Assembly (NCBI RefSeq): GCF_000344615.1
Contig: NZ_KB467824.1
Location: 5,034,523 to 5,098,522, forward strand
Direction of reading: 5' to 3'
Origin: Janthinobacterium sp. CG3
GTDB taxonomy: Bacteria; Pseudomonadota; Gammaproteobacteria; Burkholderiales; Burkholderiaceae_D
Length of the DNA stretch: 64,000 nt
Shown in pieces: positions 1 through 64,000 of the stretch (position 1 is its first letter; each line of letters opens with the position of its first letter). Below the pieces are notes generated by a model, which saw only the letters and a program-made list of their open reading frames with translations, had not been told where the DNA came from and made no database searches. A program made the translations under genes and the position numbers.

Positions 1-312
1 GGCCTGTCCCAGCAAGCCGTGGTGCAGGACGTCGCCGCCAAAATCATGTGCGATAACTTGCAAACCCTGGCGGCCTTGACAGCCCACGACAGCGCCGACC
101 TGCGCGCAGCCGAGCGCATCAACCACGCCTATGCGCATACCGCCCTCAAACCATTGTTGCCGGCCCTTCTGCTCGGAAAAAAGGTGGCGAAGTTACTGCG
201 CGAGGTGCTGCGCCTGATTGCGAAACGGACACACATCCATCGGGAAAATCTATCCAAAACACGCAAAACCAGGCCGAAGCCGCACAAGCACATGATCCAA
301 AAACCATGTTAA
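1..312 (+). CDS. IS4-family transposase, C-terminal fragment (5' end outside window)
   Basis: The reading frame is open from the first base and ends at a TAA at 310-312, so this is the 3' end of a longer gene cut by the window edge. The Arg/Lys-rich tail (RKTRPKPHKHMIQKPC) and the preceding segment LSQQAVVQDVAAKIMCDNLQ are what I recall from the C-terminus of IS4-type DDE transposases in Oxalobacteraceae. The catalytic DDE residues would lie upstream and cannot be seen, so neither intactness nor activity can be judged. A GGGGTCTGACCCC palindrome follows about 35 bases downstream. The terminal inverted repeat of the element is not identifiable without the other end. Confidence 0.65.
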   Translation, partial: GLSQQAVVQDVAAKIMCDNLQTLAALTAHDSADLRAAERINHAYAHTALKPLLPALLLGKKVAKLLREVLRLIAKRTHIHRENLSKTRKTRPKPHKHMIQKPC

Positions 313-344
313 AAGGTTGGAAAATCCCTAACTTGGGTGGATTG

Positions 345-357
345 GGGTCTGACCCCG
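345..357. repeat. GGGGTCTGACCCC palindrome
   Basis: A 13-base palindrome, GGGGTCTGACCCC, lies between the transposase stop and galE. Related GTCTGACCC strings occur at about 28001-28012 and 31648-31657 in this window, also in intergenic DNA next to G/C-rich stretches. This suggests a dispersed short repeat rather than a galE-specific site. Confidence 0.45.
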
Positions 358-421
358 GGCTTACGCCGGTGGTTTTGATTTCCCCCATGCCCGAATTACC
401 CGATCCGTCCGGAGGCGGCAC

Positions 422-1426
422 ATGAAACCGTATATTTTGGTGGTCGGCGGCGCCGGCTACATCGGCAGCCACATGGTCAAGCGCCTGGGCCAGGCCGGCT
501 ACCCTTGCGTGGTGCTCGACAACCTGTCGCAGGGTTGGCGCGAGGCCGTGCCGCCCGACAGCCTGATCGCCTGCGACCTGGGCGACGCCAGCGCGCTGGA
601 TGTCATGTTGCAAGCGTTTCCCATCGGCGCCGTGATGCACTTCGCCAGCTTCATCCAGGTTGGCGAATCGCTCCGCGAGCCGGCCAAGTACTACGACAAC
701 AACGTCGGCAACACCGTGCGCCTGCTCGACGCGATGGTGCGGCACGGCGTCGACAAGTTCATCTTTTCGTCGACCGCCGCCATCTTCGGCAATCCGCTTT
801 ACGTCCCCATCGATGAAAACCACCCGAAGCACCCGATCAACCCCTACGGACGTTCGAAGTGGATGGTCGAGGAAATACTGGCCGATTTCGACCGCGCCTA
901 CGGCATGAAGTCCATTTGCCTGCGCTATTTCAACGCCGCCGGCGCCGACCCGGACGCGGAACTGGGCGAGCGCCACCTGCCCGAGACGCACCTGATTCCG
1001 CTGGTGCTGCAAGCCGCCTCCGGCCGGCGCGGGGCCGTCACCGTCTACGGCGACGACTACGCCACGGCGGACGGCACCTGCGTGCGCGACTACGTCCACG
1101 TGATGGATTTGTGCGAAGCCCACCTGCTGGCGCTGCAATCGCTGTTGGCGGGGGGCGCCAGCGACTGCTTTAACCTAGGCAATGGCAACGGCTATTCGAT
1201 CGCCCAAGTGATCGCGGCGGCGCGGCAGGTCAGCGGCCGCGCCATCGGCCAACTGGCCGGGCCGCGGCGGGACGGCGATCCGGCGGTCTTGGTCGCCGAT
1301 TCCACGCGCGCGCGCAAGCAATTACAATGGTCGCCAAACTATGCCGATATCAATGTAATCATCCGACACGCTTGGGCGTGGGAATTGAAATTGTTGCAAG
1401 AGCAAACAGCGGGGCAGACGCGATAG
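422..1426 (+). CDS. galE: UDP-glucose 4-epimerase
   Basis: Interconverts UDP-glucose and UDP-galactose in the cytoplasm, using tightly bound NAD; it supplies galactosyl units for surface polysaccharide and the Leloir pathway. The 334-residue length is normal for GalE. The N-terminal Rossmann motif GGAGYIG is at residues 9-15, the SST segment at 116-118, and the catalytic Tyr142-xxx-Lys146 (YGRSK) is intact. The ATG is preceded by GGAGG at 411-415, which fixes the start. It stands alone: an IS fragment is upstream and the next gene is on the other strand, so it gives no operon context. UDP-GlcNAc epimerase activity cannot be excluded from sequence alone. Confidence 0.93.
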   Translation: MKPYILVVGGAGYIGSHMVKRLGQAGYPCVVLDNLSQGWREAVPPDSLIACDLGDASALDVMLQAFPIGAVMHFASFIQVGESLREPAKYYDNNVGNTVRLLDAMVRHGVDKFIFSSTAAIFGNPLYVPIDENHPKHPINPYGRSKWMVEEILADFDRAYGMKSICLRYFNAAGADPDAELGERHLPETHLIPLVLQAASGRRGAVTVYGDDYATADGTCVRDYVHVMDLCEAHLLALQSLLAGGASDCFNLGNGNGYSIAQVIAAARQVSGRAIGQLAGPRRDGDPAVLVADSTRARKQLQWSPNYADINVIIRHAWAWELKLLQEQTAGQTR

Positions 1427-1770
1427 TCTAATAGAAGACCGGCTTTTCTATTATTGCCATATATGTTTCAATCTGTCGCGGCGCGGCGTGACGACACATC
1501 GTCTGTTTGCACCCGTCCGCCTTATCCAGATGTCGAGATTGAATTTAATTTCCGAAGTATATTTCATCGCCGCGGCATTCGCCATTCCGCATTGGTATTT
1601 ATATTGGAACTCGCGCAAGGGCCGTTGCGCATCGCGATGGCAACCCGCCACCGGCGTGGTACGGGCTACTCATTTCTTCGGCGTGCTCAGCAACTTGAAC
1701 AACTCTGTTGACGCGGGCAGCAACTGGCGCGGCGGGCAGAGCGCGCCGCCTTGCCAGTCTCGCCGATACC
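1427..1770. other. intergenic, no supported gene
   Basis: This 344-base stretch separates the convergent ends of galE and the lipoprotein gene. It is less GC-rich than its surroundings near 1430-1580. Open frames here are short and lack both a ribosome site and recognisable composition. No clear hairpin followed by a T-run is visible for either flanking gene. Confidence 0.5.
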
Positions 1771-2268
1771 TCAATACCGCTGCAGCATACCGTCGCTTGC
1801 CATCCGCACCCGGTCGCCGGTCTGGAACGCCGGCGTTGCTTGCTGCGTCATGACCCTGGTCGTGCCATCGTCGAGGCGCACTGTGATGCGGTAGGCGACG
1901 TCACCGGATGAACCGGTGCCGCCCGCGGTGCCCGAGGTGCCGGCTTGACTGGTCGTGCCGGACGTCGAGTGGTCCATCGTGCCGGCCTGCGCACGCGGTA
2001 TGGTTTCGATCATCACCACGACGCCAGGGGCCGTCATCGCCGTCAACGGGCTGGCGCCGGTGGCGCTGGTACCGGAAGCGCCGGCGCTGGTGCCTCTGGT
2101 GACGCCGGTGCCGGCTGCGCTGCCGCTGGACCCGCTGGAACCATATGCGCCGCCGGCGCTAGAGCCATAAGACTCGCCGCTCATCGCGGTGCCGCTGTCT
2201 GTGGTGCCGCACGCCGCCACAGCGACGCAGATGAGACCCGCCAATACAGTGTTTCTTGTAGTGCCCAT
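1771..2268 (-). CDS. small Ser/Gly/Thr-rich lipoprotein
   Basis: A 165-residue envelope protein of unknown function. The N-terminus has a positive residue, a hydrophobic stretch and a lipobox ending VAAC, with Cys20 as the probable lipidated residue. Residues about 25-75 are a low-complexity Ser/Gly/Ala/Thr linker. The C-terminal 45 residues (from YRITVRLDDG to MLQRY) are more ordered and resemble the conserved tail of glycine-zipper/SlyB-like outer-membrane lipoproteins, where a basic-acidic beta segment ends in GDRVR. The glycine zipper itself is not evident. The start is supported by AGGAGAAT just upstream on the minus strand. It is monocistronic and convergent with galE. Confidence 0.75.
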   Translation of the reverse strand: MGTTRNTVLAGLICVAVAACGTTDSGTAMSGESYGSSAGGAYGSSGSSGSAAGTGVTRGTSAGASGTSATGASPLTAMTAPGVVVMIETIPRAQAGTMDHSTSGTTSQAGTSGTAGGTGSSGDVAYRITVRLDDGTTRVMTQQATPAFQTGDRVRMASDGMLQRY

Positions 2269-2645
2269 AATATTCTCCTATTTAATTGCTGCTCAGATTT
2301 TTTGGCAAAGTGTGCAAATGATTCAATTGCCCCAGTCATTCAAGACACTCTTTTTAAAGAAATTATCAAACAGATATTAAGTGGCCGGCAACCTTTGCGT
2401 TGCGGCCCCCTTGCCGACCCGCTTAGCGTCCGCCGCAAATGTAAGAGGGGGAAAACGGTAACGATGTTCGCGTCATCTGTATAGGGCGTTGAGCCACATC
2501 AATCGATGTATTTTTTTTATCTTGCTTTGCCGTTTCCGCGCCCAATGACGCGCAGCCTAATATCTCAATTAAAAAAATTGAGCCAAGTCAAATTGTCGGA
2601 TTAAAGATAGGGCAATAATTTGTTTTTCCGAAATTAGGACACAAC
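2269..2645. other. divergent promoter region between lipoprotein and 95-aa gene
   Basis: An A/T-rich 377-base region that must carry promoters in both directions. It contains the ribosome site of the lipoprotein gene (2270-2277), an A/T-rich tract near 2505-2520, and the dyad described separately at 2578-2591. No open frame with supporting signals is present. Confidence 0.55.
2578..2591 (+). promoter_or_regulatory. FNR/CRP-family-like dyad (TTGAGCCAAGTCAA) with spaced -10
   Basis: TTGA-N6-TCAA dyad; the FNR/Anr consensus is TTGAT-N4-ATCAA, so each half differs at its inner base. Exactly 22 bases downstream is AATAAT (2614-2619), five of six matches to a sigma-70 -10. That spacing is what a class II FNR-type activator site needs. 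Predicted transcription would start near 2626, about 20 bases before the ATG of the 95-residue gene. Binding is inferred only. Confidence 0.45.
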
Positions 2646-2933
2646 ATGCCAACACAAACCAGTGTCAACGTTATTGAAGACTTAATCGTTGCGGTATATG
2701 GCGGCACGCCGGAACCGCGTAAGCAATATGTGTTGTCGCAGGCTTTGTACGGGCTGGTGAGGCTGGCGAAGACTGAGCAGATGAGGGATGTGAAAAGCAA
2801 TGTCGGCAAGGCCGTGGCGTGTTCCAGCAGCCGGCGCGAAACCAAGGCGATCTTGCGCCGGATGGGTTTGAACGGTAATGCCAGGCAGGGGAAATTTGTG
2901 TTTGATAAGGAGGACGGCGCCAGTTCGGAGTAG
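2646..2933 (+). CDS. conserved-looking hypothetical protein, 95 aa
   Basis: A small soluble basic protein that I do not recognise. No signal peptide, transmembrane segment, cysteine cluster or known motif is visible. The N-terminal half is helix-prone (VIEDLIVAVYGG... LYGLVRLAKTEQM) and the tail is charged. The start is the first ATG after the predicted promoter; there is only a weak Shine-Dalgarno-like sequence. It is a single gene, with a strong hairpin directly after its stop. An FNR-like dyad with a correctly spaced -10 lies upstream, so it may be an oxygen- or redox-responsive gene. That is inference from the site, not from the protein. Confidence 0.6.
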   Translation: MPTQTSVNVIEDLIVAVYGGTPEPRKQYVLSQALYGLVRLAKTEQMRDVKSNVGKAVACSSSRRETKAILRRMGLNGNARQGKFVFDKEDGASSE

Positions 2934-2938
2934 GCGGC

Positions 2939-2960
2939 GGCCCGGCCAGGCCGGGCCTTC
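2939..2960. terminator. G/C hairpin between convergent genes
   Basis: GGCCCGGCC and GGCCGGGCC form a near-perfect stem at 2939-2957, followed by TTCC on the plus strand. It sits between the stop codons of two convergent genes and may terminate both. The T-run is short, so the call is moderate. Confidence 0.5.
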
Positions 2961-2978
2961 CTTGTTGCGCGGCGGCGA

Positions 2979-3380
2979 TCAGGCCTGGTAGGCGCGTTCC
3001 GCCTTGGCCCAGAACGCCCACAGCAAGGCCGACATGATCAAGCCGGCGTTGCAGTCCACCAGCCAGTCTGTCAGCGCACCGTGCCGGAAGGGCATAAAAC
3101 TTTGCAACAGTTCATCGAACGCACCCATCAGCGCAATTGTCGCAAGCGCCGTCGCCGCGCGCCACAGCGGCGCGCCGGTGCGGCCGCTAAACAGCAGGAA
3201 GGTCAGGCCGCCGTAGGCGATCGAATGCAGCACCACGCCGGACGCGACATAGCCGATCTCTTCCCTGGCGCCGGGCACCGATCCCCATATCAATATCATC
3301 AGATACAGCAGGAAGGCGCTGCGGTAGCGCAGTTTTTGATAGTCGGCGGAGACAAGCAGCTTAACGAGATGGGTGTGCAT
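2979..3380 (-). CDS. VanZ-like family membrane protein
   Basis: A 133-residue protein, reading from the ATG at 3380 (MHTHLVKLLVSADYQ). It has about four hydrophobic segments: LLYLMILIWGSVP, SGVVLHSIAYGGLTFLLFS, AATALATIALMGA and AGLIMSALLWAFW. The FDELLQSFMPFRHGALTDWLVDCNAG stretch has the E-x-x-Q and D-x-x-x-N pattern typical of the VanZ-like family, whose founder confers low-level teicoplanin resistance. The function of such stand-alone copies is unknown. The frame is open further upstream to 3521, but that extension is Arg/Pro-rich noise across a terminator hairpin. Neither start has a good ribosome site. Confidence 0.72.
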   Translation of the reverse strand: MHTHLVKLLVSADYQKLRYRSAFLLYLMILIWGSVPGAREEIGYVASGVVLHSIAYGGLTFLLFSGRTGAPLWRAATALATIALMGAFDELLQSFMPFRHGALTDWLVDCNAGLIMSALLWAFWAKAERAYQA

Positions 3381-3473
3381 AGGAAGGGCAAAGTCAAAAA
3401 AGAGGGCAACCATAGCATGCCGCCGCCGTTCGGGTCGGCGGCATCGGACGGCGGGTGCTGGTTCGCCGGGAAA

Positions 3474-3503
3474 AAAAGCGCCCGCTGGTGAAAGCGGGCG
3501 AAA
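3474..3503 (-). terminator. rho-independent terminator, minus strand
   Basis: On the minus strand CGCCCGCTTTCACCAGCGGGCG forms an 8-9 bp stem followed directly by CTTTTTTT. It lies just upstream of the VanZ-like gene, so it must end a transcript that arises to its right, from within 3503-3990. Confidence 0.7.
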
Positions 3504-3532
3504 AACCCAAGAAAGGGTCAAGAGTGCAAAAT

Positions 3533-3592
3533 GGGCTTGTTGGCGCTACATCGGGCTTGCTTGCGCTAATGCGGGTTTGCTCGCGCTGCCTG
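3533..3592. repeat. three tandem 20-base repeats
   Basis: Three successive units start at 3533, 3553 and 3573. Each begins GGGCTTG or GGGTTTG, followed by a T/C-rich step and GCGCT. Units are about 75-85 percent alike, and the period is exactly 20 bases. The array is intergenic. Confidence 0.65.
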
Positions 3593-3831
3593 TGTGGCAG
3601 CGACGCGGTGTGAAAGGCGGCACGCCGCCGCAGTTTGGTGTGCCGACTGCCATAGTGAGCCGGCACACCCATCCGAAATCACGCATATCGTTTGCGTGTA
3701 CTGCAGATGTAACCAGCATAACCGTCAAGGATGACAGGGCGATGACATACATCAATCAACTGAATTAAGCGGTGTAAAGCGGGCGGCGGCGACGTTCGTG
3801 GCCTGCCGTTCGGGTACGCGCGTTGAGCGGA

Positions 3832-3866
3832 TAAAAAAAAGCCCGCTGGTAAAAGCGGGCTTAAAA
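3832..3866 (-). terminator. rho-independent terminator, minus strand, downstream of SDR gene
   Basis: On the minus strand AAGCCCGC-TTTTACCA-GCGGGCTT is followed by TTTTTT. The stem and loop are almost the same as in the 3474-3503 terminator. It lies about 125 bases beyond the stop of the SDR gene at 3991 and is probably its terminator. Confidence 0.7.
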
Positions 3867-3990
3867 CTATTTTCTTGGAGGAGAATAGTGGAGACAGATG
3901 CATTATGCTGCGCCGCCACATATATGTCTAATGATATTTCGCGATATCAGTTATAATTTTTTCATATATCGATAGGCGCGCCGCCGCGCC

Positions 3991-4755
3991 TCAGTCCTTG
4001 ACCGCTACCGTGTAGTTGAGCGCAAGGCGGCCGCCGTCGACGTAGATGGTCTGGCCGGTCATGTAGCTGGCGTCGTCGCTGGCCAGGAAAGCGGCGATGG
4101 ACGCCACTTCCTCCGGTTCGCCGCAGCGTCCCAGCGGCGTGCGCGACAGGATGGTGTGGCGCGCTTGCGGACTCGACAGGACCGCCTTCTTGGCCAGTTC
4201 CGTCAGGATGGTGCCGGGGCCGATGCCGTTCACGCGCACGCCGTGCGGCGCCAGGTTGAGCGCCATCACCTTGGTCAGTTGGTTGATCGCGCCTTTCGAC
4301 ACCACATAGGGCACCTGGTTCGGGATTGCCAGTTCGGCGTTGACGCTGGACATGTTGATGATGCAGCCGCTGCCTTGCCTGACCATTTCGCGCGCCGCCG
4401 CCTGGCCGCACAGGAACATCGATTTCAGGTTGATGCGCATAACCCGGTCGAAGTCGTCCTCGCTGACGTCGAGGAAGTCGGCCGCGTGGGTGACGCCGGC
4501 GTTGTTGATCAAAATGTCGACGCGCCCGAAGCGCGCCAGGGTTGCCGCCAGCAGGGCGTCGACGTCGGCTTTTTGGCTGACGTCGGCGGTGAAGAAGTCG
4601 GCCTTGCCGCCCAGCGCGGCGGCCGCCTGTGCGCCCTCCGGCTTGACGTCGACCAGCATCACGCTGGCGCCTTCGATGATCAGGCGTTGGGCGCAGGCCA
4701 GGCCGATGCCTTGGGTCGCACCGGTGACGATGGCTACTTTATGGGATAGTTTCAT
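3991..4755 (-). CDS. SDR-family NAD(P)-dependent oxidoreductase
   Basis: A 254-residue classical short-chain dehydrogenase/reductase. Visible motifs are the TGATQGIG cofactor loop at 11-18, NNAG at 84-87, the catalytic Ser in NMSS near 136-137 and the Tyr150-xxx-Lys154 pair (YVVSK). Asp36 (VDVK) after the second beta strand favours NAD over NADP. The tail ...GQTIYVDGGRLALNY is typical of sugar or polyol dehydrogenases and FabG-like reductases. The substrate cannot be assigned. It appears monocistronic: the next gene upstream on the same strand ends at 4795, 40 bases away, so co-transcription with the TPM genes is possible. A terminator follows at 3832-3866. Confidence 0.85.
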   Translation of the reverse strand: MKLSHKVAIVTGATQGIGLACAQRLIIEGASVMLVDVKPEGAQAAAALGGKADFFTADVSQKADVDALLAATLARFGRVDILINNAGVTHAADFLDVSEDDFDRVMRINLKSMFLCGQAAAREMVRQGSGCIINMSSVNAELAIPNQVPYVVSKGAINQLTKVMALNLAPHGVRVNGIGPGTILTELAKKAVLSSPQARHTILSRTPLGRCGEPEEVASIAAFLASDDASYMTGQTIYVDGGRLALNYTVAVKD

Positions 4756-4794
4756 TGTTGCTTACACTGGGATAGGGGAGGGGGCCGCGTGGCC

Positions 4795-5316
4795 CTAGAT
4801 GATGATGGCCTGGTTCGGCAACTGGTTTGAACGCGCGCCGTTGGCGGGGAAGTGCTGCGCAAGCAAGTCGTTGAGCGTGGCCAGCGCTTGCAGCGTGCTG
4901 TCGTGGAAGGCGCCGCTGGCGTAGCCCCGCGTCATCGTCTGGCAGATCGCCTGCCATTCGGCCGGGCCGAGGCGGCGCCCGACGTTGCGGTCGGCGACGA
5001 TGTCGACCTTGCGCTCGGCCAGGTTAATGTAGATCAGCACGCCGCAATTGTCTTCCGTGTCCCATACGCCATATTGGGCGAACAGGGCCAGCGCGCGCTC
5101 GCGGTTGCTGATGCCGCTGAACACCTCGCCCGGATTCAGCGAGGTTTCGACGATCAGGCGCACTTCGGCGGTGTGGGCCAGCTCGCCTTTGGCGATGGCG
5201 TCCTCGATCGCTGTCAGCGTGGCCTGCGGAAAGGCGCGGCGGCCGTCGGCCGCGGTGCTGCGCAGATGGGTCAGGGCGCGCCGGCAGCGTGCGATGAAGG
5301 AGCTCGAGTCAGTCAT
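4795..5316 (-). CDS. TPM-domain protein (cytoplasmic or membrane-associated, no signal peptide)
   Basis: A 173-residue protein covering one TPM domain, the fold found in plant Psb32/TLP18.3 and bacterial YgcG proteins. The diagnostic stretch is NRERALALFAQYGVWDTEDNCGVLIYINLAERKVDIVADRNVGRRLG at about residues 70-112, which contains the N-x-x-G-V-L-I-Y core. There is no N-terminal signal peptide, unlike its neighbour. Its ATG overlaps the stop of the upstream TPM gene (TAATG at 5314-5318), so the two are translationally coupled. The LemA-TPM-TPM order is a recurring cluster in proteobacteria; its role at the envelope is not established. Confidence 0.82.
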   Translation of the reverse strand: MTDSSSFIARCRRALTHLRSTAADGRRAFPQATLTAIEDAIAKGELAHTAEVRLIVETSLNPGEVFSGISNRERALALFAQYGVWDTEDNCGVLIYINLAERKVDIVADRNVGRRLGPAEWQAICQTMTRGYASGAFHDSTLQALATLNDLLAQHFPANGARSNQLPNQAIII

Positions 5317-6137
5317 TACCAATCCCCCGAGGCGCCGCCGCCGTCGAAACTGCCGCCGCCGCCCGAAAAGCCGCCGCCGCCCGAAAAGCCGCCGCCGCCC
5401 GAAAAGCCCCCGCCGCCGCCGGAAAAGCCGCCGCCACGGCTGCCCAGCGCGGCGCCCAGCAGGACGCCGCTGGCGTTGCGCGCCCAGCCGCCGCGGCGCG
5501 GGCCGCCGCGCGAACGGCGCAGCGCCGCCAGCGCCAGCGCGCCCAACAGCAGCAGCGGGCCCCAGAAGGTGGCGTCAACGTCTTCTTCCACGCTGTTGGC
5601 CGGCTTGCCCTGGGCGGCGGCTGGAAATTGTTCCTGGTTCAGCAGCGTGGCGATCGCGCCGACCCCGGCCACCAGACCGCCGTAGTAGTCGTTCTGGCGG
5701 AAATGCGGTGCGATCACGTCCTGCAGCACGCGCTTCGATTGCGCATCCGTCAGCACGCCCTGGACGCCGCGGCCGGCCTCAATGCGCAGGCGCCGCAACG
5801 CCGGCGGATTGTCTTTGGCCACCAATAACAGAACGCCGTCGTCGACGCCCTTGCGGCCCAGCTTCCAGGCGTCGGCGACGCGGATGCCGTATTGTTCGAT
5901 CGCTTCCGGCGCGGTGCTGGCCACCAGCAGCACGGCGATCTGGCTGCCGGTCTTGGCCTCGTAGTCGGCCAGCACGCCGTCGAGCGCGGCGCGCTGCTTG
6001 GCGTCGAGCATGCCGGCGTTGTCGGTGACGTGGGCGCGCACCGGCGGCACCGCCAGCAACGCCTGGGCGGCGCCCGGACCTGGCGCCAGGAAACCCAGCA
6101 CGCAGACGAGGCCGGCCAGCTTGCGCAGCATCGCCAT
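5316..6137 (-). CDS. YgcG-type TPM-domain protein with Gly/Phe-Ser tail
   Basis: A 273-residue exported membrane protein. Residues 1-25 are a signal peptide ending GAAQA. The TPM domain spans about 32-155 (VTDNAGMLDAKQRAALDGVLADYE... DDGVLLLVAKDN). A hydrophobic segment (FWGPLLLLGALALAAL) lies near 200. The C-terminus is a low-complexity tail of repeated GGGGFS units, ending GGGASGDW. The start ATG at 6137 lies two bases after the lemA stop, so this is an operon with tight coupling. Gly-rich tails on YgcG proteins are common, and their function is unknown. Confidence 0.87.
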   Translation of the reverse strand: MAMLRKLAGLVCVLGFLAPGPGAAQALLAVPPVRAHVTDNAGMLDAKQRAALDGVLADYEAKTGSQIAVLLVASTAPEAIEQYGIRVADAWKLGRKGVDDGVLLLVAKDNPPALRRLRIEAGRGVQGVLTDAQSKRVLQDVIAPHFRQNDYYGGLVAGVGAIATLLNQEQFPAAAQGKPANSVEEDVDATFWGPLLLLGALALAALRRSRGGPRRGGWARNASGVLLGAALGSRGGGFSGGGGGFSGGGGFSGGGGFSGGGGSFDGGGASGDW

Positions 6138-6139
6138 GC

Positions 6140-6757
6140 CTATTTGCCGAAGTTGACGGTGGGCGCGGTCGATATCGATTTTTCGTTCTCGACCGTGAAG
6201 GAGGGCTTGACCTGGTAGCCGAACGCCATCGCCGTCAGATTGCTGGGGAAGCTGCGCGCCAGCACGTTGTAATCCTGGACCGCCGCGATATAACGCTGGC
6301 GCGCCACGGTGATGCGGTTTTCCGTGCCTTCGAGCTGAGACTGCAGGTCGCGGAAGTTGGCGTTGGCCTTCAGGTCGGGATATTTCTCCGACACCACCAT
6401 CAGGCGCGACAGCGCCGACGACAGCTCGCCCTGCACCTGCTGGAACTTCTGGAACGCGGCGGGATTGTTGAGCACCTCCGGCGTGATCTGGAAGCTGGTG
6501 GCGGCGGCGCGCGCGCGCGTGACCGCCTCCAGCGTTTCGCGCTCGTGCGCGGCGTAACCCTTGACGGTGTTGACCAGGTTGGGAATCAGGTCGGCGCGCC
6601 GTTGGTACTGGTTCACCACCTCGCCCCAGGCGGCCTTGGTGGCCTCGTCCTTGCTTTGAAACTGGTTGTAGCCGCAACCCGACAGCAGGCTGGCGAGCGC
6701 GCCCAGCATCAGTATCAGGCGCATCCAAGGGGAAAAACGGTTTGCTGTGGTGGACAT
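6140..6757 (-). CDS. lemA: LemA family lipoprotein
   Basis: A 205-residue LemA protein. A short N-terminal stretch precedes a hydrophobic region with lipobox LLSGC, Cys28 being the probable lipidation site. The remainder is the long helical LemA domain, including the conserved VVNQYQRRADLIPNLVNTVKGYAAHE near residues 47-72. LemA proteins are anchored at the inner membrane or periplasm and occur with TPM proteins, as here; their function is unclear. An internal ATG at 6724 (MRLILMLG) would give a more typical signal-peptide start, and neither ATG has a strong ribosome site. It is the first gene of the three-gene lemA-TPM-TPM operon. Confidence 0.9.
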   Translation of the reverse strand: MSTTANRFSPWMRLILMLGALASLLSGCGYNQFQSKDEATKAAWGEVVNQYQRRADLIPNLVNTVKGYAAHERETLEAVTRARAAATSFQITPEVLNNPAAFQKFQQVQGELSSALSRLMVVSEKYPDLKANANFRDLQSQLEGTENRITVARQRYIAAVQDYNVLARSFPSNLTAMAFGYQVKPSFTVENEKSISTAPTVNFGK

Positions 6758-6916
6758 GGTGGTGGCGCTGCGCGCGCGTAAGGGACGAGCGATTAATATA
6801 CCCCAAACTGGGCAATTTCCCGCCGCCGGCCGCTGTTATATCGTGCGCGCCGCGGCGGCTTGGGCGGCCTTTCCGGCCGGCGGACGGTACAATATGGGGT
6901 TTGCAACCGAATAGAT

Positions 6917-6929
6917 AAGGCGCGCCGTG
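6917..6929 (+). promoter_or_regulatory. ribosome site deciding the GTG start of pyrF
   Basis: AAGG at 6917-6920 lies six bases before the GTG at 6927. No in-frame ATG is available near the conserved N-terminus, so GTG is the start. Confidence 0.6.
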
Positions 6930-7748
6930 AATTTCATCAATAAATTATCCGCCGCGTGGACGGCCAACGATTCGCTGCTGTGCGTCGGGCTGGACCCCGA
7001 CCTCGCCAAGCTGCCGCCGCAGCTGCGCGACCAGCCGGATGGCATTGTTACCTTCTGTACCCGGATCATCGACGCCACCGCCGACCTGGCGTGTTCGTTC
7101 AAGCCGCAGATCGCCTACTTCGCCGCGCTCGGCGCCGAGCGCCAGCTCGAGGACATTTGCCGCTACGCGCGCGAGACCTATCCGCATATCCCGCTGATCC
7201 TCGACGCCAAGCGCGGCGACATCGGCGCCACCGCGACCCAGTACGCGCGCGAGGCGTTCGAGCGCTACGGCGCCGACGCCGTCACCGTCAACCCGTACAT
7301 GGGCGCCGATTCGGTCGAGCCGTACATGGAGTGGGAAGACCGCGGCGTGATCATCCTGTGCCGCACCTCGAACCCGGGCGGTTCCGACCTGCAATTTTTG
7401 AATGTCGACGGCCAGCCGCTGTACCAGCACGTGGCGCGCCTGGTGGCGGAAAAGTGGAACAAGAACGGCCAGTGCGCGCTGGTGGTCGGCGCCACCTTCC
7501 CGCAGGAGCTGGCGCAGGTGCGCGCGATTGTCGGCGACATGCCGCTGCTGGTGCCGGGCGTGGGCGCCCAGGGCGGCGACGTCGCCGCCACGGTTGCCGC
7601 CGGCCAGACCGCGAACGGCATGGGCATGATGATCAACTCGTCGCGCGCGATTATCTACGCCAAGCCGGAGCAGGGCGAAGACTTCGCCGCCGCCGCCCGC
7701 CGGGTGGCGCTGGAAACGCGCGACGCCATCAACCTGTACCGCGCTTGA
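6927..7748 (+). CDS. pyrF: orotidine 5'-phosphate decarboxylase (long subfamily)
   Basis: Catalyses the last step of de novo UMP synthesis, decarboxylation of OMP to UMP, in the cytoplasm. The 273-residue length and the N-terminus (LCVGLDPD at 18-25) match the longer type 2 PyrF of actinobacteria and many betaproteobacteria rather than the E. coli type. The catalytic Lys/Asp cluster is intact: DAKRGDIG at 93-100. The FKPQ motif at 58-61 and NPYMG near 118 are also present. It starts with GTG. It stands alone, divergent from the lemA cluster and convergent with sbcB. A TACAAT at 6887-6892 is a possible -10. Confidence 0.93.
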
Positions 7749-7785
7749 ATGGGTTCGCGGCCCTGGACGGGCCGCGTACCGGCTT

Positions 7786-9234
7786 CTACTGGTGCTGCGG
7801 CGCCACCATCTCAACGTAATCGTACAGCGCGCCCAGTATCTGCTCGCCGCGCTCGTCGGCGGTTTCCTGCAATTGGTCGATTTCGCTGAACAGCAGATCG
7901 ACCGTGCGCGCCCCGGCGGCGCCTTGGTACAGGCGCGCGGCGCGGTGCTCTTCCCAACGCTCAAGCTCGACCTCGTTCAAGCTCGCCGGGAAATTGCGCG
8001 CGCGGTAGCGGAACAGCAGCTCTTGCAGGCGCTGGTCGGAAAACGACGGGCGCGCGCTGGCCAGGCGCTGCGGACTTTCCTTGCGTAGCGCGTCGAGCAG
8101 ACGGCGGTCGTCGTTGCCGATGAAGCCGCCGTACAAATCCTCGTCGACGTCCGGCGCCTCGGTCGCGCCGGGGCGCTGGAACACCTCGGCCCAGACCGCC
8201 GCCATGTCCGGCCCGGCCGCCGCCGTGGCGGCGTGGGCGCGCCCGGCCGCCAGGTCGATGCCCCAGCGCTCGGCCATGGCCGGCGACAGGGTCTTGAGGT
8301 TGCCTACCAACATAGGCGACTTGTTCAGGTGGATGCTTTTCACCGGCAGGCGCGTGACGCCCTCGGGCAGCGCGTCGCTGCGGGTGAACATGCGCGTGCG
8401 GATCGTCGCCGCGTCCAGCGTGAACAGCTCGGCCGGGTCGAAAGCGCAATCCCAGACGATCACCTCGTTCTTGTTGCTCGGGTGGGTGGCCAGCGGCCAC
8501 ACCAGGCCGATGCAGCCGCGCTCGGTCGGGAACATGCCCGACACGTGCAGGAAGGGCTGGCGCAGCGCCGGCGCCAGGCCCATGCCCATTTCGTCGGCGA
8601 CGCGGTCCTTTTTGTGCAGCGCGAAGCAAAAGTCGAACAGCTTCGGCTGCTTTTGCTTGATCAGGCGCGCCAGCGCGATGGTGGCGCGCACGTCCGACAG
8701 CGCGTCATGCGCCGATTCGTGCAACAGGCCGTTGGCCGCGCACAGGTGTTCCAGGCGGAAGCTTGGCTTGCCGTCTTCGCGCGTCGGCCACGCGATGCCC
8801 TCGGGGCGCAGCGCGTAGGTCATGCGCACCACGTCGAGCAAGTCCCAGCGGCCGCACTGGTGTTGCCATTCGCGCGCGTAGGGATCGATCAGGTTGCGCC
8901 AGAACAGGAAGCGGGTGACCTCGTCGTCGAAGCGGATGGTGTTGTAGCCGACGCCGATCGTGCCGGCCTTGGAAAAGGCTTTTTCGATGGTCGCGGCGAA
9001 CTGGTGTTCCGGCACGCCCCGCTCCAGGCACTGCTGCGGCGTGATGCCGGTGATCAGGCACGATTGCGGGTCGGGTAGGAAGTCGGGCGCCGGCTGGCAA
9101 TACAGCATGATAGGCTGGTCGATCTCATTCAGGTCGGCGTCGGTGCGGATCGCCGCGAACTGGGCCGGGCGGTCGCGCCGCGGCTGCACGCCAAAGGTTT
9201 CGTAATCGTGCCAAAGAAAGGTCTGGGTAGTCAT
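7786..9234 (-). CDS. sbcB: exodeoxyribonuclease I
   Basis: A 3'-to-5' single-strand DNA exonuclease of the DEDDh superfamily, acting in recombination and mismatch repair. The 482 residues match the family. Exonuclease motifs are visible: Asp10/Glu12 in HDYETFG, the GYNTIRFDDE segment at 96-105, and HDALSDV at 176-182 carrying the general-base His and the last Asp. The C-terminal exonuclease I domains (SH3-like and helical) fill residues about 200-480. It is monocistronic, with its start codon 170 bases from the divergent DUF5610 gene. Confidence 0.93.
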   Translation of the reverse strand: MTTQTFLWHDYETFGVQPRRDRPAQFAAIRTDADLNEIDQPIMLYCQPAPDFLPDPQSCLITGITPQQCLERGVPEHQFAATIEKAFSKAGTIGVGYNTIRFDDEVTRFLFWRNLIDPYAREWQHQCGRWDLLDVVRMTYALRPEGIAWPTREDGKPSFRLEHLCAANGLLHESAHDALSDVRATIALARLIKQKQPKLFDFCFALHKKDRVADEMGMGLAPALRQPFLHVSGMFPTERGCIGLVWPLATHPSNKNEVIVWDCAFDPAELFTLDAATIRTRMFTRSDALPEGVTRLPVKSIHLNKSPMLVGNLKTLSPAMAERWGIDLAAGRAHAATAAAGPDMAAVWAEVFQRPGATEAPDVDEDLYGGFIGNDDRRLLDALRKESPQRLASARPSFSDQRLQELLFRYRARNFPASLNEVELERWEEHRAARLYQGAAGARTVDLLFSEIDQLQETADERGEQILGALYDYVEMVAPQHQ

Positions 9235-9407
9235 CGTGATCGCTAAAAAAATTCGTGGCGCCCGCGCCGGACGGCGGCGTTTTATCGCGGGCGGCCTATA
9301 GTTTGTGGTGTTGTTGTCGTTATAAGCTGTGGGGGCTGCTGGTGGCCGGCGTAAATCCGCCCGTCGGCCCGTATGTTACACAGAATGCTCGTCCAAGGAG
9401 ACTTATC

Positions 9408-9983
9408 ATGTCAAATCCCTTATCCGTCAGCGGCGCCGGCAGTGCCGCCAGCGCCGCCGCGACCGACAAAGCCAAGTCGGCCGACGCCACGCCGGACATG
9501 GCGCCGCTTGAAAAAGCCCGGCTGCAACAGAACGCGGCGATCCTGCAAGCGTCCGTCAGCGTTGCCATCGGCTCGCAAAACGAACCGCTGTCGCTGCTGT
9601 ACAAGAGCGCCATCACCAGCATCAACGAAAAACTGCAGACGCAATATGGCCCCGACGCGCTGCAGGGCGCCGTCTCGCAAGACAACAGCGCGGAAGGCAC
9701 CGCCGAGCGCATTGTATCGTTGTCGACCGGGTTTTTCGACGCCTACAAGAAACAGCACCCGGGCGAGGACGAGGGCAAACTGCTGACCAAGTTCATGGAC
9801 ACGATACGCGGCGGCTTCGAATCGGGTTTCAAGGAGGCGAAGGATATCCTGCAGGGCTTGAAGGTGCTCAACGGCAATATCGCCAGCAATATCGATAAGA
9901 CCTACGCGCTGGTCCAGCAGGGTTACGCCGCCTTCGAGGCGGCCCGCAAGCCGGCGCCGGCGGACGCCGCCGCGCCGGCCTGA
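9408..9983 (+). CDS. DUF5610 domain protein
   Basis: A 191-residue cytoplasmic protein. From about residue 45 to 165 it carries the DUF5610 pattern: ILQASVSVAIGSQNEPLSLLYKSAI, then GPDALQ, TAERIVSLSTGFFDAYKKQHPGE, and an amphipathic segment FKEAKDILQGLKVLNG. The function of the family is unknown. The start is fixed by AAGGAG at 9395-9400, eight bases before the ATG; the frame is open further upstream without support. The N-terminal 40 residues and the last 12 are Ala/Pro/Asp-rich linkers. It ends three bases from the convergent GGDEF gene, so the two transcripts must overlap. Confidence 0.8.
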   Translation: MSNPLSVSGAGSAASAAATDKAKSADATPDMAPLEKARLQQNAAILQASVSVAIGSQNEPLSLLYKSAITSINEKLQTQYGPDALQGAVSQDNSAEGTAERIVSLSTGFFDAYKKQHPGEDEGKLLTKFMDTIRGGFESGFKEAKDILQGLKVLNGNIASNIDKTYALVQQGYAAFEAARKPAPADAAAPA

Positions 9984-9986
9984 CGA

Positions 9987-10952
9987 CTACAGCGCGGCGC
10001 GGTTGCGGCCGCCGTCCTTGGCGCGGTACAGGGCGGCGTCGGCGGCGGCGATCAACGCGTGCTCGTCCTGGCCCGGCGCCAGGCTGGCCACGCCGAACGA
10101 GGCCGTAACATGCGGCAACGGACTGCGCATGTCGGCGAACACCACCGCCTGCTGCATCCGCTCGCACAGGCGCTCGGCCACCAGCAGCGCCATCTTGGTG
10201 TTGGTGTCGGGCAAAATCACCATCATTTCCTCGCCGCCGTAGCGCACCGCGCAGTCGGTCGGGCGCAGCGCCGCGCTGAGCACCTGGGCCGCCGTGCGCA
10301 GCGCCTGGTCGCCGGCGACGTGGCCATGGCTGTCGTTGAAGCGCTTGAAATGGTCGAGGTCGATCATGATCAGCGACAGCGGCGTGTTCGCGCCGTGCGC
10401 GGTGGCCGCCATGGCCGGCAGCAAATCGTTCAACCAGGCCCGGTTGTACAAGCCGGTCAGGCCGTCGACCATCGACAACTGGCGATAGAACTCGCCGACC
10501 TTCTGGCGCCGGCGCAACTGCGCGTTGGCGGCGCGGATGCGGAAGGAGAGCAGGCGCAGCAGATTGCGCGCCAGCGCGTTCGAGGCGTCGATCAATTGCC
10601 AGACGAGCTTGCCGTCGATGACCAACAACTCGGTTTCCTCCAGCGCGGCGATGGCCGACAGGTTGCTTTCCTCGTCGAGCACCGATTGTTCGCCGACGCT
10701 CTCGCCCGGCAATACCTTGCTGAGCGTGCCGTCGGCCATGCCGGTCGAGGTGTCGGCCGCCACCGTCAGCGCGCCGCGCAACACGATGTACAGGCGGGCA
10801 CGGTGCGTATCCGTCATCACCTGGCCGGGCAGCAGGCGCACGATAGGGCAGGCCGCCAGCAAGGCGGCCACGGCGGCGTCGTCCGAATCGCGAAACAGCT
10901 GCAGATCGCCGATCTGGTAGCGGGAAGCGCCAAAACTACAGATATGTTCCAC
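9987..10952 (-). CDS. cyclic-nucleotide-binding-domain GGDEF diguanylate cyclase
   Basis: A 321-residue cytoplasmic signalling protein. Residues about 15-125 form a CRP-like cyclic-nucleotide-binding sensor fold (LPGQVMT..., LYIVLRGALTV, GESVGEQS). A linker helix leads to a GGDEF domain at about 160-320. The active-site signature is GGEEM at 239-243, with metal-binding Asp198/Asp200 in MIDLDHF and a canonical inhibitory RxxD at 230-233. It should make c-di-GMP, gated by the N-terminal domain. Met replaces the usual Phe in the fifth position. The start is GTG at 10952, with GAAGGT at the right distance. No EAL or output gene is adjacent. Confidence 0.87.
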   Translation of the reverse strand: MEHICSFGASRYQIGDLQLFRDSDDAAVAALLAACPIVRLLPGQVMTDTHRARLYIVLRGALTVAADTSTGMADGTLSKVLPGESVGEQSVLDEESNLSAIAALEETELLVIDGKLVWQLIDASNALARNLLRLLSFRIRAANAQLRRRQKVGEFYRQLSMVDGLTGLYNRAWLNDLLPAMAATAHGANTPLSLIMIDLDHFKRFNDSHGHVAGDQALRTAAQVLSAALRPTDCAVRYGGEEMMVILPDTNTKMALLVAERLCERMQQAVVFADMRSPLPHVTASFGVASLAPGQDEHALIAAADAALYRAKDGGRNRAAL

Positions 10953-11153
10953 AATAAGACCTTCAAAAAACCCGCGCCGGCCCACCACGTGGCCGCTGCG
11001 GCAATCATAACGCAAACCATGCCCAGCTGAAATATGCCACCGTGCAACTTTGCTCTTGACGCCAGATTGCCGCGCCGGCGCCGTTGAAAAGCGCTGGCGC
11101 CGCGCCGCGCCGGCGTGGTTCAATGGCAGCCACTTTGTTTTGCGGGAGACGCG

Positions 11154-11933
11154 ATGGAATGGATTGATGCGGTGGGAACGGCGCACGCGGCCGATGGCGC
11201 CGCGCGGATAGTCTCACTGGTGCCGTCGATTACCGAATTGTTGTGCGAGCTGGGCCTGGGGCCGCGAATCGTCGGACGCACCGGCTTTTGCATCCATCCG
11301 GCCGCGCAGGTGGCGGCCATCGCCAAGGTCGGCGGCACCAAGGATGTCAACCTGGCCAAGATCCGCGCGCTGGCGCCGACCCATCTGGTGGTGAATATCG
11401 ACGAGAACGAGAAGCCGACCGTGGCCGCGCTGGCCGAGTTCGTGCCGAATATCGTCGTCACCCACCCGCTCGCGCCGCGCGACAACTTGGCGCTGGCGCG
11501 TCTGCTGGGCGGCGTGTTCCGCGCCGGGGACAGGGCCGAAGCCTTTTGCGCCGCCTTCGAGGCCGAGTGGGCCTTGTTGCAGGCCGCGCCCAAGGGGCCG
11601 CCACGGACGCTGTTGTACTGCATCTGGCAAGACCCGTGGATGGCCGTCTCGCGCGACACCTACATCGCCAACATGCTGGCGCAGATCGGCTGGAGCGTGC
11701 CCGACCTCGGCGCGGCGCGCTATCCGCGCTTCGACTGGTATCCCGGACTGCTGGCGGGAATCGACGGCGTGCTGCTGTCGAGCGAGCCGTATCGCTTTAC
11801 CGAGGAGCATGTCGACGCGCTGGAGCGGCAGATCGGCAAGCCGGTGCAGTTGGTCGATGGCGAAATGATGTCGTGGTACGGCAGCCGTTCGCTGGCGGGC
11901 TTGCGCTATCTGCGCCAGTTGGCCGCAACGTAA
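11154..11933 (+). CDS. helical-backbone metal receptor / BtuF-like protein without signal peptide
   Basis: A 259-residue protein of the substrate-binding fold used for cobalamin and iron-siderophore uptake: RIVSLVPSITELLCELGLG at 19-37, GGTKDVNLAKIRALAPTHLVVN at about 63-84, and DGVLLSSEPYRF near 215. Transport receptors of this kind are exported, but here the conserved fold begins about 18 residues after the ATG with no hydrophobic leader. It therefore looks cytoplasmic as annotated. The ATG at 11154 has GGGAG upstream, and the frame upstream to 11115 offers no signal peptide either. No ABC permease or ATPase is adjacent. Confidence 0.78.
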   Translation: MEWIDAVGTAHAADGAARIVSLVPSITELLCELGLGPRIVGRTGFCIHPAAQVAAIAKVGGTKDVNLAKIRALAPTHLVVNIDENEKPTVAALAEFVPNIVVTHPLAPRDNLALARLLGGVFRAGDRAEAFCAAFEAEWALLQAAPKGPPRTLLYCIWQDPWMAVSRDTYIANMLAQIGWSVPDLGAARYPRFDWYPGLLAGIDGVLLSSEPYRFTEEHVDALERQIGKPVQLVDGEMMSWYGSRSLAGLRYLRQLAAT

Positions 11934-12054
11934 AGTGGGGGGAGGGCGGTACTGGATGCGCGCGATGCAACGGGCGCAACGGGCGCAATAGGATGCGGCA
12001 GGGAACTTGACTGGCGGCCTGGAACGGCCGCCAGCACCTTTGCGCGCTAGGGTG

Positions 12055-12432
12055 TTACTCGTTTACTTCGTCGGCTTCGACGTCGGCGGTCGCGGGAATT
12101 TTGCCGCTGGCGTGGCGCTTGCTGTCGTGCAGTCGTCCGAGCGCGCTATCGATGGCGCGTTTGAGTTTTTCCGCCGCACCGGCAATGGCCTGGTGCAGGG
12201 TGGCGGCGTGGTCGCTGACGGCGATCGGCTGGTAGCCGGTAATGCGCGCTTCCATCAGGCAGCGATTGTCGCCGTCGACCGATTTCTGGCTGTTGTTGTC
12301 GCTCAGGTGTACTTCGACGCGGGTGATGTTTTCGCGGAAACGGCTGATGGCTGATTCAACTACGGACTGCACGTGCTGGTCCAATCCTACGTTGCGTTCG
12401 ATGGTGCTGTCGGTATTGATATTGATTTGCAT
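12055..12432 (-). CDS. HPF/RaiA-family ribosome-associated protein
   Basis: A 125-residue protein. The beta-alpha-beta-beta-beta-alpha pattern of the S30AE/HPF domain is visible: MQININTDSTIERN, then VVESAISRFRENITRVEVHLSDNN, then RCLMEARITGYQPIAVSDHAATLHQAIAGAAEKLKRAIDSALGRL. Members bind the 30S decoding region and help ribosome hibernation or stress survival. The short form lacks the dimerisation domain of long HPF. The start is the ATG at 12432, with CGGAGTG upstream. It is a single gene; a stress-type role is inferred from the family only. Confidence 0.78.
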   Translation of the reverse strand: MQININTDSTIERNVGLDQHVQSVVESAISRFRENITRVEVHLSDNNSQKSVDGDNRCLMEARITGYQPIAVSDHAATLHQAIAGAAEKLKRAIDSALGRLHDSKRHASGKIPATADVEADEVNE

Positions 12433-12660
12433 ATGCTCACTCCGGTTATTCATAAAATAAACCCTGCCAACCAGTGGCGCGGCGCCGCAGTCGACGCATA
12501 GTCGACCAGAGGCCTTGCTTGCGTGCATAGGCGCCAGTGATACCGGCGCCAAATCCAGGTTGGCTATAACGTTTTGCACACGAATTTATCTTACACCTTT
12601 TCCGTCTTCTTGCCAGTACCGTTCGTTTTCCGCCGTCCGGCGCGTCCTCCGGCCGGGCCC

Positions 12661-13323
12661 TTATCCATTGATCAGGCCGGCGGCCAGGTTGATCGACAGG
12701 CCCAGCACCACCAGGTTGAAGAAAAAGCTCAGCACCGACTGGCCCAGGACGATTTTGCGCATCGCGCGCGTCTGCACGCTGACGTCCGACGTCTGCACGG
12801 CAACGGCGATGGTGAACGAGAAATACAGGAAGTCCCAGTAATCGGGGTTGTCCTCGTCGTCGGGGAAGCGCAGCGGCTTGTCGGTCGCGGCCTGGTAGTA
12901 CAGGTGGGCGTAATGGACGCAAAACAGCGTGCCGACCAGGAACCAGGAGCCCAGCAGCGTGACGACGGTGAAGCCGTAGTGCAACAGGCGCGCGTCGGGC
13001 GGCATCGCCTGCAGCGCCGACAGTTGCGAGATGATCGCCGCCAGGCTCATCACCGAGGCCACCGACAGCGTCGCCAGCACCAGCGCGGCGCGCTCGTCCT
13101 GCCGCGCCGACATTTCCCGCACCTTCACGTGGTCGGCGCGCATGATCATCCAACCGGACGTTAGCAGGTAGGACCAGACCGCCACGTTCCAGGAGGTCAG
13201 CACGCGCGTCATCGCTTGCCACTCGCGCGGCAGGAATACGCTGACGGCGAGGCCGAGCCCGATTGCCAGGCTCAGGTGCGGGCGGCTGCGGATGAAGCCG
13301 CGGAACGGCAGTGATATGGGCAT
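12661..13323 (-). CDS. DUF1345 membrane protein
   Basis: A 220-residue integral membrane protein with about five hydrophobic segments. The conserved DUF1345 signature near the C-terminal half is present: DNPDYWDFLYFSFTIAVAVQTSDVSV, followed by MRKIVLGQSVLSFFFNLVVLGLSIN. That stretch resembles the pore region of two-TM potassium channels (a FTIAVAVQTSDV loop), and a channel-like role has been discussed for the family only by analogy. The start is the ATG at 13323; the upstream open extension is Arg/Pro-rich. It is separated from the MFS gene upstream by 66 bases on the same strand, so the pair may be co-transcribed. Confidence 0.82.
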   Translation of the reverse strand: MPISLPFRGFIRSRPHLSLAIGLGLAVSVFLPREWQAMTRVLTSWNVAVWSYLLTSGWMIMRADHVKVREMSARQDERAALVLATLSVASVMSLAAIISQLSALQAMPPDARLLHYGFTVVTLLGSWFLVGTLFCVHYAHLYYQAATDKPLRFPDDEDNPDYWDFLYFSFTIAVAVQTSDVSVQTRAMRKIVLGQSVLSFFFNLVVLGLSINLAAGLING

Positions 13324-13389
13324 GGCGGTCGGCTCGAAGAAGGGGCGGAGGCGCCATCTTACCCCTTGCGCGCGCGCCGGCGGCAAAGA

Positions 13390-14655
13390 TCAGGCCGCTT
13401 TACCGCCACTGGCGGCCCGCTCCTTCTCGTGGTGGGGAAAGCGGTCCATGCGCGCCAGCACCGGGAAGCCCAACGCCCAGGTCGCCGTGACGACGACGGT
13501 GGCGGCGCCGCCGAACAGGATCGCCCGCACCAGGCCGAACCAGCCGGCGGTCAGGCCCGACTCGAATTCGCCCAGCTCGTTGGAGGCGCCGATGAAGACG
13601 GCGTTGACGGCGCTGACGCGGCCGCGGATGGCGTCCGGCGTTTCAAATTGCACCAGCAGGTGGCGGATGTAGACGCTGACCATGTCGCCCATGCCCATCA
13701 GAAACAGCGCCACCAGCGCCACTACCAAACTTGTGGTGGCGCCCAGCGCCAGCGTGCCCAGGCCGAACAGCGCGACGCCGCCGAACATCCACGGCCCGAC
13801 CCGGCGCGTGATCGGAAAAAACGCCAGCGCCACCGAGCACAGCGCGGCGCCGGCGCCGGGCGCGGTGCGCAGCAGGCCCAGGCCGGTCGGGCCGACGTGC
13901 AGCACGTCGTGCGCCAGCGCCGGCAGCAGCGCGGTGGCGCCGCCGAACAGCACCGCGAACAGGTCCAGCGAGATGGCGCCCAGCACGACCGGCTTGGACC
14001 AGACGAAGCGCAGGCCTTCGAGCAGCGTGTGCCAGGTGGCCGGCTCGCGGTGGCTGGCCTGCGGCGCCGCGTGCGTCATGCGCATCAGCAGCACCGAGAC
14101 GGCCAGCAGCAGCGCCGCCACCACGTACACCGCCACCGGCCCGGCCAGGTACAGCAGCCCGCCCAGGATCGGTCCGAGGATGACGGCCAGGTGCGAACCC
14201 GACGAGCTGAGCGCGACGGCCCGGCTGAAACTCTCGGTGGGCACCATGTTCACCAGCACCGCCTGGGTGGCCGGCATCATGAAGGCGCGCGCGCCGCCGA
14301 ACAGTACCAGCACCACGAACACCGGCCAGACCACGCCCAGGCCGGCCACGGTGAAGGCCAGCAGCGCGCCGGCGCACAGCAGTTGCGCGCCCAGGCACAG
14401 GGAAATGATGGTGCGGCGGTTGTAGCGGTCGGCGGCGTGGCCGGCGAGCAGGATCAGCAGCAGGAAGGGGGCGAACTGGGCCAGCCCGATCAGGCCGAGG
14501 TCGAACAGGCTGCCGGTCAACTGGTAGACTTGCCAGCCGATGGCGACGCTCTGCATCTGCACGGCGAGCGTGCCGAGGACCCGGGCCGACAGGTAAAACG
14601 CGAAATTTCGGTGCCGTAATACGCCGAAGGCGTTGCTGCCGGAGGTCGGGGTCAT
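13390..14655 (-). CDS. MFS transporter (DHA3/EntS-like)
   Basis: A 421-residue major facilitator with twelve hydrophobic segments. The short N-terminal MTPTSGSNAFGVLRHRNFAFYLSARVLG and the GWQVYQLTGS loop are typical of the MFS_3/DHA3 drug and siderophore exporter group. Residues HAADRYNRRTI match the conserved cytoplasmic loop 2-3 (G/A-x-x-x-D-R-x-x-R). The likely start is the ATG at 14655; a TTG four codons upstream is the other option. The substrate is unknown. No siderophore biosynthesis gene is nearby, so a general efflux role is as likely as siderophore export. Confidence 0.82.
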   Translation of the reverse strand: MTPTSGSNAFGVLRHRNFAFYLSARVLGTLAVQMQSVAIGWQVYQLTGSLFDLGLIGLAQFAPFLLLILLAGHAADRYNRRTIISLCLGAQLLCAGALLAFTVAGLGVVWPVFVVLVLFGGARAFMMPATQAVLVNMVPTESFSRAVALSSSGSHLAVILGPILGGLLYLAGPVAVYVVAALLLAVSVLLMRMTHAAPQASHREPATWHTLLEGLRFVWSKPVVLGAISLDLFAVLFGGATALLPALAHDVLHVGPTGLGLLRTAPGAGAALCSVALAFFPITRRVGPWMFGGVALFGLGTLALGATTSLVVALVALFLMGMGDMVSVYIRHLLVQFETPDAIRGRVSAVNAVFIGASNELGEFESGLTAGWFGLVRAILFGGAATVVVTATWALGFPVLARMDRFPHHEKERAASGGKAA

Positions 14656-14829
14656 GAAGACTTTCAAGGGGCGGGGCCGGGGCTTGGATTAAAATACGTG
14701 TCGGCCGGAAATTTTTTGCACTATTGTGCCTGATGTTCCCCATCGCCGCTTGAGGCCCGGCCAAAAACAGCGTTCCCGGCACCGCGCGCTGCCATCACCC
14801 GCCAGACCGGCTTTTCGCCGTCGTTCTCC

Positions 14830-15438
14830 ATGCACAAGACAATTTTCGACACCCCCATTATCAACACCCTGATGCGCTGGATATCGGTGGCCACGCTGCG
14901 CCTGCTCGGCTGGAAAACCGAAGGCATCCGGCCCGACGCGCCGAAGTACGTGCTGATCGCCGCGCCGCATACCAGCAACTGGGATTTCCCGTACACGCTG
15001 ATGCTGTGCTTTGCCTTGCGGCTGCGGGTGTACTGGGTCGGCAAGGACAGCCTGTTCCGCTGGCCGCTGGGACCGCTGGCGCGTTGGCTGGGCGGCATCG
15101 CGGTCGACCGCAGCGCCAACACGAACATGGTGCAAAGCACAATCGAGGCGTTCGCGCGGCAAGCGCGGCTGGCGGTGATCGTCGCGCCGGAGGGCACGCG
15201 CGGGCGCGTCAGCCACTGGAAGACCGGGTTCTACCACATCGCCCACGGCGCCGGCGTGCCGGTGGCGCTGGCCTATCTCGACTTCAAGCGCAAGGCCGGC
15301 GGCATCGGCCAGATGTTTCGCACCAGCGGCGACATCGAACGCGACATGGCGCAGATCCAGCAGTTCTACAGCGGCGTCACGGGCAAGAACCAGGACCAGT
15401 TCGACGCCGCGCGGATCCGCACCAAAGGCCGGGACTGA
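14830..15438 (+). CDS. PlsC-like lysophospholipid/glycerol acyltransferase family protein
   Basis: A 202-residue membrane-associated acyltransferase. Block I is AAPHTSNWDFPYT (HxxxxD, residues about 46-51) and block III is VAPEGTRGRVSHWKTGFYHIA near 120-138. Together they mark the PlsC/LPLAT superfamily, specifically the short 1-acyl-glycerol-phosphate acyltransferase-like group common in betaproteobacteria. The acyl donor and acceptor are not determinable. It is monocistronic and convergent with the reductase gene at 15501; it is divergent from the MFS gene. Confidence 0.83.
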   Translation: MHKTIFDTPIINTLMRWISVATLRLLGWKTEGIRPDAPKYVLIAAPHTSNWDFPYTLMLCFALRLRVYWVGKDSLFRWPLGPLARWLGGIAVDRSANTNMVQSTIEAFARQARLAVIVAPEGTRGRVSHWKTGFYHIAHGAGVPVALAYLDFKRKAGGIGQMFRTSGDIERDMAQIQQFYSGVTGKNQDQFDAARIRTKGRD

Positions 15439-15500
15439 CAGGCAATGCCGTCAGCGTAGGCGGCTTCGGCGCTGACATGGTTACACGCGCGCGGCCGGGC

Positions 15501-16526
15501 TTACTTAGCCAGGTCCGCCTCGGTGGTAAACGCGTCGGCGTAAAACTCCTCCTCCGGCAGCTTGCATAGTTGCACGAAGTCGCGCTTGGCCGAATCGACG
15601 ACGATCGGCGCGCCGCAGGCGTACACCTGGTAGCCCGACAGGTCCGGCAGGTCGTCGATGACGGCGCGGTGGACGAAGCCGCCGCGGCCCTGCCACTGGT
15701 CGTCTGGCTGGGCCTGGGACACCACCGGCACGTAGCGGAAGTTCGGCAGTGCGGCCTGCCACTGGCGGCACAGCGCATCCATATACAAGTCTTGCGGGCG
15801 GCGTCCGCCCCAGTACAGCACCATCGGCCGTGGCGACTTCAGGTGGATCATGTGCTCGACGATGGCTTTGATCGGCGCGAAACCGGTGCCCGAGGCCAGC
15901 AACACGATCGGCTTCTCGCTATCCTCGCGCAGGAAGAAGGTACCCAGCGGACCCTCGAAGCGCAGGATGTCGCGCTCCTTCATCGTACCGAACACCTGCT
16001 CGGTGAACAGGCCTCCGGCCATGTGGCGGATGTGCAGGGTGATCGGGCCGTCCAGGTCGGGCGCGTTGGCCATGCTATAACTGCGCCGCTTGCCATCGCG
16101 CAGCATAAATTCGATATACTGGCCGGCGCGGTATTGCAGGCGCTCGGTGGCCGGCAGTTGCAGCGTCAGCACGACCACGTCGGGCGCCACCTTGTCGATG
16201 CTGGTCACGCGCGAGGGCATTTTTTTGATTGGGAAGTCGTGGCTGCCGGCCACTTCGCGCGCTTCGATGACCAGGTCGGCGCTGGTGGTGGCGCAGCAGA
16301 ACAGCGAGACGCCGGCGGCCTCCTCTTCCGGCGTCAGCGCGCGCTGCTGGTGCGCCTTGTGCTGCACCTGGCCCGACACGACCTTGCCTTTGCACGAGCC
16401 GCAGGCGCCGTTTTTGCAGCCGTAAGGCAAGCCAACGCCGGCGCGGATCGCCGCCGCCAGCACTGTTTCGTCCGCTTCGCAGCTAAATTGGTGGCCGCTG
16501 GGCTGGACAGTAATTTGAAAAGTCAT
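15501..16526 (-). CDS. 2Fe-2S ferredoxin-NAD(P)H reductase fusion (CDP-6-deoxy-glucoseen reductase-like)
   Basis: A 341-residue soluble electron-transfer flavoprotein. Residues 1-90 are a plant-type ferredoxin domain with the cluster motif CKNGACGSCKGKVV and a fourth Cys in SLFCCATT. Residues about 100-200 bind FAD (RSYSMANAP is the RxYS motif), and residues about 205-341 bind NAD(P)H (LLASGTGFAPIKAIVEH; C-terminal ACGAPIVVDSAKRDF). Such genes are often annotated ascD/ddhD by similarity in betaproteobacteria, but no dideoxysugar genes are present here, so a general reductase role is safer. AAGGA precedes the ATG. Its start lies only 12 bases from the divergent SDR gene. Confidence 0.87.
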   Translation of the reverse strand: MTFQITVQPSGHQFSCEADETVLAAAIRAGVGLPYGCKNGACGSCKGKVVSGQVQHKAHQQRALTPEEEAAGVSLFCCATTSADLVIEAREVAGSHDFPIKKMPSRVTSIDKVAPDVVVLTLQLPATERLQYRAGQYIEFMLRDGKRRSYSMANAPDLDGPITLHIRHMAGGLFTEQVFGTMKERDILRFEGPLGTFFLREDSEKPIVLLASGTGFAPIKAIVEHMIHLKSPRPMVLYWGGRRPQDLYMDALCRQWQAALPNFRYVPVVSQAQPDDQWQGRGGFVHRAVIDDLPDLSGYQVYACGAPIVVDSAKRDFVQLCKLPEEEFYADAFTTEADLAK

Positions 16527-16538
16527 ACAATCCTTGAA

Positions 16539-17435
16539 ATGAAAAATACAATAATTCACAGCATTCATCGACCGCGCCTGCTTATTCTGGGCTGCGGCGA
16601 CGTTGGCTTGCGCCTGCTGCCGTTGCTGCGCGCGCGCTTTCGCATCTTCGCCGTGACCAGCCGGCCCGAGCGGTGCGCCGAACTGCGCGCCGCCGGCGCC
16701 GTGCCGATCGTCGCCGATCTGGACGACCGCGCCAGCCTGGCGCGCCTGTCCGGCCTGGCGTCGACCATCGTGCATCTGGCGCCGCCGCAATCGGACGGTT
16801 TGCTGGACCGCCGCACGCGCAACGTATGCGCCATTTTACCTGAGCGCGCGCGACTCGTTTACGTCAGTACCAGCGGGGTGTACGGCGATTGCGGCGGCGC
16901 CGTCATCAACGAGACCCGGACGGTGGCGCCGAACAATGCGCGCGCCAAGCGCCGCCTCGACGCCGAGCGGGTCTTGCGCGCCTGGGCCAGGGGCAGCCAC
17001 GCGGTGCTGTCGATTTTGCGGGTGCCGGGCATTTACGCGGCCGAGCGGCTGCCGCTCCAGCGCCTGCGGTTGGGCACGCCGGCGCTGGACGCGGCCGACG
17101 ATGTGTATACGAACCACATCCACGCCGACGACCTGGCGCGCATCATCGCCTGCGCGCTGCGCCGCGGCCTGCCGGGCCGGGTCTACCACGCGGTCGACGA
17201 CAGCGACATGAAAATGGCCGATTACTTCGACGCGGTGGCCGACGCGTACGCGCTGCCGCGGCCGCCACGCCTGCCGCGCGCCGCGCTGCGCGAGGTGGTC
17301 TCGCCGATGCTGTTGTCGTTCATGTCGGAGTCGCGCCGCATGTCGAACCGGCGCATCAAAGAGGAGCTAGGCGTGCGTTTGCGCTATGCGCGGGTGGCGG
17401 ATGCCTTGCCGCAGAGTAAAATAGCGAATTATTAA
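16539..17435 (+). CDS. NAD-dependent epimerase/dehydratase family (SDR, YeeZ-like)
   Basis: A 298-residue extended SDR protein. The dinucleotide-binding start is LLILGCGDVGLRLLPLL at residues 14-30. The middle carries RLVYVSTSGVYGDCGG and NNARAKRRLDAE, so the canonical YxxxK pair is altered: the Tyr of VYG is present, but the expected Y-x-x-x-K is replaced by N-N-A-R-A-K. This is usual for YeeZ-type, possibly non-catalytic, members. The reading frame is open far upstream across the reductase gene, but the Rossmann fold sets the start near 16539. There is no Shine-Dalgarno sequence at this ATG. The next gene begins 18 bases downstream, suggesting an operon. Confidence 0.78.
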   Translation: MKNTIIHSIHRPRLLILGCGDVGLRLLPLLRARFRIFAVTSRPERCAELRAAGAVPIVADLDDRASLARLSGLASTIVHLAPPQSDGLLDRRTRNVCAILPERARLVYVSTSGVYGDCGGAVINETRTVAPNNARAKRRLDAERVLRAWARGSHAVLSILRVPGIYAAERLPLQRLRLGTPALDAADDVYTNHIHADDLARIIACALRRGLPGRVYHAVDDSDMKMADYFDAVADAYALPRPPRLPRAALREVVSPMLLSFMSESRRMSNRRIKEELGVRLRYARVADALPQSKIANY

Positions 17436-17453
17436 GCAGCAACAGGAAAAACC

Positions 17454-17723
17454 ATGACAAACCTGACTTACGAAGAATTTTTGGATGAAGTAACCACCAT
17501 CATCACCGAGCTGTACGAAGTCGAGGATGAGGCTGCCATTAAATTGGTGGTCGACGCGCAAGCGGCCGATTTTTTCGTCGCGCATGACAACCGCGAAGAC
17601 ATGCGCACGCGCGAGCAGGCGAAGAAAGATGCGGTAAGCTTGTTCGAGGCCAAGCAAAACAAGCAGTTGACGCAAAAACAACAGCAATTGAGGGTGCGCG
17701 ACAAAAAAATCAAACCGAGCTGA
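17454..17723 (+). CDS. hypothetical protein, 89 aa
   Basis: A small soluble protein I do not recognise. It is acidic in its first half (YEEFLDEVTTIITELYEVEDEAAIK) and strongly basic with Gln/Lys runs at the C-terminus (KQLTQKQQQLRVRDKKIKPS), and it is almost wholly helix-prone. CAGGA lies ten bases before the ATG. It follows the SDR gene by 18 bases, so it is probably co-transcribed with it. No signal peptide, cysteines or metal motif. A DNA- or RNA-contacting role could be guessed from the charge split, but nothing else supports it. Confidence 0.6.
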   Translation: MTNLTYEEFLDEVTTIITELYEVEDEAAIKLVVDAQAADFFVAHDNREDMRTREQAKKDAVSLFEAKQNKQLTQKQQQLRVRDKKIKPS

Positions 17724-17862
17724 ACCGGTGAAACGGGCAAGGCGCCCGACCCTGCGCACCGCCGCCGGGGGCACAGGAGGAAAGGGCTGAAAACCGGCCC
17801 GTGGCCGGGCGCCGCCGTGGCCGAAGCGGCGTGTGGTGTTCGTTTGATGCGACGCGCCATTT

Positions 17863-17876
17863 TTGATGCAAATCAA
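17863..17876 (+). promoter_or_regulatory. perfect FNR/Anr box with class II -10 spacing
   Basis: TTGATGCAAATCAA fits the FNR/Anr consensus TTGAT-N4-ATCAA at all ten fixed bases. TATCGT (17899-17904) begins exactly 22 bases after the box, the class II distance. The inferred start point is near 17911, about 105 bases before the ATG of the 79-residue gene. Binding by a real FNR/Anr protein is inference. Confidence 0.6.
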
Positions 17877-18016
17877 GCATACTGGGTTCGCGACACGATA
17901 TCGTGCATCATCTCGTGAGCAGTTAACTCGTCAGCAGTTAGCGATAGTCGATGGCAGTTCGTTGATGGCAGTTTGGCCGCTCCGTCTTGTGGCGCGGCAT
18001 CCTTTTGGAGCGTGCG

Positions 18017-18256
18017 ATGCATCACATCACTCATCCTACCAAAGAGCAAGTCCGGGCCTACATGCAGCAACGCGAGGCCGCCCGCCGCCCGCCGCCCACA
18101 GCCGATGAAATCCGCCGCCAGCTCGGCTGGATCAAGGCGCCGCTGCATGCCAGCGGCACGCAAAGTCTGTTTTTTCCCGCCGAAATTGCCCAACTCGCCG
18201 CTTTGTTGGCCGTGGAGTGGCTGTTCCGCATCGGCGGCGCCCACACCAAACACTGA
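18017..18256 (+). CDS. hypothetical protein, 79 aa, predicted FNR/Anr target
   Basis: A small protein of unknown function, basic and Arg-rich in its first half (EQVRAYMQQREAARRPPPTADEIRRQLGW), with a hydrophobic segment near the end (FFPAEIAQLAALLAVEWLFRIGG). The last part may lie against a membrane or form a buried helix. The start is well supported by TTGGAG at 18005-18010, six bases before the ATG. It is preceded by a perfect FNR-type box with a correctly spaced -10, so low-oxygen induction is likely if the strain encodes Fnr/Anr. It is a single gene. Confidence 0.62.
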   Translation: MHHITHPTKEQVRAYMQQREAARRPPPTADEIRRQLGWIKAPLHASGTQSLFFPAEIAQLAALLAVEWLFRIGGAHTKH

Positions 18257-18300
18257 TAGTTTAGGCACACTTAGTGTTTTTGCGGTATCCTCTAACACAT

Positions 18301-18314
18301 CTGATGCGTATCAA
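18301..18314 (+). promoter_or_regulatory. near-consensus FNR/Anr dyad
   Basis: CTGATGCGTATCAA differs from TTGAT-N4-ATCAA only at the first base. It lies about 190 bases upstream of the HTH gene at 18502 and 45 bases after the previous stop. No good -10 lies 22 bases downstream, so a class I or repressor position is possible, or the match is chance. Confidence 0.35.
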
Positions 18315-18501
18315 ATCTCTTCAATAATCACAAAAATGTCGCAAGTTAAGCAAAAACTAACAATTACGTGTATTATGTGGCGTACTTGTTAAAAGCCGTA
18401 CAAATGACAGGTGGTTTTTGGCGCGTTTCCATGAGTTCTAGCAAGGTTAGGTGTTCTGGCGCCAAATTTTTGCAAAAATACAACAAAGTTCGGGTTCAAT
18501 C

Positions 18502-18741
18502 ATGACTATCAAACAAATCACAGCACTGCCTACCTACAATCCAAATCGCGTTTTGGATGCGATCATTGAAAAGTTGCAGTTGAAAAACGACGCGGCCCTG
18601 TCGCGCGCACTCGAAGTGGCGCCACCGGTCATCAGTAAAATCCGCCACAACACCTTGCCGATTGGCGCGACCATCTTGATCCGCATGCACGAAATCAGCG
18701 ATTTCAGCATTCGTGAACTGCGCGAATTGATGGCTGCGTAA
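18502..18741 (+). CDS. small Cro/CI-like HTH protein, 79 aa
   Basis: A 79-residue putative DNA-binding protein. LKNDAALSRALEVAPPVISKIRHNTLPIGATILIRMHEISD has the length and pattern of a lambda-repressor-like helix-turn-helix, where DAALSRAL is helix 2 and PPVISKIR the recognition helix. The tail SIRELRELMAA is short. I recall proteins with this N-terminus (MTIKQITALPTYNPNR) as a multi-copy family in Oxalobacteraceae. There is no adjacent target operon that would reveal its role. The ATG at 18502 is the family start; the frame upstream to 18451 lacks support. A partial FNR-like dyad lies 190 bases upstream. Confidence 0.72.
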   Translation: MTIKQITALPTYNPNRVLDAIIEKLQLKNDAALSRALEVAPPVISKIRHNTLPIGATILIRMHEISDFSIRELRELMAA

Positions 18742-18851
18742 ACAGCTATTCTTGGGTGCTTGCCATCGCGGCAATCATCCTTGCGGGGCAGGCGGACCAG
18801 CGCGCCACTGCAGCGGCTGCGTCGAACGCCTGACTCGCTCGGCCCGGCCGT

Positions 18852-19022
18852 TCAAGCCGTCGTGCTGATGGTGCTGCCAATGCGCTCGCCGCTGGTGTTG
18901 ACCGACGCCTTCGGCGCGGCCGGCTCCGGTGGCGGTGGCGGTTTCACTTGCTGCGTCGTTTCTGGCGCTTTAACCGGTGCGATCGGTACGGTGCTGCCGC
19001 TTGAAATAACGCTGACTGTCAT
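18852..19022 (-). CDS. small Pro/Thr/Ser-rich protein, 56 aa
   Basis: A short frame on the minus strand. It begins MTVSVISSGSTVPIAPVKAP, has a run of five prolines in the middle, and ends VNTSGERIGSTISTTA. The ATG is preceded by GAGGG at a normal distance, and a promoter and an FNR-like dyad lie 135-180 bases upstream. It has no signal peptide or cysteine. Proteins with a disordered Pro-rich centre and a VNTSG...TTA end are familiar to me in Duganella/Massilia as hypotheticals, but I cannot name a family. The opposite-strand frame over the same DNA lacks a ribosome site and is less plausible. Confidence 0.5.
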   Translation of the reverse strand: MTVSVISSGSTVPIAPVKAPETTQQVKPPPPPEPAAPKASVNTSGERIGSTISTTA

Positions 19023-19158
19023 GATGCCCTCGGTGTGGTGACGGTTGACTGCGACGGCGAAGCGTGCTGCTGCCTTTTAAAGTCGAGGCCGCTTTCGGAC
19101 GCCGCAATTCCAGGCGTCTTCCTAGACGTCATAGTGCAGCGAAATCGCTCTGCTCGGG

Positions 19159-19172
19159 TTGAGACAAGTCAA
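19159..19172 (-). promoter_or_regulatory. FNR-like dyad upstream of the 56-aa gene
   Basis: On the plus strand TTGAGACAAGTCAA, a TTGA-N6-TCAA dyad, differing by one base from the site at 2578-2591. On the minus strand CACTAT follows 22 bases after it, a weak -10 at class II spacing. It directly follows the -10 of the stronger promoter at 19178-19205, so a repressor role for the bound factor is also possible. Confidence 0.35.
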
Positions 19173-19177
19173 CCTTC

Positions 19178-19205
19178 TTAGTATATTCATTTCGCGTGTG
19201 AATTC
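19178..19205 (-). promoter_or_regulatory. sigma-70-like promoter, minus strand
   Basis: On the minus strand TTGAAT, a 16-base spacer and TATACT. The hexamers and the context ATGAATATACTAA are nearly the same as in the promoter of GRDP-like gene A (20309-20341). The leader to the ATG at 19022 would be about 150 bases. Confidence 0.5.
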
Positions 19206-19346
19206 AACTCTACGTTGACGCTTGTGTAGCGCCCGAGTACGCCCAGCGTATCCGCCGGCCGGCGGCGCAAGGCGCAGGCGGGCGCGTTCCGGGCGCGCGA
19301 CGTTTATCCGCCGCTGCCCGATGATGGCGCCATTGCCCCCGCTTTG

Positions 19347-20129
19347 CTAGCGTTGCTTGCTCAATACCGGACGTTCCGTGTAAAACCGGGTTTGCTCGGC
19401 GGTGACCGCCGCGCTGGAAAAGGCCGTGGCCGGCGCCCGGCTGGAGAACGCCGTTTTCACGGAGGCGCTGGAAAACGCGGTGCTTACCGCCGCGCTGGAA
19501 AACGCCGTCGTTTGCACCGCTGCGCTGGAGAATGCGGTGGCTGGCGCTCTGCTGGAGAATGCCGTTTTCACGGCGGCGCTGGAAAATGCCGTTTTCGCCG
19601 AGGCGACGGCGGCGCTGGAGAATGCGACTGCCGGCGCACGGCTGGAAAAGGCGACTGCCGGGGCGCGGCTGGAGAACGCGGTTGTAGTTGCGGCGCTGGA
19701 GAAAGCGGTTTCCGGCGCGCCGGCCGCTTCCATCGCCGCTGCCGAGCGAATATAGTCTTCGCCAAACGTCTGCTCGTACAGTTCCTTCATCCGCTCGCCG
19801 ACGCGTTGATGCGCTTCCAGATCGGCTTCGCCGCGCAATCCCACATACGGGAAGTGGTGCAGGAAATAACCAAAGACTTCCTCGCAATCGACCGCGTATT
19901 TCATCGTGTCCAAAATATGGTAATGCCAGAACGTGTCGACGTCGAACAGCGGCGCGGTGGCCTCGGACGGGAAAATTTTCATCAGGTGCAGAAAGCGGCG
20001 GTACTCAAACTCGACCGCGTTGACCTTTTCTAGCGACCAGCCCTCGCCGGACTCCTGATGCATCAGTTTTACTTTGATCGGATCCAGATCCAGATTGGCG
20101 ATGGCTTGGAAGTTGTCGTTCGAGTTCAT
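19347..20129 (-). CDS. GRDP-like domain protein with 9-residue TAFSS repeat tail (protein A)
   Basis: A 260-residue protein with two parts. Residues 1-130 form a conserved domain with DVDTFWHYHILDTMKYAVDCEEVFGYFLHHFPY at 63-95; the W-H-x-H-I-L pattern resembles the glycine-rich-domain-containing (GRDP-like) family, first described in plants. Residues 141-242 are eleven repeats of TAFSS followed by AAV or RAPA, with Phe at 143, 152, 161, 170, 182, 191, 200, 210, 219, 228 and 237, mostly nine residues apart. The end is TRFYTERPVLSKQR. A paralogue with a different tail lies 352 bases away. There is no signal peptide. The function is unknown; structural or modified-peptide roles are speculation. 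A promoter lies 180 bases upstream. Confidence 0.72.
   Translation of the reverse strand: MNSNDNFQAIANLDLDPIKVKLMHQESGEGWSLEKVNAVEFEYRRFLHLMKIFPSEATAPLFDVDTFWHYHILDTMKYAVDCEEVFGYFLHHFPYVGLRGEADLEAHQRVGERMKELYEQTFGEDYIRSAAAMEAAGAPETAFSSAATTTAFSSRAPAVAFSSRAPAVAFSSAAVASAKTAFSSAAVKTAFSSRAPATAFSSAAVQTTAFSSAAVSTAFSSASVKTAFSSRAPATAFSSAAVTAEQTRFYTERPVLSKQR
19404..19709 (-). repeat. 27-base coding repeats (11 units) in GRDP-like gene A
   Basis: Tandem coding repeats of about 27 bases, each specifying TAFSS plus four variable residues. Two unit classes alternate (AAV-type and RAPA-type). Two units are longer, at 36 and 30 bases. On the plus strand the units read GCGCTGGAGAA(T/C)GC and near variants. 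Confidence 0.8.
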
Positions 20130-20248
20130 GAGTGATAATCCTTTGGATAATGGGCCGTTAGGGAATAAAGATGAAAACGTGAAGCTGTTTGCCGCTATCG
20201 GTGATCTAGCGCTGTATGCGACATGCCCGATATCTGCATACCGCTAAA

Positions 20249-20262
20249 TTGACTTGGATAAA
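20249..20262 (-). promoter_or_regulatory. degenerate FNR-like dyad in leader of GRDP-like gene A
   Basis: Plus-strand TTGACTTGGATAAA matches the reverse complement of the 2578-2591 dyad at 12 of 14 bases. It lies 120 bases upstream of the ATG and downstream of the TATACT promoter. No -10 is spaced for activation, so the evidence is weak. Confidence 0.25.
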
Positions 20263-20308
20263 ATGTTGTGTTAAATAAAATTTTTTGCAAGTTGTTGCGT
20301 GACAACTC

Positions 20309-20341
20309 TTTTAGTATATGCATTGTCGTTGCGAAATCAAT
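20309..20341 (-). promoter_or_regulatory. sigma-70-like promoter of GRDP-like gene A
   Basis: On the minus strand TTGATT, a 16-base spacer and TATACT. It gives a leader of about 170-180 bases before the ATG at 20129. The same arrangement, with nearly the same -10 context, precedes the 56-residue gene. Confidence 0.55.
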
Positions 20342-20448
20342 CAAAATTTCAACACTAATTGCGATGGGGTAATATTTTCAGTGGCGGGCGAGGGCGGTGA
20401 CGGGCTGGGAGAGCCGCGCGTTGAAGGCTCAGTGGCGGGCGTAGCGAC

Positions 20449-20473
20449 TTCGGAGCCTGTGCGGCTCCGAAGT
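20449..20473. terminator. strong hairpin after GRDP-like gene B
   Basis: CTTCGGAGCC-TGTGC-GGCTCCGAAG is a perfect 10-bp stem with a five-base loop. It begins nine bases past the stop of gene B on the minus strand. The T-rich side (TGTTGTTTATT) is on the plus strand, so it could instead stop rightward transcription. Confidence 0.5.
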
Positions 20474-20481
20474 GTTGTTTA

Positions 20482-21153
20482 TTAGCCTGAAATTGGCAGG
20501 CTAGGGCGCTCCGAGTAGAAGCGCGCGCGTCCGCTCAGGTCTTCCGTTGGGGCCGACTGGACTGCCCCGTCGATCGCCACACGGGCCGACCAGGCCGTTT
20601 GCGGCGCCGCGGCACCGCCGTCGAGCGTGGCGCGGGCCGACCAGGCCGTTTGCGGCGCGGCGGCGGCGCCGTCGAGGGTGGCGCGGGCCGACCAGGCCGT
20701 TTGCGGCGCGGCGGCGGCGCCGTCGAGGGGCGCGCGTGCAGACCAGGCCGCCTGAGTCGGCGCGCCGGCGCGGAGATAGTCCTCGCCGAAGGTTCCTTCG
20801 TACAATTCGCGCATGCGCTCGCCTTGGCGTTGGTGCGCTTTTTCGTCGGCCTCGCCGCGCAAGCCGATATAAGGGAAGTGGTGCATGAAATGGCCGAAGA
20901 TCGCGTCGCAATCGGCCGAGTATTTCATCGTGTCGAGAATATGGTAATGCCAAAATGTGTCGACGTCGAACAATGGCGCGGCTTGCTCCGTCGGATATTG
21001 TTTCATCAAAATCAGGAAGCGGCGATATTCAAATTCGACCGCGTTGGCCTTCTCCAGGCTCCAACCCTCCCCCGATTCCCGATGCATCAACTTTACTTTG
21101 ATGGGGTCCAGATCCAATTCTGTAATTGTCTTGAAATTGTCGTTTGCATGCAT
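20482..21153 (-). CDS. GRDP-like domain protein with 17-residue TAWSA repeat tail (protein B)
   Basis: A 223-residue paralogue of protein A. Residues 1-128 are nearly colinear with A: NDNFKTITELDLDPIKVKLMH, then ESGEGWSLEKANAVEFEYRRF, then DVDTFWHYHILDTMKY and HHFPYIGLRGEAD. The tail differs: four 17-residue units of the form TAWSARATLDGAAAAPQ, with Trp at 137, 154, 171 and 188, then ARFYSERPSLPISG. Thus a TA(W/F)S core and a terminal RFYxERPxL are shared although period and filler differ. The ATG at 21153 has AAAGGA upstream. A perfect FNR/Anr box lies about 140 bases upstream. The function is unknown, as for A. Confidence 0.72.
   Translation of the reverse strand: MHANDNFKTITELDLDPIKVKLMHRESGEGWSLEKANAVEFEYRRFLILMKQYPTEQAAPLFDVDTFWHYHILDTMKYSADCDAIFGHFMHHFPYIGLRGEADEKAHQRQGERMRELYEGTFGEDYLRAGAPTQAAWSARAPLDGAAAAPQTAWSARATLDGAAAAPQTAWSARATLDGGAAAPQTAWSARVAIDGAVQSAPTEDLSGRARFYSERPSLPISG
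20551..20757 (-). repeat. 51-base coding repeats (4 units) in GRDP-like gene B
   Basis: Four tandem 51-base units encode the 17-residue TAWSAR... repeats. The two central units are almost identical in DNA, which suggests recent duplication or gene conversion. The outer units are diverged. Confidence 0.8.
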
Positions 21154-21293
21154 GGTGAGTGTCCTTTGGAAAATGGTGTGTGCGATCGGGGTGCGTCTGC
21201 CGCGCAAATCAAGAGCCTGAAAAAGGTCTGCTTTGAATCGGATATTGATGAAAAGCATTGATAGTCATTTTGCCCCTCAAGCGCAGGCCATTA

Positions 21294-21307
21294 TTGATAT
21301 ATATCAA
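21294..21307 (-). promoter_or_regulatory. perfect FNR/Anr box upstream of GRDP-like gene B
   Basis: TTGATATATATCAA matches TTGAT-N4-ATCAA exactly and extends to the 16-base palindrome ATTGATATATATCAAT (21293-21308). It lies between the histidine-kinase stop (21390) and the ATG of gene B (21153). The sequence 22 bases downstream on the minus strand (AAAATG) is a poor -10. Confidence 0.55.
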
Positions 21308-21389
21308 TGTTCACTCAGGAAATTCCTACGCCGGACGGGCGAAGTCCGACGCCGCGGCAGGAGAATGGCTGAACCGGGGCGCCGTCGGC

Positions 21390-23234
21390 TCAGGCGCTAT
21401 GGGAGTCCAGTTCGCTCTGCTCGTGCAGATACGGGTAGACGGGGTCGTCCTTGATCGGCACCGACACCAGCACCGTCATGCCGGCGCCTTGGCCGCTCTT
21501 GATGGAAAACTTTCCGCCTAGTATCTTTATGCGCTCTTCGATGCCCACCAGGCCAAAGGAGCCGGCCTTGTTGCGCCCCTCGTTGAGCACGCCCACGCCG
21601 TTGTCCTTCACCGTCATCGACAGGATGTCGCCCTCCTTTTTCAGTTCCACCTGGACCAGGCTGGCCTTGGCGTGTTGGGAGATGTTGCTGAGCGACTCTT
21701 GCAGGATGCGGAAAAAGGCCGTCGCGCAATGGTCGCTGAGGCAGATGTCGGTCTGGTTCTCGCTCAGTTCGCAGTAGATGCCGGTGCGGCGGCGGAACTC
21801 GGCGATCTGCCATTCGACGGCCGCGTTCAAGCCCAGGTCGAGCACGGTCGGGCGCAAATCGTTGATGATGTGGCGCACGCTCTTGATGGTGGCGTCGATC
21901 TGGCCCAGCGTGGAGCGGGCGCGCGCGTGCAGACGCGGGTGGCGCCGTTCGGTGCGCGAGGCCAGCATGTCGGCGTCGATGCGCAGCACCAGCAGGTTCT
22001 GGCCGAGGTCGTCGTGGATCTCGCGGGCAATGCGCTTGCGTTCCTCTTCCTTGATGTGGTCGGCGTGCGCGGCCAACCGGCGCAGCTTCTGGTGCGACAC
22101 CTGCAGCTTGGCCTGGCTGTCGCGCAATTCCTGGGTCATCGCCTTGGCCATCTGGATGGCGCGCATGCGCGACGTGGTCAAGGTGTGGAACAGCGCATAG
22201 ATCAACATGGTGCCGACGAAGCCGGCCAACATCGCCAGCCACGGGAAGTACACGTCGAAGCCGGTGTACAGCTCGGCCTTGCTGACGCTGAAGCGGGCTT
22301 GCCACAAACGCCCGTTGTAGTTAATCGGAACGATGGTGGAAAACACTTGGTGTGCCGCGGTCTCGTGCCACGGCGCCGCCTGGCTGTCGAAGGCCAGGGC
22401 GCCGTCGCCGCTCCGGCGCGGTTGGCTGATGGTGCCGCCATCGTACAGCTCGACGCGCACATTGCGCGCCGGCATTTCGTCGAGCACGCCGCGCACCAGC
22501 GACTGCAGGTTGAAACCGACGCCGATCGAGCCTATATAGGCGGCGCGCCGTTCCGCCACGTTGCTCACGGACATACCGGCGCGGTAGATCGGCAGGCGCA
22601 TGGCCAGCGCCGTCATGCCGGGCTTGCTCGGCATCTGGATCGTTTGTCCGGAATTGGTGACCGTGCCTTTGTCGCGGGAGTCGTCCAGCACCTTGTTGCG
22701 GAAGGGTTCGGCGGCGATGTCGACGCCGAACTTGTCGGGCGCGTTGGCGATCGGTTCCATATAGGTGAGCACCGAATAACTGGCGCGCCGCCCGGGCGGG
22801 GTGAGCGCGAAGGGCGGATAGCCGTCGCCGGCCGACTCTTCCCCGCGTACCTTAAGCTCGAAGGCGGCGCGCGCCTCGTCGGTGATGAACCTGGCGAAAT
22901 TGACCGTTTCGATGGCCGGGAAATGCTCCGCCAGCGACAGGCCGGCCACATAGTGGCGGAACTGGGCGCGGGTGATCGACTCCGACACCTGGAACAGGCT
23001 GGCGGTGCCGCGCAGCAAGTCCGCGTACGATTTAATGCGCGCGCCGATACTGTGCTGGGCGGTGTGGGCCAGGTGCTTGAAACGTTGGTTCGAATCGGCC
23101 TCGATCGAGCGCGACGTCGCCAGGTAGAACAGCAGGCCGACGCCGGCCGACAGCAGCACGCCAACCCACCAGAACGGTTTTTTCGGGACAAACAGGTTTT
23201 TCTTGCCTAACATGGAAAGCATCGTTAACCGCAT
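21390..23234 (-). CDS. CHASE-domain sensor histidine kinase (HisKA_3/NarL-type partner)
   Basis: A 614-residue inner-membrane sensor kinase. TM1 is at about 22-40. A periplasmic CHASE-type ligand domain spans 60-320 (HYVAGLSLAEHFPAIETVNFA..., YSVLTYMEPIANAPDKFGVDIAAEP). TM2 is at 332-350. A HisKA_3 dimerisation domain follows with phospho-acceptor His407 in REIHDDLGQNLLVL, then a HATPase domain with the N-box ESLSN (513-517), DNGVGV (544-549) and GLVGIEER (561-568). Such kinases usually signal to LuxR/NarL-type regulators, but none is encoded on either side, so it is an orphan here. Starts at 23234, 23222 or 23213 are all possible; none has a good ribosome site. Confidence 0.86.
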   Translation of the reverse strand: MRLTMLSMLGKKNLFVPKKPFWWVGVLLSAGVGLLFYLATSRSIEADSNQRFKHLAHTAQHSIGARIKSYADLLRGTASLFQVSESITRAQFRHYVAGLSLAEHFPAIETVNFARFITDEARAAFELKVRGEESAGDGYPPFALTPPGRRASYSVLTYMEPIANAPDKFGVDIAAEPFRNKVLDDSRDKGTVTNSGQTIQMPSKPGMTALAMRLPIYRAGMSVSNVAERRAAYIGSIGVGFNLQSLVRGVLDEMPARNVRVELYDGGTISQPRRSGDGALAFDSQAAPWHETAAHQVFSTIVPINYNGRLWQARFSVSKAELYTGFDVYFPWLAMLAGFVGTMLIYALFHTLTTSRMRAIQMAKAMTQELRDSQAKLQVSHQKLRRLAAHADHIKEEERKRIAREIHDDLGQNLLVLRIDADMLASRTERRHPRLHARARSTLGQIDATIKSVRHIINDLRPTVLDLGLNAAVEWQIAEFRRRTGIYCELSENQTDICLSDHCATAFFRILQESLSNISQHAKASLVQVELKKEGDILSMTVKDNGVGVLNEGRNKAGSFGLVGIEERIKILGGKFSIKSGQGAGMTVLVSVPIKDDPVYPYLHEQSELDSHSA

Positions 23235-23397
23235 CAGGAGGTCGTGGGTCCAGGGTCCGCCGCGCCTTGCCGCACCCTCTGGCCGGAAAACTTTGCATTG
23301 TTGAAACTTGGTCAACAAGTTACTAATATACAAATCAAGCCCTCCCGCGTCAATAAACTTCTGTTGGTTGAACGGCCCCCGCCTGGGCGGCGGGCGC

Positions 23398-23421
23398 AAA
23401 AAAAACCCGCCGCGGCGGGTT
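23398..23421 (-). terminator. glnS rho-independent terminator
   Basis: On the minus strand AACCCGCCGCGGCGGGTT forms an 8-9 bp stem followed by TTTTTT, 26 bases beyond the glnS stop. Confidence 0.75.
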
Positions 23422-23446
23422 GTTCGCTGGCCCGGCCGGTTCCCGC

Positions 23447-25219
<1,773 letters not shown>

Positions 25220-25391
25220 GTGCTTTTCAGTTCAATGCAGTGAAAGTGTCGGGTTGCCGGCATTTTACCGTACGCGCCGGCGTTTGCCGCCGATGTTGCG
25301 GCGCGCATTTCACGCGCGGGCCGGACGCCGGCCCTTTTCTATAGGATAATTCGTCTTTAATTGTTTGCGGCACGCGTCCCGGAGTCTTCAT

Positions 25392-25685
25392 ATGGTGGAA
25401 AATGTATACAACGTCCTCGGCGTCGCCCCGAATGCCAGCGACGAGGAGGTCAAGAAGGTCTACCGCTCGCTGGCGATGCGCTTCCACCCCGACCGCAACC
25501 AGGCGCCGGGCGCGGAGGCGCGTTTCAAGAGCATCACCAAGGCCTATGAAATCCTGGCCGACCCGGTCAAGCGCGCTGAATACGACCAGAGCGTCAACCA
25601 CCGCATCATCATCGATCCGGAGGCCGAGGCCTACGCGCTGTGGCGTTCCGTGTTCAGTCTGCACGGCACCGTCCTGCCGGCCTGA
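25392..25685 (+). CDS. J-domain protein (DnaJ-like co-chaperone), 97 aa
   Basis: A short protein that is essentially one J domain: [31 protein letters not shown] with the HPD motif, then [25 protein letters not shown] domains stimulate the ATPase of an Hsp70 partner. There is no Gly/Phe linker, zinc centre or substrate-binding part, so it would recruit DnaK to something bound by the 24 C-terminal residues or by a partner. CGGAG lies upstream of the ATG at 25392. It is the first of four genes reading rightward; the other three are unrecognised. Confidence 0.85.
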
Positions 25686-25752
25686 GCCGGGTTTACGCAT
25701 CATCTAGAGCGGCGCCGCATACGGCGCCGTGGAATACATTGGAAAGAAGAAA

Positions 25753-26265
25753 ATGATAAGAGTACACCCCGAATTTGCCTATCAGTCGCGCGAGTTGGGC
25801 GGCCAAATCGAAGGCATTCTGGGCGATCCGCCGAACCGCAAGAACTACCAGAGCGTGGTCAGCGCGCTGGTCGGCGAATACGCCAGCGGCGGCGGCATCG
25901 AAGATTTGAACATGCTCAGCTTTGCGCTGGTCGACCATATCGTCTTCAACAACCCGAAGGGCTTGCTGGCCGCCAGCGAGGACTACGACATGGGCGAGCC
26001 CGGCCCGGTGTTCGCGATGGCGTCCTGCGCCGGCGCCGAGGCGGCCAAGATGTACGCGGCCATCGCCGACAGCTTCCCGGAGCTGGCGCGCCAGGCCATT
26101 ATCACCGCCTTCCTGTACAAGAACCCGCGCCTGTGGGACGACGAGGACCAGTCGCTTGAGCAACTCGGCGTCAACGACGACGGCGACGACCGGCACGACG
26201 ACGACGACGTCACCGACGAGTTCGCGCAGATGTTCGACCAGGACGGAGACGACAATGGCCGCTAA
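25753..26265 (+). CDS. unrecognised acidic protein of the J-domain operon, 170 aa
   Basis: I do not recognise this 170-residue protein. It is soluble and mostly helix-prone, with a Gly-rich hinge (YASGGGIEDLNML), a central segment rich in small residues (MASCAGAEAAKMYAAIADSFPELARQAIITAFLY) and a very acidic tail (DDGDDRHDDDDVTDEFAQMFDQDGDD). The tail could bind cations or a basic partner. GGAAAGAAG precedes the ATG at 25753. Its last 11 bases overlap the next gene, so the two are translationally coupled. It lies 67 bases after the J-domain gene. Confidence 0.68.
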   Translation: MIRVHPEFAYQSRELGGQIEGILGDPPNRKNYQSVVSALVGEYASGGGIEDLNMLSFALVDHIVFNNPKGLLAASEDYDMGEPGPVFAMASCAGAEAAKMYAAIADSFPELARQAIITAFLYKNPRLWDDEDQSLEQLGVNDDGDDRHDDDDVTDEFAQMFDQDGDDNGR

Positions 26266-27037
26266 CAGCAACCTGCCGGCGCTGAGCAAGCAAGTCACCG
26301 AGCTGGTGCTGGCCGGCTCGCTGGGCCACGCCGAGCAAGCCTTTTCCGACGCCGCCGAGCAGTACGGTGACCTGGTCGTGGCCGAGGTGCTCGGCAGCAT
26401 CCCGCCGCAGGTGACGGCGCTGCACCTGGCCGGCTTCGACGGCGGCAAGATGTCGCTGGCGACGCTGCTGGTGCCGCCCAAGGCCTGGGCCGACAGCCTG
26501 GCCTTCATCGCCGCCACCTGGAGCGACGACCAGATCGAGGACGACCCGGAGCGCATCGCCGAGGCGCTGTTCGCGCACATCCACGGCATCGTCTTCTCGT
26601 CCGAGGACGCCGAGCGCCGCCGCGCGCTGCTGTTCGAAGCCTCGGCCACCGACTGGGGCTCGACCGCGTTCGCCATCCTGTTCTCGATGGCGCCGAAGGA
26701 AATCCTGGAAGTGGCCGGCGAGATCCTGGTCAAGGGCCCGTACATCACCGGCCAGACCTCGTCCGACAACGACGTCGTGCCGCTGGCGATCGAACTGGCG
26801 CAGGCCAACGAGGACGGCTGGGACCGCGCGCTGTTCGAGCTGTTCCCCGACTTCCGCCACAGCGGCGACCTGGTCGACGCCGAATTTTCCGACGACCCGG
26901 ACGAGGAGGAGCCGGCCTTCCTGCAGCGCAGCACCAAGGAGTTGCTGTACCGCTTGCGCAAGCAAGTGCCGAGCACGCGCAGCAGCGTGGCCAAGCCTGG
27001 CGCGCGCCGCAGCCTGGGCACCGGCATCTTTTCTTGA
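26255..27037 (+). CDS. unrecognised protein of the J-domain operon, 260 aa
   Basis: An unrecognised soluble protein of 260 residues. It is predicted helical, with an acidic centre (SDDQIEDDPERIAEALFAHIHGIVFSSEDAERRRALLFEAS) and an acidic patch followed by a basic C-terminus (KELLYRLRKQVPSTRSSVAKPGARR). There is no signal peptide, transmembrane segment or known catalytic motif. Its ATG lies inside the end of the preceding gene (11-base overlap) with GGAG upstream. The repeated helical hairpins (GHAEQAFSDAAEQYGD, ...GGKMSLATLL) might be a TPR- or HEAT-like scaffold; that is a guess. Confidence 0.68.
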   Translation: MAANSNLPALSKQVTELVLAGSLGHAEQAFSDAAEQYGDLVVAEVLGSIPPQVTALHLAGFDGGKMSLATLLVPPKAWADSLAFIAATWSDDQIEDDPERIAEALFAHIHGIVFSSEDAERRRALLFEASATDWGSTAFAILFSMAPKEILEVAGEILVKGPYITGQTSSDNDVVPLAIELAQANEDGWDRALFELFPDFRHSGDLVDAEFSDDPDEEEPAFLQRSTKELLYRLRKQVPSTRSSVAKPGARRSLGTGIFS

Positions 27038-27065
27038 TGCCGCAATCGTCAGTGGAACCTACATA

Positions 27066-27938
27066 ATGCTGCCTGCAATCGTAGTAGAAAACCTGCCGCG
27101 CCTGGTGCGCGCCATTAAATTGCTGGCGACCGATGCGCGCATCGACGCCGCCGCCAACCTGGCCGACGAACTCACCGGCATCACCGCCATGGTGGCCGAG
27201 AAGTTCACCAACGAGCGCACCGCCGAGGGCATCCAGAAGGCGCTGTACCTGACGGTGGGCGGCGTCTCGCTGGGGCTGGAGCACGCGCTGATGCACGAGG
27301 GCGACGAGGCGGCGCTCGACTTCCTGGTCGAGCACGGCGCCGAGCACGCCTTCCAGGTCGGCTTCCGCCTGGTGCGCGAGCTGTCGCAACTGCCCGAGGA
27401 CGCGCTGGTCGGCGAGTACGACGTCGACCCGGTGTATGTGCAGCGGCGCCTGCGCGACCTGTTCGTCGACCTGTGCGGCGCCGACCCGAACAAGAACTGG
27501 AACGGCCCGGAGAAATACGCGCTCCAGCTCAAGCAGCGCAAGGAAGTGCAGGCGATCGTGCGCCTGGCCAACTGGCTGCGCCGCCACAACAGCCGCGGCC
27601 CGGTCAACGACAGCGACCTCAACGCGGAGGGCGTGATTGCGCTGGCGGTCATCTTCGCCATCGAGGGCGGCGGCGGCATCGTCGCGCGCACCGGCCAGAA
27701 GCAATTCGAACGGCTGGTGCGGGCGGTGCGCAAGAACAAGCCCGACTTCGAGGCGGGCTGGACGGAGCTGCTGGCCAAGGTGCCGGTGCAGCACCACGAG
27801 GTGCTGCTCGAGCGCATCGAGGCCTATCGCACGCACTGCACCGTGATCCAGCAAATCCTGACGCGCACCAGCATGAAAAAGCTGTTTGAACAGCTGGAAA
27901 ACTACGCCGGCTCGGAACTCGACGCCGACTACGACTAG
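27066..27938 (+). CDS. unrecognised protein of the J-domain operon, 290 aa
   Basis: An unrecognised soluble protein of 290 residues with helix-rich character. It opens LPAIVVENLPRLVRAIKLLATDARIDAAANLADELTGITAMV and contains a conserved-looking core (YVQRRLRDLFVDLCGADPNKNWNGPEKYALQLKQRKEVQAIVRLANWLRRHN). A Gly-rich loop, AIEGGGGIVARTGQKQF, near residue 200 is the only striking local motif; it is not a Walker A. It is the last gene of the set, 28 bases after the previous stop, and ends in an acidic DADYD. No neighbour gives a pathway. Confidence 0.68.
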   Translation: MLPAIVVENLPRLVRAIKLLATDARIDAAANLADELTGITAMVAEKFTNERTAEGIQKALYLTVGGVSLGLEHALMHEGDEAALDFLVEHGAEHAFQVGFRLVRELSQLPEDALVGEYDVDPVYVQRRLRDLFVDLCGADPNKNWNGPEKYALQLKQRKEVQAIVRLANWLRRHNSRGPVNDSDLNAEGVIALAVIFAIEGGGGIVARTGQKQFERLVRAVRKNKPDFEAGWTELLAKVPVQHHEVLLERIEAYRTHCTVIQQILTRTSMKKLFEQLENYAGSELDADYD

Positions 27939-27990
27939 GCGCCCTGGGCGCCGCCGTCGTACGATTAAACCGGAGGCGCACATCCCGGGC

Positions 27991-28012
27991 CAGACCGTGA
28001 GGGTCTGACCCG
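27991..28012. repeat. CAGACC-GTGAG-GGTCTG hairpin with GTCTGACCC
   Basis: A perfect 6-bp stem with a five-base loop, 53 bases after the J-domain operon, continuing into GACCCGGGGCCGGCCCCGG. It may serve as a terminator (no T-run) and shares the GTCTGACCC core with 345-357 and 31648-31657. Confidence 0.4.
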
Positions 28013-28078
28013 GGGCCGGCCCCGGCACGTTGGCGTTGCTTTTTCCCGCTCCAGCGGCCTTCCTCGATCCCCCCTACA

Positions 28079-28975
28079 CTACGCCGCGCCGGCCGCCTCG
28101 CCCGCCAACGCCACAAACGCGTCGATCAGCGGCGTGCTCGGCCCCCGGCGCCGCGCCAGCAGCAGGCTGGTGGTCGCGGCCGGGTCGGCAATCGGCCGGT
28201 AACACACGCCGTCCATCCTGATCCGGTCGAACGAGGCCGGCAGCACCGAGATGCCGCAGCCGGCCGCCACCAGGCCGATGATGGTGGACGCCTCGCCGGC
28301 CTCCTGGGCGATGTGCGGCACGAAACCGGCGGCCCGGCACAAACGGAAGATTTGCGGATAAATGCCGGTGCCGGCGTCCTTCGGATACATCACGAACGCC
28401 TGCCCGGCCAAATCCTTGATGGCGATCTCGGCCTGGCCGGCCAGCGCATGCCCGCTCGGCAGCACCAGCAGCAGCGGGTCCTGGCGCAACACGCTCAGCG
28501 TCACGCCGTCGGGAATCGCCGCCTCCGGCGGGCGCACGAAGCCCAGGTCCAGCGTGCGCTGGCCGATCGCCTCGATCTGCGGCAGCGTCGCCATTTCATG
28601 CAGCGTCAGGCGCACCAGCGGGAAGCGCTGGCGGTAGCCGTTGATGACGCTGGCAAACAGCGGCGTGAACGGCGTCGAGAAGGTAAAGCCGATGCGCAGC
28701 TCGCCGGCCTCGCCGCGCTGGGCCCGGCGCGCCGTCACGGCGGCCTCGTCGGCCAGCGCCAGGATGCGCCTGGCGTCGACGAGGAACAGGCGGCCGGCCT
28801 CGGTCAGGCGCACCCAGCGCTTGCTGCGCTCGAACAACTGCGCGCCCAGCTCCGCCTCCAGCGCCTGGATTTGTTGGCTCAGCGGCGGCTGGCCGATGTG
28901 CAGGCGTTCGGCGGCGCGCGTGAAATGCAACTCCTCGGCGACGGCGACGAAGTAGCGCAGGTGGCGTAGTTCCAT
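28079..28975 (-). CDS. LysR-family transcriptional regulator
   Basis: A 298-residue LysR regulator. The N-terminal winged helix-turn-helix is clear: MELRHLRYFVAVAEELHFTRAAERLHIGQPPLSQQIQALEAELG. The co-inducer-binding domain spans about 90-290, starting GELRIGFTFSTPF. It lies divergently from an MFS transporter, with 68 bases between the two start codons, the classic arrangement in which the regulator controls the transporter and itself. The BenM/CatM-like sequence (aromatic-acid type) is suggested by the first 60 residues but is not decisive. The effector is unknown. Confidence 0.9.
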   Translation of the reverse strand: MELRHLRYFVAVAEELHFTRAAERLHIGQPPLSQQIQALEAELGAQLFERSKRWVRLTEAGRLFLVDARRILALADEAAVTARRAQRGEAGELRIGFTFSTPFTPLFASVINGYRQRFPLVRLTLHEMATLPQIEAIGQRTLDLGFVRPPEAAIPDGVTLSVLRQDPLLLVLPSGHALAGQAEIAIKDLAGQAFVMYPKDAGTGIYPQIFRLCRAAGFVPHIAQEAGEASTIIGLVAAGCGISVLPASFDRIRMDGVCYRPIADPAATTSLLLARRRGPSTPLIDAFVALAGEAAGAA

Positions 28976-29043
28976 TTTTGTTATCTGTTTAAAGTATGAT
29001 TAATGACTCGAATATATATTGGACGATATTAATACGCAATCCT
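28976..29043. promoter_or_regulatory. divergent LysR/MFS operator-promoter region
   Basis: A 68-base A/T-rich spacer containing GAATATATATTGG and GATATTAATA. It is long enough for one LysR footprint and overlapping divergent promoters. The exact T-N11-A site cannot be picked with confidence. Confidence 0.45.
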
Positions 29044-30327
29044 ATGATGGACTTCTCGCCGCCCTCCCAGTCCGCCACCATGCCCGCTCCCGCCCTCCAT
29101 CTCGTTGCCGCGCCCTCCGCGCAGCCGGCCATCGCCGCCGGCACGCCGGCGTTCAAACGCAGCAACCGCGCGCTGTTTTTCGGCGGTTTTTCCACCTTCG
29201 CCCTGTTGTACTGCGTGCAGCCGCTGATGCCGCTGCTGTCGCACGAGTTCGCGCTGACGCCGGCGCAAAGCAGCTGGTCGCTGTCGATATCGACGGCCGC
29301 GCTGGCCGTCTCGCTGTTGCTGACGAGCGCCATGTCCGACCGGCTCGGGCGCAAGCCGCTGATGGTGGCGGCGCTGGCCGTGGCGGCACTGATGACTTTG
29401 CTGTGCGCCTTCGCCCGCAGTTATCCGCAGTTGCTGCTGATGCGCGCCGCGCTCGGCGTCGCCCTGGGCGGCATGCCGGCCATCGCCATGGCCTACCTGG
29501 CCGAAGAGATCGAAGCGCCGTCGCTGGGCTTGTCGATGGGCTTGTACATCGCCGGCAGCGCCTTCGGCGGCATGGCCGGCAGGGTGGTGGTGGCGGTGCT
29601 CAGCGACTTTTACTCGTGGCGGGCGGCGCTGGCGGCGATGGGCGTGATGGGCTTGCTGGCGGCGGCCGAGTTCTGGCGCAGCCTGCCGCGCTCGCGCAAT
29701 TTCGTCGCCAACCGCGACGGCTGGGCGGCGCTGCCGGCGGGCCTGCGCCGGCACCTGTCCGACCCCGGCCTGCCGTGGCTGTTCCTGCTGGCGTTCCTGC
29801 TGATGGGTTGTTTCGTCAGCATGTACAACTACATCGCCTACCGGCTGCTGGCGGCGCCGTTCGCGCTGGGCCAGAGCACCGTCGGGGCGATCGCCTTCCT
29901 GTACCTGATCGGCATCTTCAGTTCGGTCTGGGCCGGCCGCCTGGCCGACCGGCTCGGGCGCCGCGGCGTGTTGTGGATCATGCTGTCGACGATGCTGGCC
30001 GGCTTGCTGCTGACGTTGTCGAACGCGCTGGCGCCGATCCTGGCCGGCCTGGCGCTGTTCACCTTTGGCTTTTTCGCCGCGCATTCGATCGCCAGCAGCT
30101 GGGTGGGACGGCGGGCGCGCGCGCCGCAGGCGCTGGCGTCGGCGCTGTACCTGTTCTTCTACTACCTCGGTTCCAGCCTGGTGGGTTCGCTGTCGGGCCT
30201 GGTGTGGGCCGGCGCCGGCTGGTCCGGCGTGGTGACGCTGCTCAGCGTCGGCCTCGGGCTGGCCCTGCTAGTCGCGCTGCGCTTGCGTCACCTGGCGCCG
30301 CTGGGGCCGCGCCTGGCCGCGTCCTGA
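29044..30327 (+). CDS. MFS transporter (YnfM-like)
   Basis: A 427-residue twelve-TM major facilitator. The first TM begins about residue 40 (RALFFGGFSTFALLYCVQPLMPLLSHEF), which with TPAQSSWSLSISTAALAVSLLLTSAMSDRLGRKPLM matches the YnfM/YybO-like inner-membrane exporter group. The loop motif DRLGRKPLM is the MFS signature. The start is one of the two adjacent ATGs at 29044 and 29047; a further in-frame ATG at 28996 would place the start in the operator region. It is probably controlled by the divergent LysR gene. The substrate is unknown. Confidence 0.86.
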   Translation: MMDFSPPSQSATMPAPALHLVAAPSAQPAIAAGTPAFKRSNRALFFGGFSTFALLYCVQPLMPLLSHEFALTPAQSSWSLSISTAALAVSLLLTSAMSDRLGRKPLMVAALAVAALMTLLCAFARSYPQLLLMRAALGVALGGMPAIAMAYLAEEIEAPSLGLSMGLYIAGSAFGGMAGRVVVAVLSDFYSWRAALAAMGVMGLLAAAEFWRSLPRSRNFVANRDGWAALPAGLRRHLSDPGLPWLFLLAFLLMGCFVSMYNYIAYRLLAAPFALGQSTVGAIAFLYLIGIFSSVWAGRLADRLGRRGVLWIMLSTMLAGLLLTLSNALAPILAGLALFTFGFFAAHSIASSWVGRRARAPQALASALYLFFYYLGSSLVGSLSGLVWAGAGWSGVVTLLSVGLGLALLVALRLRHLAPLGPRLAAS

Positions 30328-30340
30328 CCCGGCCGCCGGC

Positions 30341-31000
30341 CTAGTTCGGGCAGGTCAGCAGATAGATGCGCTCGCCGTCGGGCTTGATTTGAATGCAGTA
30401 GCTCAGGACGGCGGTAGTGACTTTATAGATGCGCGAGCCGCTGCTCCCCGGCATCGTCAATTCCTCCGTTCTTGCCGCTTCGTAAAACTTGGGCCGTACC
30501 GCCGCGTGGGCCGCCGCGAACCCTTTTTCCAGCCTGGCCTGCGGCGTGTCCAGCGGCGCCTGTTCGCCGCGCTGCGGGTGCTCCTTGCGCAATTGTTTGT
30601 CGATTTTGCCGATGTCGCGTTTGGCTATGCGCATGATCTCGTCGACGCTGAGCGGCGCCGCGGCGGGGTCGGCCGCGGCCGCCGGCGGCGCGACGGTAAC
30701 CGGGTCCGGCGTGATAGTCGCCGCTTCCGTCGGCGCCCGCGGCGCGCCCCGGCGTGGCGCCGGCGTTCGCGCGGCGGCGGGCAGGCGCCGCGGTACCGGC
30801 GGCAGCGGCGCGGCGCTGGTGCCGCTCGGGCGCGTTGCCGGCAAAGGCAGGATGAACCACTGGATCGGCGCCCGCTCGGGCTGTGCCGACTCCGCCGGGA
30901 GCGGATGGTGGCTTTGCAAAAACGCGTACAGCAAGGCCAAATGCACCGCCCCCGTCAGTAGGACGGCCCCCATGCGCTGCGTGTTCAATGTGTTTGTCAT
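30341..31000 (-). CDS. Pro-rich single-pass membrane protein, 219 aa
   Basis: A hypothetical envelope protein. One N-terminal transmembrane segment (MGAVLLTGAVHLALLYAFL, residues 10-28) is followed by a Pro/Ala/Arg linker of about 75 residues. Next is a helical part (SVDEIMRIAKRDIGKIDKQLRKEHP) and a C-terminal segment with two Cys (LSYCIQIKPDGERIYLLTCPN). The layout is TonB-like, with an inner-membrane anchor and a stiff periplasmic spacer, but the TonB C-terminal fold is not recognisable and no exbB/exbD is near. The last 14 bases before its stop face the convergent MFS gene. The function is not assigned. Confidence 0.66.
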   Translation of the reverse strand: MTNTLNTQRMGAVLLTGAVHLALLYAFLQSHHPLPAESAQPERAPIQWFILPLPATRPSGTSAAPLPPVPRRLPAAARTPAPRRGAPRAPTEAATITPDPVTVAPPAAAADPAAAPLSVDEIMRIAKRDIGKIDKQLRKEHPQRGEQAPLDTPQARLEKGFAAAHAAVRPKFYEAARTEELTMPGSSGSRIYKVTTAVLSYCIQIKPDGERIYLLTCPN

Positions 31001-31245
31001 CGTGGAATGTCGAGTGGCGAAGCGCGTCAGCGATGGCGCAATGTATATGACTAATTTAACAATTGTGCAATCGGTAACAGATTCTTACAAGGCGGGCGCA
31101 CCTTCGTTTCTGGACGTATAGATTATTTGCGCCGGCGCAAAAAGTCTGGCTGACGGGCTGGCCGGGATTGCAACTTTGGCCGCATCCGCCGATCCAACCA
31201 AGACCGGCGCACTTTCCGCACCGGGATTTTTTTTGGAGGCTAATC

Positions 31246-31572
31246 ATGCTACAAGCGAACGAAATCCAACAACGCTTTACTACGATTCAGCAAGCCATCG
31301 GACAGGCTTCCCAGGCTTGCTCCGTCGAACGCGACCTGCCCAGCGAATTGAGGGATTGCATCGAGCGCCTGGACCGGCAATCGGACCTGGCCAAGGAAGC
31401 CATCGAATCGCGCGACGAAATGCGCATCCGCAAAGTGGTCGAAGACTTGGAACAACTGGGCGACCGCGCCAAGCAGGTGTGCGGCAGCGGCGCCAACCTG
31501 ACGCCGCAGATGAAAAACGCCGTGCTGCGGGTGCACGACGAGCTGTCCAACCTGAAGCACCAATTGCATTAA
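31246..31572 (+). CDS. small coiled-coil-like hypothetical protein, 108 aa
   Basis: An unrecognised 108-residue soluble protein. It is almost entirely helical with heptad-like spacing of hydrophobics (IQQRFTTIQQAIGQASQA, LRDCIERLDRQSDLAKEAIESRDE, IRKVVEDLEQLGDRAKQVC, MKNAVLRVHDELSNLKHQLH). Three Cys are present, at about 23, 41 and 80. TTGGAGG at 31234-31240 precedes the ATG and gives strong support for the start. It is monocistronic. Similar small helical proteins in betaproteobacteria are of unknown role. Confidence 0.68.
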   Translation: MLQANEIQQRFTTIQQAIGQASQACSVERDLPSELRDCIERLDRQSDLAKEAIESRDEMRIRKVVEDLEQLGDRAKQVCGSGANLTPQMKNAVLRVHDELSNLKHQLH

Positions 31573-31778
31573 AAGCGCCGCGCACGTAAAACGCCCGCCA
31601 ACGGCCTCAAGGAGCGGGGTGGGTGGCTAGGTGACACGGCATCCCCGTCTGACCCCAGCCCTTTGTCGGTGGTTTGAATGTTGTTAACGCCGGGCTGACG
31701 CGTACGCCAGTCGGGTTACGCCCTTGCGGGCTAACCCGACTTACGGGCGACGATTGGCTTCCGCGGCGGCACGACGGA
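31573..31778. other. intergenic repeat-bearing region
   Basis: A 206-base gap between convergent genes containing a CCCCGTCTGACCCC string (31644-31657) and the REP-like palindrome at 31710-31740. There is no gene. The repeat may act as the shared 3' end. Confidence 0.5.
31710..31740. repeat. REP-like palindrome (copy 1)
   Basis: GTCGGGTTACGCCC-TTGCGGG-CTAACCCGAC: an 8-bp perfect outer stem GTCGGGTT/AACCCGAC. A second copy with the same GTCGGGTTACGCCC core is at 41087-41116 in the opposite orientation. Both are intergenic and next to gene ends. Confidence 0.7.
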
Positions 31779-33032
31779 CTAGAGCACGCCCTTGTCGCGC
31801 AGCGCGGCGATGCGTTCGGCGCTGTGGCCGAGCATTTCGCGCAGCACCTCGTCGGTGTGCTGGCCCAGCAGCGGCGGCGCCAGCTCGGTGCAGGGCGGCG
31901 TGGCCGACAGGCGCATCGGGCTGCGCACCAGCTTGACGGTGCCGGCGCTGGGGTGCGGCATCTCGAAGGCCAGACCGCGCGCCCGCACCTGCGGGTTGTC
32001 GAACACGTCGGCGATGTCGTTGATCGGGCCGCACGGCACGCCGACCGCTTCCAGCTGGTCTATCCACTCGGCCCGGGTGCGCGTCTTGACCATCTCCGCC
32101 AGCAGCGGCACCAGCGCGTCGCGGTGCTCGACCCGGCCCGGATTGCTGGCGAAGCGGACGTCGGCCGCCAAGTCCGCGCGCCCGCCGACCTCGACGAACT
32201 TCTGGTACTGGCCGTCGTTGCCGGCGGCGACGATGATGTGGCCGTCGGCGCAGGCGAAAGTTTGGTAGGGCACGATGTTCGGGTGGGCGTTGCCCCAGCG
32301 CTTGGGGGCCTTGCCGCTGTTCAGGTAATTGCTGCCCATATTCGCCAGCATCGCCACCTGCACGTCGAGCAGCGCCATGTCGATATACTGGCCCTCGCCA
32401 GTGCGGTCGCGGTGGCTCAGCGCGGCCAGCACCGCGATGGTCGCGTACATGCCGGTCATCAAATCGGTCAGCGCGACGCCGGCCTTTTGCGGGCCGCCGC
32501 CGGGCAGGTCGTCGCGTTCGCCGGTGACCGACATCAGCCCGCCCATGCCTTGGATCAGGAAGTCGTAGCCGGGGCGGTGCGCGTACGGCCCGTCCTGGCC
32601 GAAACCGGTGACCGAGCAATACACCAGGTCCGGCTTGATCCCTTTCAGCGTTTCATAGTCGAGGCCGTAGCGTTTCAGATGGCCGACCTTGAAGTTCTCC
32701 AACACCACGTCGGAGTGGCGCGCCAGTTCGCGCACCAGCGCCTGGCCGTCGGCGCTGGCGATGTCCACCGTCACCGAGCGCTTGCCGCGGTTCGCCGCCA
32801 GGTAATACGCCGCCTCGCTGGTGTCGCGGCCGTCGGCGTCCTTGGCATAGGGCGGGCCCCAGGCGCGCGTGTCGTCGCCGGCGCCGGGCCGCTCGATCTT
32901 GATGACGTCGGCGCCCAAGTCCGCCAGGTTTTGCGAGCACCAGGGTCCGGCCAGCACGCGGCTCAGGTCGAGCACGCGCAAATGGCCCAGCGCTTTTGGC
33001 GCGGTCGAGGTTTTTTCAGTCGAATCCGACAT
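31779..33032 (-). CDS. CaiB/BaiF-family (class III) CoA-transferase
   Basis: A 417-residue class III CoA-transferase, moving CoA between carboxylic acids through an Asp-linked intermediate. LRVLDLSRVLAGPWCSQNLADLGADVIKIERPGAGDDTR is the characteristic N-terminus. The catalytic Asp is expected in AGVALTDLMTGMYA. RPGYDFLIQGMGGLMSVTGE and GQYIDMALLDVQVAMLAN are further family blocks. The ATG at 33032 has AAAGGACAAG upstream. Possible substrates are formyl, oxalyl or fatty acyl derivatives; nothing near chooses among them. It is divergent from ugpQ by 85 bases. Confidence 0.88.
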   Translation of the reverse strand: MSDSTEKTSTAPKALGHLRVLDLSRVLAGPWCSQNLADLGADVIKIERPGAGDDTRAWGPPYAKDADGRDTSEAAYYLAANRGKRSVTVDIASADGQALVRELARHSDVVLENFKVGHLKRYGLDYETLKGIKPDLVYCSVTGFGQDGPYAHRPGYDFLIQGMGGLMSVTGERDDLPGGGPQKAGVALTDLMTGMYATIAVLAALSHRDRTGEGQYIDMALLDVQVAMLANMGSNYLNSGKAPKRWGNAHPNIVPYQTFACADGHIIVAAGNDGQYQKFVEVGGRADLAADVRFASNPGRVEHRDALVPLLAEMVKTRTRAEWIDQLEAVGVPCGPINDIADVFDNPQVRARGLAFEMPHPSAGTVKLVRSPMRLSATPPCTELAPPLLGQHTDEVLREMLGHSAERIAALRDKGVL

Positions 33033-33117
33033 CTTGTCCTTTAACAATGGTAACGTTGGAAACAAAGTCTAGAACACATCGCCAGGCTTGTCGATGAAAT
33101 CACCGAGCGGATCGTCC

Positions 33118-33870
33118 ATGTGGCCCTACCCTAAAATTGTTGCGCACCGAGGCGGCGGCACGCTGGCGCCGGAAAATACCTTCGCCGCGCTGCGCTGCGC
33201 CCTGGCCTACGGCTTCCACGCCGTCGAGTTCGACGTCATGCTGTCGCGCGACGGCGTCGGCGTGGTGTTGCACGACGACGTGCTGGGGCGCACCGTGGCC
33301 GGCGCCGGCAGCGTCGCCGACCTCGGCGCGGCCGAGCTGGCGGCGCTGGACGCCGGCAGCTGGTTTAGCCCCCTGTTCGCCGACGAAAAGGTGCCGAACT
33401 TCGGCCTGTTCGTCGACTACTGCAAGGCGCAGCGCATCTGGATGAACATTGAAATCAAGCCGGTGCCGGGCTTCGAGCGCGAGACGGGCAGGGTGGTGGC
33501 GGGCGTTACCCGGGCCTGCTTCGGCGCCGAGATCGCCGCCGGCGACCCGGCCCAGCTGCCGCTGCTGTCCTCGTTCAGCGCCGAGGCGCTGGCGGCGGCG
33601 CGCGAGGCCGCGCCCTACCTGCCGCGCGCGCTGCTGATCGATTGCCTGCCGCACGACTGGCTGGCCCGGGCGCGCGCGCTCGACGTTGTTGCCGTGCACA
33701 CCAACCAGCGCCACCTGACGGCGGCGCTGGCGCGGGCCGTCAAGGACGCCGGCCTGGGCCTGTTCTGCTACACAGTCAACGAGCCCGGGCGCGCGCGCGA
33801 ATTGCTCGGCTGGGGCGTGGACGGCTTCTGCACCGACCGCATCGACCTGATCGGCCCGGACTTCGCATAA
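33118..33870 (+). CDS. ugpQ: glycerophosphodiester phosphodiesterase (cytoplasmic)
   Basis: Hydrolyses glycerophosphodiesters to glycerol-3-phosphate plus alcohol. The 250 residues begin [13 protein letters not shown], matching the cytoplasmic UgpQ type rather than periplasmic GlpQ, with no signal peptide. [12 protein letters not shown] (the catalytic His/Arg and Glu), [18 protein letters not shown] (the metal-binding Glu/Asp and second His) and NIEIKP are all intact. Start choices are 33118 or 33094 (four to eight residues more); 33118 is kept because the first residues then align with the family. A TATAAT for alaS follows. Confidence 0.9.
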
Positions 33871-33913
33871 ACGGCATGGCCGGCCGCGGCGCCACGGCGC
33901 CCGCCGCCGCCGC

Positions 33914-33931
33914 CGCCCGGTATTTCCGGGC
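33914..33931. terminator. hairpin after ugpQ
   Basis: GCCCGG-TATT-TCCGGGC forms a 6-7 bp stem with a T-rich loop, 44 bases after the ugpQ stop and 13 bases before the alaS -10. A weak T-run (TTATC) follows. Confidence 0.4.
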
Positions 33932-33943
33932 GGGGTTATCACG

Positions 33944-33949
33944 TATAAT
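33944..33949 (+). promoter_or_regulatory. alaS -10 element (TATAAT)
   Basis: A perfect -10 hexamer 38 bases before the alaS ATG. The -35 region is not consensus. Confidence 0.5.
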
Positions 33950-33986
33950 ATTTTCTTTCAAGCTGCCGCCACCCCTGCCAAAAAAC

Positions 33987-36596
<2,610 letters not shown>

Positions 36597-36754
36597 GAGT
36601 GAAAACGGCGGCGCGGCCACGGCCGCGTTGTCGTTTTACTACCTCAGTTGTCGTTGTGACCTCACAACATTTGCCGAACTATTTTGGTGCAGCGCGTCAT
36701 TTGCCCGTAATTGGAGTAGTATGTCAAAAATCAGTGCAACGAACCAAGCGGGAT

Positions 36755-37015
36755 ATGATGAGCGACACACTACTTGATAACGAGATCATGGAATTCCAAA
36801 AAGAACTCGACGCGCGGGGCTTGAATTGCCCGTTGCCGATTCTGAAGGCCAAGAAGGCCCTGGCCGAGCTGCAAAGCGGCGAAGTACTGCGCATTATGGC
36901 CACCGACCCCGGTTCGGTGCGCGACTTCCAGGCGTTCGCCAAGCAGACCGGCAACGCGCTGCTGTCCCACGTGCAGACCGGGCGCGAGTTTGTATTTTTG
37001 ATGCAACGCAAATAG
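36755..37015 (+). CDS. tusA: TusA-family sulfurtransferase (SirA-like)
   Basis: An 86-residue persulfide carrier. The family motif NCPLPILKAKKAL, with active-site Cys25, is intact. LNARG-type folding is seen as ELDARGLNCPLPILKA. In E. coli TusA relays sulfur for 2-thiouridine in tRNA. Two adjacent ATGs (36755, 36758) and a third at 36788 are possible; the last gives a form closer to the minimal fold. No tusBCD or sulfur oxidation genes are adjacent, so the pathway is not fixed. It follows alaS by 158 bases. Confidence 0.83.
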   Translation: MMSDTLLDNEIMEFQKELDARGLNCPLPILKAKKALAELQSGEVLRIMATDPGSVRDFQAFAKQTGNALLSHVQTGREFVFLMQRK

Positions 37016-37179
37016 TCCAGGCCGCGGCGGCCCCGAAACGGCCCGCCGCGACGCGTTTATGCTGCTTTGCAGCGTTCTCATCGCCATTCCGAAGCACGCC
37101 GTCTGTTGGATTAGACGACTTCTTCTAACAAAAAATCGCACGATCGTGCTTTAATTCTGTTTATCGCCGGGTTTCCTCT

Positions 37180-37185
37180 TATAAT
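37180..37185 (+). promoter_or_regulatory. etfB -10 element (TATAAT)
   Basis: A perfect TATAAT 53 bases before the etfB ATG, after a T/C-rich stretch. No clear -35 at 16-18 bases. Confidence 0.5.
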
Positions 37186-37238
37186 CTAGCCCATATTTAC
37201 TTAGTCCGTCATTTTTATCATTTCCCAAAGGCACAGCT

Positions 37239-37988
37239 ATGAAAGTCTTGGTACCCGTCAAACGCGTGGTCGACTACAACGTCAAAGTCCGCGTCAAAAG
37301 TGACGGCACTGGCGTCGATACCGCCAACGTCAAAATGTCGATGAACCCGTTCGATGAGATCGCGCTGGAAGAAGCGATGCGCCTCAAAGAAGCCGGCAAG
37401 GTCACCGAAGTGATCGCCGTCTCGTGCGGCGTGACGCAGTGCCAGGAAACCCTGCGCACCGCGATGGCCATCGGCGCCGACCGCGGCATCCTGGTGGAAA
37501 CGGCCGCCGAACTGGAGCCGCTGGCCGTCGCCAAGCTGGTCAAGGCGCTGGCCGACAAGGAACAGCCGCAACTGATCATCCTGGGCAAACAGGCGATCGA
37601 CGACGACAGCAACCAGACCGGCCAGATGCTGGCGGCCCTGCTGGGCTGGCCGCAAGCGACGTTCGCCTCGAAAGTGCTGCTCGACGACGGCAAAGTGACG
37701 GTCACCCGCGAAGTCGACGGCGGCCTGGAAACGCTGACTTTGACTCTGCCGGCCATCATTACCACCGACCTGCGCCTGAACGAGCCGCGCTACGTGACGC
37801 TGCCGAACATCATGAAGGCGAAGAAGAAGCCGCTCGACACCGTCAAGCCGGAGGAACTGGGCGTCGACTGCACGCCGCGTCTGAAAACCCTGAAAGTCGT
37901 CGAGCCGGCCAAGCGCTCGGCCGGCATCAAGGTGCCGGACGTCGCGACGCTGGTCGCCAAGCTGCGCAACGAAGCCAAAGTCATCTAG
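37239..37988 (+). CDS. etfB: electron transfer flavoprotein, beta subunit
   Basis: Small subunit of the heterodimeric ETF that collects electrons from acyl-CoA dehydrogenases for ETF-ubiquinone oxidoreductase. 249 residues, opening [20 protein letters not shown]. The ETF beta signature is in the region [22 protein letters not shown], which contains the recognition loop for dehydrogenases. The AMP-binding residues lie in the conserved [24 protein letters not shown]. It is followed by etfA after an unusual 233-base gap, where most genomes have a short spacer. Confidence 0.94.
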
Positions 37989-37999
37989 GGAACATGCGC

Positions 38000-38135
38000 G
38001 AAATAACTTCCCGATTTGTTGCGCGTCTGGCGGGCGCGCTGCGGCGTTGGCCGACCCTAGCAATGCTCGCATTGCGTCGGGTCGTCCGCCTTGCATCGCA
38101 TCCCGCCAGACGCGTCCAAATAGGGAATTTATTTC
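38000..38135. repeat. large imperfect inverted-repeat element between etfB and etfA
   Basis: Two arms of about 35 bases (38000-38034 and 38102-38135) are inverted copies. CGCGTCTGGCGGG (38022-38034) is perfectly complementary to CCCGCCAGACGCG (38102-38114), and the match extends through GAAATAACTTCCC against GGGAATTTATTTC with few mismatches. The loop holds a second stem in which CAATGC and GCATTG pair and GACCC pairs with GGGTC. The whole could fold into one long cruciform or hairpin. MITE-like origin or an mRNA processing structure are both possible. Confidence 0.65.
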
Positions 38136-38221
38136 TTACACGTTCCTGCGGCCCCGCCGTCCCCACAACATGAATCGGGCAGCGCGCGCAACGCCGCGCC
38201 GCCGACATACTAGGAATTATC

Positions 38222-39154
38222 ATGGTCGCATTAGTTATTGCTGAACACGACAACGCTTCGTTAAAAGGAAGCACCCTCCACACCGTGACCGCCGCGCTGC
38301 AATGCGGCGGCGACGTCCACGTTCTGGTGGCCGGCAGCAATGCCGGCGCCGCCGCCGCGGCCGCCGCGCAAATCGCCGGCGTGACCAAGGTGCTGCTTGC
38401 CGACGCGCCCGCGTTTGCCGACGGCCTGGCCGAGAACGTCGCCGAGCAGGTGCTCGCCGTTGCCGCCGCCTACAGCCACATCCTGGCCCCGGCCACCGCC
38501 TACGGCAAGAACATCCTGCCGCGCGTGGCCGCCAAGCTGGACGTGGCGCAGATTTCGGAAATCACCAAGGTCGATTCGCCCGACACCTTCGAGCGCCCGA
38601 TCTACGCCGGTAACGCGATCGCCACCGTGCAGTCGGGCGACAAGGTCAAAGTCATCACCGTGCGCAGTACCGGCTTCGACGCCGCCGCCGCCACCGGCGG
38701 TGCGGCCGCCACCGACACCGTGGCCGCCGTCGCGGACTCGGGCAAGTCGGTCTTCGTCGGGCGCGAAGTGGCCAAGTCGGACCGTCCCGAGTTGACCGCC
38801 GCCAAGATCATCGTTTCGGGCGGGCGCGGTATCGGTTCGGCCGACAACTTCAAGGTCTTGGAGCCGCTGGCCGACAAGCTGGGCGCGGCCATGGGCGCCT
38901 CGCGCGCCGCCGTCGACGCCGGCTTCGTGCCGAACGACTGGCAGGTGGGCCAGACCGGCAAGATCGTCGCGCCGACGCTGTACATCGCCGTCGGTATTTC
39001 CGGCGCGATCCAGCATCTGGCCGGCATGAAGGATTCGAAAACCATCGTCGCGATCAATAAGGATCCGGAAGCGCCGATTTTCGCCGTGGCCGACTACGGC
39101 ATCGTCGGCGACCTGTTCGATATCGTTCCCGAACTGGTCAAAGAACTGGGCTGA
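38222..39154 (+). CDS. etfA: electron transfer flavoprotein, alpha subunit
   Basis: FAD-binding subunit of ETF; 310 residues. The C-terminal FAD site [28 protein letters not shown] (residues about 242-269) and the preceding [11 protein letters not shown] are intact, as is the closing [19 protein letters not shown]. It accepts electrons from the partner acyl-CoA dehydrogenase that follows at 39252. The ATG lacks a strong Shine-Dalgarno but is preceded by AGGAATTATC. It should be transcribed with etfB across the inverted-repeat element. Confidence 0.94.
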
Positions 39155-39187
39155 TCCGGCTGATAAGAGCTTGAGTTAATACTTACC

Positions 39188-39240
39188 AAGCCACGCTGGT
39201 CCGACGCACGAAGTGCGGGGCCACCGTGGCTTGTTTTCTT
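39188..39240 (+). terminator. terminator-like hairpin between etfA and acyl-CoA dehydrogenase
   Basis: AAGCCACGCTGG (39188-39199) pairs with CCACCGTGGCTT (39221-39232) with one mismatch, and GTTTTCTT follows. A small inner hairpin (GCAC-GAA-GTGC) sits in the loop. It ends directly at the GGAG ribosome site of the next gene, so it may attenuate rather than fully end transcription. Confidence 0.6.
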
Positions 39241-39251
39241 GGAGAGATGAG

Positions 39252-41042
39252 ATGAGTTACACAGCGCCGTTGAAAGATATGTTGTTCGTCATGAACGAAC
39301 TGGCCGGCTTGGCCGACGTGCACACGCTGCCTGGCTGCGAAGACGCGACCCCGGACACCGCCGAGGCGGTGCTGGAAGAGAACGCGAAATTCTGCGGCGC
39401 CGTGGTGGCCCCGCTGAACGGCCCCAGCGACAAGGAGCCGAGCTTCTGGCACGACGGCAACGTCACCACCTCGAAGGGCTTCAAGGACGCCTTCAAGGCG
39501 TTCGCCGAGGCCGGCTGGCAGGGCGTGCAACATCCAACCGAATTCGGCGGCCAGGGCTTGCCGAAGTTGCTGGCGACGCCGTGCATTGAAATGTTGAACT
39601 CGGCCAGCGTCTCGTTCGCGCTGGTCGCGCTGCTGTCGGACGGCGCCATCGAGGCGCTGCTGACGGCCGGCAGCGACGCGCAGAAGGCCACCTACCTGGA
39701 ACCGCTGGTGTCGGGCAAATGGACCGGCACCATGAACCTGACCGAGCCGCAGGCCGGCTCCGACCTGGCCGCCGTGCGCAGCCGCGCCGTGCCGCAGGGC
39801 GACGGCACCTACAAGGTGTTCGGCACCAAAATCTTCATCACCTACGGCGAACACGACATGGCCGAGAACATCGTCCACCTGGTGCTGGCGCGCACGCCGG
39901 ACGCCCCGGCCGGCGTCAAGGGCATCTCGCTGTTCATCGTGCCGAAATTCCTGGTCAACGCCGACGGTACGCTGGGCGCGCGCAACGACGCCCATTGCGT
40001 CTCGATCGAGCACAAGCTGGGCATCAAGGCCAGCCCGACCGCGGTGCTGCAATTCGGCGACCACGGCGGCGCCATCGGCACCCTGGTCGGCGAGGAAAAT
40101 CGCGGCCTGGAATACATGTTCATCATGATGAACGCGGCCCGCTTCGGCGTCGGCCTGCAGGGCATCGGCTTGGCCGAGCGCTCGTACCAGCAGGCGGTGG
40201 CGTTCGCCAAGGACCGCGTCCAGTCGCGCGACCTGGCCGGTTCGGCCGGCCCGGTTTCCATCATCCACCACCCGGACGTGCGGCGCATGCTGATGTCGAT
40301 GCGCGCGCAGATCGAGGCGGCGCGGGCGCTGGCCTACGTCGGCGCCGGCGTCAGCGACGTGGCCCACCACCATCCGGACGCGGCGGTGCGCGCCGACAGC
40401 CTGGCCGTGTATGAATACCTGGTGCCGGTCATCAAGGGCTGGTCGACCGAAATGTCGCAAGACGTCACCCGCGACGGCGTGCAAGTGCACGGCGGTATGG
40501 GCTTCATCGAGGAAACCGGCGCCGCGCAGCACTACCGCGACGCCAAGATCCTGACGATCTACGAAGGCACCACGGCGATCCAGGCCAACGACCTGGTCGG
40601 TCGCAAGACCGTGCGCGACGGCGGCGCCGTGGCGAAAAGCATCATCGCCCAGGTCCGCGCGACCGAGGCGCAACTGGCCGGCCTGGCCGGCGCCGACTTC
40701 CGGGCGATGCACCGCCAGTTGAGCGAAGGCAGCGCGGCGCTCGACGCCGTGGTCGACTACGTCGCCGCCAACATGAAAACCGACATCAAAGCCGTCTTCG
40801 CGGGCAGCGTGCCGTACCTGAAACTGGCCGGCATCGTGCTGGGCGGTTGGCAGATGGCGCGCGCCGCCATCATCGCCCAGCAGAAGCTGGACGCGGGCGG
40901 CGGCGACGCCTCGTTCTACCGCGCCAAGATCGGCACCGCGCGCTTCTTCGCCGACCACATCCTGTCGCAGGCGTCGGGCCTGCGCACGGCGATCATCGAC
41001 GGCAGCGCCGGCGTGCTGGCCTTGACCGAAGACCAGTTCTAA
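39252..41042 (+). CDS. acyl-CoA dehydrogenase (long form, with C-terminal domain)
   Basis: A 596-residue FAD-dependent acyl-CoA dehydrogenase for beta-oxidation, delivering electrons to the ETF encoded just upstream. The N-terminal extension (SYTAPLKDMLFVMNELAGL...) and a C-terminal extra domain after residue about 470 place it in the long 'DmdC/FadE-like' group common in betaproteobacteria. FAD/substrate blocks visible: MNLTEPQAGSDLAAVRSRA, FITYGEHDMAENIVHLVLAR, VHGGMGFIEETGAAQHYRDAKILTIYEGTTAIQANDLVGRK. GGAGAG precedes the ATG. Chain-length specificity is not determinable. Confidence 0.92.
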   Translation: MSYTAPLKDMLFVMNELAGLADVHTLPGCEDATPDTAEAVLEENAKFCGAVVAPLNGPSDKEPSFWHDGNVTTSKGFKDAFKAFAEAGWQGVQHPTEFGGQGLPKLLATPCIEMLNSASVSFALVALLSDGAIEALLTAGSDAQKATYLEPLVSGKWTGTMNLTEPQAGSDLAAVRSRAVPQGDGTYKVFGTKIFITYGEHDMAENIVHLVLARTPDAPAGVKGISLFIVPKFLVNADGTLGARNDAHCVSIEHKLGIKASPTAVLQFGDHGGAIGTLVGEENRGLEYMFIMMNAARFGVGLQGIGLAERSYQQAVAFAKDRVQSRDLAGSAGPVSIIHHPDVRRMLMSMRAQIEAARALAYVGAGVSDVAHHHPDAAVRADSLAVYEYLVPVIKGWSTEMSQDVTRDGVQVHGGMGFIEETGAAQHYRDAKILTIYEGTTAIQANDLVGRKTVRDGGAVAKSIIAQVRATEAQLAGLAGADFRAMHRQLSEGSAALDAVVDYVAANMKTDIKAVFAGSVPYLKLAGIVLGGWQMARAAIIAQQKLDAGGGDASFYRAKIGTARFFADHILSQASGLRTAIIDGSAGVLALTEDQF

Positions 41043-41086
41043 GCTTCGCGGCGCCCGGATACCGTTAAGCAAGCCCGGCTTTGCAG

Positions 41087-41116
41087 GTCGGGTTGGCCCA
41101 AAGGGCGTAACCCGAC
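41087..41116. repeat. REP-like palindrome (copy 2)
   Basis: GTCGGGTT-GGCCCAAAGGGCGT-AACCCGAC. On the minus strand it reads GTCGGGTTACGCCC, the same core as at 31710-31740. It lies 45 bases after the acyl-CoA dehydrogenase stop. Confidence 0.7.
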
Positions 41117-41162
41117 AATGTTGGCACGGAGCAGCGCGTCTCGCTTCGGCCAACATTGTCGG
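41112..41162. repeat. CCGACAATGTTGGC inverted repeat
   Basis: CCGACAATGTTGGC (41112-41125) and GCCAACATTGTCGG (41149-41162) are perfect 14-base inverted copies around a 23-base loop. The left arm overlaps the end of the REP-like palindrome by five bases, so two alternative stems compete. Confidence 0.7.
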
Positions 41163-41342
41163 ATGACGCGTCCCGCTAATCCGATCGACGACACACTTAC
41201 GCCAGCGCAAACAAGCGTCCCCGGCGCGATCCTCGCGCATCAGCCCCTTGCCCTCGTCGCGCGCGCGTGGCGATGCCATGGGCGGCGAGGGTGGGGGTGG
41301 GTGTTATCGCGTCTTCAAGTCGAGGAAAACAGCTAGTCGCGC

Positions 41343-41759
41343 TCAGCCGTAGGCGCCGCCGGTGTAGAGCAGGTCGAACAGGCGGGCGATGGCGAAGATC
41401 AGCGAGCCGGCGCCGACCATCAGCGTGGCCACCAGCAGCAGCGCCAGCGGCCAGTTCGACGCCGACCGCTTGCCGGAGCCGGCGTTGCGGGCCGCGTCCC
41501 ACTTCTCGTCCGGGGTCAGGCCCAGCACCAGCGATTCGAGGAAGGCGACCAGTGTCGAGACGATCAGCGGCAGGGCCTGGTAGAACCAGTCGGCGGCCGG
41601 CGCCAGCGTATAGACCAGCAGGCTGGCCGGCAGCGCCGCCAGGTGCAGCCACAGCCAGCGGTCGCGCGCGCCGCGCAGGTACAGGCGGTGCGCGCCGAGC
41701 GCGCCCAGCAGGAAGGCCAGCAGGCTGGCGAAGGTCTTGTTTTTGTGCGAAACGGCCAT
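41343..41759 (-). CDS. TM2-domain membrane protein
   Basis: A 138-residue membrane protein. The N-terminus MAVSHKNKTFASLLAFLLGALGAHRLYLRGARDRWLWLHLAALPASLLVY fits the TM2 domain (two TM helices with the LGxxGxHRFYLG pattern; here GALGAHRLYLR). Two further hydrophobic segments follow (FYQALPLIVSTLVAFLESLVLGL and PLALLLVATLMVGAGSLIFAIARLF). The start is the ATG at 41759; a longer open frame to 41792 adds an unlikely extension. The function of bacterial TM2 proteins is unknown. Confidence 0.8.
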   Translation of the reverse strand: MAVSHKNKTFASLLAFLLGALGAHRLYLRGARDRWLWLHLAALPASLLVYTLAPAADWFYQALPLIVSTLVAFLESLVLGLTPDEKWDAARNAGSGKRSASNWPLALLLVATLMVGAGSLIFAIARLFDLLYTGGAYG

Positions 41760-41921
41760 GGTGTGCGGAGCGGGAAGGGGGAAAGACCGCAAGTATCGGT
41801 CAAAACCCGCCGCCGCCGCCAGCCTTATTCGCTATCAAGGCCCCGATCGCTATTGCGCGCCCGGCCCTGCATGGTTCATAATGTTCGATTAGCTCAAATT
41901 ACACGCCCGTCATCATAACGC

Positions 41922-41951
41922 TTGCTGCCTGGCGGTAAAGCGCGCTATAAT
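41922..41951 (+). promoter_or_regulatory. promoter of the rpsP operon
   Basis: TTGCTG (41922-41927), an 18-base spacer and TATAAT (41946-41951), 42 bases before the rpsP ATG. A typical sigma-70 promoter for a ribosomal operon. Confidence 0.65.
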
Positions 41952-41992
41952 TTGCGGCTTTTTCCGCCTCAGCACACTTATTTGGAATTATT

Positions 41993-42250
41993 ATGGTCGT
42001 TATTCGTTTAGCTCGTGGAGGCGCCAAGAAGCGCCCGTTCTTCAACATCGTCGCTACGGATTCGCGCAATCGCCGCGATGGTCGCTTCATTGAGCGCATC
42101 GGTTTTTACAACCCGATGGCGTCGGGTGGCGAAGTGCCATTCCGTATCACTGAAGATCGCCTGTCGTACTGGCAAGGCGTTGGCGCGCAATTGTCGCCAA
42201 CCGTCGCTCGCCTGATCGCGGCCGGCAACAAAGTAGCAGTAGCAGCTTAA
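41993..42250 (+). CDS. rpsP: 30S ribosomal protein S16
   Basis: 85-residue S16, a 30S assembly protein. The opening [41 protein letters not shown] is diagnostic. It is the first gene of the conserved rpsP-rimM-trmD-rplS operon. The start is unambiguous; GGAATTATT precedes it. It lies 14 bases before rimM. Confidence 0.97.
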
Positions 42251-42264
42251 GTTAGATCACTGGT

Positions 42265-42825
42265 TTGACGGTTAATACTGCATCCGGGGTGGAAGCCCCC
42301 GACGATCTGGTACAGGTAGGTTATGTTTCAGGTGCCTACGGCGTCGCTGGCTGGGTCAGGGTCACCCCTTTCTCGGTCGACGCGGATGCCTTGTTGAGTG
42401 TCAAAACCTGGTGGTTCGATAAGCCGAACTTGCATGGCGTTGACGTCAAGCAGGTGAAACTTCACGGCGGCGACGTCGTGGCCCAGTTGCTGGGTGTGGT
42501 AGGGCGGGATGCCGCAGAAGCGCTGAAAGGCGCCGCTGTCCAGGTTCCGCGCAGCCATTTCCCGACGCTGTCGGCTGACGAATTTTATTGGTCCGATCTG
42601 ATCGGACTGACAGTACAGAATTTGCAAGGCGAGTGTCTCGGCCAGGTCGCCGACATGATGAGCAACGGTCCGCAATCGATATTGCGCGTCGCCCCTGTCG
42701 TCGACCCCGCCGCCGACGCCGCCGACAAGGCGCCCGAGCGCCTGATCCCGTTTGTCAGCCAGTTTGTCATTCAAGTTGACAAGGCCGGCAAGACCATCAC
42801 GGTCGACTGGGGTCTGGATTATTAA
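42265..42825 (+). CDS. rimM: 16S rRNA processing protein RimM
   Basis: A 186-residue assembly factor that binds S19 and helps mature the 30S head. The N-terminal RimM beta-barrel ([23 protein letters not shown]) and the PRC-barrel-like C-terminus ([37 protein letters not shown] and the terminal ITVDWGLDY) are both seen. The start codon appears to be TTG at 42265: no ATG or GTG in frame precedes the conserved region, and TTAAGTTAGATCAC upstream has no strong ribosome site. Coupled translation from rpsP, 14 bases before, is plausible. Confidence 0.93.
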
Positions 42826-42851
42826 GCGGCGGCATGGGAAGGGGGCTTGCG

Positions 42852-43598
42852 ATGCAATTTGATGTCGTCACCCTGTTTCCGGAAATGTTTGCCGCCTTGA
42901 CGCAGTCGGGGGTGACCCGGCGCGCGTTCGAGCAGCAGAAATGCGGCCTGTCGCTGTGGAATCCGCGTGATTTCACCACCGACAACCATCGTACCGTCGA
43001 CGACCGCCCCTACGGCGGCGGCCCCGGCATGGTAATGCTGGCCAAGCCGCTGGAGGCGACCCTGGGCGCCGCCAAGCAGCGCCAAGTCGCGCTCGGCCTG
43101 GCCGCGCCGCGGGTGGTGTTCATGTCGCCGCAAGGCCGCGCCCTGACGCACGAGCGCGTGATGGAATTGAAAACCGAAGCCGGTCTGGTGATCCTGTGCG
43201 GCCGCTACGAAGCGGTCGACCAGCGCCTGATCGAGCGCTGCGTCGACGAGGAAATCAGCCTCGGCGACTTTGTCCTGTCCGGCGGCGAGCTGCCGGCGAT
43301 GGCGCTGATGGACGCGGTGATACGGCAGTTGCCGGGCGTGCTGAACACGGACGCCTCGGCGGTCGAGGACAGCTTCGTCAACGGCTTGCTCGATTCGCCG
43401 CACTACACGCGTCCGGAAAGTTACGAAGGCGTGGCCGTGCCGCCGGTGCTGATGGGCGGCAACCACGCCGAGATCGTCAAATGGCGCCGCCAGCGCATGC
43501 TGGAGGCGACCGCGCGCAAGCGCCCCGACTTGCTGGCCAAGTCGCGCGCCGCCGGTTTGCTAACGCGCGCCGACGAACAGTTTTTATCAAGCCTGTAA
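42852..43598 (+). CDS. trmD: tRNA (guanine-N1)-methyltransferase
   Basis: Makes m1G37 in tRNA to prevent frameshifting; a dimeric SPOUT-class (deep-knot) methyltransferase of 248 residues. [26 protein letters not shown] is the usual N-terminus. The knot motif residues are in [14 protein letters not shown] and [36 protein letters not shown] precedes the ATG at 42852; an in-frame start at 42834 has less support. It is the third gene of the rpsP operon. Confidence 0.96.
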
Positions 43599-43719
43599 TG
43601 CGTTTCGCAGGTGGTAGCAAGCAGTACCGCGCGGGCGTCTTGCCCGCATGTTTAACCCCATCCTCTACCGGGCAGATGCAAATCTTCGCGCCGGCAAGAT
43701 GGTTTCTGGAGTAAGAAAA

Positions 43720-44103
43720 ATGGACTTGATTCAGCAATTAGAGCAGGAAGAAATTGCCCGTCTGGGTAAAACGATTCCTGTGTTCGCCCCTGGCGATACC
43801 GTTATCGTCAACGTCAACGTCGTCGAAGGCACCCGCAAGCGCGCCCAGGCATACGAAGGCGTCGTCATCTCCCGTCGTAACCGTGGCCTGAACTCGAACT
43901 TCATCGTTCGCAAGATCTCGTCCGGCGAAGGCGTCGAGCGTACGTTCCAGTTGTACTCCCCGCTGATCGCTTCGATCGAAGTGAAACGCCGCGGTGACGT
44001 TCGCCGCGCCAAGCTGTACTATCTGCGTGAGCGTTCGGGCAAATCGGCGCGTATTAAAGAGAAATTGCCACAACGTAAAGTCGTGGCGAAAGCAAGCGCT
44101 TAA
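43720..44103 (+). CDS. rplS: 50S ribosomal protein L19
   Basis: 127-residue L19, located at the 30S-50S interface. [81 protein letters not shown] is unmistakable. It closes the operon, and a strong terminator follows. The 121-base gap after trmD is somewhat longer than the other spacers and could hold a processing site. Confidence 0.97.
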
Positions 44104-44125
44104 TTCTAGCGCCTGTGTCTGGAAG

Positions 44126-44153
44126 AAGGGGCGCCTGCAGGTGCCCCTTTTTT
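44126..44153 (+). terminator. terminator of the rpsP operon
   Basis: GGGGCGCCTGCAGGTGCCCC forms a long self-complementary stem (one mismatched pair) at 44128-44147 and is followed by six Ts. It is 22 bases past the rplS stop. Confidence 0.85.
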
Positions 44154-44182
44154 GTTTGTCCGCCGCCGGAAGGAAACACGCC

Positions 44183-44842
44183 TTGTCTACCGTCCTGTTC
44201 GACCCGCAAACCCTGCCGATCGATTCGATCGCCGGCGAGGCCGCCGTCGCCGCCGAGCGCCTGACGGCGCACTGGTTGCGCCAGCGCTTCGCCGAGCCGC
44301 CGCACTGGACGCCGGAGGCGGCCGAGCAGCCCTGGCCGATGGCCGCGCCGGCCAAAGCGGCGGCGGTGTTGGTGCCGCTGGTGCTGCGCGAGGCCGGTCT
44401 GACGCTGCTGCTGACGCGCCGCACCGCGCACCTGAACAACCACGCCGGCCAGGTCAGCTTTCCCGGCGGGCGCGTCGAGCCAAGCGACAGCTCGCCGGTC
44501 GACACGGCGCTGCGCGAAACCGAGGAAGAGGTCGGCCTGCGGCGGCGCCACGTCGACGTGCTCGGCACCTTGCCCGATTACCACACCGGCACCGGCTATT
44601 GCGTCACGCCGGTGGTCGGCCTGGTCACGCCGCCGTTCGCCTTGCGCGCCGACCCGTGCGAGGTCGATGAAATCTTCGAGGTGCCGCTGGCCTTCCTGAT
44701 GGACGGCCAGAACCACCAGCGCCTGTCGGCCCTGTTGCCGGCCGGGCGACGCTCTTTCTACGCGATGCCGTATGATCGCTTCTATATCTGGGGCGCCACC
44801 GCCGGCATGCTGCGCAACCTGTTCCACTTCCTGCGCGCCTGA
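44183..44842 (+). CDS. NUDIX hydrolase, CoA pyrophosphatase-like
   Basis: A 219-residue NUDIX enzyme. The NUDIX box is intact: GGRVEPSDSSPVDTALRETEEEVGL, with REteEE. NNHAGQVSFPGGRVEP and the YHTGTGYCVTPVVG block are typical of the CoA pyrophosphatase (NudL/YeaB) group, which splits CoA into 3',5'-ADP and phosphopantetheine. The start is TTG at 44183, with AAGGAAA upstream; an ATG in the right place is absent. It is separated from rplS by a terminator, so it has its own transcription or depends on read-through. Confidence 0.84.
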   Translation: MSTVLFDPQTLPIDSIAGEAAVAAERLTAHWLRQRFAEPPHWTPEAAEQPWPMAAPAKAAAVLVPLVLREAGLTLLLTRRTAHLNNHAGQVSFPGGRVEPSDSSPVDTALRETEEEVGLRRRHVDVLGTLPDYHTGTGYCVTPVVGLVTPPFALRADPCEVDEIFEVPLAFLMDGQNHQRLSALLPAGRRSFYAMPYDRFYIWGATAGMLRNLFHFLRA

Positions 44843-44933
44843 GCCGGCCCCCCCCCAGTAATAAGTTTGATTCCGGCATGACATTACGTTATCGTAGCGG
44901 GCATTACGGCATTGCTGATTAAAAGGACGTTTG

Positions 44934-45893
44934 ATGACATTTCTTTCCATTCTTTGCGCGCTGTTGATCGAACAACTCAAGCCCTTGCGCGCGGACAATC
45001 CCATCTACGCCGAAATCAAAAGCCTCGCGATGTGCATGGAAACCTGGTTCAACGCCGGCGACCCGGGCCACGGCCGCATCGGCTGGTTCCTGATGATGGC
45101 GGCGCTGATGGTGCCCACCGCGCTGATCTACTGGGTGCTGATCCATTACAACCTGCCGCTGGTCGCCTTCGTCTGGAACATCCTGATCGTCTACCTGACG
45201 CTGGGTTTCCGCCACTACAGCCATTACTTCACGTCGATTCAACTGGCGCTGAGCGCCGGCGACGAGGCCGCCGCGCGCGCGCTGCTGGCCGAATGGACCA
45301 AGCAGGACACGGTCGGCATGGAAGCCAACGAGATCGCCCGCATCGCCGTCGAGATGTCGCTGATCACCACGCACCGCAACGTCTTCGGCGTGTTCTTCTG
45401 GTTCCTGATGCCGCTCGGGCCGGCCTGCGCCGTGATGTACCGCGTCGCCGAGTACCTGGCGCGCGCCTGGAACGAACCCGAGCACATGCGCAACGAGGCC
45501 TTCGGCCGGTTCGCCGCGCGCGCCTTTTACTGGATCGACTGGATTCCGGCGCGCCTGACGGCGATCGCCTTCGCCGTGGTCGGCAATTTCGAGGACGCCA
45601 TCTACGCCTGGCGCAATTTCGCCCACCGCTGGCAGGACGAGGCCATCGGCATCATCCTGTCGGCCGGCGGCGGCGCCATGGGCGTGCGGCTGGGCACGCC
45701 GCTGGAGACCGCGGCCAAGGTGCTGCCGGCCGACGCCGCCACCGTCGACAGCAGCGACAGCGAAGGCGAGAGCGTGCCCGGCGACGAGCCGAGCCTGCGC
45801 GCGCTGCAAAGCACGGTGGGCCTGGTCTGGCGCGCCTTGCTGTTGTGGATGTTGTTGCTGTTGTTGTTGTCCGGCGCGGTCTGGCTCGGCTAA
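44934..45893 (+). CDS. CobD/CbiB (AmpE-like) membrane protein
   Basis: A 319-residue membrane protein with about five TM segments. MTFLSILCALLIEQLKPLRADNPIY and the QDEAIGIILSAGGGAMGVRLG block resemble the CbiB/CobD family (adenosylcobinamide-phosphate synthase), but also AmpE-like regulatory proteins, and betaproteobacterial copies next to NUDIX genes are usually not in cobalamin operons. No other cobalamin biosynthesis gene is in the window, so the enzymatic role is doubtful. AAAAGGACGT precedes the ATG at 44934, giving good start support. Confidence 0.75.
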   Translation: MTFLSILCALLIEQLKPLRADNPIYAEIKSLAMCMETWFNAGDPGHGRIGWFLMMAALMVPTALIYWVLIHYNLPLVAFVWNILIVYLTLGFRHYSHYFTSIQLALSAGDEAAARALLAEWTKQDTVGMEANEIARIAVEMSLITTHRNVFGVFFWFLMPLGPACAVMYRVAEYLARAWNEPEHMRNEAFGRFAARAFYWIDWIPARLTAIAFAVVGNFEDAIYAWRNFAHRWQDEAIGIILSAGGGAMGVRLGTPLETAAKVLPADAATVDSSDSEGESVPGDEPSLRALQSTVGLVWRALLLWMLLLLLLSGAVWLG

Positions 45894-45993
45894 ATGACGG
45901 GAAACAGGACTACAATGCGGGCAGGGCCGGGGTCGGCGCCGACTTCGGCCGGCCCGCCTGCAACGGCGCTCGATGCGCAGGTCTTCTATAAGA

Positions 45994-45999
45994 TATAAT
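45994..45999 (+). promoter_or_regulatory. -10 element (TATAAT) upstream of DUF3579 gene
   Basis: A perfect TATAAT 96 bases before the ATG at 46095, in an A/T-rich pocket (CTATAAGATATAATACC). The -35 is not consensus. Confidence 0.45.
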
Positions 46000-46094
46000 A
46001 CCCAAGTATTGCTAGTTCAGAGGCACGGCAGCACCGCTACACGGCAGTTCAGATCCACCGGCCCGGCGCTCTTGCCGGGGTCATTCACGCATCC

Positions 46095-46454
46095 ATGCCC
46101 CACCGCCCACCGTCTATGGCCGACTCCGCTCAAACCAACAAAGAACTGTCCAACGAGTTCTTTATCCTTGGCGCCACCAGCGATGGCAAACAGTTCCGTC
46201 CCAGCGACTGGGCCGAACGCCTGTGCGGCGTGATGTCCTGTTTCAATCCCGAAGGCGGGCGCCACTCGCACCTGCAATTCTCGCCCTACGTGCGCCCGAC
46301 CATCGTCAACGGCATGAAGGCGGTGGTGGTCAACGCCAAGCTCAAGCAGCTTGAGCCGATGGCTTTCCATTTCGTCGTCGAATTCGCCAAGGATAACGAC
46401 CTGCAAGTGGTCGACGCCTGTTTCCTGCCGTATCCCGACGACCAGCGCCCGTAA
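46095..46454 (+). CDS. DUF3579 domain protein
   Basis: A 119-residue cytoplasmic protein of a betaproteobacterial family of unknown function. The family core is plain: EFFILGATSDGKQFRPSDWAERLCGVMSCFNPEGGRHSHLQFSPYVRPTIVNGMKAVVVNAKLKQLEPMAFHFVVEFAKDNDLQV. The start may be 46095 or 46116 (MADSAQTNKE); the latter is closer to other members. It has no signal peptide or TM segment. It is probably monocistronic with a -10 at 45994. Confidence 0.85.
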   Translation: MPHRPPSMADSAQTNKELSNEFFILGATSDGKQFRPSDWAERLCGVMSCFNPEGGRHSHLQFSPYVRPTIVNGMKAVVVNAKLKQLEPMAFHFVVEFAKDNDLQVVDACFLPYPDDQRP

Positions 46455-46566
46455 GCCGGCGCGGCGCGGACGCGGCCGCCCTCACTTTTGAGGCAGATCA
46501 AGCCCGCGCGCCGGTGCCGGCGTAGCGTGGTGCTGCAACGCGCGCGCCGCGCGCATCGACAGGGGG

Positions 46567-47022
46567 ATGGCTATGCGTATCGGGGATATCTGTACTGTGC
46601 AAACCGTGCACTGCAAACGCGACATGACGGTGCAGGAAGCGGCGCTGTTGATGCGCACCCACCATGTCGGCGACTTGGTGGTGGTGGAGCAACCCAACGG
46701 CGAACAGGTTCCGGTGGGTATCATCACCGACCGCGACATCGTCATCTCCGTCATCGCGCTCGGGCTGGACCCGGCCAGCCTGCTGGTCGGCGACATTATG
46801 ACCGAGGAGTTGATGACCGCCACCGAGGACGAGGACGTTTATGAAACCATCGAGCGCATGCGTTTCAAGAACATCCGCCGGCTGCCGGTGGTCAACAGCA
46901 TGGGCGGCTTGAGCGGCATTGTCAGTGTCGACGACCTGCTCGAGTTCCTGGCCGAGGAGATGGGCGAGTTGTCGCGCATCAGCTCGGGCCAACTGGCCCA
47001 CGAGAAGCAGGCCCGGCAATAA
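46567..47022 (+). CDS. tandem CBS-domain protein
   Basis: A 151-residue protein made of two CBS domains (residues about 5-65 and 75-135). The first holds MTVQEAALLMRTHHVGDLVVVE and GIITDRDIVI; the second holds EDVYETIERMRFKNIRRLPVVNSMGGLSGIVSVDDLLEFLAEEM. CBS pairs bind adenosyl ligands and act as energy-sensing modules. With no other domain it would regulate an unknown partner. GGGGG lies before the ATG at 46567. It is convergent with the GntR gene by 55 bases. Confidence 0.86.
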   Translation: MAMRIGDICTVQTVHCKRDMTVQEAALLMRTHHVGDLVVVEQPNGEQVPVGIITDRDIVISVIALGLDPASLLVGDIMTEELMTATEDEDVYETIERMRFKNIRRLPVVNSMGGLSGIVSVDDLLEFLAEEMGELSRISSGQLAHEKQARQ

Positions 47023-47077
47023 TCCCGGCGCGGCGCACTCGAGGCGCCGCGGACGGCAAAACAAGCACCGCGCCCCG

Positions 47078-47815
47078 CTACGTGGTCAGCTCCGCCACGA
47101 AGTCGTACATGTCGCCCCTGAAATAGGAGCGGCAAAACTCCACCGCGCGGCCATCGCGCAAAAAGCCCAGGCGCTCGACCGACAGGCCGGCGTCGCCCGG
47201 CTTGGCCTGCAGCAGCGTGGCTTGCTCGGCGTTGAGCAGCAGCGCGCTCAGGCGCTGCAGCGCCCGCACCGGCCGGTTGCCGGCCCGCTCCAGCGCGTCG
47301 TACATTGAAATCTCCACCGCCTCCAGCGACGGCAGGCAGGCCGCGACGATGGTCGCGTACTCCAGGCACATCGGCACCTCGTCGGCGTAGCGGATGCGGT
47401 GGAAGCGGTACACCGGCGCGCCCGGACTGAGGCGCAGCCGCAGCGCCTCCTCCGGCGTCACCGTGCCGGCCGAGCGCTTGAGCCAGACGCTGCGCGGACT
47501 GCGCCCGCGCGCCCGCATGTCCTCGGAAAACGAGGTCAGCTTGGCGAAATTCTTTTCTATCCTGGTATTGATGAAGTTGCCCGAGCCGGGCCGGCGCACC
47601 AGCAGGCCTTCGCCGACCAGCCCGTCGATCGCCTTGCGCACCGTAATGCGCGACACCGACAGGTCGGCCGCCAGTTGCCGCTCGGCCGGCAGGGCTTCGT
47701 CCGGGCCGAGGATGCGTTGGTCGATCGCCTCGCGCAAGGCGCGCTGCAATTGCTGGTACAGGGGCAGGCTGCTGTTCTGCCCCAGGCTATGCATGATGTC
47801 AGCCAGGGTGGTCAT
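47078..47815 (-). CDS. nagQ: GntR/HutC-family (UTRA) regulator of the amino-sugar locus
   Basis: A 245-residue repressor. The winged-helix reads YQQLQRALREAIDQRILGPDEALPAERQLAADLSVSRITVRKAIDGLVGEGLLVRRPGSGNF, and a UTRA effector domain follows (RGRSPRSVWLKRSAGTVTPEEALRLRLSPGAPVYRFHRIRYADEVPMCLEYAT). HutC-type regulators that sense GlcNAc-6-P or related amino sugars (NagR, DasR, NagQ) share this layout. The symbol nagQ is given by analogy. It is divergent from two TonB receptors, each preceded by a TGGTAGT-N4-TGGTATT box, presumably its operators. Confidence 0.82.
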   Translation of the reverse strand: MTTLADIMHSLGQNSSLPLYQQLQRALREAIDQRILGPDEALPAERQLAADLSVSRITVRKAIDGLVGEGLLVRRPGSGNFINTRIEKNFAKLTSFSEDMRARGRSPRSVWLKRSAGTVTPEEALRLRLSPGAPVYRFHRIRYADEVPMCLEYATIVAACLPSLEAVEISMYDALERAGNRPVRALQRLSALLLNAEQATLLQAKPGDAGLSVERLGFLRDGRAVEFCRSYFRGDMYDFVAELTT

Positions 47816-48181
47816 ACCGTCCTAATCTCCGTTGCGGCGCGTGCGTGCGCGCCTGCTTATTGTGGAATACCTCGTCCGATAATACCAAAAAAGGCCGTCC
47901 CAAGACCAATTTCCCGGATTTTATCTCTCGCCGCCAACAGCGCTGGCGTAAAGCCGCGGCGCGGGCCGCAAAAGTGGTCTGTATGTATCTCACAACGATA
48001 GAAAAAAAATATTCTAACTGGTAGTATTCTGGTATTGGACAGGAGTATATTGGCGTTGAATTGGTTTTGTAGGTGGTTGTACCGAAGGATCTGCACGATG
48101 CCGTTCGCGCGGCGGAATGGAAAGAAGATCTACGTTAAAAATGAAACGGTTTCGTCCGAAGCCGACATCAAGGGGGAGTAC
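47816..48181. promoter_or_regulatory. control region between nagQ and first TonB receptor
   Basis: A 366-base divergent control region. An operator-like box lies at 48019-48036 and an A-rich stretch (GAAAAAAAATATTC) sits just upstream, which could hold the receptor promoter. The leader from there to the receptor ATG is about 145 bases, and the frame is open across part of it without support. Confidence 0.5.
48019..48036 (+). promoter_or_regulatory. nag-type operator box 1 (TGGTAGT-N4-TGGTATT)
   Basis: TGGTAGTATTCTGGTATT: two TGGTA(G/T)T half-sites separated by four bases. The same element precedes the second receptor at 50994-51011. I recall a box of two TGGTATT units spaced by four bases described for NagQ of Xanthomonas campestris, which would fit the GntR regulator here. 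Confidence 0.65.
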
Positions 48182-50851
48182 ATGAAACGCAATTTGACAC
48201 CTGGTAACGCTGTGCGCAACGCCGCGTCACGCAATCTGACACCGATCGCCGCTGGCGTCGCGATCCTGATCGCCGGCGCCGGTTTCGCCGCGCAAGCGCA
48301 AGCCCAGGAAGCGACGGCGGCGCCGGTTGCCGTGGTCACCGTCTCGGGCGTGCGCGCGTCGCTGGAGCAGTCGTTGAAGCAAAAACGCAACGCCGACTCG
48401 GTGGTCGAGGTGGTGACCGCCGAAGACATCGGCAAAATGCCCGACCGTAACGTCGCCGACGCGATCCAGCGCCTGCCAGGTGTGAATACGCAGTCCTCCG
48501 CCGGCGGCGAAGGCGGCTTCGGCGAAAACGACCGCGTCAGCCTGCGCGGCACCAGCCCGAGCCTGCAGCAAACCCTGTTCAACGGCCACGCCATCAGCAC
48601 CGGCGACTGGTTCGTGTTGAACCAGTTCGGCGGCAACGTCGGGCGCAGCAGCAGCTTCTCGCTGTTGCCGTCGGAGCTGGTCAGCTCCGTCGTCGTCAAG
48701 AAGAGCGCGACCGCCGACCTGGTCGAGGGTGGCGTTTCCGGCGCCATCGACGTCATCACCCGCCGTCCGCTCGAGTTCAAGAAGCAGGTCACGGTCGAGG
48801 GTTCGGTGCAGGGGGTCTACAACGACCTGTCGAAAAAAACCGAGCCGCAACTCTCCGGCCTGGTCAACTGGAAGAACGACGGCAACACGCTGGGCGTGAT
48901 GCTGCAGGCCTTCTCGCAGAAAACCTCGGTGCGCCGCGACGGCCAGGAAGTGCTCGGCTACACGCCGATCCTGGCCGACTCGCCCGCCGCGCAGCGCGAC
49001 CCGTCGCTGGTCGGCGTGCAGGTGCCCACTTTCATCGGCGCGAGCTTGTTCGAGCAAGAGAAAACCCGCAAGGGCGGCGCCTTCGACGTTGAATTCAAGC
49101 CGACCAAGAACCTGACGTTGGACCTCAACGGCTTCTACTCGGAGCTGAAGGCGCCGCATCAAAACACCAACTGGCTGGCGGCGCCGGCCAACTCGATCCA
49201 TCGCGACAAGCAGCTGCCGCTGCCCGGCTACACGGTGCGCAACGGCACGCTGGTCGGCGCCAGCTTCGCCAATAACTCGGGCGAAGTCGACAATATCTAC
49301 CGCCCCGAGGCCGGCGGCGAGGCTTATTATGTCGATTTCAACGCCAAATACCGCGCCACCAACGACCTGACGTTCAGCGGCAAACTGGGCTCGACCCACG
49401 GCGTCGGCTACGACCGCAAAGACGTGTACTTCCAAAACAATATCGACAGCGGCGGCATGGCCTACCAGCTCAACGGCATGAGCCCGGCCAGCGTATCCTA
49501 TCCGGGCGGCAGCACCGTCAAACCGGGCACCACCGCCTGGATGGGCGGCGGCGAAGCGCAATCGGTGGACAAGGAACGCTACGCCCAGGTCGACGGCGAG
49601 CTGCGCATCAGCAACGGCATCTGGGACGCCGTCAAGTTCGGTACCCGCTTCACCGACCACAAGCGCACCGCCGAGCACCCGGTGGAGGCGGGCCCGGGCG
49701 CGGGCGGCACGGCGGTACCGGGCCCTGCCTGGAACGGCCAGATGTATCCCGGCGACTTCGCCTCGGACCTGGGCGGCGGCCTGTCGTCGAACTACTTCAA
49801 GTACGACGGCGCGGCGATGGCGGCGTGGGGCTTGGCGGGTTACCGCAACCTGGACCCCGTCCAGCGCCACAACTGGGGCCATGAATTCAAGCTGCGGGAA
49901 AAGACCTCGGCGCTGTACGGCATGGCCAGCCTGGCCGGCGACGTCTGGAGCGGCAACGTCGGCGTGCGCGCCGTGCGCACCGAACAGACGACCCTGCTCA
50001 ACAAGGCCGGCGGCCCGATCACCGGTTCCCTGTTCGGTTCCTACACCCAGCTCGAGTTGGAGCGCAGCTACACCGACTACCTGCCTAGCGCCAACGTCAA
50101 GTTCGACGTCAGCAAGGACCTGGTGGTGCGCGGCGCGCTGGCCAAGACCATGTCGCGTCCCGACTACAGCGCGCTGGGCGGTTCGGTGTCGCTGAACGAC
50201 GACGCCCTCAGCGGTACCGGCGGCAACGCCCAGCTCAACCCGGTCAAGTCGGTCAACGCCGAAGTGAGCGCCGAGTGGTACTTCGCGCCGAAATCGGCGG
50301 TCTCGGTGGGCGTGTTCTACATGGACTTCTCGTCCATCGTTGCCCAAGGCACCAGCAGCGCGAGTTATTTCAACATCAAGCGAAACGCCAGCACGGTGTA
50401 CCAGATCACGTCGCCGTTCAACACCACCGGCAAGAACAAGGGTGTCGAGCTGAGCTACCAGCAGCCGGTGCTGGGCAACTTCGGCGTACTGGCCAACTAC
50501 ACCTTCGCCGACGGCGAACTGGCCGGCGGCGGCGAAATGTTGAACGCGTCGAAAAACACGTACAACGTCACCGGTTTCTATGAAGACAACCGTTTCAGCG
50601 CGCGCCTGGCCTACAACTACCGCTCGGCCTACAAGGCCGGCGTCGACCGCGGCGCCAGCCAGCACGTCGACGACAGCAGCAGCCTGGCCGGTTCGTTGAA
50701 CTACAAGATCAACGAGAATTTCACGCTGACCTTCGACGCATTGAACCTGACCAATACCACCATCAAAATGTACGCGGAGAATAAAGACCAGCCGCGGGCG
50801 TTTTACTCGAACGGCCGGACGTTCTACCTCGGTCTGCGCGGCAAGATGTAA
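48182..50851 (+). CDS. TonB-dependent receptor, probable amino-sugar/chitooligosaccharide uptake (1)
   Basis: An 889-residue outer-membrane receptor. Signal peptide residues 1-41 (...AGAGFAAQAQA). A TonB box-like VVTVSG at about 51-56 is followed by the plug domain (ADAIQRLPGVN..., DRVSLRGTSPSLQQTLFNGHAIS). The barrel fills the rest and ends ...RTFYLGLRGKM, with a terminal aromatic strand. A GGGGGAG site precedes the ATG at 48182. Large TonB receptors beside a NagQ-like regulator import GlcNAc or chitooligosaccharides in Xanthomonas and Caulobacter, so that is the likely substrate. It ends in its own terminator (50909-50942). Confidence 0.88.
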   Translation: MKRNLTPGNAVRNAASRNLTPIAAGVAILIAGAGFAAQAQAQEATAAPVAVVTVSGVRASLEQSLKQKRNADSVVEVVTAEDIGKMPDRNVADAIQRLPGVNTQSSAGGEGGFGENDRVSLRGTSPSLQQTLFNGHAISTGDWFVLNQFGGNVGRSSSFSLLPSELVSSVVVKKSATADLVEGGVSGAIDVITRRPLEFKKQVTVEGSVQGVYNDLSKKTEPQLSGLVNWKNDGNTLGVMLQAFSQKTSVRRDGQEVLGYTPILADSPAAQRDPSLVGVQVPTFIGASLFEQEKTRKGGAFDVEFKPTKNLTLDLNGFYSELKAPHQNTNWLAAPANSIHRDKQLPLPGYTVRNGTLVGASFANNSGEVDNIYRPEAGGEAYYVDFNAKYRATNDLTFSGKLGSTHGVGYDRKDVYFQNNIDSGGMAYQLNGMSPASVSYPGGSTVKPGTTAWMGGGEAQSVDKERYAQVDGELRISNGIWDAVKFGTRFTDHKRTAEHPVEAGPGAGGTAVPGPAWNGQMYPGDFASDLGGGLSSNYFKYDGAAMAAWGLAGYRNLDPVQRHNWGHEFKLREKTSALYGMASLAGDVWSGNVGVRAVRTEQTTLLNKAGGPITGSLFGSYTQLELERSYTDYLPSANVKFDVSKDLVVRGALAKTMSRPDYSALGGSVSLNDDALSGTGGNAQLNPVKSVNAEVSAEWYFAPKSAVSVGVFYMDFSSIVAQGTSSASYFNIKRNASTVYQITSPFNTTGKNKGVELSYQQPVLGNFGVLANYTFADGELAGGGEMLNASKNTYNVTGFYEDNRFSARLAYNYRSAYKAGVDRGASQHVDDSSSLAGSLNYKINENFTLTFDALNLTNTTIKMYAENKDQPRAFYSNGRTFYLGLRGKM

Positions 50852-50908
50852 TCGTACGGGCCGACGCGCGCGCGGGGGTGCGGGCGTCGGTCTAGATTTC
50901 GGTTTGCC

Positions 50909-50942
50909 AAGGCGAGTCTCTTCACGGGACTTGCCTTTTTTT
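50909..50942 (+). terminator. terminator of the first TonB receptor
   Basis: AAGGCGAGTC and GACTTGCCTT pair (one G-T wobble) around a nine-base loop, followed by seven Ts. It separates the two receptor genes, so the second needs its own promoter, consistent with box 2 directly downstream. Confidence 0.8.
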
Positions 50943-50993
50943 ACGTCCGTCGCGCCCGGCATGACGGTGGAAACGCGATAAAAAAATAGCAAG

Positions 50994-51011
50994 TGGTAGT
51001 TATTTGGTATT
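50994..51011 (+). promoter_or_regulatory. nag-type operator box 2 (TGGTAGT-N4-TGGTATT)
   Basis: TGGTAGTTATTTGGTATT matches box 1 at 15 of 18 bases with the same half-sites and spacing. It lies 109 bases before the second receptor ATG, in an A/T-rich promoter region. Confidence 0.65.
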
Positions 51012-51119
51012 TATTTGATGTATATTTAACGTAATTGGTTTTATATTGGTATATGTTTTAAGGTTCATCCACACAAGCAAAGCCCCGCCGTATCGAAGGG
51101 GCATCATCAAGGGGACGGT

Positions 51120-53834
51120 ATGACGATGACATTGACACCGATTGCGGCGGCGGCCTTGCTGGCCGTCGCGGCGGCGGCCGACGCGCAGCAGGCGCACACG
51201 GCAGCGGCGGCGCCGGCCGGCGGCGCCGTCCAGGAAGTGGTGGTGACGGGCATCCGCGCGGCGCGCCAGCAGTCGCTGAACCAGAAGCGCAACAGCGACT
51301 CGGTGCTCGACGTGGTCAGCGCCGAGGACATCGGCAAGCTGCCCGACAAGAACGTCGCCGACGCGGTGCAGCGCGTGCCGGGCGTGAACATTTCATCGGC
51401 GGCCGGCGGCGACGGCGGTTTTTCCGAGAACGACCGCGTCAGCATCCGCGGCACCAGCCCCAGCCTGACCCAGACCCTGATCAACGGCCACGCCGTCGGC
51501 ACCGGCGACTGGTTCGTCAACGACCAGGTCGGCACGGTCGGGCGCAGCGTCAGCTTCGCGCTGCTGCCGGCCGAAATCGTCAACCGCGTGACGGTGCAAA
51601 AGAGCGCCCAGGCCGACCTGGTCGAGGGCGGCGTGGCCGGCTCCGTCAATATTGAAACGCGCAAGCCGCTGTCGTTCAAGCAGCCGTTCACGGCCGAGCT
51701 GTCGCTGCAGGCGATTTACGCCGACCTGCCGGGCCGCACCGATCCGCAATTGAACGGCCTGCTCAACTGGAAGAACCAGGCCAACTCGCTGGGCGTGCTG
51801 CTGCAACTGTTTTCGCAAAAGCGCCACGAGCGGCGTGACGGCCAGGAATTCTTCGGTTACGCGCCGATCGCGCCGGACAGCCCGGCAGCGCGCGCCCATC
51901 CGGACCTGGCCGGGGTGCGCGCGCCGCTGGGCGTGAACGCCGCGCTGTTCGAGCAGCGCCGCAAGCGCAGCGGCGGCAGCTTCGACATCCAGCTCAAGCC
52001 GCACGCCGACCTGACGCTCGACCTGAACGGCTTCGCCTCCAAGCTCGAGGCGGCCAACTACAACCGCAGCTTCTACAGCCAGCCGGGCGCCAACCTGAAC
52101 GCGGTCGACGCCGACGGCAAGCCGGTCGGCGTGGTGCCGTCCCAGTACACGGTGCGCAACAACACGCTGGTGGCGGCGCTGTTCCCGGCGTCGCAGTACC
52201 CGGGCGCCGGCGCCGACGGCCGCCACAACGCCCAGTTGTACCCGGCCATGGTGGACCAGATCTACCGGCCCGGATCGCACTCGTCGACCGCCTACCTCGA
52301 CCTCAATGGCAGTTACCGCGCCAGCGAGCGCCTGCGCCTGTCGGCCAGCGCCGGCGGCACCCGCGGCGTCGGCGCAACACCGGACGACCTCGGCTACGAG
52401 GCCGGCCTGACCGGGGCCGGCATGTCCTACCGGCTGAACGGCCTGGCGCCGGCGCAGATGGGCTTTCCCGGCCTGGACGTGTCCAGGTTCGGCAACGCCG
52501 TGACGGCCTCCGGCTGGGGCTCGCACGTGAAAACCCTGGACACCGAGCAGTACGGCCAGGCCGACGCCGAGCTGAGCATCGGCGACGGCGTCTGGGAGTC
52601 GGCCAAGGCCGGCCTGCGCTACGCGGCGCACCACCGCAACGTCGGCTGGCCCGAAAACCGCGGTTGCGCGCGCTGCGACGGCAGCGCCGCCGCGCCCCTG
52701 CCGGTGTGGAACGGCGCCACTTATCCGGCCAATTACGGCAACACCCTGGGCGGCGGCGCGTTCGGCCGTTACTGGCAGTTGAACCCGGCCGCGGTGCAAG
52801 CCTGGGCCGACCAGTACGACACGGCGGGCGGGCCGAATTCGCGCAACTGGCCGGCCGAGCTGGACGTCAAGGAAAGGAACCTCGCGGCCTACGCGATGCT
52901 CAACCTGGCCGGCGCGCAGTGGCGCGGCAACGTCGGCGTGCGCGTCGTGCGCACGCGCCAGAGCACGGTGACGAATGTGCCGGGCGGACCGAACCCGATC
53001 AGCCAGGACAGCATCTTCGGCCAGTACACGCCGACCCTGGCCGAGCACAGTTACACCGACGTGCTGCCCAGCGCCAACTTCAAGTTCGATCTGAGTCCGG
53101 CCCTGGTGGCGCGCGTCGCCGTCGCCAAGACCATGGCGCGGGCCGACTACAGCGCGCTGGTGGGGGCGGTCAACCTGAACGACCAGCTGCTGACCGGCAG
53201 CGGCGGCAACCCGGACCTGAAACCGATCCGCTCGACCAACTACGACGCCACGCTGGAATGGTATTTCGCGCCGAAGGCGCTGCTGTCGGCCGGCGTGTTC
53301 TACATGGACATGGCGTCCTACGTCACGTTCGGCACCGCGCCGGTCACGTATTACAACAACACCTTCAAAAAGTTCAACACCTACGTGATCCAGTCGCCGG
53401 CCAATATCGGCGCCAAAAACCGGGGCGTCGAGCTGAGCTACCAGCAGGGCCTGTGGGGCGGCTTCGGCGTGCTGGGCAACTACACCTACACCGACGGCAA
53501 GGCGGCCGACGGCGCGCCGATGGTGGGCAGCTCGAAGGCCACCTACAACCTGGAAGCGTATTACGAGGACGCGCGCCTGAGCACGCGGCTGGCCTACACC
53601 TACCGCTCGACCTTCCTGTCCGGCTTGTTCAGCAGCTCGCCGCAGCATGTCGACGCGGTGGGCAACCTGGCCGCGTCGCTCAACTACAAGCTCAGCGAGC
53701 GCTATTCGCTGACCTTTGACGCGTTGAACCTGAACAACGCGGTGCTGAAATCCTACGGCGCCACCCGCGACCAGCCGACCGCGCTGTACGCCAACGGCCG
53801 CCAGTACTATTTCGGCCTGCGCGCCAAGTTGTAA
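51120..53834 (+). CDS. TonB-dependent receptor, probable amino-sugar/chitooligosaccharide uptake (2)
   Basis: A 904-residue outer-membrane receptor, paralogous to the one at 48182. Signal peptide residues 1-22 (MTMTLTPIAAAALLAVAAAADA). TonB box QEVVVTG near 38-44, then plug (ADAVQRVPGVN..., DRVSIRGTSPSLTQTLINGHAVGTGDW) and barrel, ending ...RQYYFGLRAKL. An unusual Cys-x-x-Cys pair (RGCARCDG) lies in an extracellular loop near residue 515. AAGGGGACGG precedes the ATG. It is followed after 27 bases by the NagX-like gene, so these two form an operon under box 2. Confidence 0.88.
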   Translation: MTMTLTPIAAAALLAVAAAADAQQAHTAAAAPAGGAVQEVVVTGIRAARQQSLNQKRNSDSVLDVVSAEDIGKLPDKNVADAVQRVPGVNISSAAGGDGGFSENDRVSIRGTSPSLTQTLINGHAVGTGDWFVNDQVGTVGRSVSFALLPAEIVNRVTVQKSAQADLVEGGVAGSVNIETRKPLSFKQPFTAELSLQAIYADLPGRTDPQLNGLLNWKNQANSLGVLLQLFSQKRHERRDGQEFFGYAPIAPDSPAARAHPDLAGVRAPLGVNAALFEQRRKRSGGSFDIQLKPHADLTLDLNGFASKLEAANYNRSFYSQPGANLNAVDADGKPVGVVPSQYTVRNNTLVAALFPASQYPGAGADGRHNAQLYPAMVDQIYRPGSHSSTAYLDLNGSYRASERLRLSASAGGTRGVGATPDDLGYEAGLTGAGMSYRLNGLAPAQMGFPGLDVSRFGNAVTASGWGSHVKTLDTEQYGQADAELSIGDGVWESAKAGLRYAAHHRNVGWPENRGCARCDGSAAAPLPVWNGATYPANYGNTLGGGAFGRYWQLNPAAVQAWADQYDTAGGPNSRNWPAELDVKERNLAAYAMLNLAGAQWRGNVGVRVVRTRQSTVTNVPGGPNPISQDSIFGQYTPTLAEHSYTDVLPSANFKFDLSPALVARVAVAKTMARADYSALVGAVNLNDQLLTGSGGNPDLKPIRSTNYDATLEWYFAPKALLSAGVFYMDMASYVTFGTAPVTYYNNTFKKFNTYVIQSPANIGAKNRGVELSYQQGLWGGFGVLGNYTYTDGKAADGAPMVGSSKATYNLEAYYEDARLSTRLAYTYRSTFLSGLFSSSPQHVDAVGNLAASLNYKLSERYSLTFDALNLNNAVLKSYGATRDQPTALYANGRQYYFGLRAKL

Positions 53835-53861
53835 GCCGCCGGCGCCCTCCAGGAAAGTATG

Positions 53862-54977
53862 ATGAACCCACCCAGCCAACGTTACCTGTCGCTCGACGTC
53901 CTGCGCGGCTTGACCGTCACCTTGATGATCATCGTAAACACCCCGGGCAACGAGGCCGGCACCTACGCGCCGCTGCTGCACGCGCTGTGGCACGGTTTCA
54001 CGCCCACCGACCTGGTCTTCCCGACCTTCCTGTTCGTGGTCGGCAACGCGCTCAGTTTCGCGCTGCCGAAGTACGCGGCGCTGGGCCATGCCGCCGTGTG
54101 CGCCAGGATCGGCCGGCGTAGCGCATTGATCTTCCTGCTCGGTTTCCTGCTGTACTGGTTTCCGTTTATCAAGCCCGACGCCGCCGGCGCGTGGACGCTG
54201 GCGCCGCTGGCCGCGACGCGGATTCCCGGCGTGCTGCAGCGCATCGCCCTGTGTTTCGGCTTGGCCGCGCTGATCCTCCACTTCTGGCGGGAGCGCGGCG
54301 CGCTGCTGTTCTGCGCGGTGGCGCTGCTGGGCCACTGGTTCGCCCTGGCCCAGTTCGGCGACTATACGCTGGCCGGCAACGCCGGCCTGAAACTGGACCT
54401 GTACTTGCTGGGCGAGCGCCACCTGTATCGCGGCGAGGGCATCGCCTTCGACCCGGAGGGCGTGCTGGGCACTTTGCCGGCCACGGTCAACGTCATCGCC
54501 GGCTACTACGCCGGGCGCCTGATCCAGTCCCGGGGGCAGGGCGTCGACAGCATGCTGAAACTCGCATGCGCCGGCCTGGCTTGCGTGGCCATCGGCTTGT
54601 GCTGGAACGGCGTACTGCCAATCAACAAGAAATTGTGGACCGGCTCGTACGCGCTTTATACGGTCGGGCTCGACCTGCTGATCCTGCCGCTGCTGATGTA
54701 TCTCATCGAACGCCGCAAGCCCGGACGATGGACCTATTTCTTCGAGGTGTTCGGCAAGAACACCCTGTTCATTTACCTGCTGTCCGAGATCGCCGTGGTG
54801 CTCCTGTTCACGCTGAAGATCGGCGGGCAAAGCGCGTATTCCTGGCTGTTCACCAGCGTGTTCCAGGGGCTAGCCGGCGCGTCCGTCAGCTCGCTGCTGT
54901 TCGCTGTCGCCTTCATGCTGGCGTGCTGGCTGGTTGGCTACGCGTTGGACCGGGCTGGGCTTTACATCAAGGTTTAA
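53862..54977 (+). CDS. nagX: NagX-like membrane protein (DUF5009/HGSNAT-type) (1)
   Basis: A 371-residue protein with about ten TM segments. RYLSLDVLRGLTVTLMIIVNTPGN, VFPTFLFVVGNALSFALPK and the closing FFEVFGKNTLFIYLLSE match the family related to lysosomal heparan-alpha-glucosaminide N-acetyltransferase. NagX genes occur in GlcNAc loci of Shewanella, Xanthomonas and others; a transport or acetylation role is suggested, not proven. The ATG at 53862 has AGGA seven bases upstream; the ATG at 53859 is spaced too closely. It is in an operon with the receptor at 51120. The following nuclease-like gene starts 19 bases after its stop. Confidence 0.85.
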   Translation: MNPPSQRYLSLDVLRGLTVTLMIIVNTPGNEAGTYAPLLHALWHGFTPTDLVFPTFLFVVGNALSFALPKYAALGHAAVCARIGRRSALIFLLGFLLYWFPFIKPDAAGAWTLAPLAATRIPGVLQRIALCFGLAALILHFWRERGALLFCAVALLGHWFALAQFGDYTLAGNAGLKLDLYLLGERHLYRGEGIAFDPEGVLGTLPATVNVIAGYYAGRLIQSRGQGVDSMLKLACAGLACVAIGLCWNGVLPINKKLWTGSYALYTVGLDLLILPLLMYLIERRKPGRWTYFFEVFGKNTLFIYLLSEIAVVLLFTLKIGGQSAYSWLFTSVFQGLAGASVSSLLFAVAFMLACWLVGYALDRAGLYIKV

Positions 54978-54996
54978 GCGCGGCAAGCCGCAGGTG

Positions 54997-55809
54997 ATGC
55001 GCGAGGCCGAACTGGGCAAGCGCGTGGCCGACAAGCTGGCCAAAATTACCTTGCTCGGCGGCGCCGAGCGCTGGGTGCTGGTGCATCTGGAAGTGCAGGG
55101 GCGGCGCGAGGGCCGCTTCGCCGAGCGCATGTTCGTCTGCAACTATCGCATTTACGACCACTACCGGCGTCCCGTCGCCAGCCTGGCGCTGCTGGCCGAC
55201 GGCAGCGCGTCGTGGAAGCCGGATACCTTCGGCTATCGCCTGTTCGGCTGCGACATGCGCTTCAGTTTTCCGGTGGTGAAACTGAGCGATTACGCCGGCC
55301 AAATCGAGCAATTGCTGCGGGACGACAACCCGTTTGCGCTGGTGACGGCGGCGCACTTGCTGACGCGCCAAACCAAGGGCGACGTGGCGCGCCGGGCGGC
55401 GGCGAAGCGCCGTCTTTTTGTACTGCTATTCCAGCGAAACTGGGACAAACAACGTATCATCGACTTCCTCAACGTCATAGACTGGATGATGCGTTTACCC
55501 GCCGAATTGAACGATGAATTGTGGGCCGACATCCAGGCAATGGAAAGGAGCGATACGATGCCTTACATGAGTTACTTTGAGCGTAAATTTCGCGACGAAG
55601 GCCGGCAAGCGGGGCGGCAGGAAGGCCGCCAGCAGGGCAGCATCGAAGGACGTCGCGGCATGCTGTCGGCGTTGCTCGAAGAGCGTTTCGGCGCCTTGCC
55701 GAGTACGCTCAAGGAACGCCTGGCCGATGCCGGCGACGAGCAGTTGATGGCTTGGAGCAAGGCGCTGCTGCGCGCGTCAACCCTCGACGAAGTGTTCGGC
55801 CTTGAGTAG
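54997..55809 (+). pseudogene. Rpn/PD-(D/E)XK-type nuclease family gene, 5'-truncated
   Basis: A 270-residue frame of the Rpn-like putative nuclease/transposase family ('cytosolic protein', PD-(D/E)XK). Recognisable blocks: AERWVLVHLEVQGRREGRFAERMFVCNYRIYDHY, LALLADGSASWKPDTFGY, NPFALVTAAHLLTRQTKGD, and a Gln/Arg/Gly-rich hinge (EGRQAGRQEGRQQG) before a DUF4351-like tail LSALLEERFGALPSTLKERL. Full-length members have roughly 70 more residues at the front. Here the coding sequence begins where nagX ends, so the N-terminal part, which contains the first catalytic acid, is missing. It is probably a remnant fused to the nagX 3' end by rearrangement. Confidence 0.68.
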
Positions 55810-55848
55810 CCCCGCGGGCGCTTGCCTGGCCGCTTGTTTGCGCCAGGG

Positions 55849-57060
55849 TTAAAATTTCAAGCGCAGGCCGTGGCGGTTCGCCAGCGCAACGATGAGCATC
55901 ATGCAGGCGGTCACCGCGGCGGCGTTCAGCAGTCCCGCGCCGCCGCCCGTCGCCAAATACGGCCACCAGAGGCGCGGCAAGCGCAGCAGCGCCGCGAGCT
56001 GCTCGCACAGGTCCGGGACGATGTAGGCAAACAGGGCGTTGCCGCCGGCGGGCAGCAGCGGCGCGCTCCAGCGCCGCCATGCCAGCACGTCGATCACTAT
56101 ATAAAACAGCAGGAATAAGGCCAGCGCGGCCCCCGCGCACACCAGCGTGTAGGACTCGGTGGCGTGGATTTTGTTGATATGGTGGTAGGGGCGCAGCAGC
56201 ATGCCGGCCGCCACCAGCCCGGCGGCGAACCAGGCCATGAAGCCGATGCGCTGCCCGTGCGAGGTGGCGGGCGCGTCGCCGTCGCGCACGAACAGGGTGC
56301 CGACGACGGTACCGGCAAGCACGTTCGCGGCGGTCGATCCCAGCAGTTCCGGCACGTTGACGAGTTGCGTCAACTGCGCCGGCAGGAAATCCAGGCTGCC
56401 GACCCGGCCGCCCATGTACAGCGCGACCAAGCCGGCCAGCGCGCCCATCAGGGCGGCGCGGTTGCCGCCGGTGGCCAGGTAAATCAGGCTGCAGAACAGG
56501 TAGGTCCAGCCTATCATGCCGAGGATGCCCCACCAGCTGTGCTGCAGCCAGACGCGGTCGAATTCGCCGTTGAGCGTGCCGCGAAACGCCAGCAGCAGCG
56601 CCAGCATCAGCGCGGCGCCGGTGTAGAAGGCGGCGCCGCGGCTGGCGCTTTGCCGCCACAGCAGGATCAGCGCGGCGTAAAACAGCACGAAGTACAGCGC
56701 GCGCGGCAGCGCCGCGGCGGCCGCGTCGTAGCGGTAGGCGTTGGCCAGCACGACGCCGGCGAGCATCAGGCCGGCGGCGCGCCAGCCCAGCCGGCCCAGC
56801 AGCGGCAAGCCGACGCGGCCGCGCTGGCGCTGCAGCGCCAGTGGAATCGCCACGCCGACAATGAACAGGAAGGCCGGGAACACCAGGTCGGGCAGGGTGA
56901 CGCCGTCGGCGCCGGCGCCGGCGTGCTCGAGCCAGTGCGGCAGGCCCGGCATCCCGGCAATGTAGTTGAGCCAGACCATGGCCAGGACGACGAAGCCGCG
57001 GAAGGCGTCCAGGCTGAGCAGTCGTGCGGGAACGGGCGTGGCGGCTGGCGCGACGGGCAT
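55849..57060 (-). CDS. NagX-like membrane protein (DUF5009) (2)
   Basis: A 403-residue multi-TM protein homologous to the NagX at 53862 but on the opposite strand and diverged. LLSLDAFRGFVVLAMVWLNYIAGMPGLPHWLEHAGAGADGVTLPDLVFPAFLFIVGVAIPLAL is the family opening, and a long PAGGNALFAYIVPDLCEQ closes it. It likely belongs to the leftward operon of ABC transporter and hydrolase genes, 56 bases after the TPR gene. The start at 57060 follows an Arg-rich open extension that is not used. Two NagX genes in one locus is unusual. Confidence 0.8.
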   Translation of the reverse strand: MPVAPAATPVPARLLSLDAFRGFVVLAMVWLNYIAGMPGLPHWLEHAGAGADGVTLPDLVFPAFLFIVGVAIPLALQRQRGRVGLPLLGRLGWRAAGLMLAGVVLANAYRYDAAAAALPRALYFVLFYAALILLWRQSASRGAAFYTGAALMLALLLAFRGTLNGEFDRVWLQHSWWGILGMIGWTYLFCSLIYLATGGNRAALMGALAGLVALYMGGRVGSLDFLPAQLTQLVNVPELLGSTAANVLAGTVVGTLFVRDGDAPATSHGQRIGFMAWFAAGLVAAGMLLRPYHHINKIHATESYTLVCAGAALALFLLFYIVIDVLAWRRWSAPLLPAGGNALFAYIVPDLCEQLAALLRLPRLWWPYLATGGGAGLLNAAAVTACMMLIVALANRHGLRLKF

Positions 57061-57116
57061 GGTGCGGCTTTCGGTGGCGCCGCGCCGGCGCGGCGCCGCG
57101 GCGTGGCGTGACGTCC

Positions 57117-58415
57117 TTACTTCGCGGCGGTGGTTGCGGCCGGGCGGTTCAGCCACAACGTCCAGAAGCGCGCCAGGTCGCCCAGGCCGTCGTTGCCTTG
57201 CACCGTCGCCAGTGTTTTGACGGCGTCGTCCTTGCGGCCGGCCATCGCGTACGAGTAGCCCAGGCGCAGCTTGGCGTCTTCGGGACGCTTCAGGCCGCCT
57301 TTGGCGATGCCTTTTTGGATCAGCTCGATACCCTTGTCGAACTGGTCCATCGTGACATACGCGTAACCCAGGTTGACGAAGCCGGTGCCGTCCTTGGCCT
57401 TGGCGGCGGCCGCTTCGCCGGCGCCGATATTCTTCTGGTCGTCGGCCGTGCCCTTGGCGGCCTGGTCGCGCAGCTTCTTGTGCTTGGCGCCGTTCGGGCC
57501 GGTGCCCAGCAAGCCGGCGGCGAAGCCGGCGTCCAGGACCTTTTTCGCCTCGGCCGGGAAGGCCGCCTGCAACGCCAGTTCGGCCATTTCGGTGTATTCA
57601 TCCGGCGCCATCGCCTTCACCGCGGCGAATTCGAGGCGCAACACGTCGAGCTGGAAGCGCGCCGAGTAACCGTCCTTACCCTGGGTGCGGCTGAGCAGGT
57701 CGGTCCAGTAGTCGTCGCTCGGGTAGTACTTGACCAACTGTTCCAGCGCGACCAGGTAGGTGGCCTTGTCCTTGGTCTTGGCGCCGGTGTTGGCCAGCAA
57801 TTGCAGGGCGTCCAGCGGCGGCGTCGTGCCGGCTTGCTGGTTGGCCTTCAAGTCGGCCAGCAATTCCTGCTTGGCCCGCTCCAGCTCGTTGCCGAAGTAG
57901 TAGGCGCGGATGATGTAAGGGCGCACCGTGGCCAGGTCGCCGGTCTCGGTTTGATGCCGCTTGTACCAGGTGATCGCCTTCGGGTAGTCCTTGGCGTTGT
58001 AGTGGTAGTTGGCCAGCGCCTGGATGAAGGCGCCCTTCTCGGCCTTGTCCAGGCGACCCGATTCAATCACCGCTTCGAGCGCGGTGATGGCCATGGCGTT
58101 GTTGTTGGTGGACGAGGCCAGCGCGACGCGCAGGCGGTTCAGCACGAACGTCTCGTAGGCGCTCTTGTCGGCCAGCGCCTCGGCGCGGTCGATGCGGCTT
58201 TGCACCTCGGCGTAGTTCTTCGCCTCCATCAGGGCCGACATCTCGGTCGGATTGATCAGCTTGAACATTTCCTGGCGCACCGAGTCGGCTTTCGGCGCCG
58301 CCGCCGCCGGGGCGTCGGCCGCCTGGGCCAGCGACGCGCCGGCCAGCACCGGGGCGAGGTTCAGGCCGATGGCGGCCAGCAGCAGAGTAAGACGGGCGAG
58401 ACGGAATTGGGACAT
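57117..58415 (-). CDS. secreted TPR-repeat protein
   Basis: A 432-residue exported protein. The signal peptide is residues 1-34 (RLARLTLLLAAIGLNLAPVLAGASLAQA). The rest is helical repeats of TPR character (AFIQALANYHYNAKDYPKAITWYKRHQ, VNLGYAYVTMDQFDKGIELIQKGIAKGG, KLRLGYSYAMAGRKDDAVKTLATVQ). TPR proteins act as scaffolds; the partner is unknown. AAGGA precedes the ATG at 58415. Being inside the amino-sugar operon it may assemble or support the uptake machinery in the periplasm, which is inference. Confidence 0.77.
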   Translation of the reverse strand: MSQFRLARLTLLLAAIGLNLAPVLAGASLAQAADAPAAAAPKADSVRQEMFKLINPTEMSALMEAKNYAEVQSRIDRAEALADKSAYETFVLNRLRVALASSTNNNAMAITALEAVIESGRLDKAEKGAFIQALANYHYNAKDYPKAITWYKRHQTETGDLATVRPYIIRAYYFGNELERAKQELLADLKANQQAGTTPPLDALQLLANTGAKTKDKATYLVALEQLVKYYPSDDYWTDLLSRTQGKDGYSARFQLDVLRLEFAAVKAMAPDEYTEMAELALQAAFPAEAKKVLDAGFAAGLLGTGPNGAKHKKLRDQAAKGTADDQKNIGAGEAAAAKAKDGTGFVNLGYAYVTMDQFDKGIELIQKGIAKGGLKRPEDAKLRLGYSYAMAGRKDDAVKTLATVQGNDGLGDLARFWTLWLNRPAATTAAK

Positions 58416-58582
58416 GGTAAATCCTTCAATCAATGGCGAAGTGACGGGCTGGCGGGTAAAGCGCGCGGCCGCGTCGCAATGGGTTGGAGAGAATAATCGA
58501 AAATCGCGAAGAACGGTATTCTGCCACGCCCGCCGGTGAACAGGCGGGGCCAGCGCCGTCCTGGCCGGCAAGACGCGTATTG

Positions 58583-59728
58583 TCACATAAACTGCGCGGC
58601 GCGATCGCTCAACAGCGCGGCGTCGCCGCGCGGCAGCGCCAGGCCGGCGTCGTCGAACAGCAGGCAGCGCCGCGGCGGCAGGTGCAGGGCGACGCGCTGG
58701 CCCGGCAGCGGCGGCGCGGCGTCGGCCGGCTGCCTGAACGCCAGCAGCCCGGGGGCGCCGTCCAGCGCCGCGTACACCAGCGACTGGTCGCCCAGGTATT
58801 CGACGTGGCCGACGCCGGCGGCGACGACGTTGGCGCCGGCCGCGCCGGGCGCGCGCGACGCGATGTGCTCGGCGCGCACGCCCAGCGTCAGCGGCGTGCC
58901 GGCGGCCAGGCCGGCGCCGTCGGCCGCCACCGCGACGGCGGCGCCGTCCGGCAGGCGCACGCGCACGCCGGCGGCGTCGGCGGCCAACACCCGGCAGGCG
59001 ACCAAGTTCATCTTCGGCGCGCCCAGGAAGCCGGCCACGAACAGGTTGCCGGGGTGGTTGTACAGTTCATGCGGCGTGCCCACCTGCTCGATGCGCCCGC
59101 CGTTGAAGACGACGATGCGCTGGCCCAGCGTCATCGCCTCGACCTGGTCGTGGGTGACGTAGACCATGGTGGTGCGCAGCTCGCGGTGCAGGCGGCTGAT
59201 CTCGACGCGCATCTGCACCCGCAGGCTGGCGTCCAGGTTCGACAACGGCTCGTCGAACAGGAACACCTGCGGCTTGCGCACGATGGCGCGGCCGATCGCC
59301 ACGCGCTGGCGCTGGCCGCCGGACAGGTCCTTCGGCTTGCGCCCCAGCAGCGGCTCGATCTGCAGGATGGCGGCGGCGCGCCCGACCGCCGCCTTCACCT
59401 CGGCCGCCTTGTGGCCGGCCAGCTTGAGGGCGAACGCCATGTTCTCGAACACCGTCATGTGCGGGTACAGCGCGTACGACTGGAACACCATCGCCAGGCC
59501 GCGCCGCGCCGGCGCGACGTCGTTGGCCAGGCGCCCGCCGATGTGCAGCTCGCCGCCGCTGATGTCCTCCAGCCCGGCGATCATGCGCAGCAGGGTCGAC
59601 TTGCCGCAGCCGGACGGGCCGACGAAGACGACGAATTCGCCGTCGGCGATGTCGAGGTCGACGCCGTGGATGACGGTGTGCCGCTCGTCGTAGCGCTTGA
59701 CGATGTTTTTCAGGGAAATTTGGGCCAT
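58583..59728 (-). CDS. ugpC: sugar ABC transporter ATPase (MalK/UgpC family)
   Basis: A 381-residue ATPase. Walker [10 protein letters not shown] (37-45), Q-loop in FQSYALYP, signature LSGGQ (135-139), Walker B FLFDEP (156-161) and the H-loop VTHDQVEAM are all intact. The C-terminal TOBE-like regulatory domain (residues about 240-370) marks the MalK/UgpC/MsmK class, used with two-permease sugar importers. The permeases are encoded at 62585 and beyond 63418, in the same operon. The symbol ugpC denotes the family, not glycerol-phosphate specificity. Confidence 0.91.
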
Positions 59729-59740
59729 GGACGCTGCCCG

Positions 59741-61045
59741 TTACGCGGTGGCGGCGTGGCCGGCGCCGGCGTCGGCGCCGTCCTGGCGCGCGCGGATCGG
59801 CATGAAGCGCGACAGCAGCAGCACCGGCAACGCCGCCAGCAGCACCCACAGGAAGAAGTGCTGGTAGCCCAGCGCGGTCTGGACGGCGCCGCTGACCATC
59901 TTGAACAGCACGAAGCCGAGCTGCATCACGCCGGTGGCGAAGGCGTAGTGGGCGGTCTGGTATTTGCCGACGGCGACCACCTGCATCATGAACAGGATCA
60001 GGCCGACGAAGCCGAAGCCGTAGCCGAACATCTCGACGCTGAGGGCGCCGGCGATCAGCGTGATGTCGCTCGGCAGCGCATGGCTCAGGTAGTAGAACAC
60101 CAGGTTCGGCAGGTTCATCGCCAGGATCAGGAAGGGCATCGCCCGCTTCAGGCCGAGCCAGGACGTGAAGTAGCCGCCGCCTATGCTGCCCAGCACGAAG
60201 GCGACCGTGCCGGCGGTGCCGTAGACGGCGCCCACTTCGGTGGTCGACAGGCCCAGCCCGCCGAGCGCGCGCGCCTCGCGCAGGAACAGCGGTCCAATGG
60301 TCTGCACCTGCGCCTCGCCGGCGCGGAACAGGATGATGAAGACGATCGCCAGCCAGATGCCGGGCTTCTTGAAGAACTCCACCAGCACGTCCCACAGCGT
60401 GGCGGCGATGGCGCCGACGTCCTGCCTGGCCAGCGCCGGGTTCGGCGCCAGCGGCAGCGCCCACGAATGGTAGAAGGCCAGCAGCAGCAGCATCGCGCCG
60501 AGGATCAGGAAGATGATGGTCCAGGCCGGCGCGACGCCGAGGGTTTTCTCGAAATGGCCGGCCAGGATCACCAGGCCGCCCAGCGAGATGAACTTGCCGG
60601 CGTTGAAGAAGGCGCCGGTCCAGCCGGCGTAGGCGGCCTGCTGCTTGTCCGACAGGCTGGCGATGTACAGGCCGTCGCAGGCGATGTCGTGGGTGGCCGA
60701 GGCGATCGCCGCCAGCGCGAGCACGCCGATGCAAACGGCGAACCAGGCCGGCGTCTGCAGCGCCAGCGCGACCAGGCCCAGGCTCAGGCCGCCGACCAGC
60801 TGGAAGCCGACGACGATGATTTTCTTGCTCGGCGCCAGCTCCAGGAACGGGCTCCAGAGCGGCTTGAAGACCCAGGCGAAGCCGATCAGTCCGGTCCAGT
60901 AGGCGATGTCGGCGTTCGACACGCCCATGCTCTTGAACATCAGGCCGGCCACCAGCGCCACCGCGTAGAACGGCAGGCCCTGGGCGAAGTACAGGGTGGG
61001 AATCCAGGTGGCCGGATTGCGGGTTGTTTTGTCTGTATCGATCAT
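59741..61045 (-). CDS. MFS transporter (AmpG-like)
   Basis: A 434-residue transporter with twelve hydrophobic segments. The N-terminus NPATWIPTLYFAQGLPFYAVALVAGLMFKSMGVSNADIAYWTGLIGFAWVFKPLWSPFLE and the motif HDIACDGLYIASLSDKQQAAYAGW resemble the AmpG muropeptide permease family. In a GlcNAc/chitooligosaccharide locus it probably moves amino-sugar disaccharides or anhydromuro-compounds across the inner membrane. It lies 12 bases upstream of the ATPase start and 43 bases after the GH3 gene. Confidence 0.82.
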   Translation of the reverse strand: MIDTDKTTRNPATWIPTLYFAQGLPFYAVALVAGLMFKSMGVSNADIAYWTGLIGFAWVFKPLWSPFLELAPSKKIIVVGFQLVGGLSLGLVALALQTPAWFAVCIGVLALAAIASATHDIACDGLYIASLSDKQQAAYAGWTGAFFNAGKFISLGGLVILAGHFEKTLGVAPAWTIIFLILGAMLLLLAFYHSWALPLAPNPALARQDVGAIAATLWDVLVEFFKKPGIWLAIVFIILFRAGEAQVQTIGPLFLREARALGGLGLSTTEVGAVYGTAGTVAFVLGSIGGGYFTSWLGLKRAMPFLILAMNLPNLVFYYLSHALPSDITLIAGALSVEMFGYGFGFVGLILFMMQVVAVGKYQTAHYAFATGVMQLGFVLFKMVSGAVQTALGYQHFFLWVLLAALPVLLLSRFMPIRARQDGADAGAGHAATA

Positions 61046-61088
61046 GCGAGTCTCCTGTTTTTATCGTGCGGGTGCGCCAAGCGCTCCC

Positions 61089-62588
61089 TTATTCGAAACC
61101 CGGCACCGGGCAGCGGCCCGCGGCGTCCAGTTCGCCGCCCAGCCAGGCGTTGACGGCGGCCAGCGCCGGCGCCGCGAAGCCGTAGGTCAGCAGGGCCGGC
61201 GCGTCGATGTCGAGCGCCTGGTAGGGGTTCCACAGCGCCAGGTGCAGGTCCGGGCGCCAGCTGGCGCGCGCCCGCGGACCGTAGCGCAGGCGCGAGGTCG
61301 AGGCCAGCACCACGAAGCGGCCGTCGGCGGGCAGCGCGGCCCAGTCGAAGCGTTCGGCGTCGGCGAAGGTGACCATGTCGACGTCGTACAACTGGCCCAG
61401 CGAGGCCGCCAGCGCCGCCGCCGGCACGCCGGCCTCGGAGACGCCGTCGCTGACGACGTCCTGGCGCACCACCAGGCGCAGCCTGGCGCCGGCCGGCGGG
61501 CGCCGCGGCGCGCCGCGCGCGCTCAGGCCGCGGCGCCAGGCGGCGGCCATCAGCGCGCGGTCGGCCTCGTCCTCGGGGTAGTCGCGGGCCTGGCACGGGT
61601 AGGCCTTCGCCAGCGCCGCCAGGCGCGCCAGGCGGCTTCGCACCTGTTCCATGTCGAGTTCGCCGGAGGCGATCGCCGCGGCGATCGCCGCCAGCGTTTC
61701 CTCCTGGGTCGCGGCGGTGCCCAGCGCCATCACCATGTCGGCGCCGGCTCCCAGGGCGCGCACGGCGGCGTTGCCGACGCCGTAGCGCCCGGCGATGGCG
61801 TGCATGTCCATGCCGTCGGTGATGATGACGCCGTCGTAGCGCCACTCTTCGCGCAGCAGCTGGTGCAGGATGCGCCGCGACATCGTCGCCGGGTTGTCGG
61901 CGTCCAGCGCCGGGTAGACGATGTGCGCCGTCATCATGGCCGGCGCCAGCGGCGCGGCGGCGCGGAACGGCGCGAACTCGAACCGTTCCAGTTCTTCCAA
62001 GGGCTTGTCGACGCGCGGCAGGTCGCGGTGCGAGTCGACGTGGGTGTCGCCGTGGCCGGGGAAGTGCTTGACGCAGCAGGCCACGCCCTCGCTGTGGCTG
62101 CCGGCCATCCAGGCCATCGCCAGCTCGGTGGCGCGGCGCGGGTCGGCGCCGAAGGAGCGCTCGGCGATGACCGGGTTGTCGGGGTTGTTGTTGAGGTCCA
62201 GCACCGGCGCGAAGTTCCAGTTGAAGCCGAGCGAGCGCGCCGCCCGCGCCACCGCCGCGCCGACCGCGCGCGCCAGCTCGGCGTCGTCGGCGGCGCCCAG
62301 CGCCATCGCCGCCGGCGGCGCCGGCACCCAGGTCGAGCGCACCACGGCGCCGCCTTCCTGGTCGATGGCGATCAGCGACTGCGGCCCCATCGCCGCGCGC
62401 AGGTCGGCGGTCAGGCGCGCCAACTGGGTGGAATCGACCATGTTGGCGCGGAACAGGCAGACCGCGCGGATGGCGTTGGCGCGCAGGAACTCGGCGGTGG
62501 CGGCGTCCAGCTCGGTGCCGGGAAAGCGGATCATGATCAGTTGGCCGGCCAGGCGGCGGAAGGTGTGGTTGTCGTGTGCTTGTGTCAT
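61089..62588 (-). CDS. nagZ: glycoside hydrolase family 3 beta-N-acetylhexosaminidase (NagZ-like)
   Basis: A 499-residue GH3 enzyme. The NagZ signature KHFPGHGDTHVDSHRDLP (174-191) is present, with the flexible acid/base Asp-His pair, and the nucleophile is Asp258 in VIITDGMDMHAI. AIDQEGGAVVRST (74-86) is the substrate-binding loop. It has about 150 residues more at the C-terminus than E. coli NagZ. No signal peptide is present, so it is cytoplasmic and would split imported chitobiose or muro-compounds into GlcNAc. The ATG overlaps the permease stop by four bases (ATGA), giving coupling. Confidence 0.88.
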   Translation of the reverse strand: MTQAHDNHTFRRLAGQLIMIRFPGTELDAATAEFLRANAIRAVCLFRANMVDSTQLARLTADLRAAMGPQSLIAIDQEGGAVVRSTWVPAPPAAMALGAADDAELARAVGAAVARAARSLGFNWNFAPVLDLNNNPDNPVIAERSFGADPRRATELAMAWMAGSHSEGVACCVKHFPGHGDTHVDSHRDLPRVDKPLEELERFEFAPFRAAAPLAPAMMTAHIVYPALDADNPATMSRRILHQLLREEWRYDGVIITDGMDMHAIAGRYGVGNAAVRALGAGADMVMALGTAATQEETLAAIAAAIASGELDMEQVRSRLARLAALAKAYPCQARDYPEDEADRALMAAAWRRGLSARGAPRRPPAGARLRLVVRQDVVSDGVSEAGVPAAALAASLGQLYDVDMVTFADAERFDWAALPADGRFVVLASTSRLRYGPRARASWRPDLHLALWNPYQALDIDAPALLTYGFAAPALAAVNAWLGGELDAAGRCPVPGFE

Positions 62589-63421
62589 TTCACTGCTCCG
62601 TCCATGCCGCGCATGAAGAATCGTTGGGTAAATAGGAAGGCCGCCAGGGTCGGCAAGATGGTCAAAATGGTGCCGGCCGCGACCACGCGGGTGCTGCTGC
62701 CGAAGGTGCCGCGCAGGTACAGCACGCCCACCGACAGCGGAAACTCGTCGGGTTTGCTCATGACGATCGAGGGCCAGATGTATTCGTTCCAGGACTCGAC
62801 GGCGGTGAGCACGCCGACCGTGGCCAGCCACGGCGCGATCAAGGGCAGCATGATCTTGCTGAAGATGGTCCACTCGGAGGCGCCGTCGACGCGGGCGGCG
62901 TCGACCAGGTCTTGCGGCACCTCCTCGAAGGCTTGCTTGAGCAGCAGGATGGCGACCGCCGTGACCAGGTTCGGCAGCAGCACGCCGGTGTAGGTGTCGA
63001 CCAGGCTCAGTTGGGTGACGGTGATGAAGTTGACCAGGAAGTTGACCTCCGACGGCAGCACCAGCGTGGCCAGGATCAGGCCGAACACCAGCTTGCGGCC
63101 GCGGAAGCGCAGGCGCGCCAGCGGGTAGGCCGCCATCGAGCACAGCAGCAGCTTCCAGAACACCGTGCAGGCGGCGATCAAGAGCGAGTTCTTGTAGAAG
63201 GCCAGCATCGGGATGGCGCGGAACACCTCGGCGAAGTTGGCCAGCGACGGCGCCCGCGGCCAGAAGGTCGGCGGGAAGGCGAAGATGTTGCCCTCGGTCG
63301 AGAGCGCCGTCACCAGCGTCCACCAGAACGGGAACACGCACAGCAGCGCCAGCGCGCACAGCAACAGGTAGCGCGCCAGCAGCGCGGCCGCGCCGGCCGG
63401 GTGGAATCGGCGCCGCCTCAT
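62585..63421 (-). CDS. sugar ABC transporter permease (MalG-type)
   Basis: A 278-residue inner-membrane permease with six TM segments. The EAA loop that docks the ATPase is visible: EEVPQDLVDAARVDGASEWTIFSKIMLPLIAP. LCVFPFWWTLVTALSTEGNIF and the closing FFMRGMDGAVK are typical of the MalG/UgpE class. Its ATG (63421) overlaps the stop of the next upstream permease by four bases, and its own stop overlaps the GH3 start. With the MalF-type partner it forms the channel. A substrate-binding protein is expected upstream, outside the window. Confidence 0.91.
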   Translation of the reverse strand: MRRRRFHPAGAAALLARYLLLCALALLCVFPFWWTLVTALSTEGNIFAFPPTFWPRAPSLANFAEVFRAIPMLAFYKNSLLIAACTVFWKLLLCSMAAYPLARLRFRGRKLVFGLILATLVLPSEVNFLVNFITVTQLSLVDTYTGVLLPNLVTAVAILLLKQAFEEVPQDLVDAARVDGASEWTIFSKIMLPLIAPWLATVGVLTAVESWNEYIWPSIVMSKPDEFPLSVGVLYLRGTFGSSTRVVAAGTILTILPTLAAFLFTQRFFMRGMDGAVK

Positions 63422-64000
63422 CGCCGCCCCGGTTTCAGGTAGCGCAGGCAGAGCAGGGCGATGCCGACGCAACACAGCGACACCACCATGCTGGCGGCCA
63501 GCGCGCGCGGCAGCTTCAAGTGCTTCAAGCCCTGGTCGTAGGCGTAGTACAGCGCCGTGAAGGTCGAGTTCATCGGCCCGCCCTGGGTCAGCACGTCGAC
63601 TTCCTGGTAGGCCTTGAGCGCGGCCAGCACCGACAGGATCGAGCACAGCGCGATGGTCGGGCGCAGCACCGGCACGGTGATTTTCCAAAACATCTGCCAG
63701 CGGTTGGCGCCGTCCAGCACGGCCGCCTCCCGCATGTCCGAGGGGATCGCCTGCAGCGCCGCCAGGTACATCACCATGTACCAGCCCAGGCCGCGCCACA
63801 GCGTCACGAACATCACCGCGAACAGCGCCAGCGCGTCGTCCGAGAGCCAGCCGACCGGCGCGTTGACCAGGCGCAGCGTTTGCAGCGCGTAGTTCAGCGC
63901 GCCCTGTTCGTGGAACATGAAGCCCCACATGATGCCGACCACCGAGACGGTGGTCACCACCGGCACGTAGAAGGCGGCGCGGAACAGGGCGATGCCGGGC
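63418..64000 (-). CDS. sugar ABC transporter permease (MalF-type), 5' end outside window
   Basis: The C-terminal 193 residues of a MalF/UgpA-type permease, open to the window edge. VVTTVSVVGIMWGFMFHEQGALNYAL, LFAVMFVTLWRGLGWYMVMYLAALQ and the EAA loop AIPSDMREAAVLDGANRWQMFWKITVPVLRP are clear, as is the final CLRYLKPGRR. It is coupled to the MalG-type permease by an ATGA overlap. The start and first TM segments lie beyond 64000. Confidence 0.9.
   Translation of the reverse strand, partial: PGIALFRAAFYVPVVTTVSVVGIMWGFMFHEQGALNYALQTLRLVNAPVGWLSDDALALFAVMFVTLWRGLGWYMVMYLAALQAIPSDMREAAVLDGANRWQMFWKITVPVLRPTIALCSILSVLAALKAYQEVDVLTQGGPMNSTFTALYYAYDQGLKHLKLPRALAASMVVSLCCVGIALLCLRYLKPGRR

Follow-up and report, generated by a model that had tools for sequence, protein, structure and literature searches.

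Two genes of one family, here called A and B, lie on the minus strand of a 64,000-nucleotide stretch of the Janthinobacterium sp. CG3 genome (the window), with B upstream of A, and a search of the genome returned no matches to the family other than these two. Gene A (19347..20129) translates into a protein of 260 residues, in which a GRDP-like helical domain (residues 1-128; 19746..20129) is followed by a tail of eleven (T/V)AFSS units (residues 141-244; 19398..19709) and by the C-terminal motif RFYTERPVL (residues 248-256; 19362..19388), which adjoins an end helix predicted at low confidence (residues 240-251). Gene B (20482..21153) translates into 223 residues with the same layout: a GRDP-like domain assigned by profile and alignment (residues 1-128; 20770..21153), four (T/A)AWSAR units (residues 135-203; 20545..20751) and the motif RFYSERPSL (residues 211-219; 20497..20523). 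The coordinates and lengths in the first-pass annotation, which was made from the sequence alone, were exact; the 128-residue domain that it described as common to both proteins is 78% identical between them, and the terminal RFYxERPxL is present in each.

Both arrays were detected at the DNA level by TRF. The AFSS cores of A are located at residues 142, 151, 160, 169, 181, 190, 199, 209, 218, 227 and 236, and the AWSAR cores of B at residues 136, 153, 170 and 187. They had been described as eleven 9-residue TAFSS units and four 17-residue TAWSAR units. The unit counts stand, as does the period of B, which is exactly 17 residues (51 nucleotides), but the spacing in A is 9 in only eight of the ten intervals (12 and 10 in the others), two of its cores read VAFSS, and the first core of B reads AAWSAR. 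Between the units of A, the codons for Ala and Phe differ at their third positions, yet the Ser-Ser codons TCC AGC are identical in all eleven, so that this array is not entirely new, nor has it diverged throughout. The cores of B vary little (two distinct DNA cores among the four). Neither tail contains a cysteine. Residues 142-239 of protein A were modeled by AF2 with pLDDT values below 50, from which we take this part of the tail to be probably disordered.

In a Pfam scan, PF07173 (GRDP-like) was the only match to A and B at E ≤ 1, with scores of 18.8 bits for A and 20.8 bits for B. As neither reaches the gathering score of 22.7 bits, which is exceeded by four of the ten relatives scanned (L037 23.4, L038 25.0, L153 26.6, L155 25.4), we class the domain as a divergent PF07173 relative and not as a Pfam member. 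The AF2 model of residues 1-134 of protein A, computed from an alignment of 83 rows, is all-helical (pLDDT 89.8, pTM 0.85). Its best Foldseek match in BFVD, in a comparison of predicted models on both sides, is a GRDP-like protein of Harvfovirus (TM 0.73/0.71, E 2e-4), and the top structural neighbors among the viral models are GRDP-like and uncharacterised giant-virus proteins; by its predicted fold, the domain is GRDP-like. In the PDB, a fold search with the model gave no match with E ≤ 0.001, and hence no catalytic precedent there, nor did a search of the profile against the sequences of solved chains give one at E ≤ 1.

Across a set of 100 diverse GRDP-domain proteins, the invariant residues are Asp65, Trp68, Tyr78 and His92 (numbering of A); His69, His91 and Pro94 are conserved at 96-99% and Cys82 at 93%. 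The residues common to the GRDP-domain proteins that we collected (D..W-H ... Y ... H-H-x-P) are present in both A and B, in protein A as D65, W68HxH71, Y78, C82 and H91H92xP94. The sub-threshold profile score, the predicted fold and these shared residues together bear out the earlier assignment of the N-terminal domain as GRDP-like. The conserved set of Asp, Trp, Tyr, His and Cys residues looks like a putative active or metal site, although a strict four-histidine metal site is made less plausible by the replacement of His71 with Phe in 32 of the 100 proteins.

Homologues are present in 33 of 37 Janthinobacterium genomes, including the source genome; three of the four that lack one (G014, G022, G027, G034) are less than 90% complete. 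In the wider samples, matches at E ≤ 0.001 were found in 69 of 195 genomes of the family, 56 of 349 of the order, 25 of 274 of the class and 29 of 398 of the phylum, many of the distant ones being to other kinds of GRDP-domain protein. For close comparison we surveyed 100 proteins from 78 loci, which derive from the best 80 of 499 relatives and are thus biased toward close kin; with A and B, this gave 102 tails. Of the 78 loci, 21 contain two or three paralogues. The genes are set in a conserved, syntenic chromosomal region, in which a histidine-kinase-like family recurs at 64 loci and glnS at 49 (names assigned by eye).

Cores of the form A[FYWH][SC] are more numerous in each of the 102 tails, A and B included, than in any of its 200 residue shuffles, with 931 observed against 38 expected. 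Their second position is Tyr in 542, Phe in 203, Trp in 120 and His in 66; their third is Ser in 796 and Cys in 135, and the residue that follows is mostly Gly (697). A constant core thus exists, as the first-pass annotation had proposed, but its TA(W/F)S is too narrow a definition: the actual core is A-[F/Y/W/H]-[S/C]-(mostly G/A/S), and its period, at spacings of 6-25 residues, is not conserved. Within one gene the repeat units resemble each other; paralogues and close relatives have different ones. The units of B (TAWSARATLDGAAAAPQ, period 17), for example, have as counterparts TAFSTRVAADAKPQ in J. fluminis and TAFSVRVAEDVAAQ in another Janthinobacterium, the two nearest relatives by domain, and the domain of the J. 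fluminis homologue of A is 93% identical to that of A. The picture of a constant domain with a variable, periodic tail is supported.

In pairs of units from the same gene, the third positions of the core codons differ in 34-56%. As the core codon positions are conditioned on the search pattern, we also considered the fourth residue, which this pattern leaves free: it differs in 38.5% at codon position 3 and in 4.5% at positions 1 and 2. Since third positions vary and the first two of the fourth residue rarely do, the codons indicate that the arrays are in part old and maintained by selection at the protein level, with some homogenisation, which fits the identical Ser-Ser codons in the eleven A units. 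A simple slippage artefact as the whole story is ruled out, because third codon positions vary while the core amino acids stay.

Most tails are of the Ser type, and many Massilia-type tails are of the Cys type. The RFYxERPxL-like end (FYxxRPxL) is found in 85 of 86 Ser-type but in only 3 of 16 Cys-type tails, and only 2 of the 86 Ser-type tails contain any Cys. No tail at the closest 78 loci lacks the core; random low-complexity tails were what the earlier description would have been at odds with. Exchange between Ser and Cys affects mostly the whole array, with mixed arrays in L086 and L108, the latter being of the Cys type by the A[FYWH][SC] count and of the Ser type by the wider pattern used on the tree. 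This tree comprises 137 domains, for six of which no Ser/Cys state is available, and 129 columns, few for so many rows; 70 of its 127 inner branches are open, and it carries long-branch warnings. With these limits, the best tree has five Ser/Cys changes, or four without L108 and L268, of which its starred branches force at least two. The Cupriavidus rows, the Variovorax rows and the eight rows of the Oxalobacteraceae family placed with Variovorax are all of the Cys type. L081_7049 and L110/L111 are Cys-type proteins inside mainly Ser-type groups, a placement of modest support, and have kept the FYxxRPxL end. Tail cores have thus switched between Ser and Cys.

Neighborhoods of the repeat-tailed genes, covered by up to 8 kb on each side (some flanks being shorter), yielded no recognisable modifying or RiPP enzyme, protease or dedicated exporter at the 78 loci when the 40 most shared families were inspected by eye. 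The earlier statement that no modification enzyme is adjacent thus holds well beyond the window. What was drawn from it, namely an argument against a simple RiPP operon, is re-opened by other bacteria, in which some GRDP genes without a tail have a small Cys-peptide ORF beside them, and others with a short tail are found in biosynthetic-looking runs.

Outside the repeat-tailed group, 63 of 103 distinct GRDP-domain proteins have at least two cysteines in their last 30 residues, compared with 41 of 458 other ORFs from the same loci, and the remaining 40 lack two cysteines at the end; same-family loci were left out of this set by list, yet L162, L163 and L292 are included, and a few rows look broken or are cut by contig ends (L227, L236, L145). 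Eight loci in IMG/VR encode a relative, seven of them with Cys-rich Gly/Ser/His tails (two identical in the match region). The design of A and B, which had been called unusual, is therefore so only in part: a low-complexity, usually Gly/Cys-rich C-terminal tail is common among GRDP-domain proteins, and it is the multi-core A-aromatic-Ser/Cys form that is special.

Several GRDP genes whose proteins lack such a tail have a small Cys-peptide ORF nearby. In Stanieria, an ORF of 43 residues just downstream of the GRDP gene contains AAFCFL, AGFCFL and RPSI. Small ORFs ending in [G/S]HCQGxGxW are located 5' of the GRDP gene in Halomonas, on two Pseudomonas savastanoi plasmids and in L284 (in the window's order), which are the only four matches among 21,156 small ORFs, for a pattern chosen after seeing them. 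The small peptides of L153, L155 and L159 have a leader-like segment of the type LLxEIFxxPSN in common, together with Cys-containing ends; that of L152 is similar by eye but does not match the leader-like pattern. No small Cys peptide was recognised beside the GRDP genes of L035, L128 and L259. In a blind test, a small ORF with two cysteines adjoined 9 of 18 tail-less GRDP genes, as opposed to 122 of 404 in the control, a difference that is not significant, and 7 of 28 fused ones. Because this test was negative, the evidence for a split arrangement, in which a GRDP gene is accompanied by a neighboring Cys-peptide ORF, lies in specific, post hoc peptide patterns, and the arrangement is suggested by specific cases only.

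Other GRDP genes, with short tails, form part of operon-like runs. In Azospirillum ramasamyi (L034), the run comprises the GRDP gene with genes for a methyltransferase, a TauD dioxygenase and a UvrA-like protein, and in L291 with TauD, a methyltransferase, a pentapeptide protein and a UvrA-like protein. TauD is also part of the GRDP runs of L285 and L150, the former with a UvrA-like ATPase assigned by ABC match and length only. A pentapeptide gene adjoins the GRDP gene in L149, and a SAM methyltransferase is encoded near that of Stanieria. Pentapeptide and UvrA-like proteins are known types of self-resistance to compounds directed against DNA or gyrase. The tail-less GRDP gene of Halomonas adjoins an exporter-like gene, whose MatE match (20.2 bits) does not reach the cut-off of 24.9; for the counterpart genes in L039 and L035, Pfam gave no match.

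Our preferred reading is that A and B are RiPP-like, fused and self-contained precursors, in which the GRDP domain handles the multi-core tail; we hold it tentatively, at somewhat less than an even chance. The N-terminal domain would bind the disordered C-terminal array and may itself chemically modify its cores, A-[aromatic or His]-[Ser or Cys]-(mostly G/A/S), so that the tail would be the substrate and the domain would act in cis. Asp65, His69, Tyr78, His91 and His92, with Cys82, would form the putative active site, and the conserved FYxxRPxL end could serve in recognition or release. Elsewhere among bacteria, this domain would be either fused, with a Cys tail on the domain itself, or split, with a small Cys-peptide ORF next door. 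This reading is favored by the core in all 102 tails, the codon pattern, the Ser/Cys swaps, the association with Cys tails, the split cases, the operon-like runs and the invariant residues. It is weakened by the failure to recognise a linked enzyme, the negative blind test, the lack of a PDB precedent and the variation at His71, and further because the operon-like runs are those of distantly related proteins, whose Cys ends are short, and not those of repeat-tailed proteins.

The logic may be comparable to that of plant burpitides, in which a copper-dependent BURP domain is either joined to or separate from its multi-core substrate (PMC12186524). The likeness would be one of analogy and not of homology: both systems have a fused or split domain, a multi-core aromatic substrate and several conserved histidines, but a Pfam scan found no BURP domain in A or B at E ≤ 1, and His71 of the GRDP-like domain is not invariant.

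A serious rival, though on balance an unlikely one, is a tail that stays unmodified and serves in self-assembly or condensation, its aromatic residues acting as stickers and Ser, Gly, Ala and Cys as spacers, while the domain caps or nucleates the assembly. Such a tail would be modeled at very low confidence, as disordered tails are and as that of protein A was; it would leave the aromatic position free to vary among Phe, Tyr, Trp and His at spacings of 6-25, would need none of the linked enzymes that we failed to recognise at 78 loci, and would easily tolerate Ser/Cys interchange if this residue is only a small neighbor. However, an Ala before and a Ser or Cys after the aromatic residue exceed what a sticker needs, an argument that rests in part on the search pattern, and the small Cys peptides and the TauD/methyltransferase runs of the relatives would be left unexplained.

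Modification in trans, by an unlinked MNIO (DUF692), YcaO or other enzyme, with the GRDP domain serving as no more than a recognition leader, appears improbable. RiPPs of the bufferin/MNIO and TOMM/YcaO types are gene-encoded peptides whose cores contain Cys (or Ser/Cys), a likeness to A and B in core residues, and the source genome does encode one MNIO (PF05114) and one YcaO. The MNIO, however, is part of a separate bufferin-type operon about 57 kb from A and B, whose tails lack Cys, and as a linked partner it is thus rejected; so is a linked YcaO of the TOMM type, as the only YcaO found is 3.3 Mb away on the contig and none occurs in the flanks of the collected loci. A single-query phmmer search of 7,938 ORFs from the other collected loci returned no relative of either enzyme. 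MNIO matches occur in 115 of 195 family genomes; not among these are G726 (partial), G751, G763, G818, G828 and G851, six genomes in which GRDP is matched at about 1e-27 or better. A possible connection is provided by L179, in which a GRDP-type N-terminal region is joined to a TIGR04222 domain (121.8 bits) and a Gly/Cys-rich tail end. Putative MNIO substrates include subsets of the TIGR04222 membrane proteins that end in Cys-rich sequence (PMC12452194), but A and B have neither a linked MNIO nor a TIGR04222 match (NCBIfam, E ≤ 1).

We give still less weight to a polyprotein, the tail of which would be cleaved in each core between the aromatic residue and Ser/Cys (or between Ser/Cys and Gly) to give many short signalling or killing peptides. 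The constant part would then be the cleavage site, and units would be expected, as observed, to resemble each other in one gene and to change from one paralogue to the next; yet no linked protease or exporter was recognised in the clade, nor, by eye, a signal peptide. To our knowledge, no released peptide, product or modification has been reported for repeat-tailed GRDP proteins. Least probable of all is a thiol tail for metal binding or redox storage and buffering that has degenerated in the Ser-type proteins: relatives do have Gly/Cys/His-rich tails, and the repeat-tailed rows nearest the outgroup are of the Cys type (in a tree with long-branch warnings), but the Ser-type arrays have kept the core without the thiols.

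A domain related to that of A and B is also found in the plant protein AtGRDP2 (PF07173/DUF1399). The C-terminal domain of AtGRDP2 is rich in glycine, with cysteines scattered through it, and DUF1399 is there termed a domain of unknown function (PMC4299439). Unlike A and B, AtGRDP2 has 787 residues and a putative RNA-binding motif, and its Gly-rich tail is not described in that account as an A-aromatic-Ser/Cys array. A wider proposal, which we consider doubtful, is that the GRDP-like domain of bacteria, giant viruses and plants constitutes an undescribed class of peptide-modifying domain, acting in cis or in trans on aromatic-Cys/Ser cores, and that the Oxalobacteraceae have made from it rapidly diversifying multi-core precursors whose target switches between Cys and Ser across whole arrays. 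In the literature covered, which lay mostly outside subscription journals, no title or opening of an abstract presented the GRDP-like proteins of bacteria as enzymes or as precursors of peptides. If the domain does modify its own tail, A and B would represent a bacterial system of peptide modification with fused and split forms and could help to find what the domain does elsewhere; the bacterial data already give DUF1399 a concrete candidate partner, a Cys/Ser-containing tail or neighboring peptide.

The Oxalobacteraceae arrays amount to a natural library, with many units around one constant core and Ser/Cys switches. Three divergent same-family GRDP proteins (L162, L163, L292) have no A-aromatic-Ser/Cys array, and the stretches of L293 and L294 contain no ORF with the motif searched for. 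Nearly all of 27 further same-family proteins have the same layout of domain and core array, with Cys-type units such as AWCTRT, AYCGAA, AFCGIVKPPKQ, AYCMIRPD and AYCSSPGKP, among others, and the Ser-type units AFSAAPG and AYSMP. L268 has the same domain and tail as L108, and L298, also of this family and only 94 residues long, has a single core.

The repeat genes A and B of the window, which encode a GRDP-like domain followed by a repeat tail, are adjoined by a small gene (18451-18741, + strand) whose product starts IKQITALPTYNPNRVLDAIIEKLQLKNDAALSRALEV and appears HTH-like by eye; our neighbourhood census called its family in 23 of the 78 loci of close relatives. About 13 kb to the right of the window end, on the stretch L230 (4234-6948), lies a bufferin-type operon. 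It encodes a 557-residue MNIO-type protein (assigned by Pfam) with an extra C-terminal part, together with a Cys-containing precursor and a DoxX-like protein; all but the MNIO assignment was read by eye.

Among the other loci, GRDP genes form operon-like runs with TauD, methyltransferase and UvrA-like genes in L034 (5956-12354, Azospirillum ramasamyi) and, with an additional pentapeptide gene, in L291 (217-7183). Both runs look like biosynthetic clusters with self-resistance genes. A pentapeptide-repeat gene also lies directly downstream of the GRDP gene in L149 (7793-9139), whose product has the C-terminus CPNCGRR...RPSF.

GRDP-domain proteins are further encoded on IMG/VR contigs (L221-L228), where seven of the eight have Cys-rich Gly/Ser/His tails. 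Ser and Cys cores are mixed in the tails of two Oxalobacteraceae-like repeat-tailed GRDP genes in L086, a MAG labelled Streptosporangiaceae; this contig is probably mis-binned.
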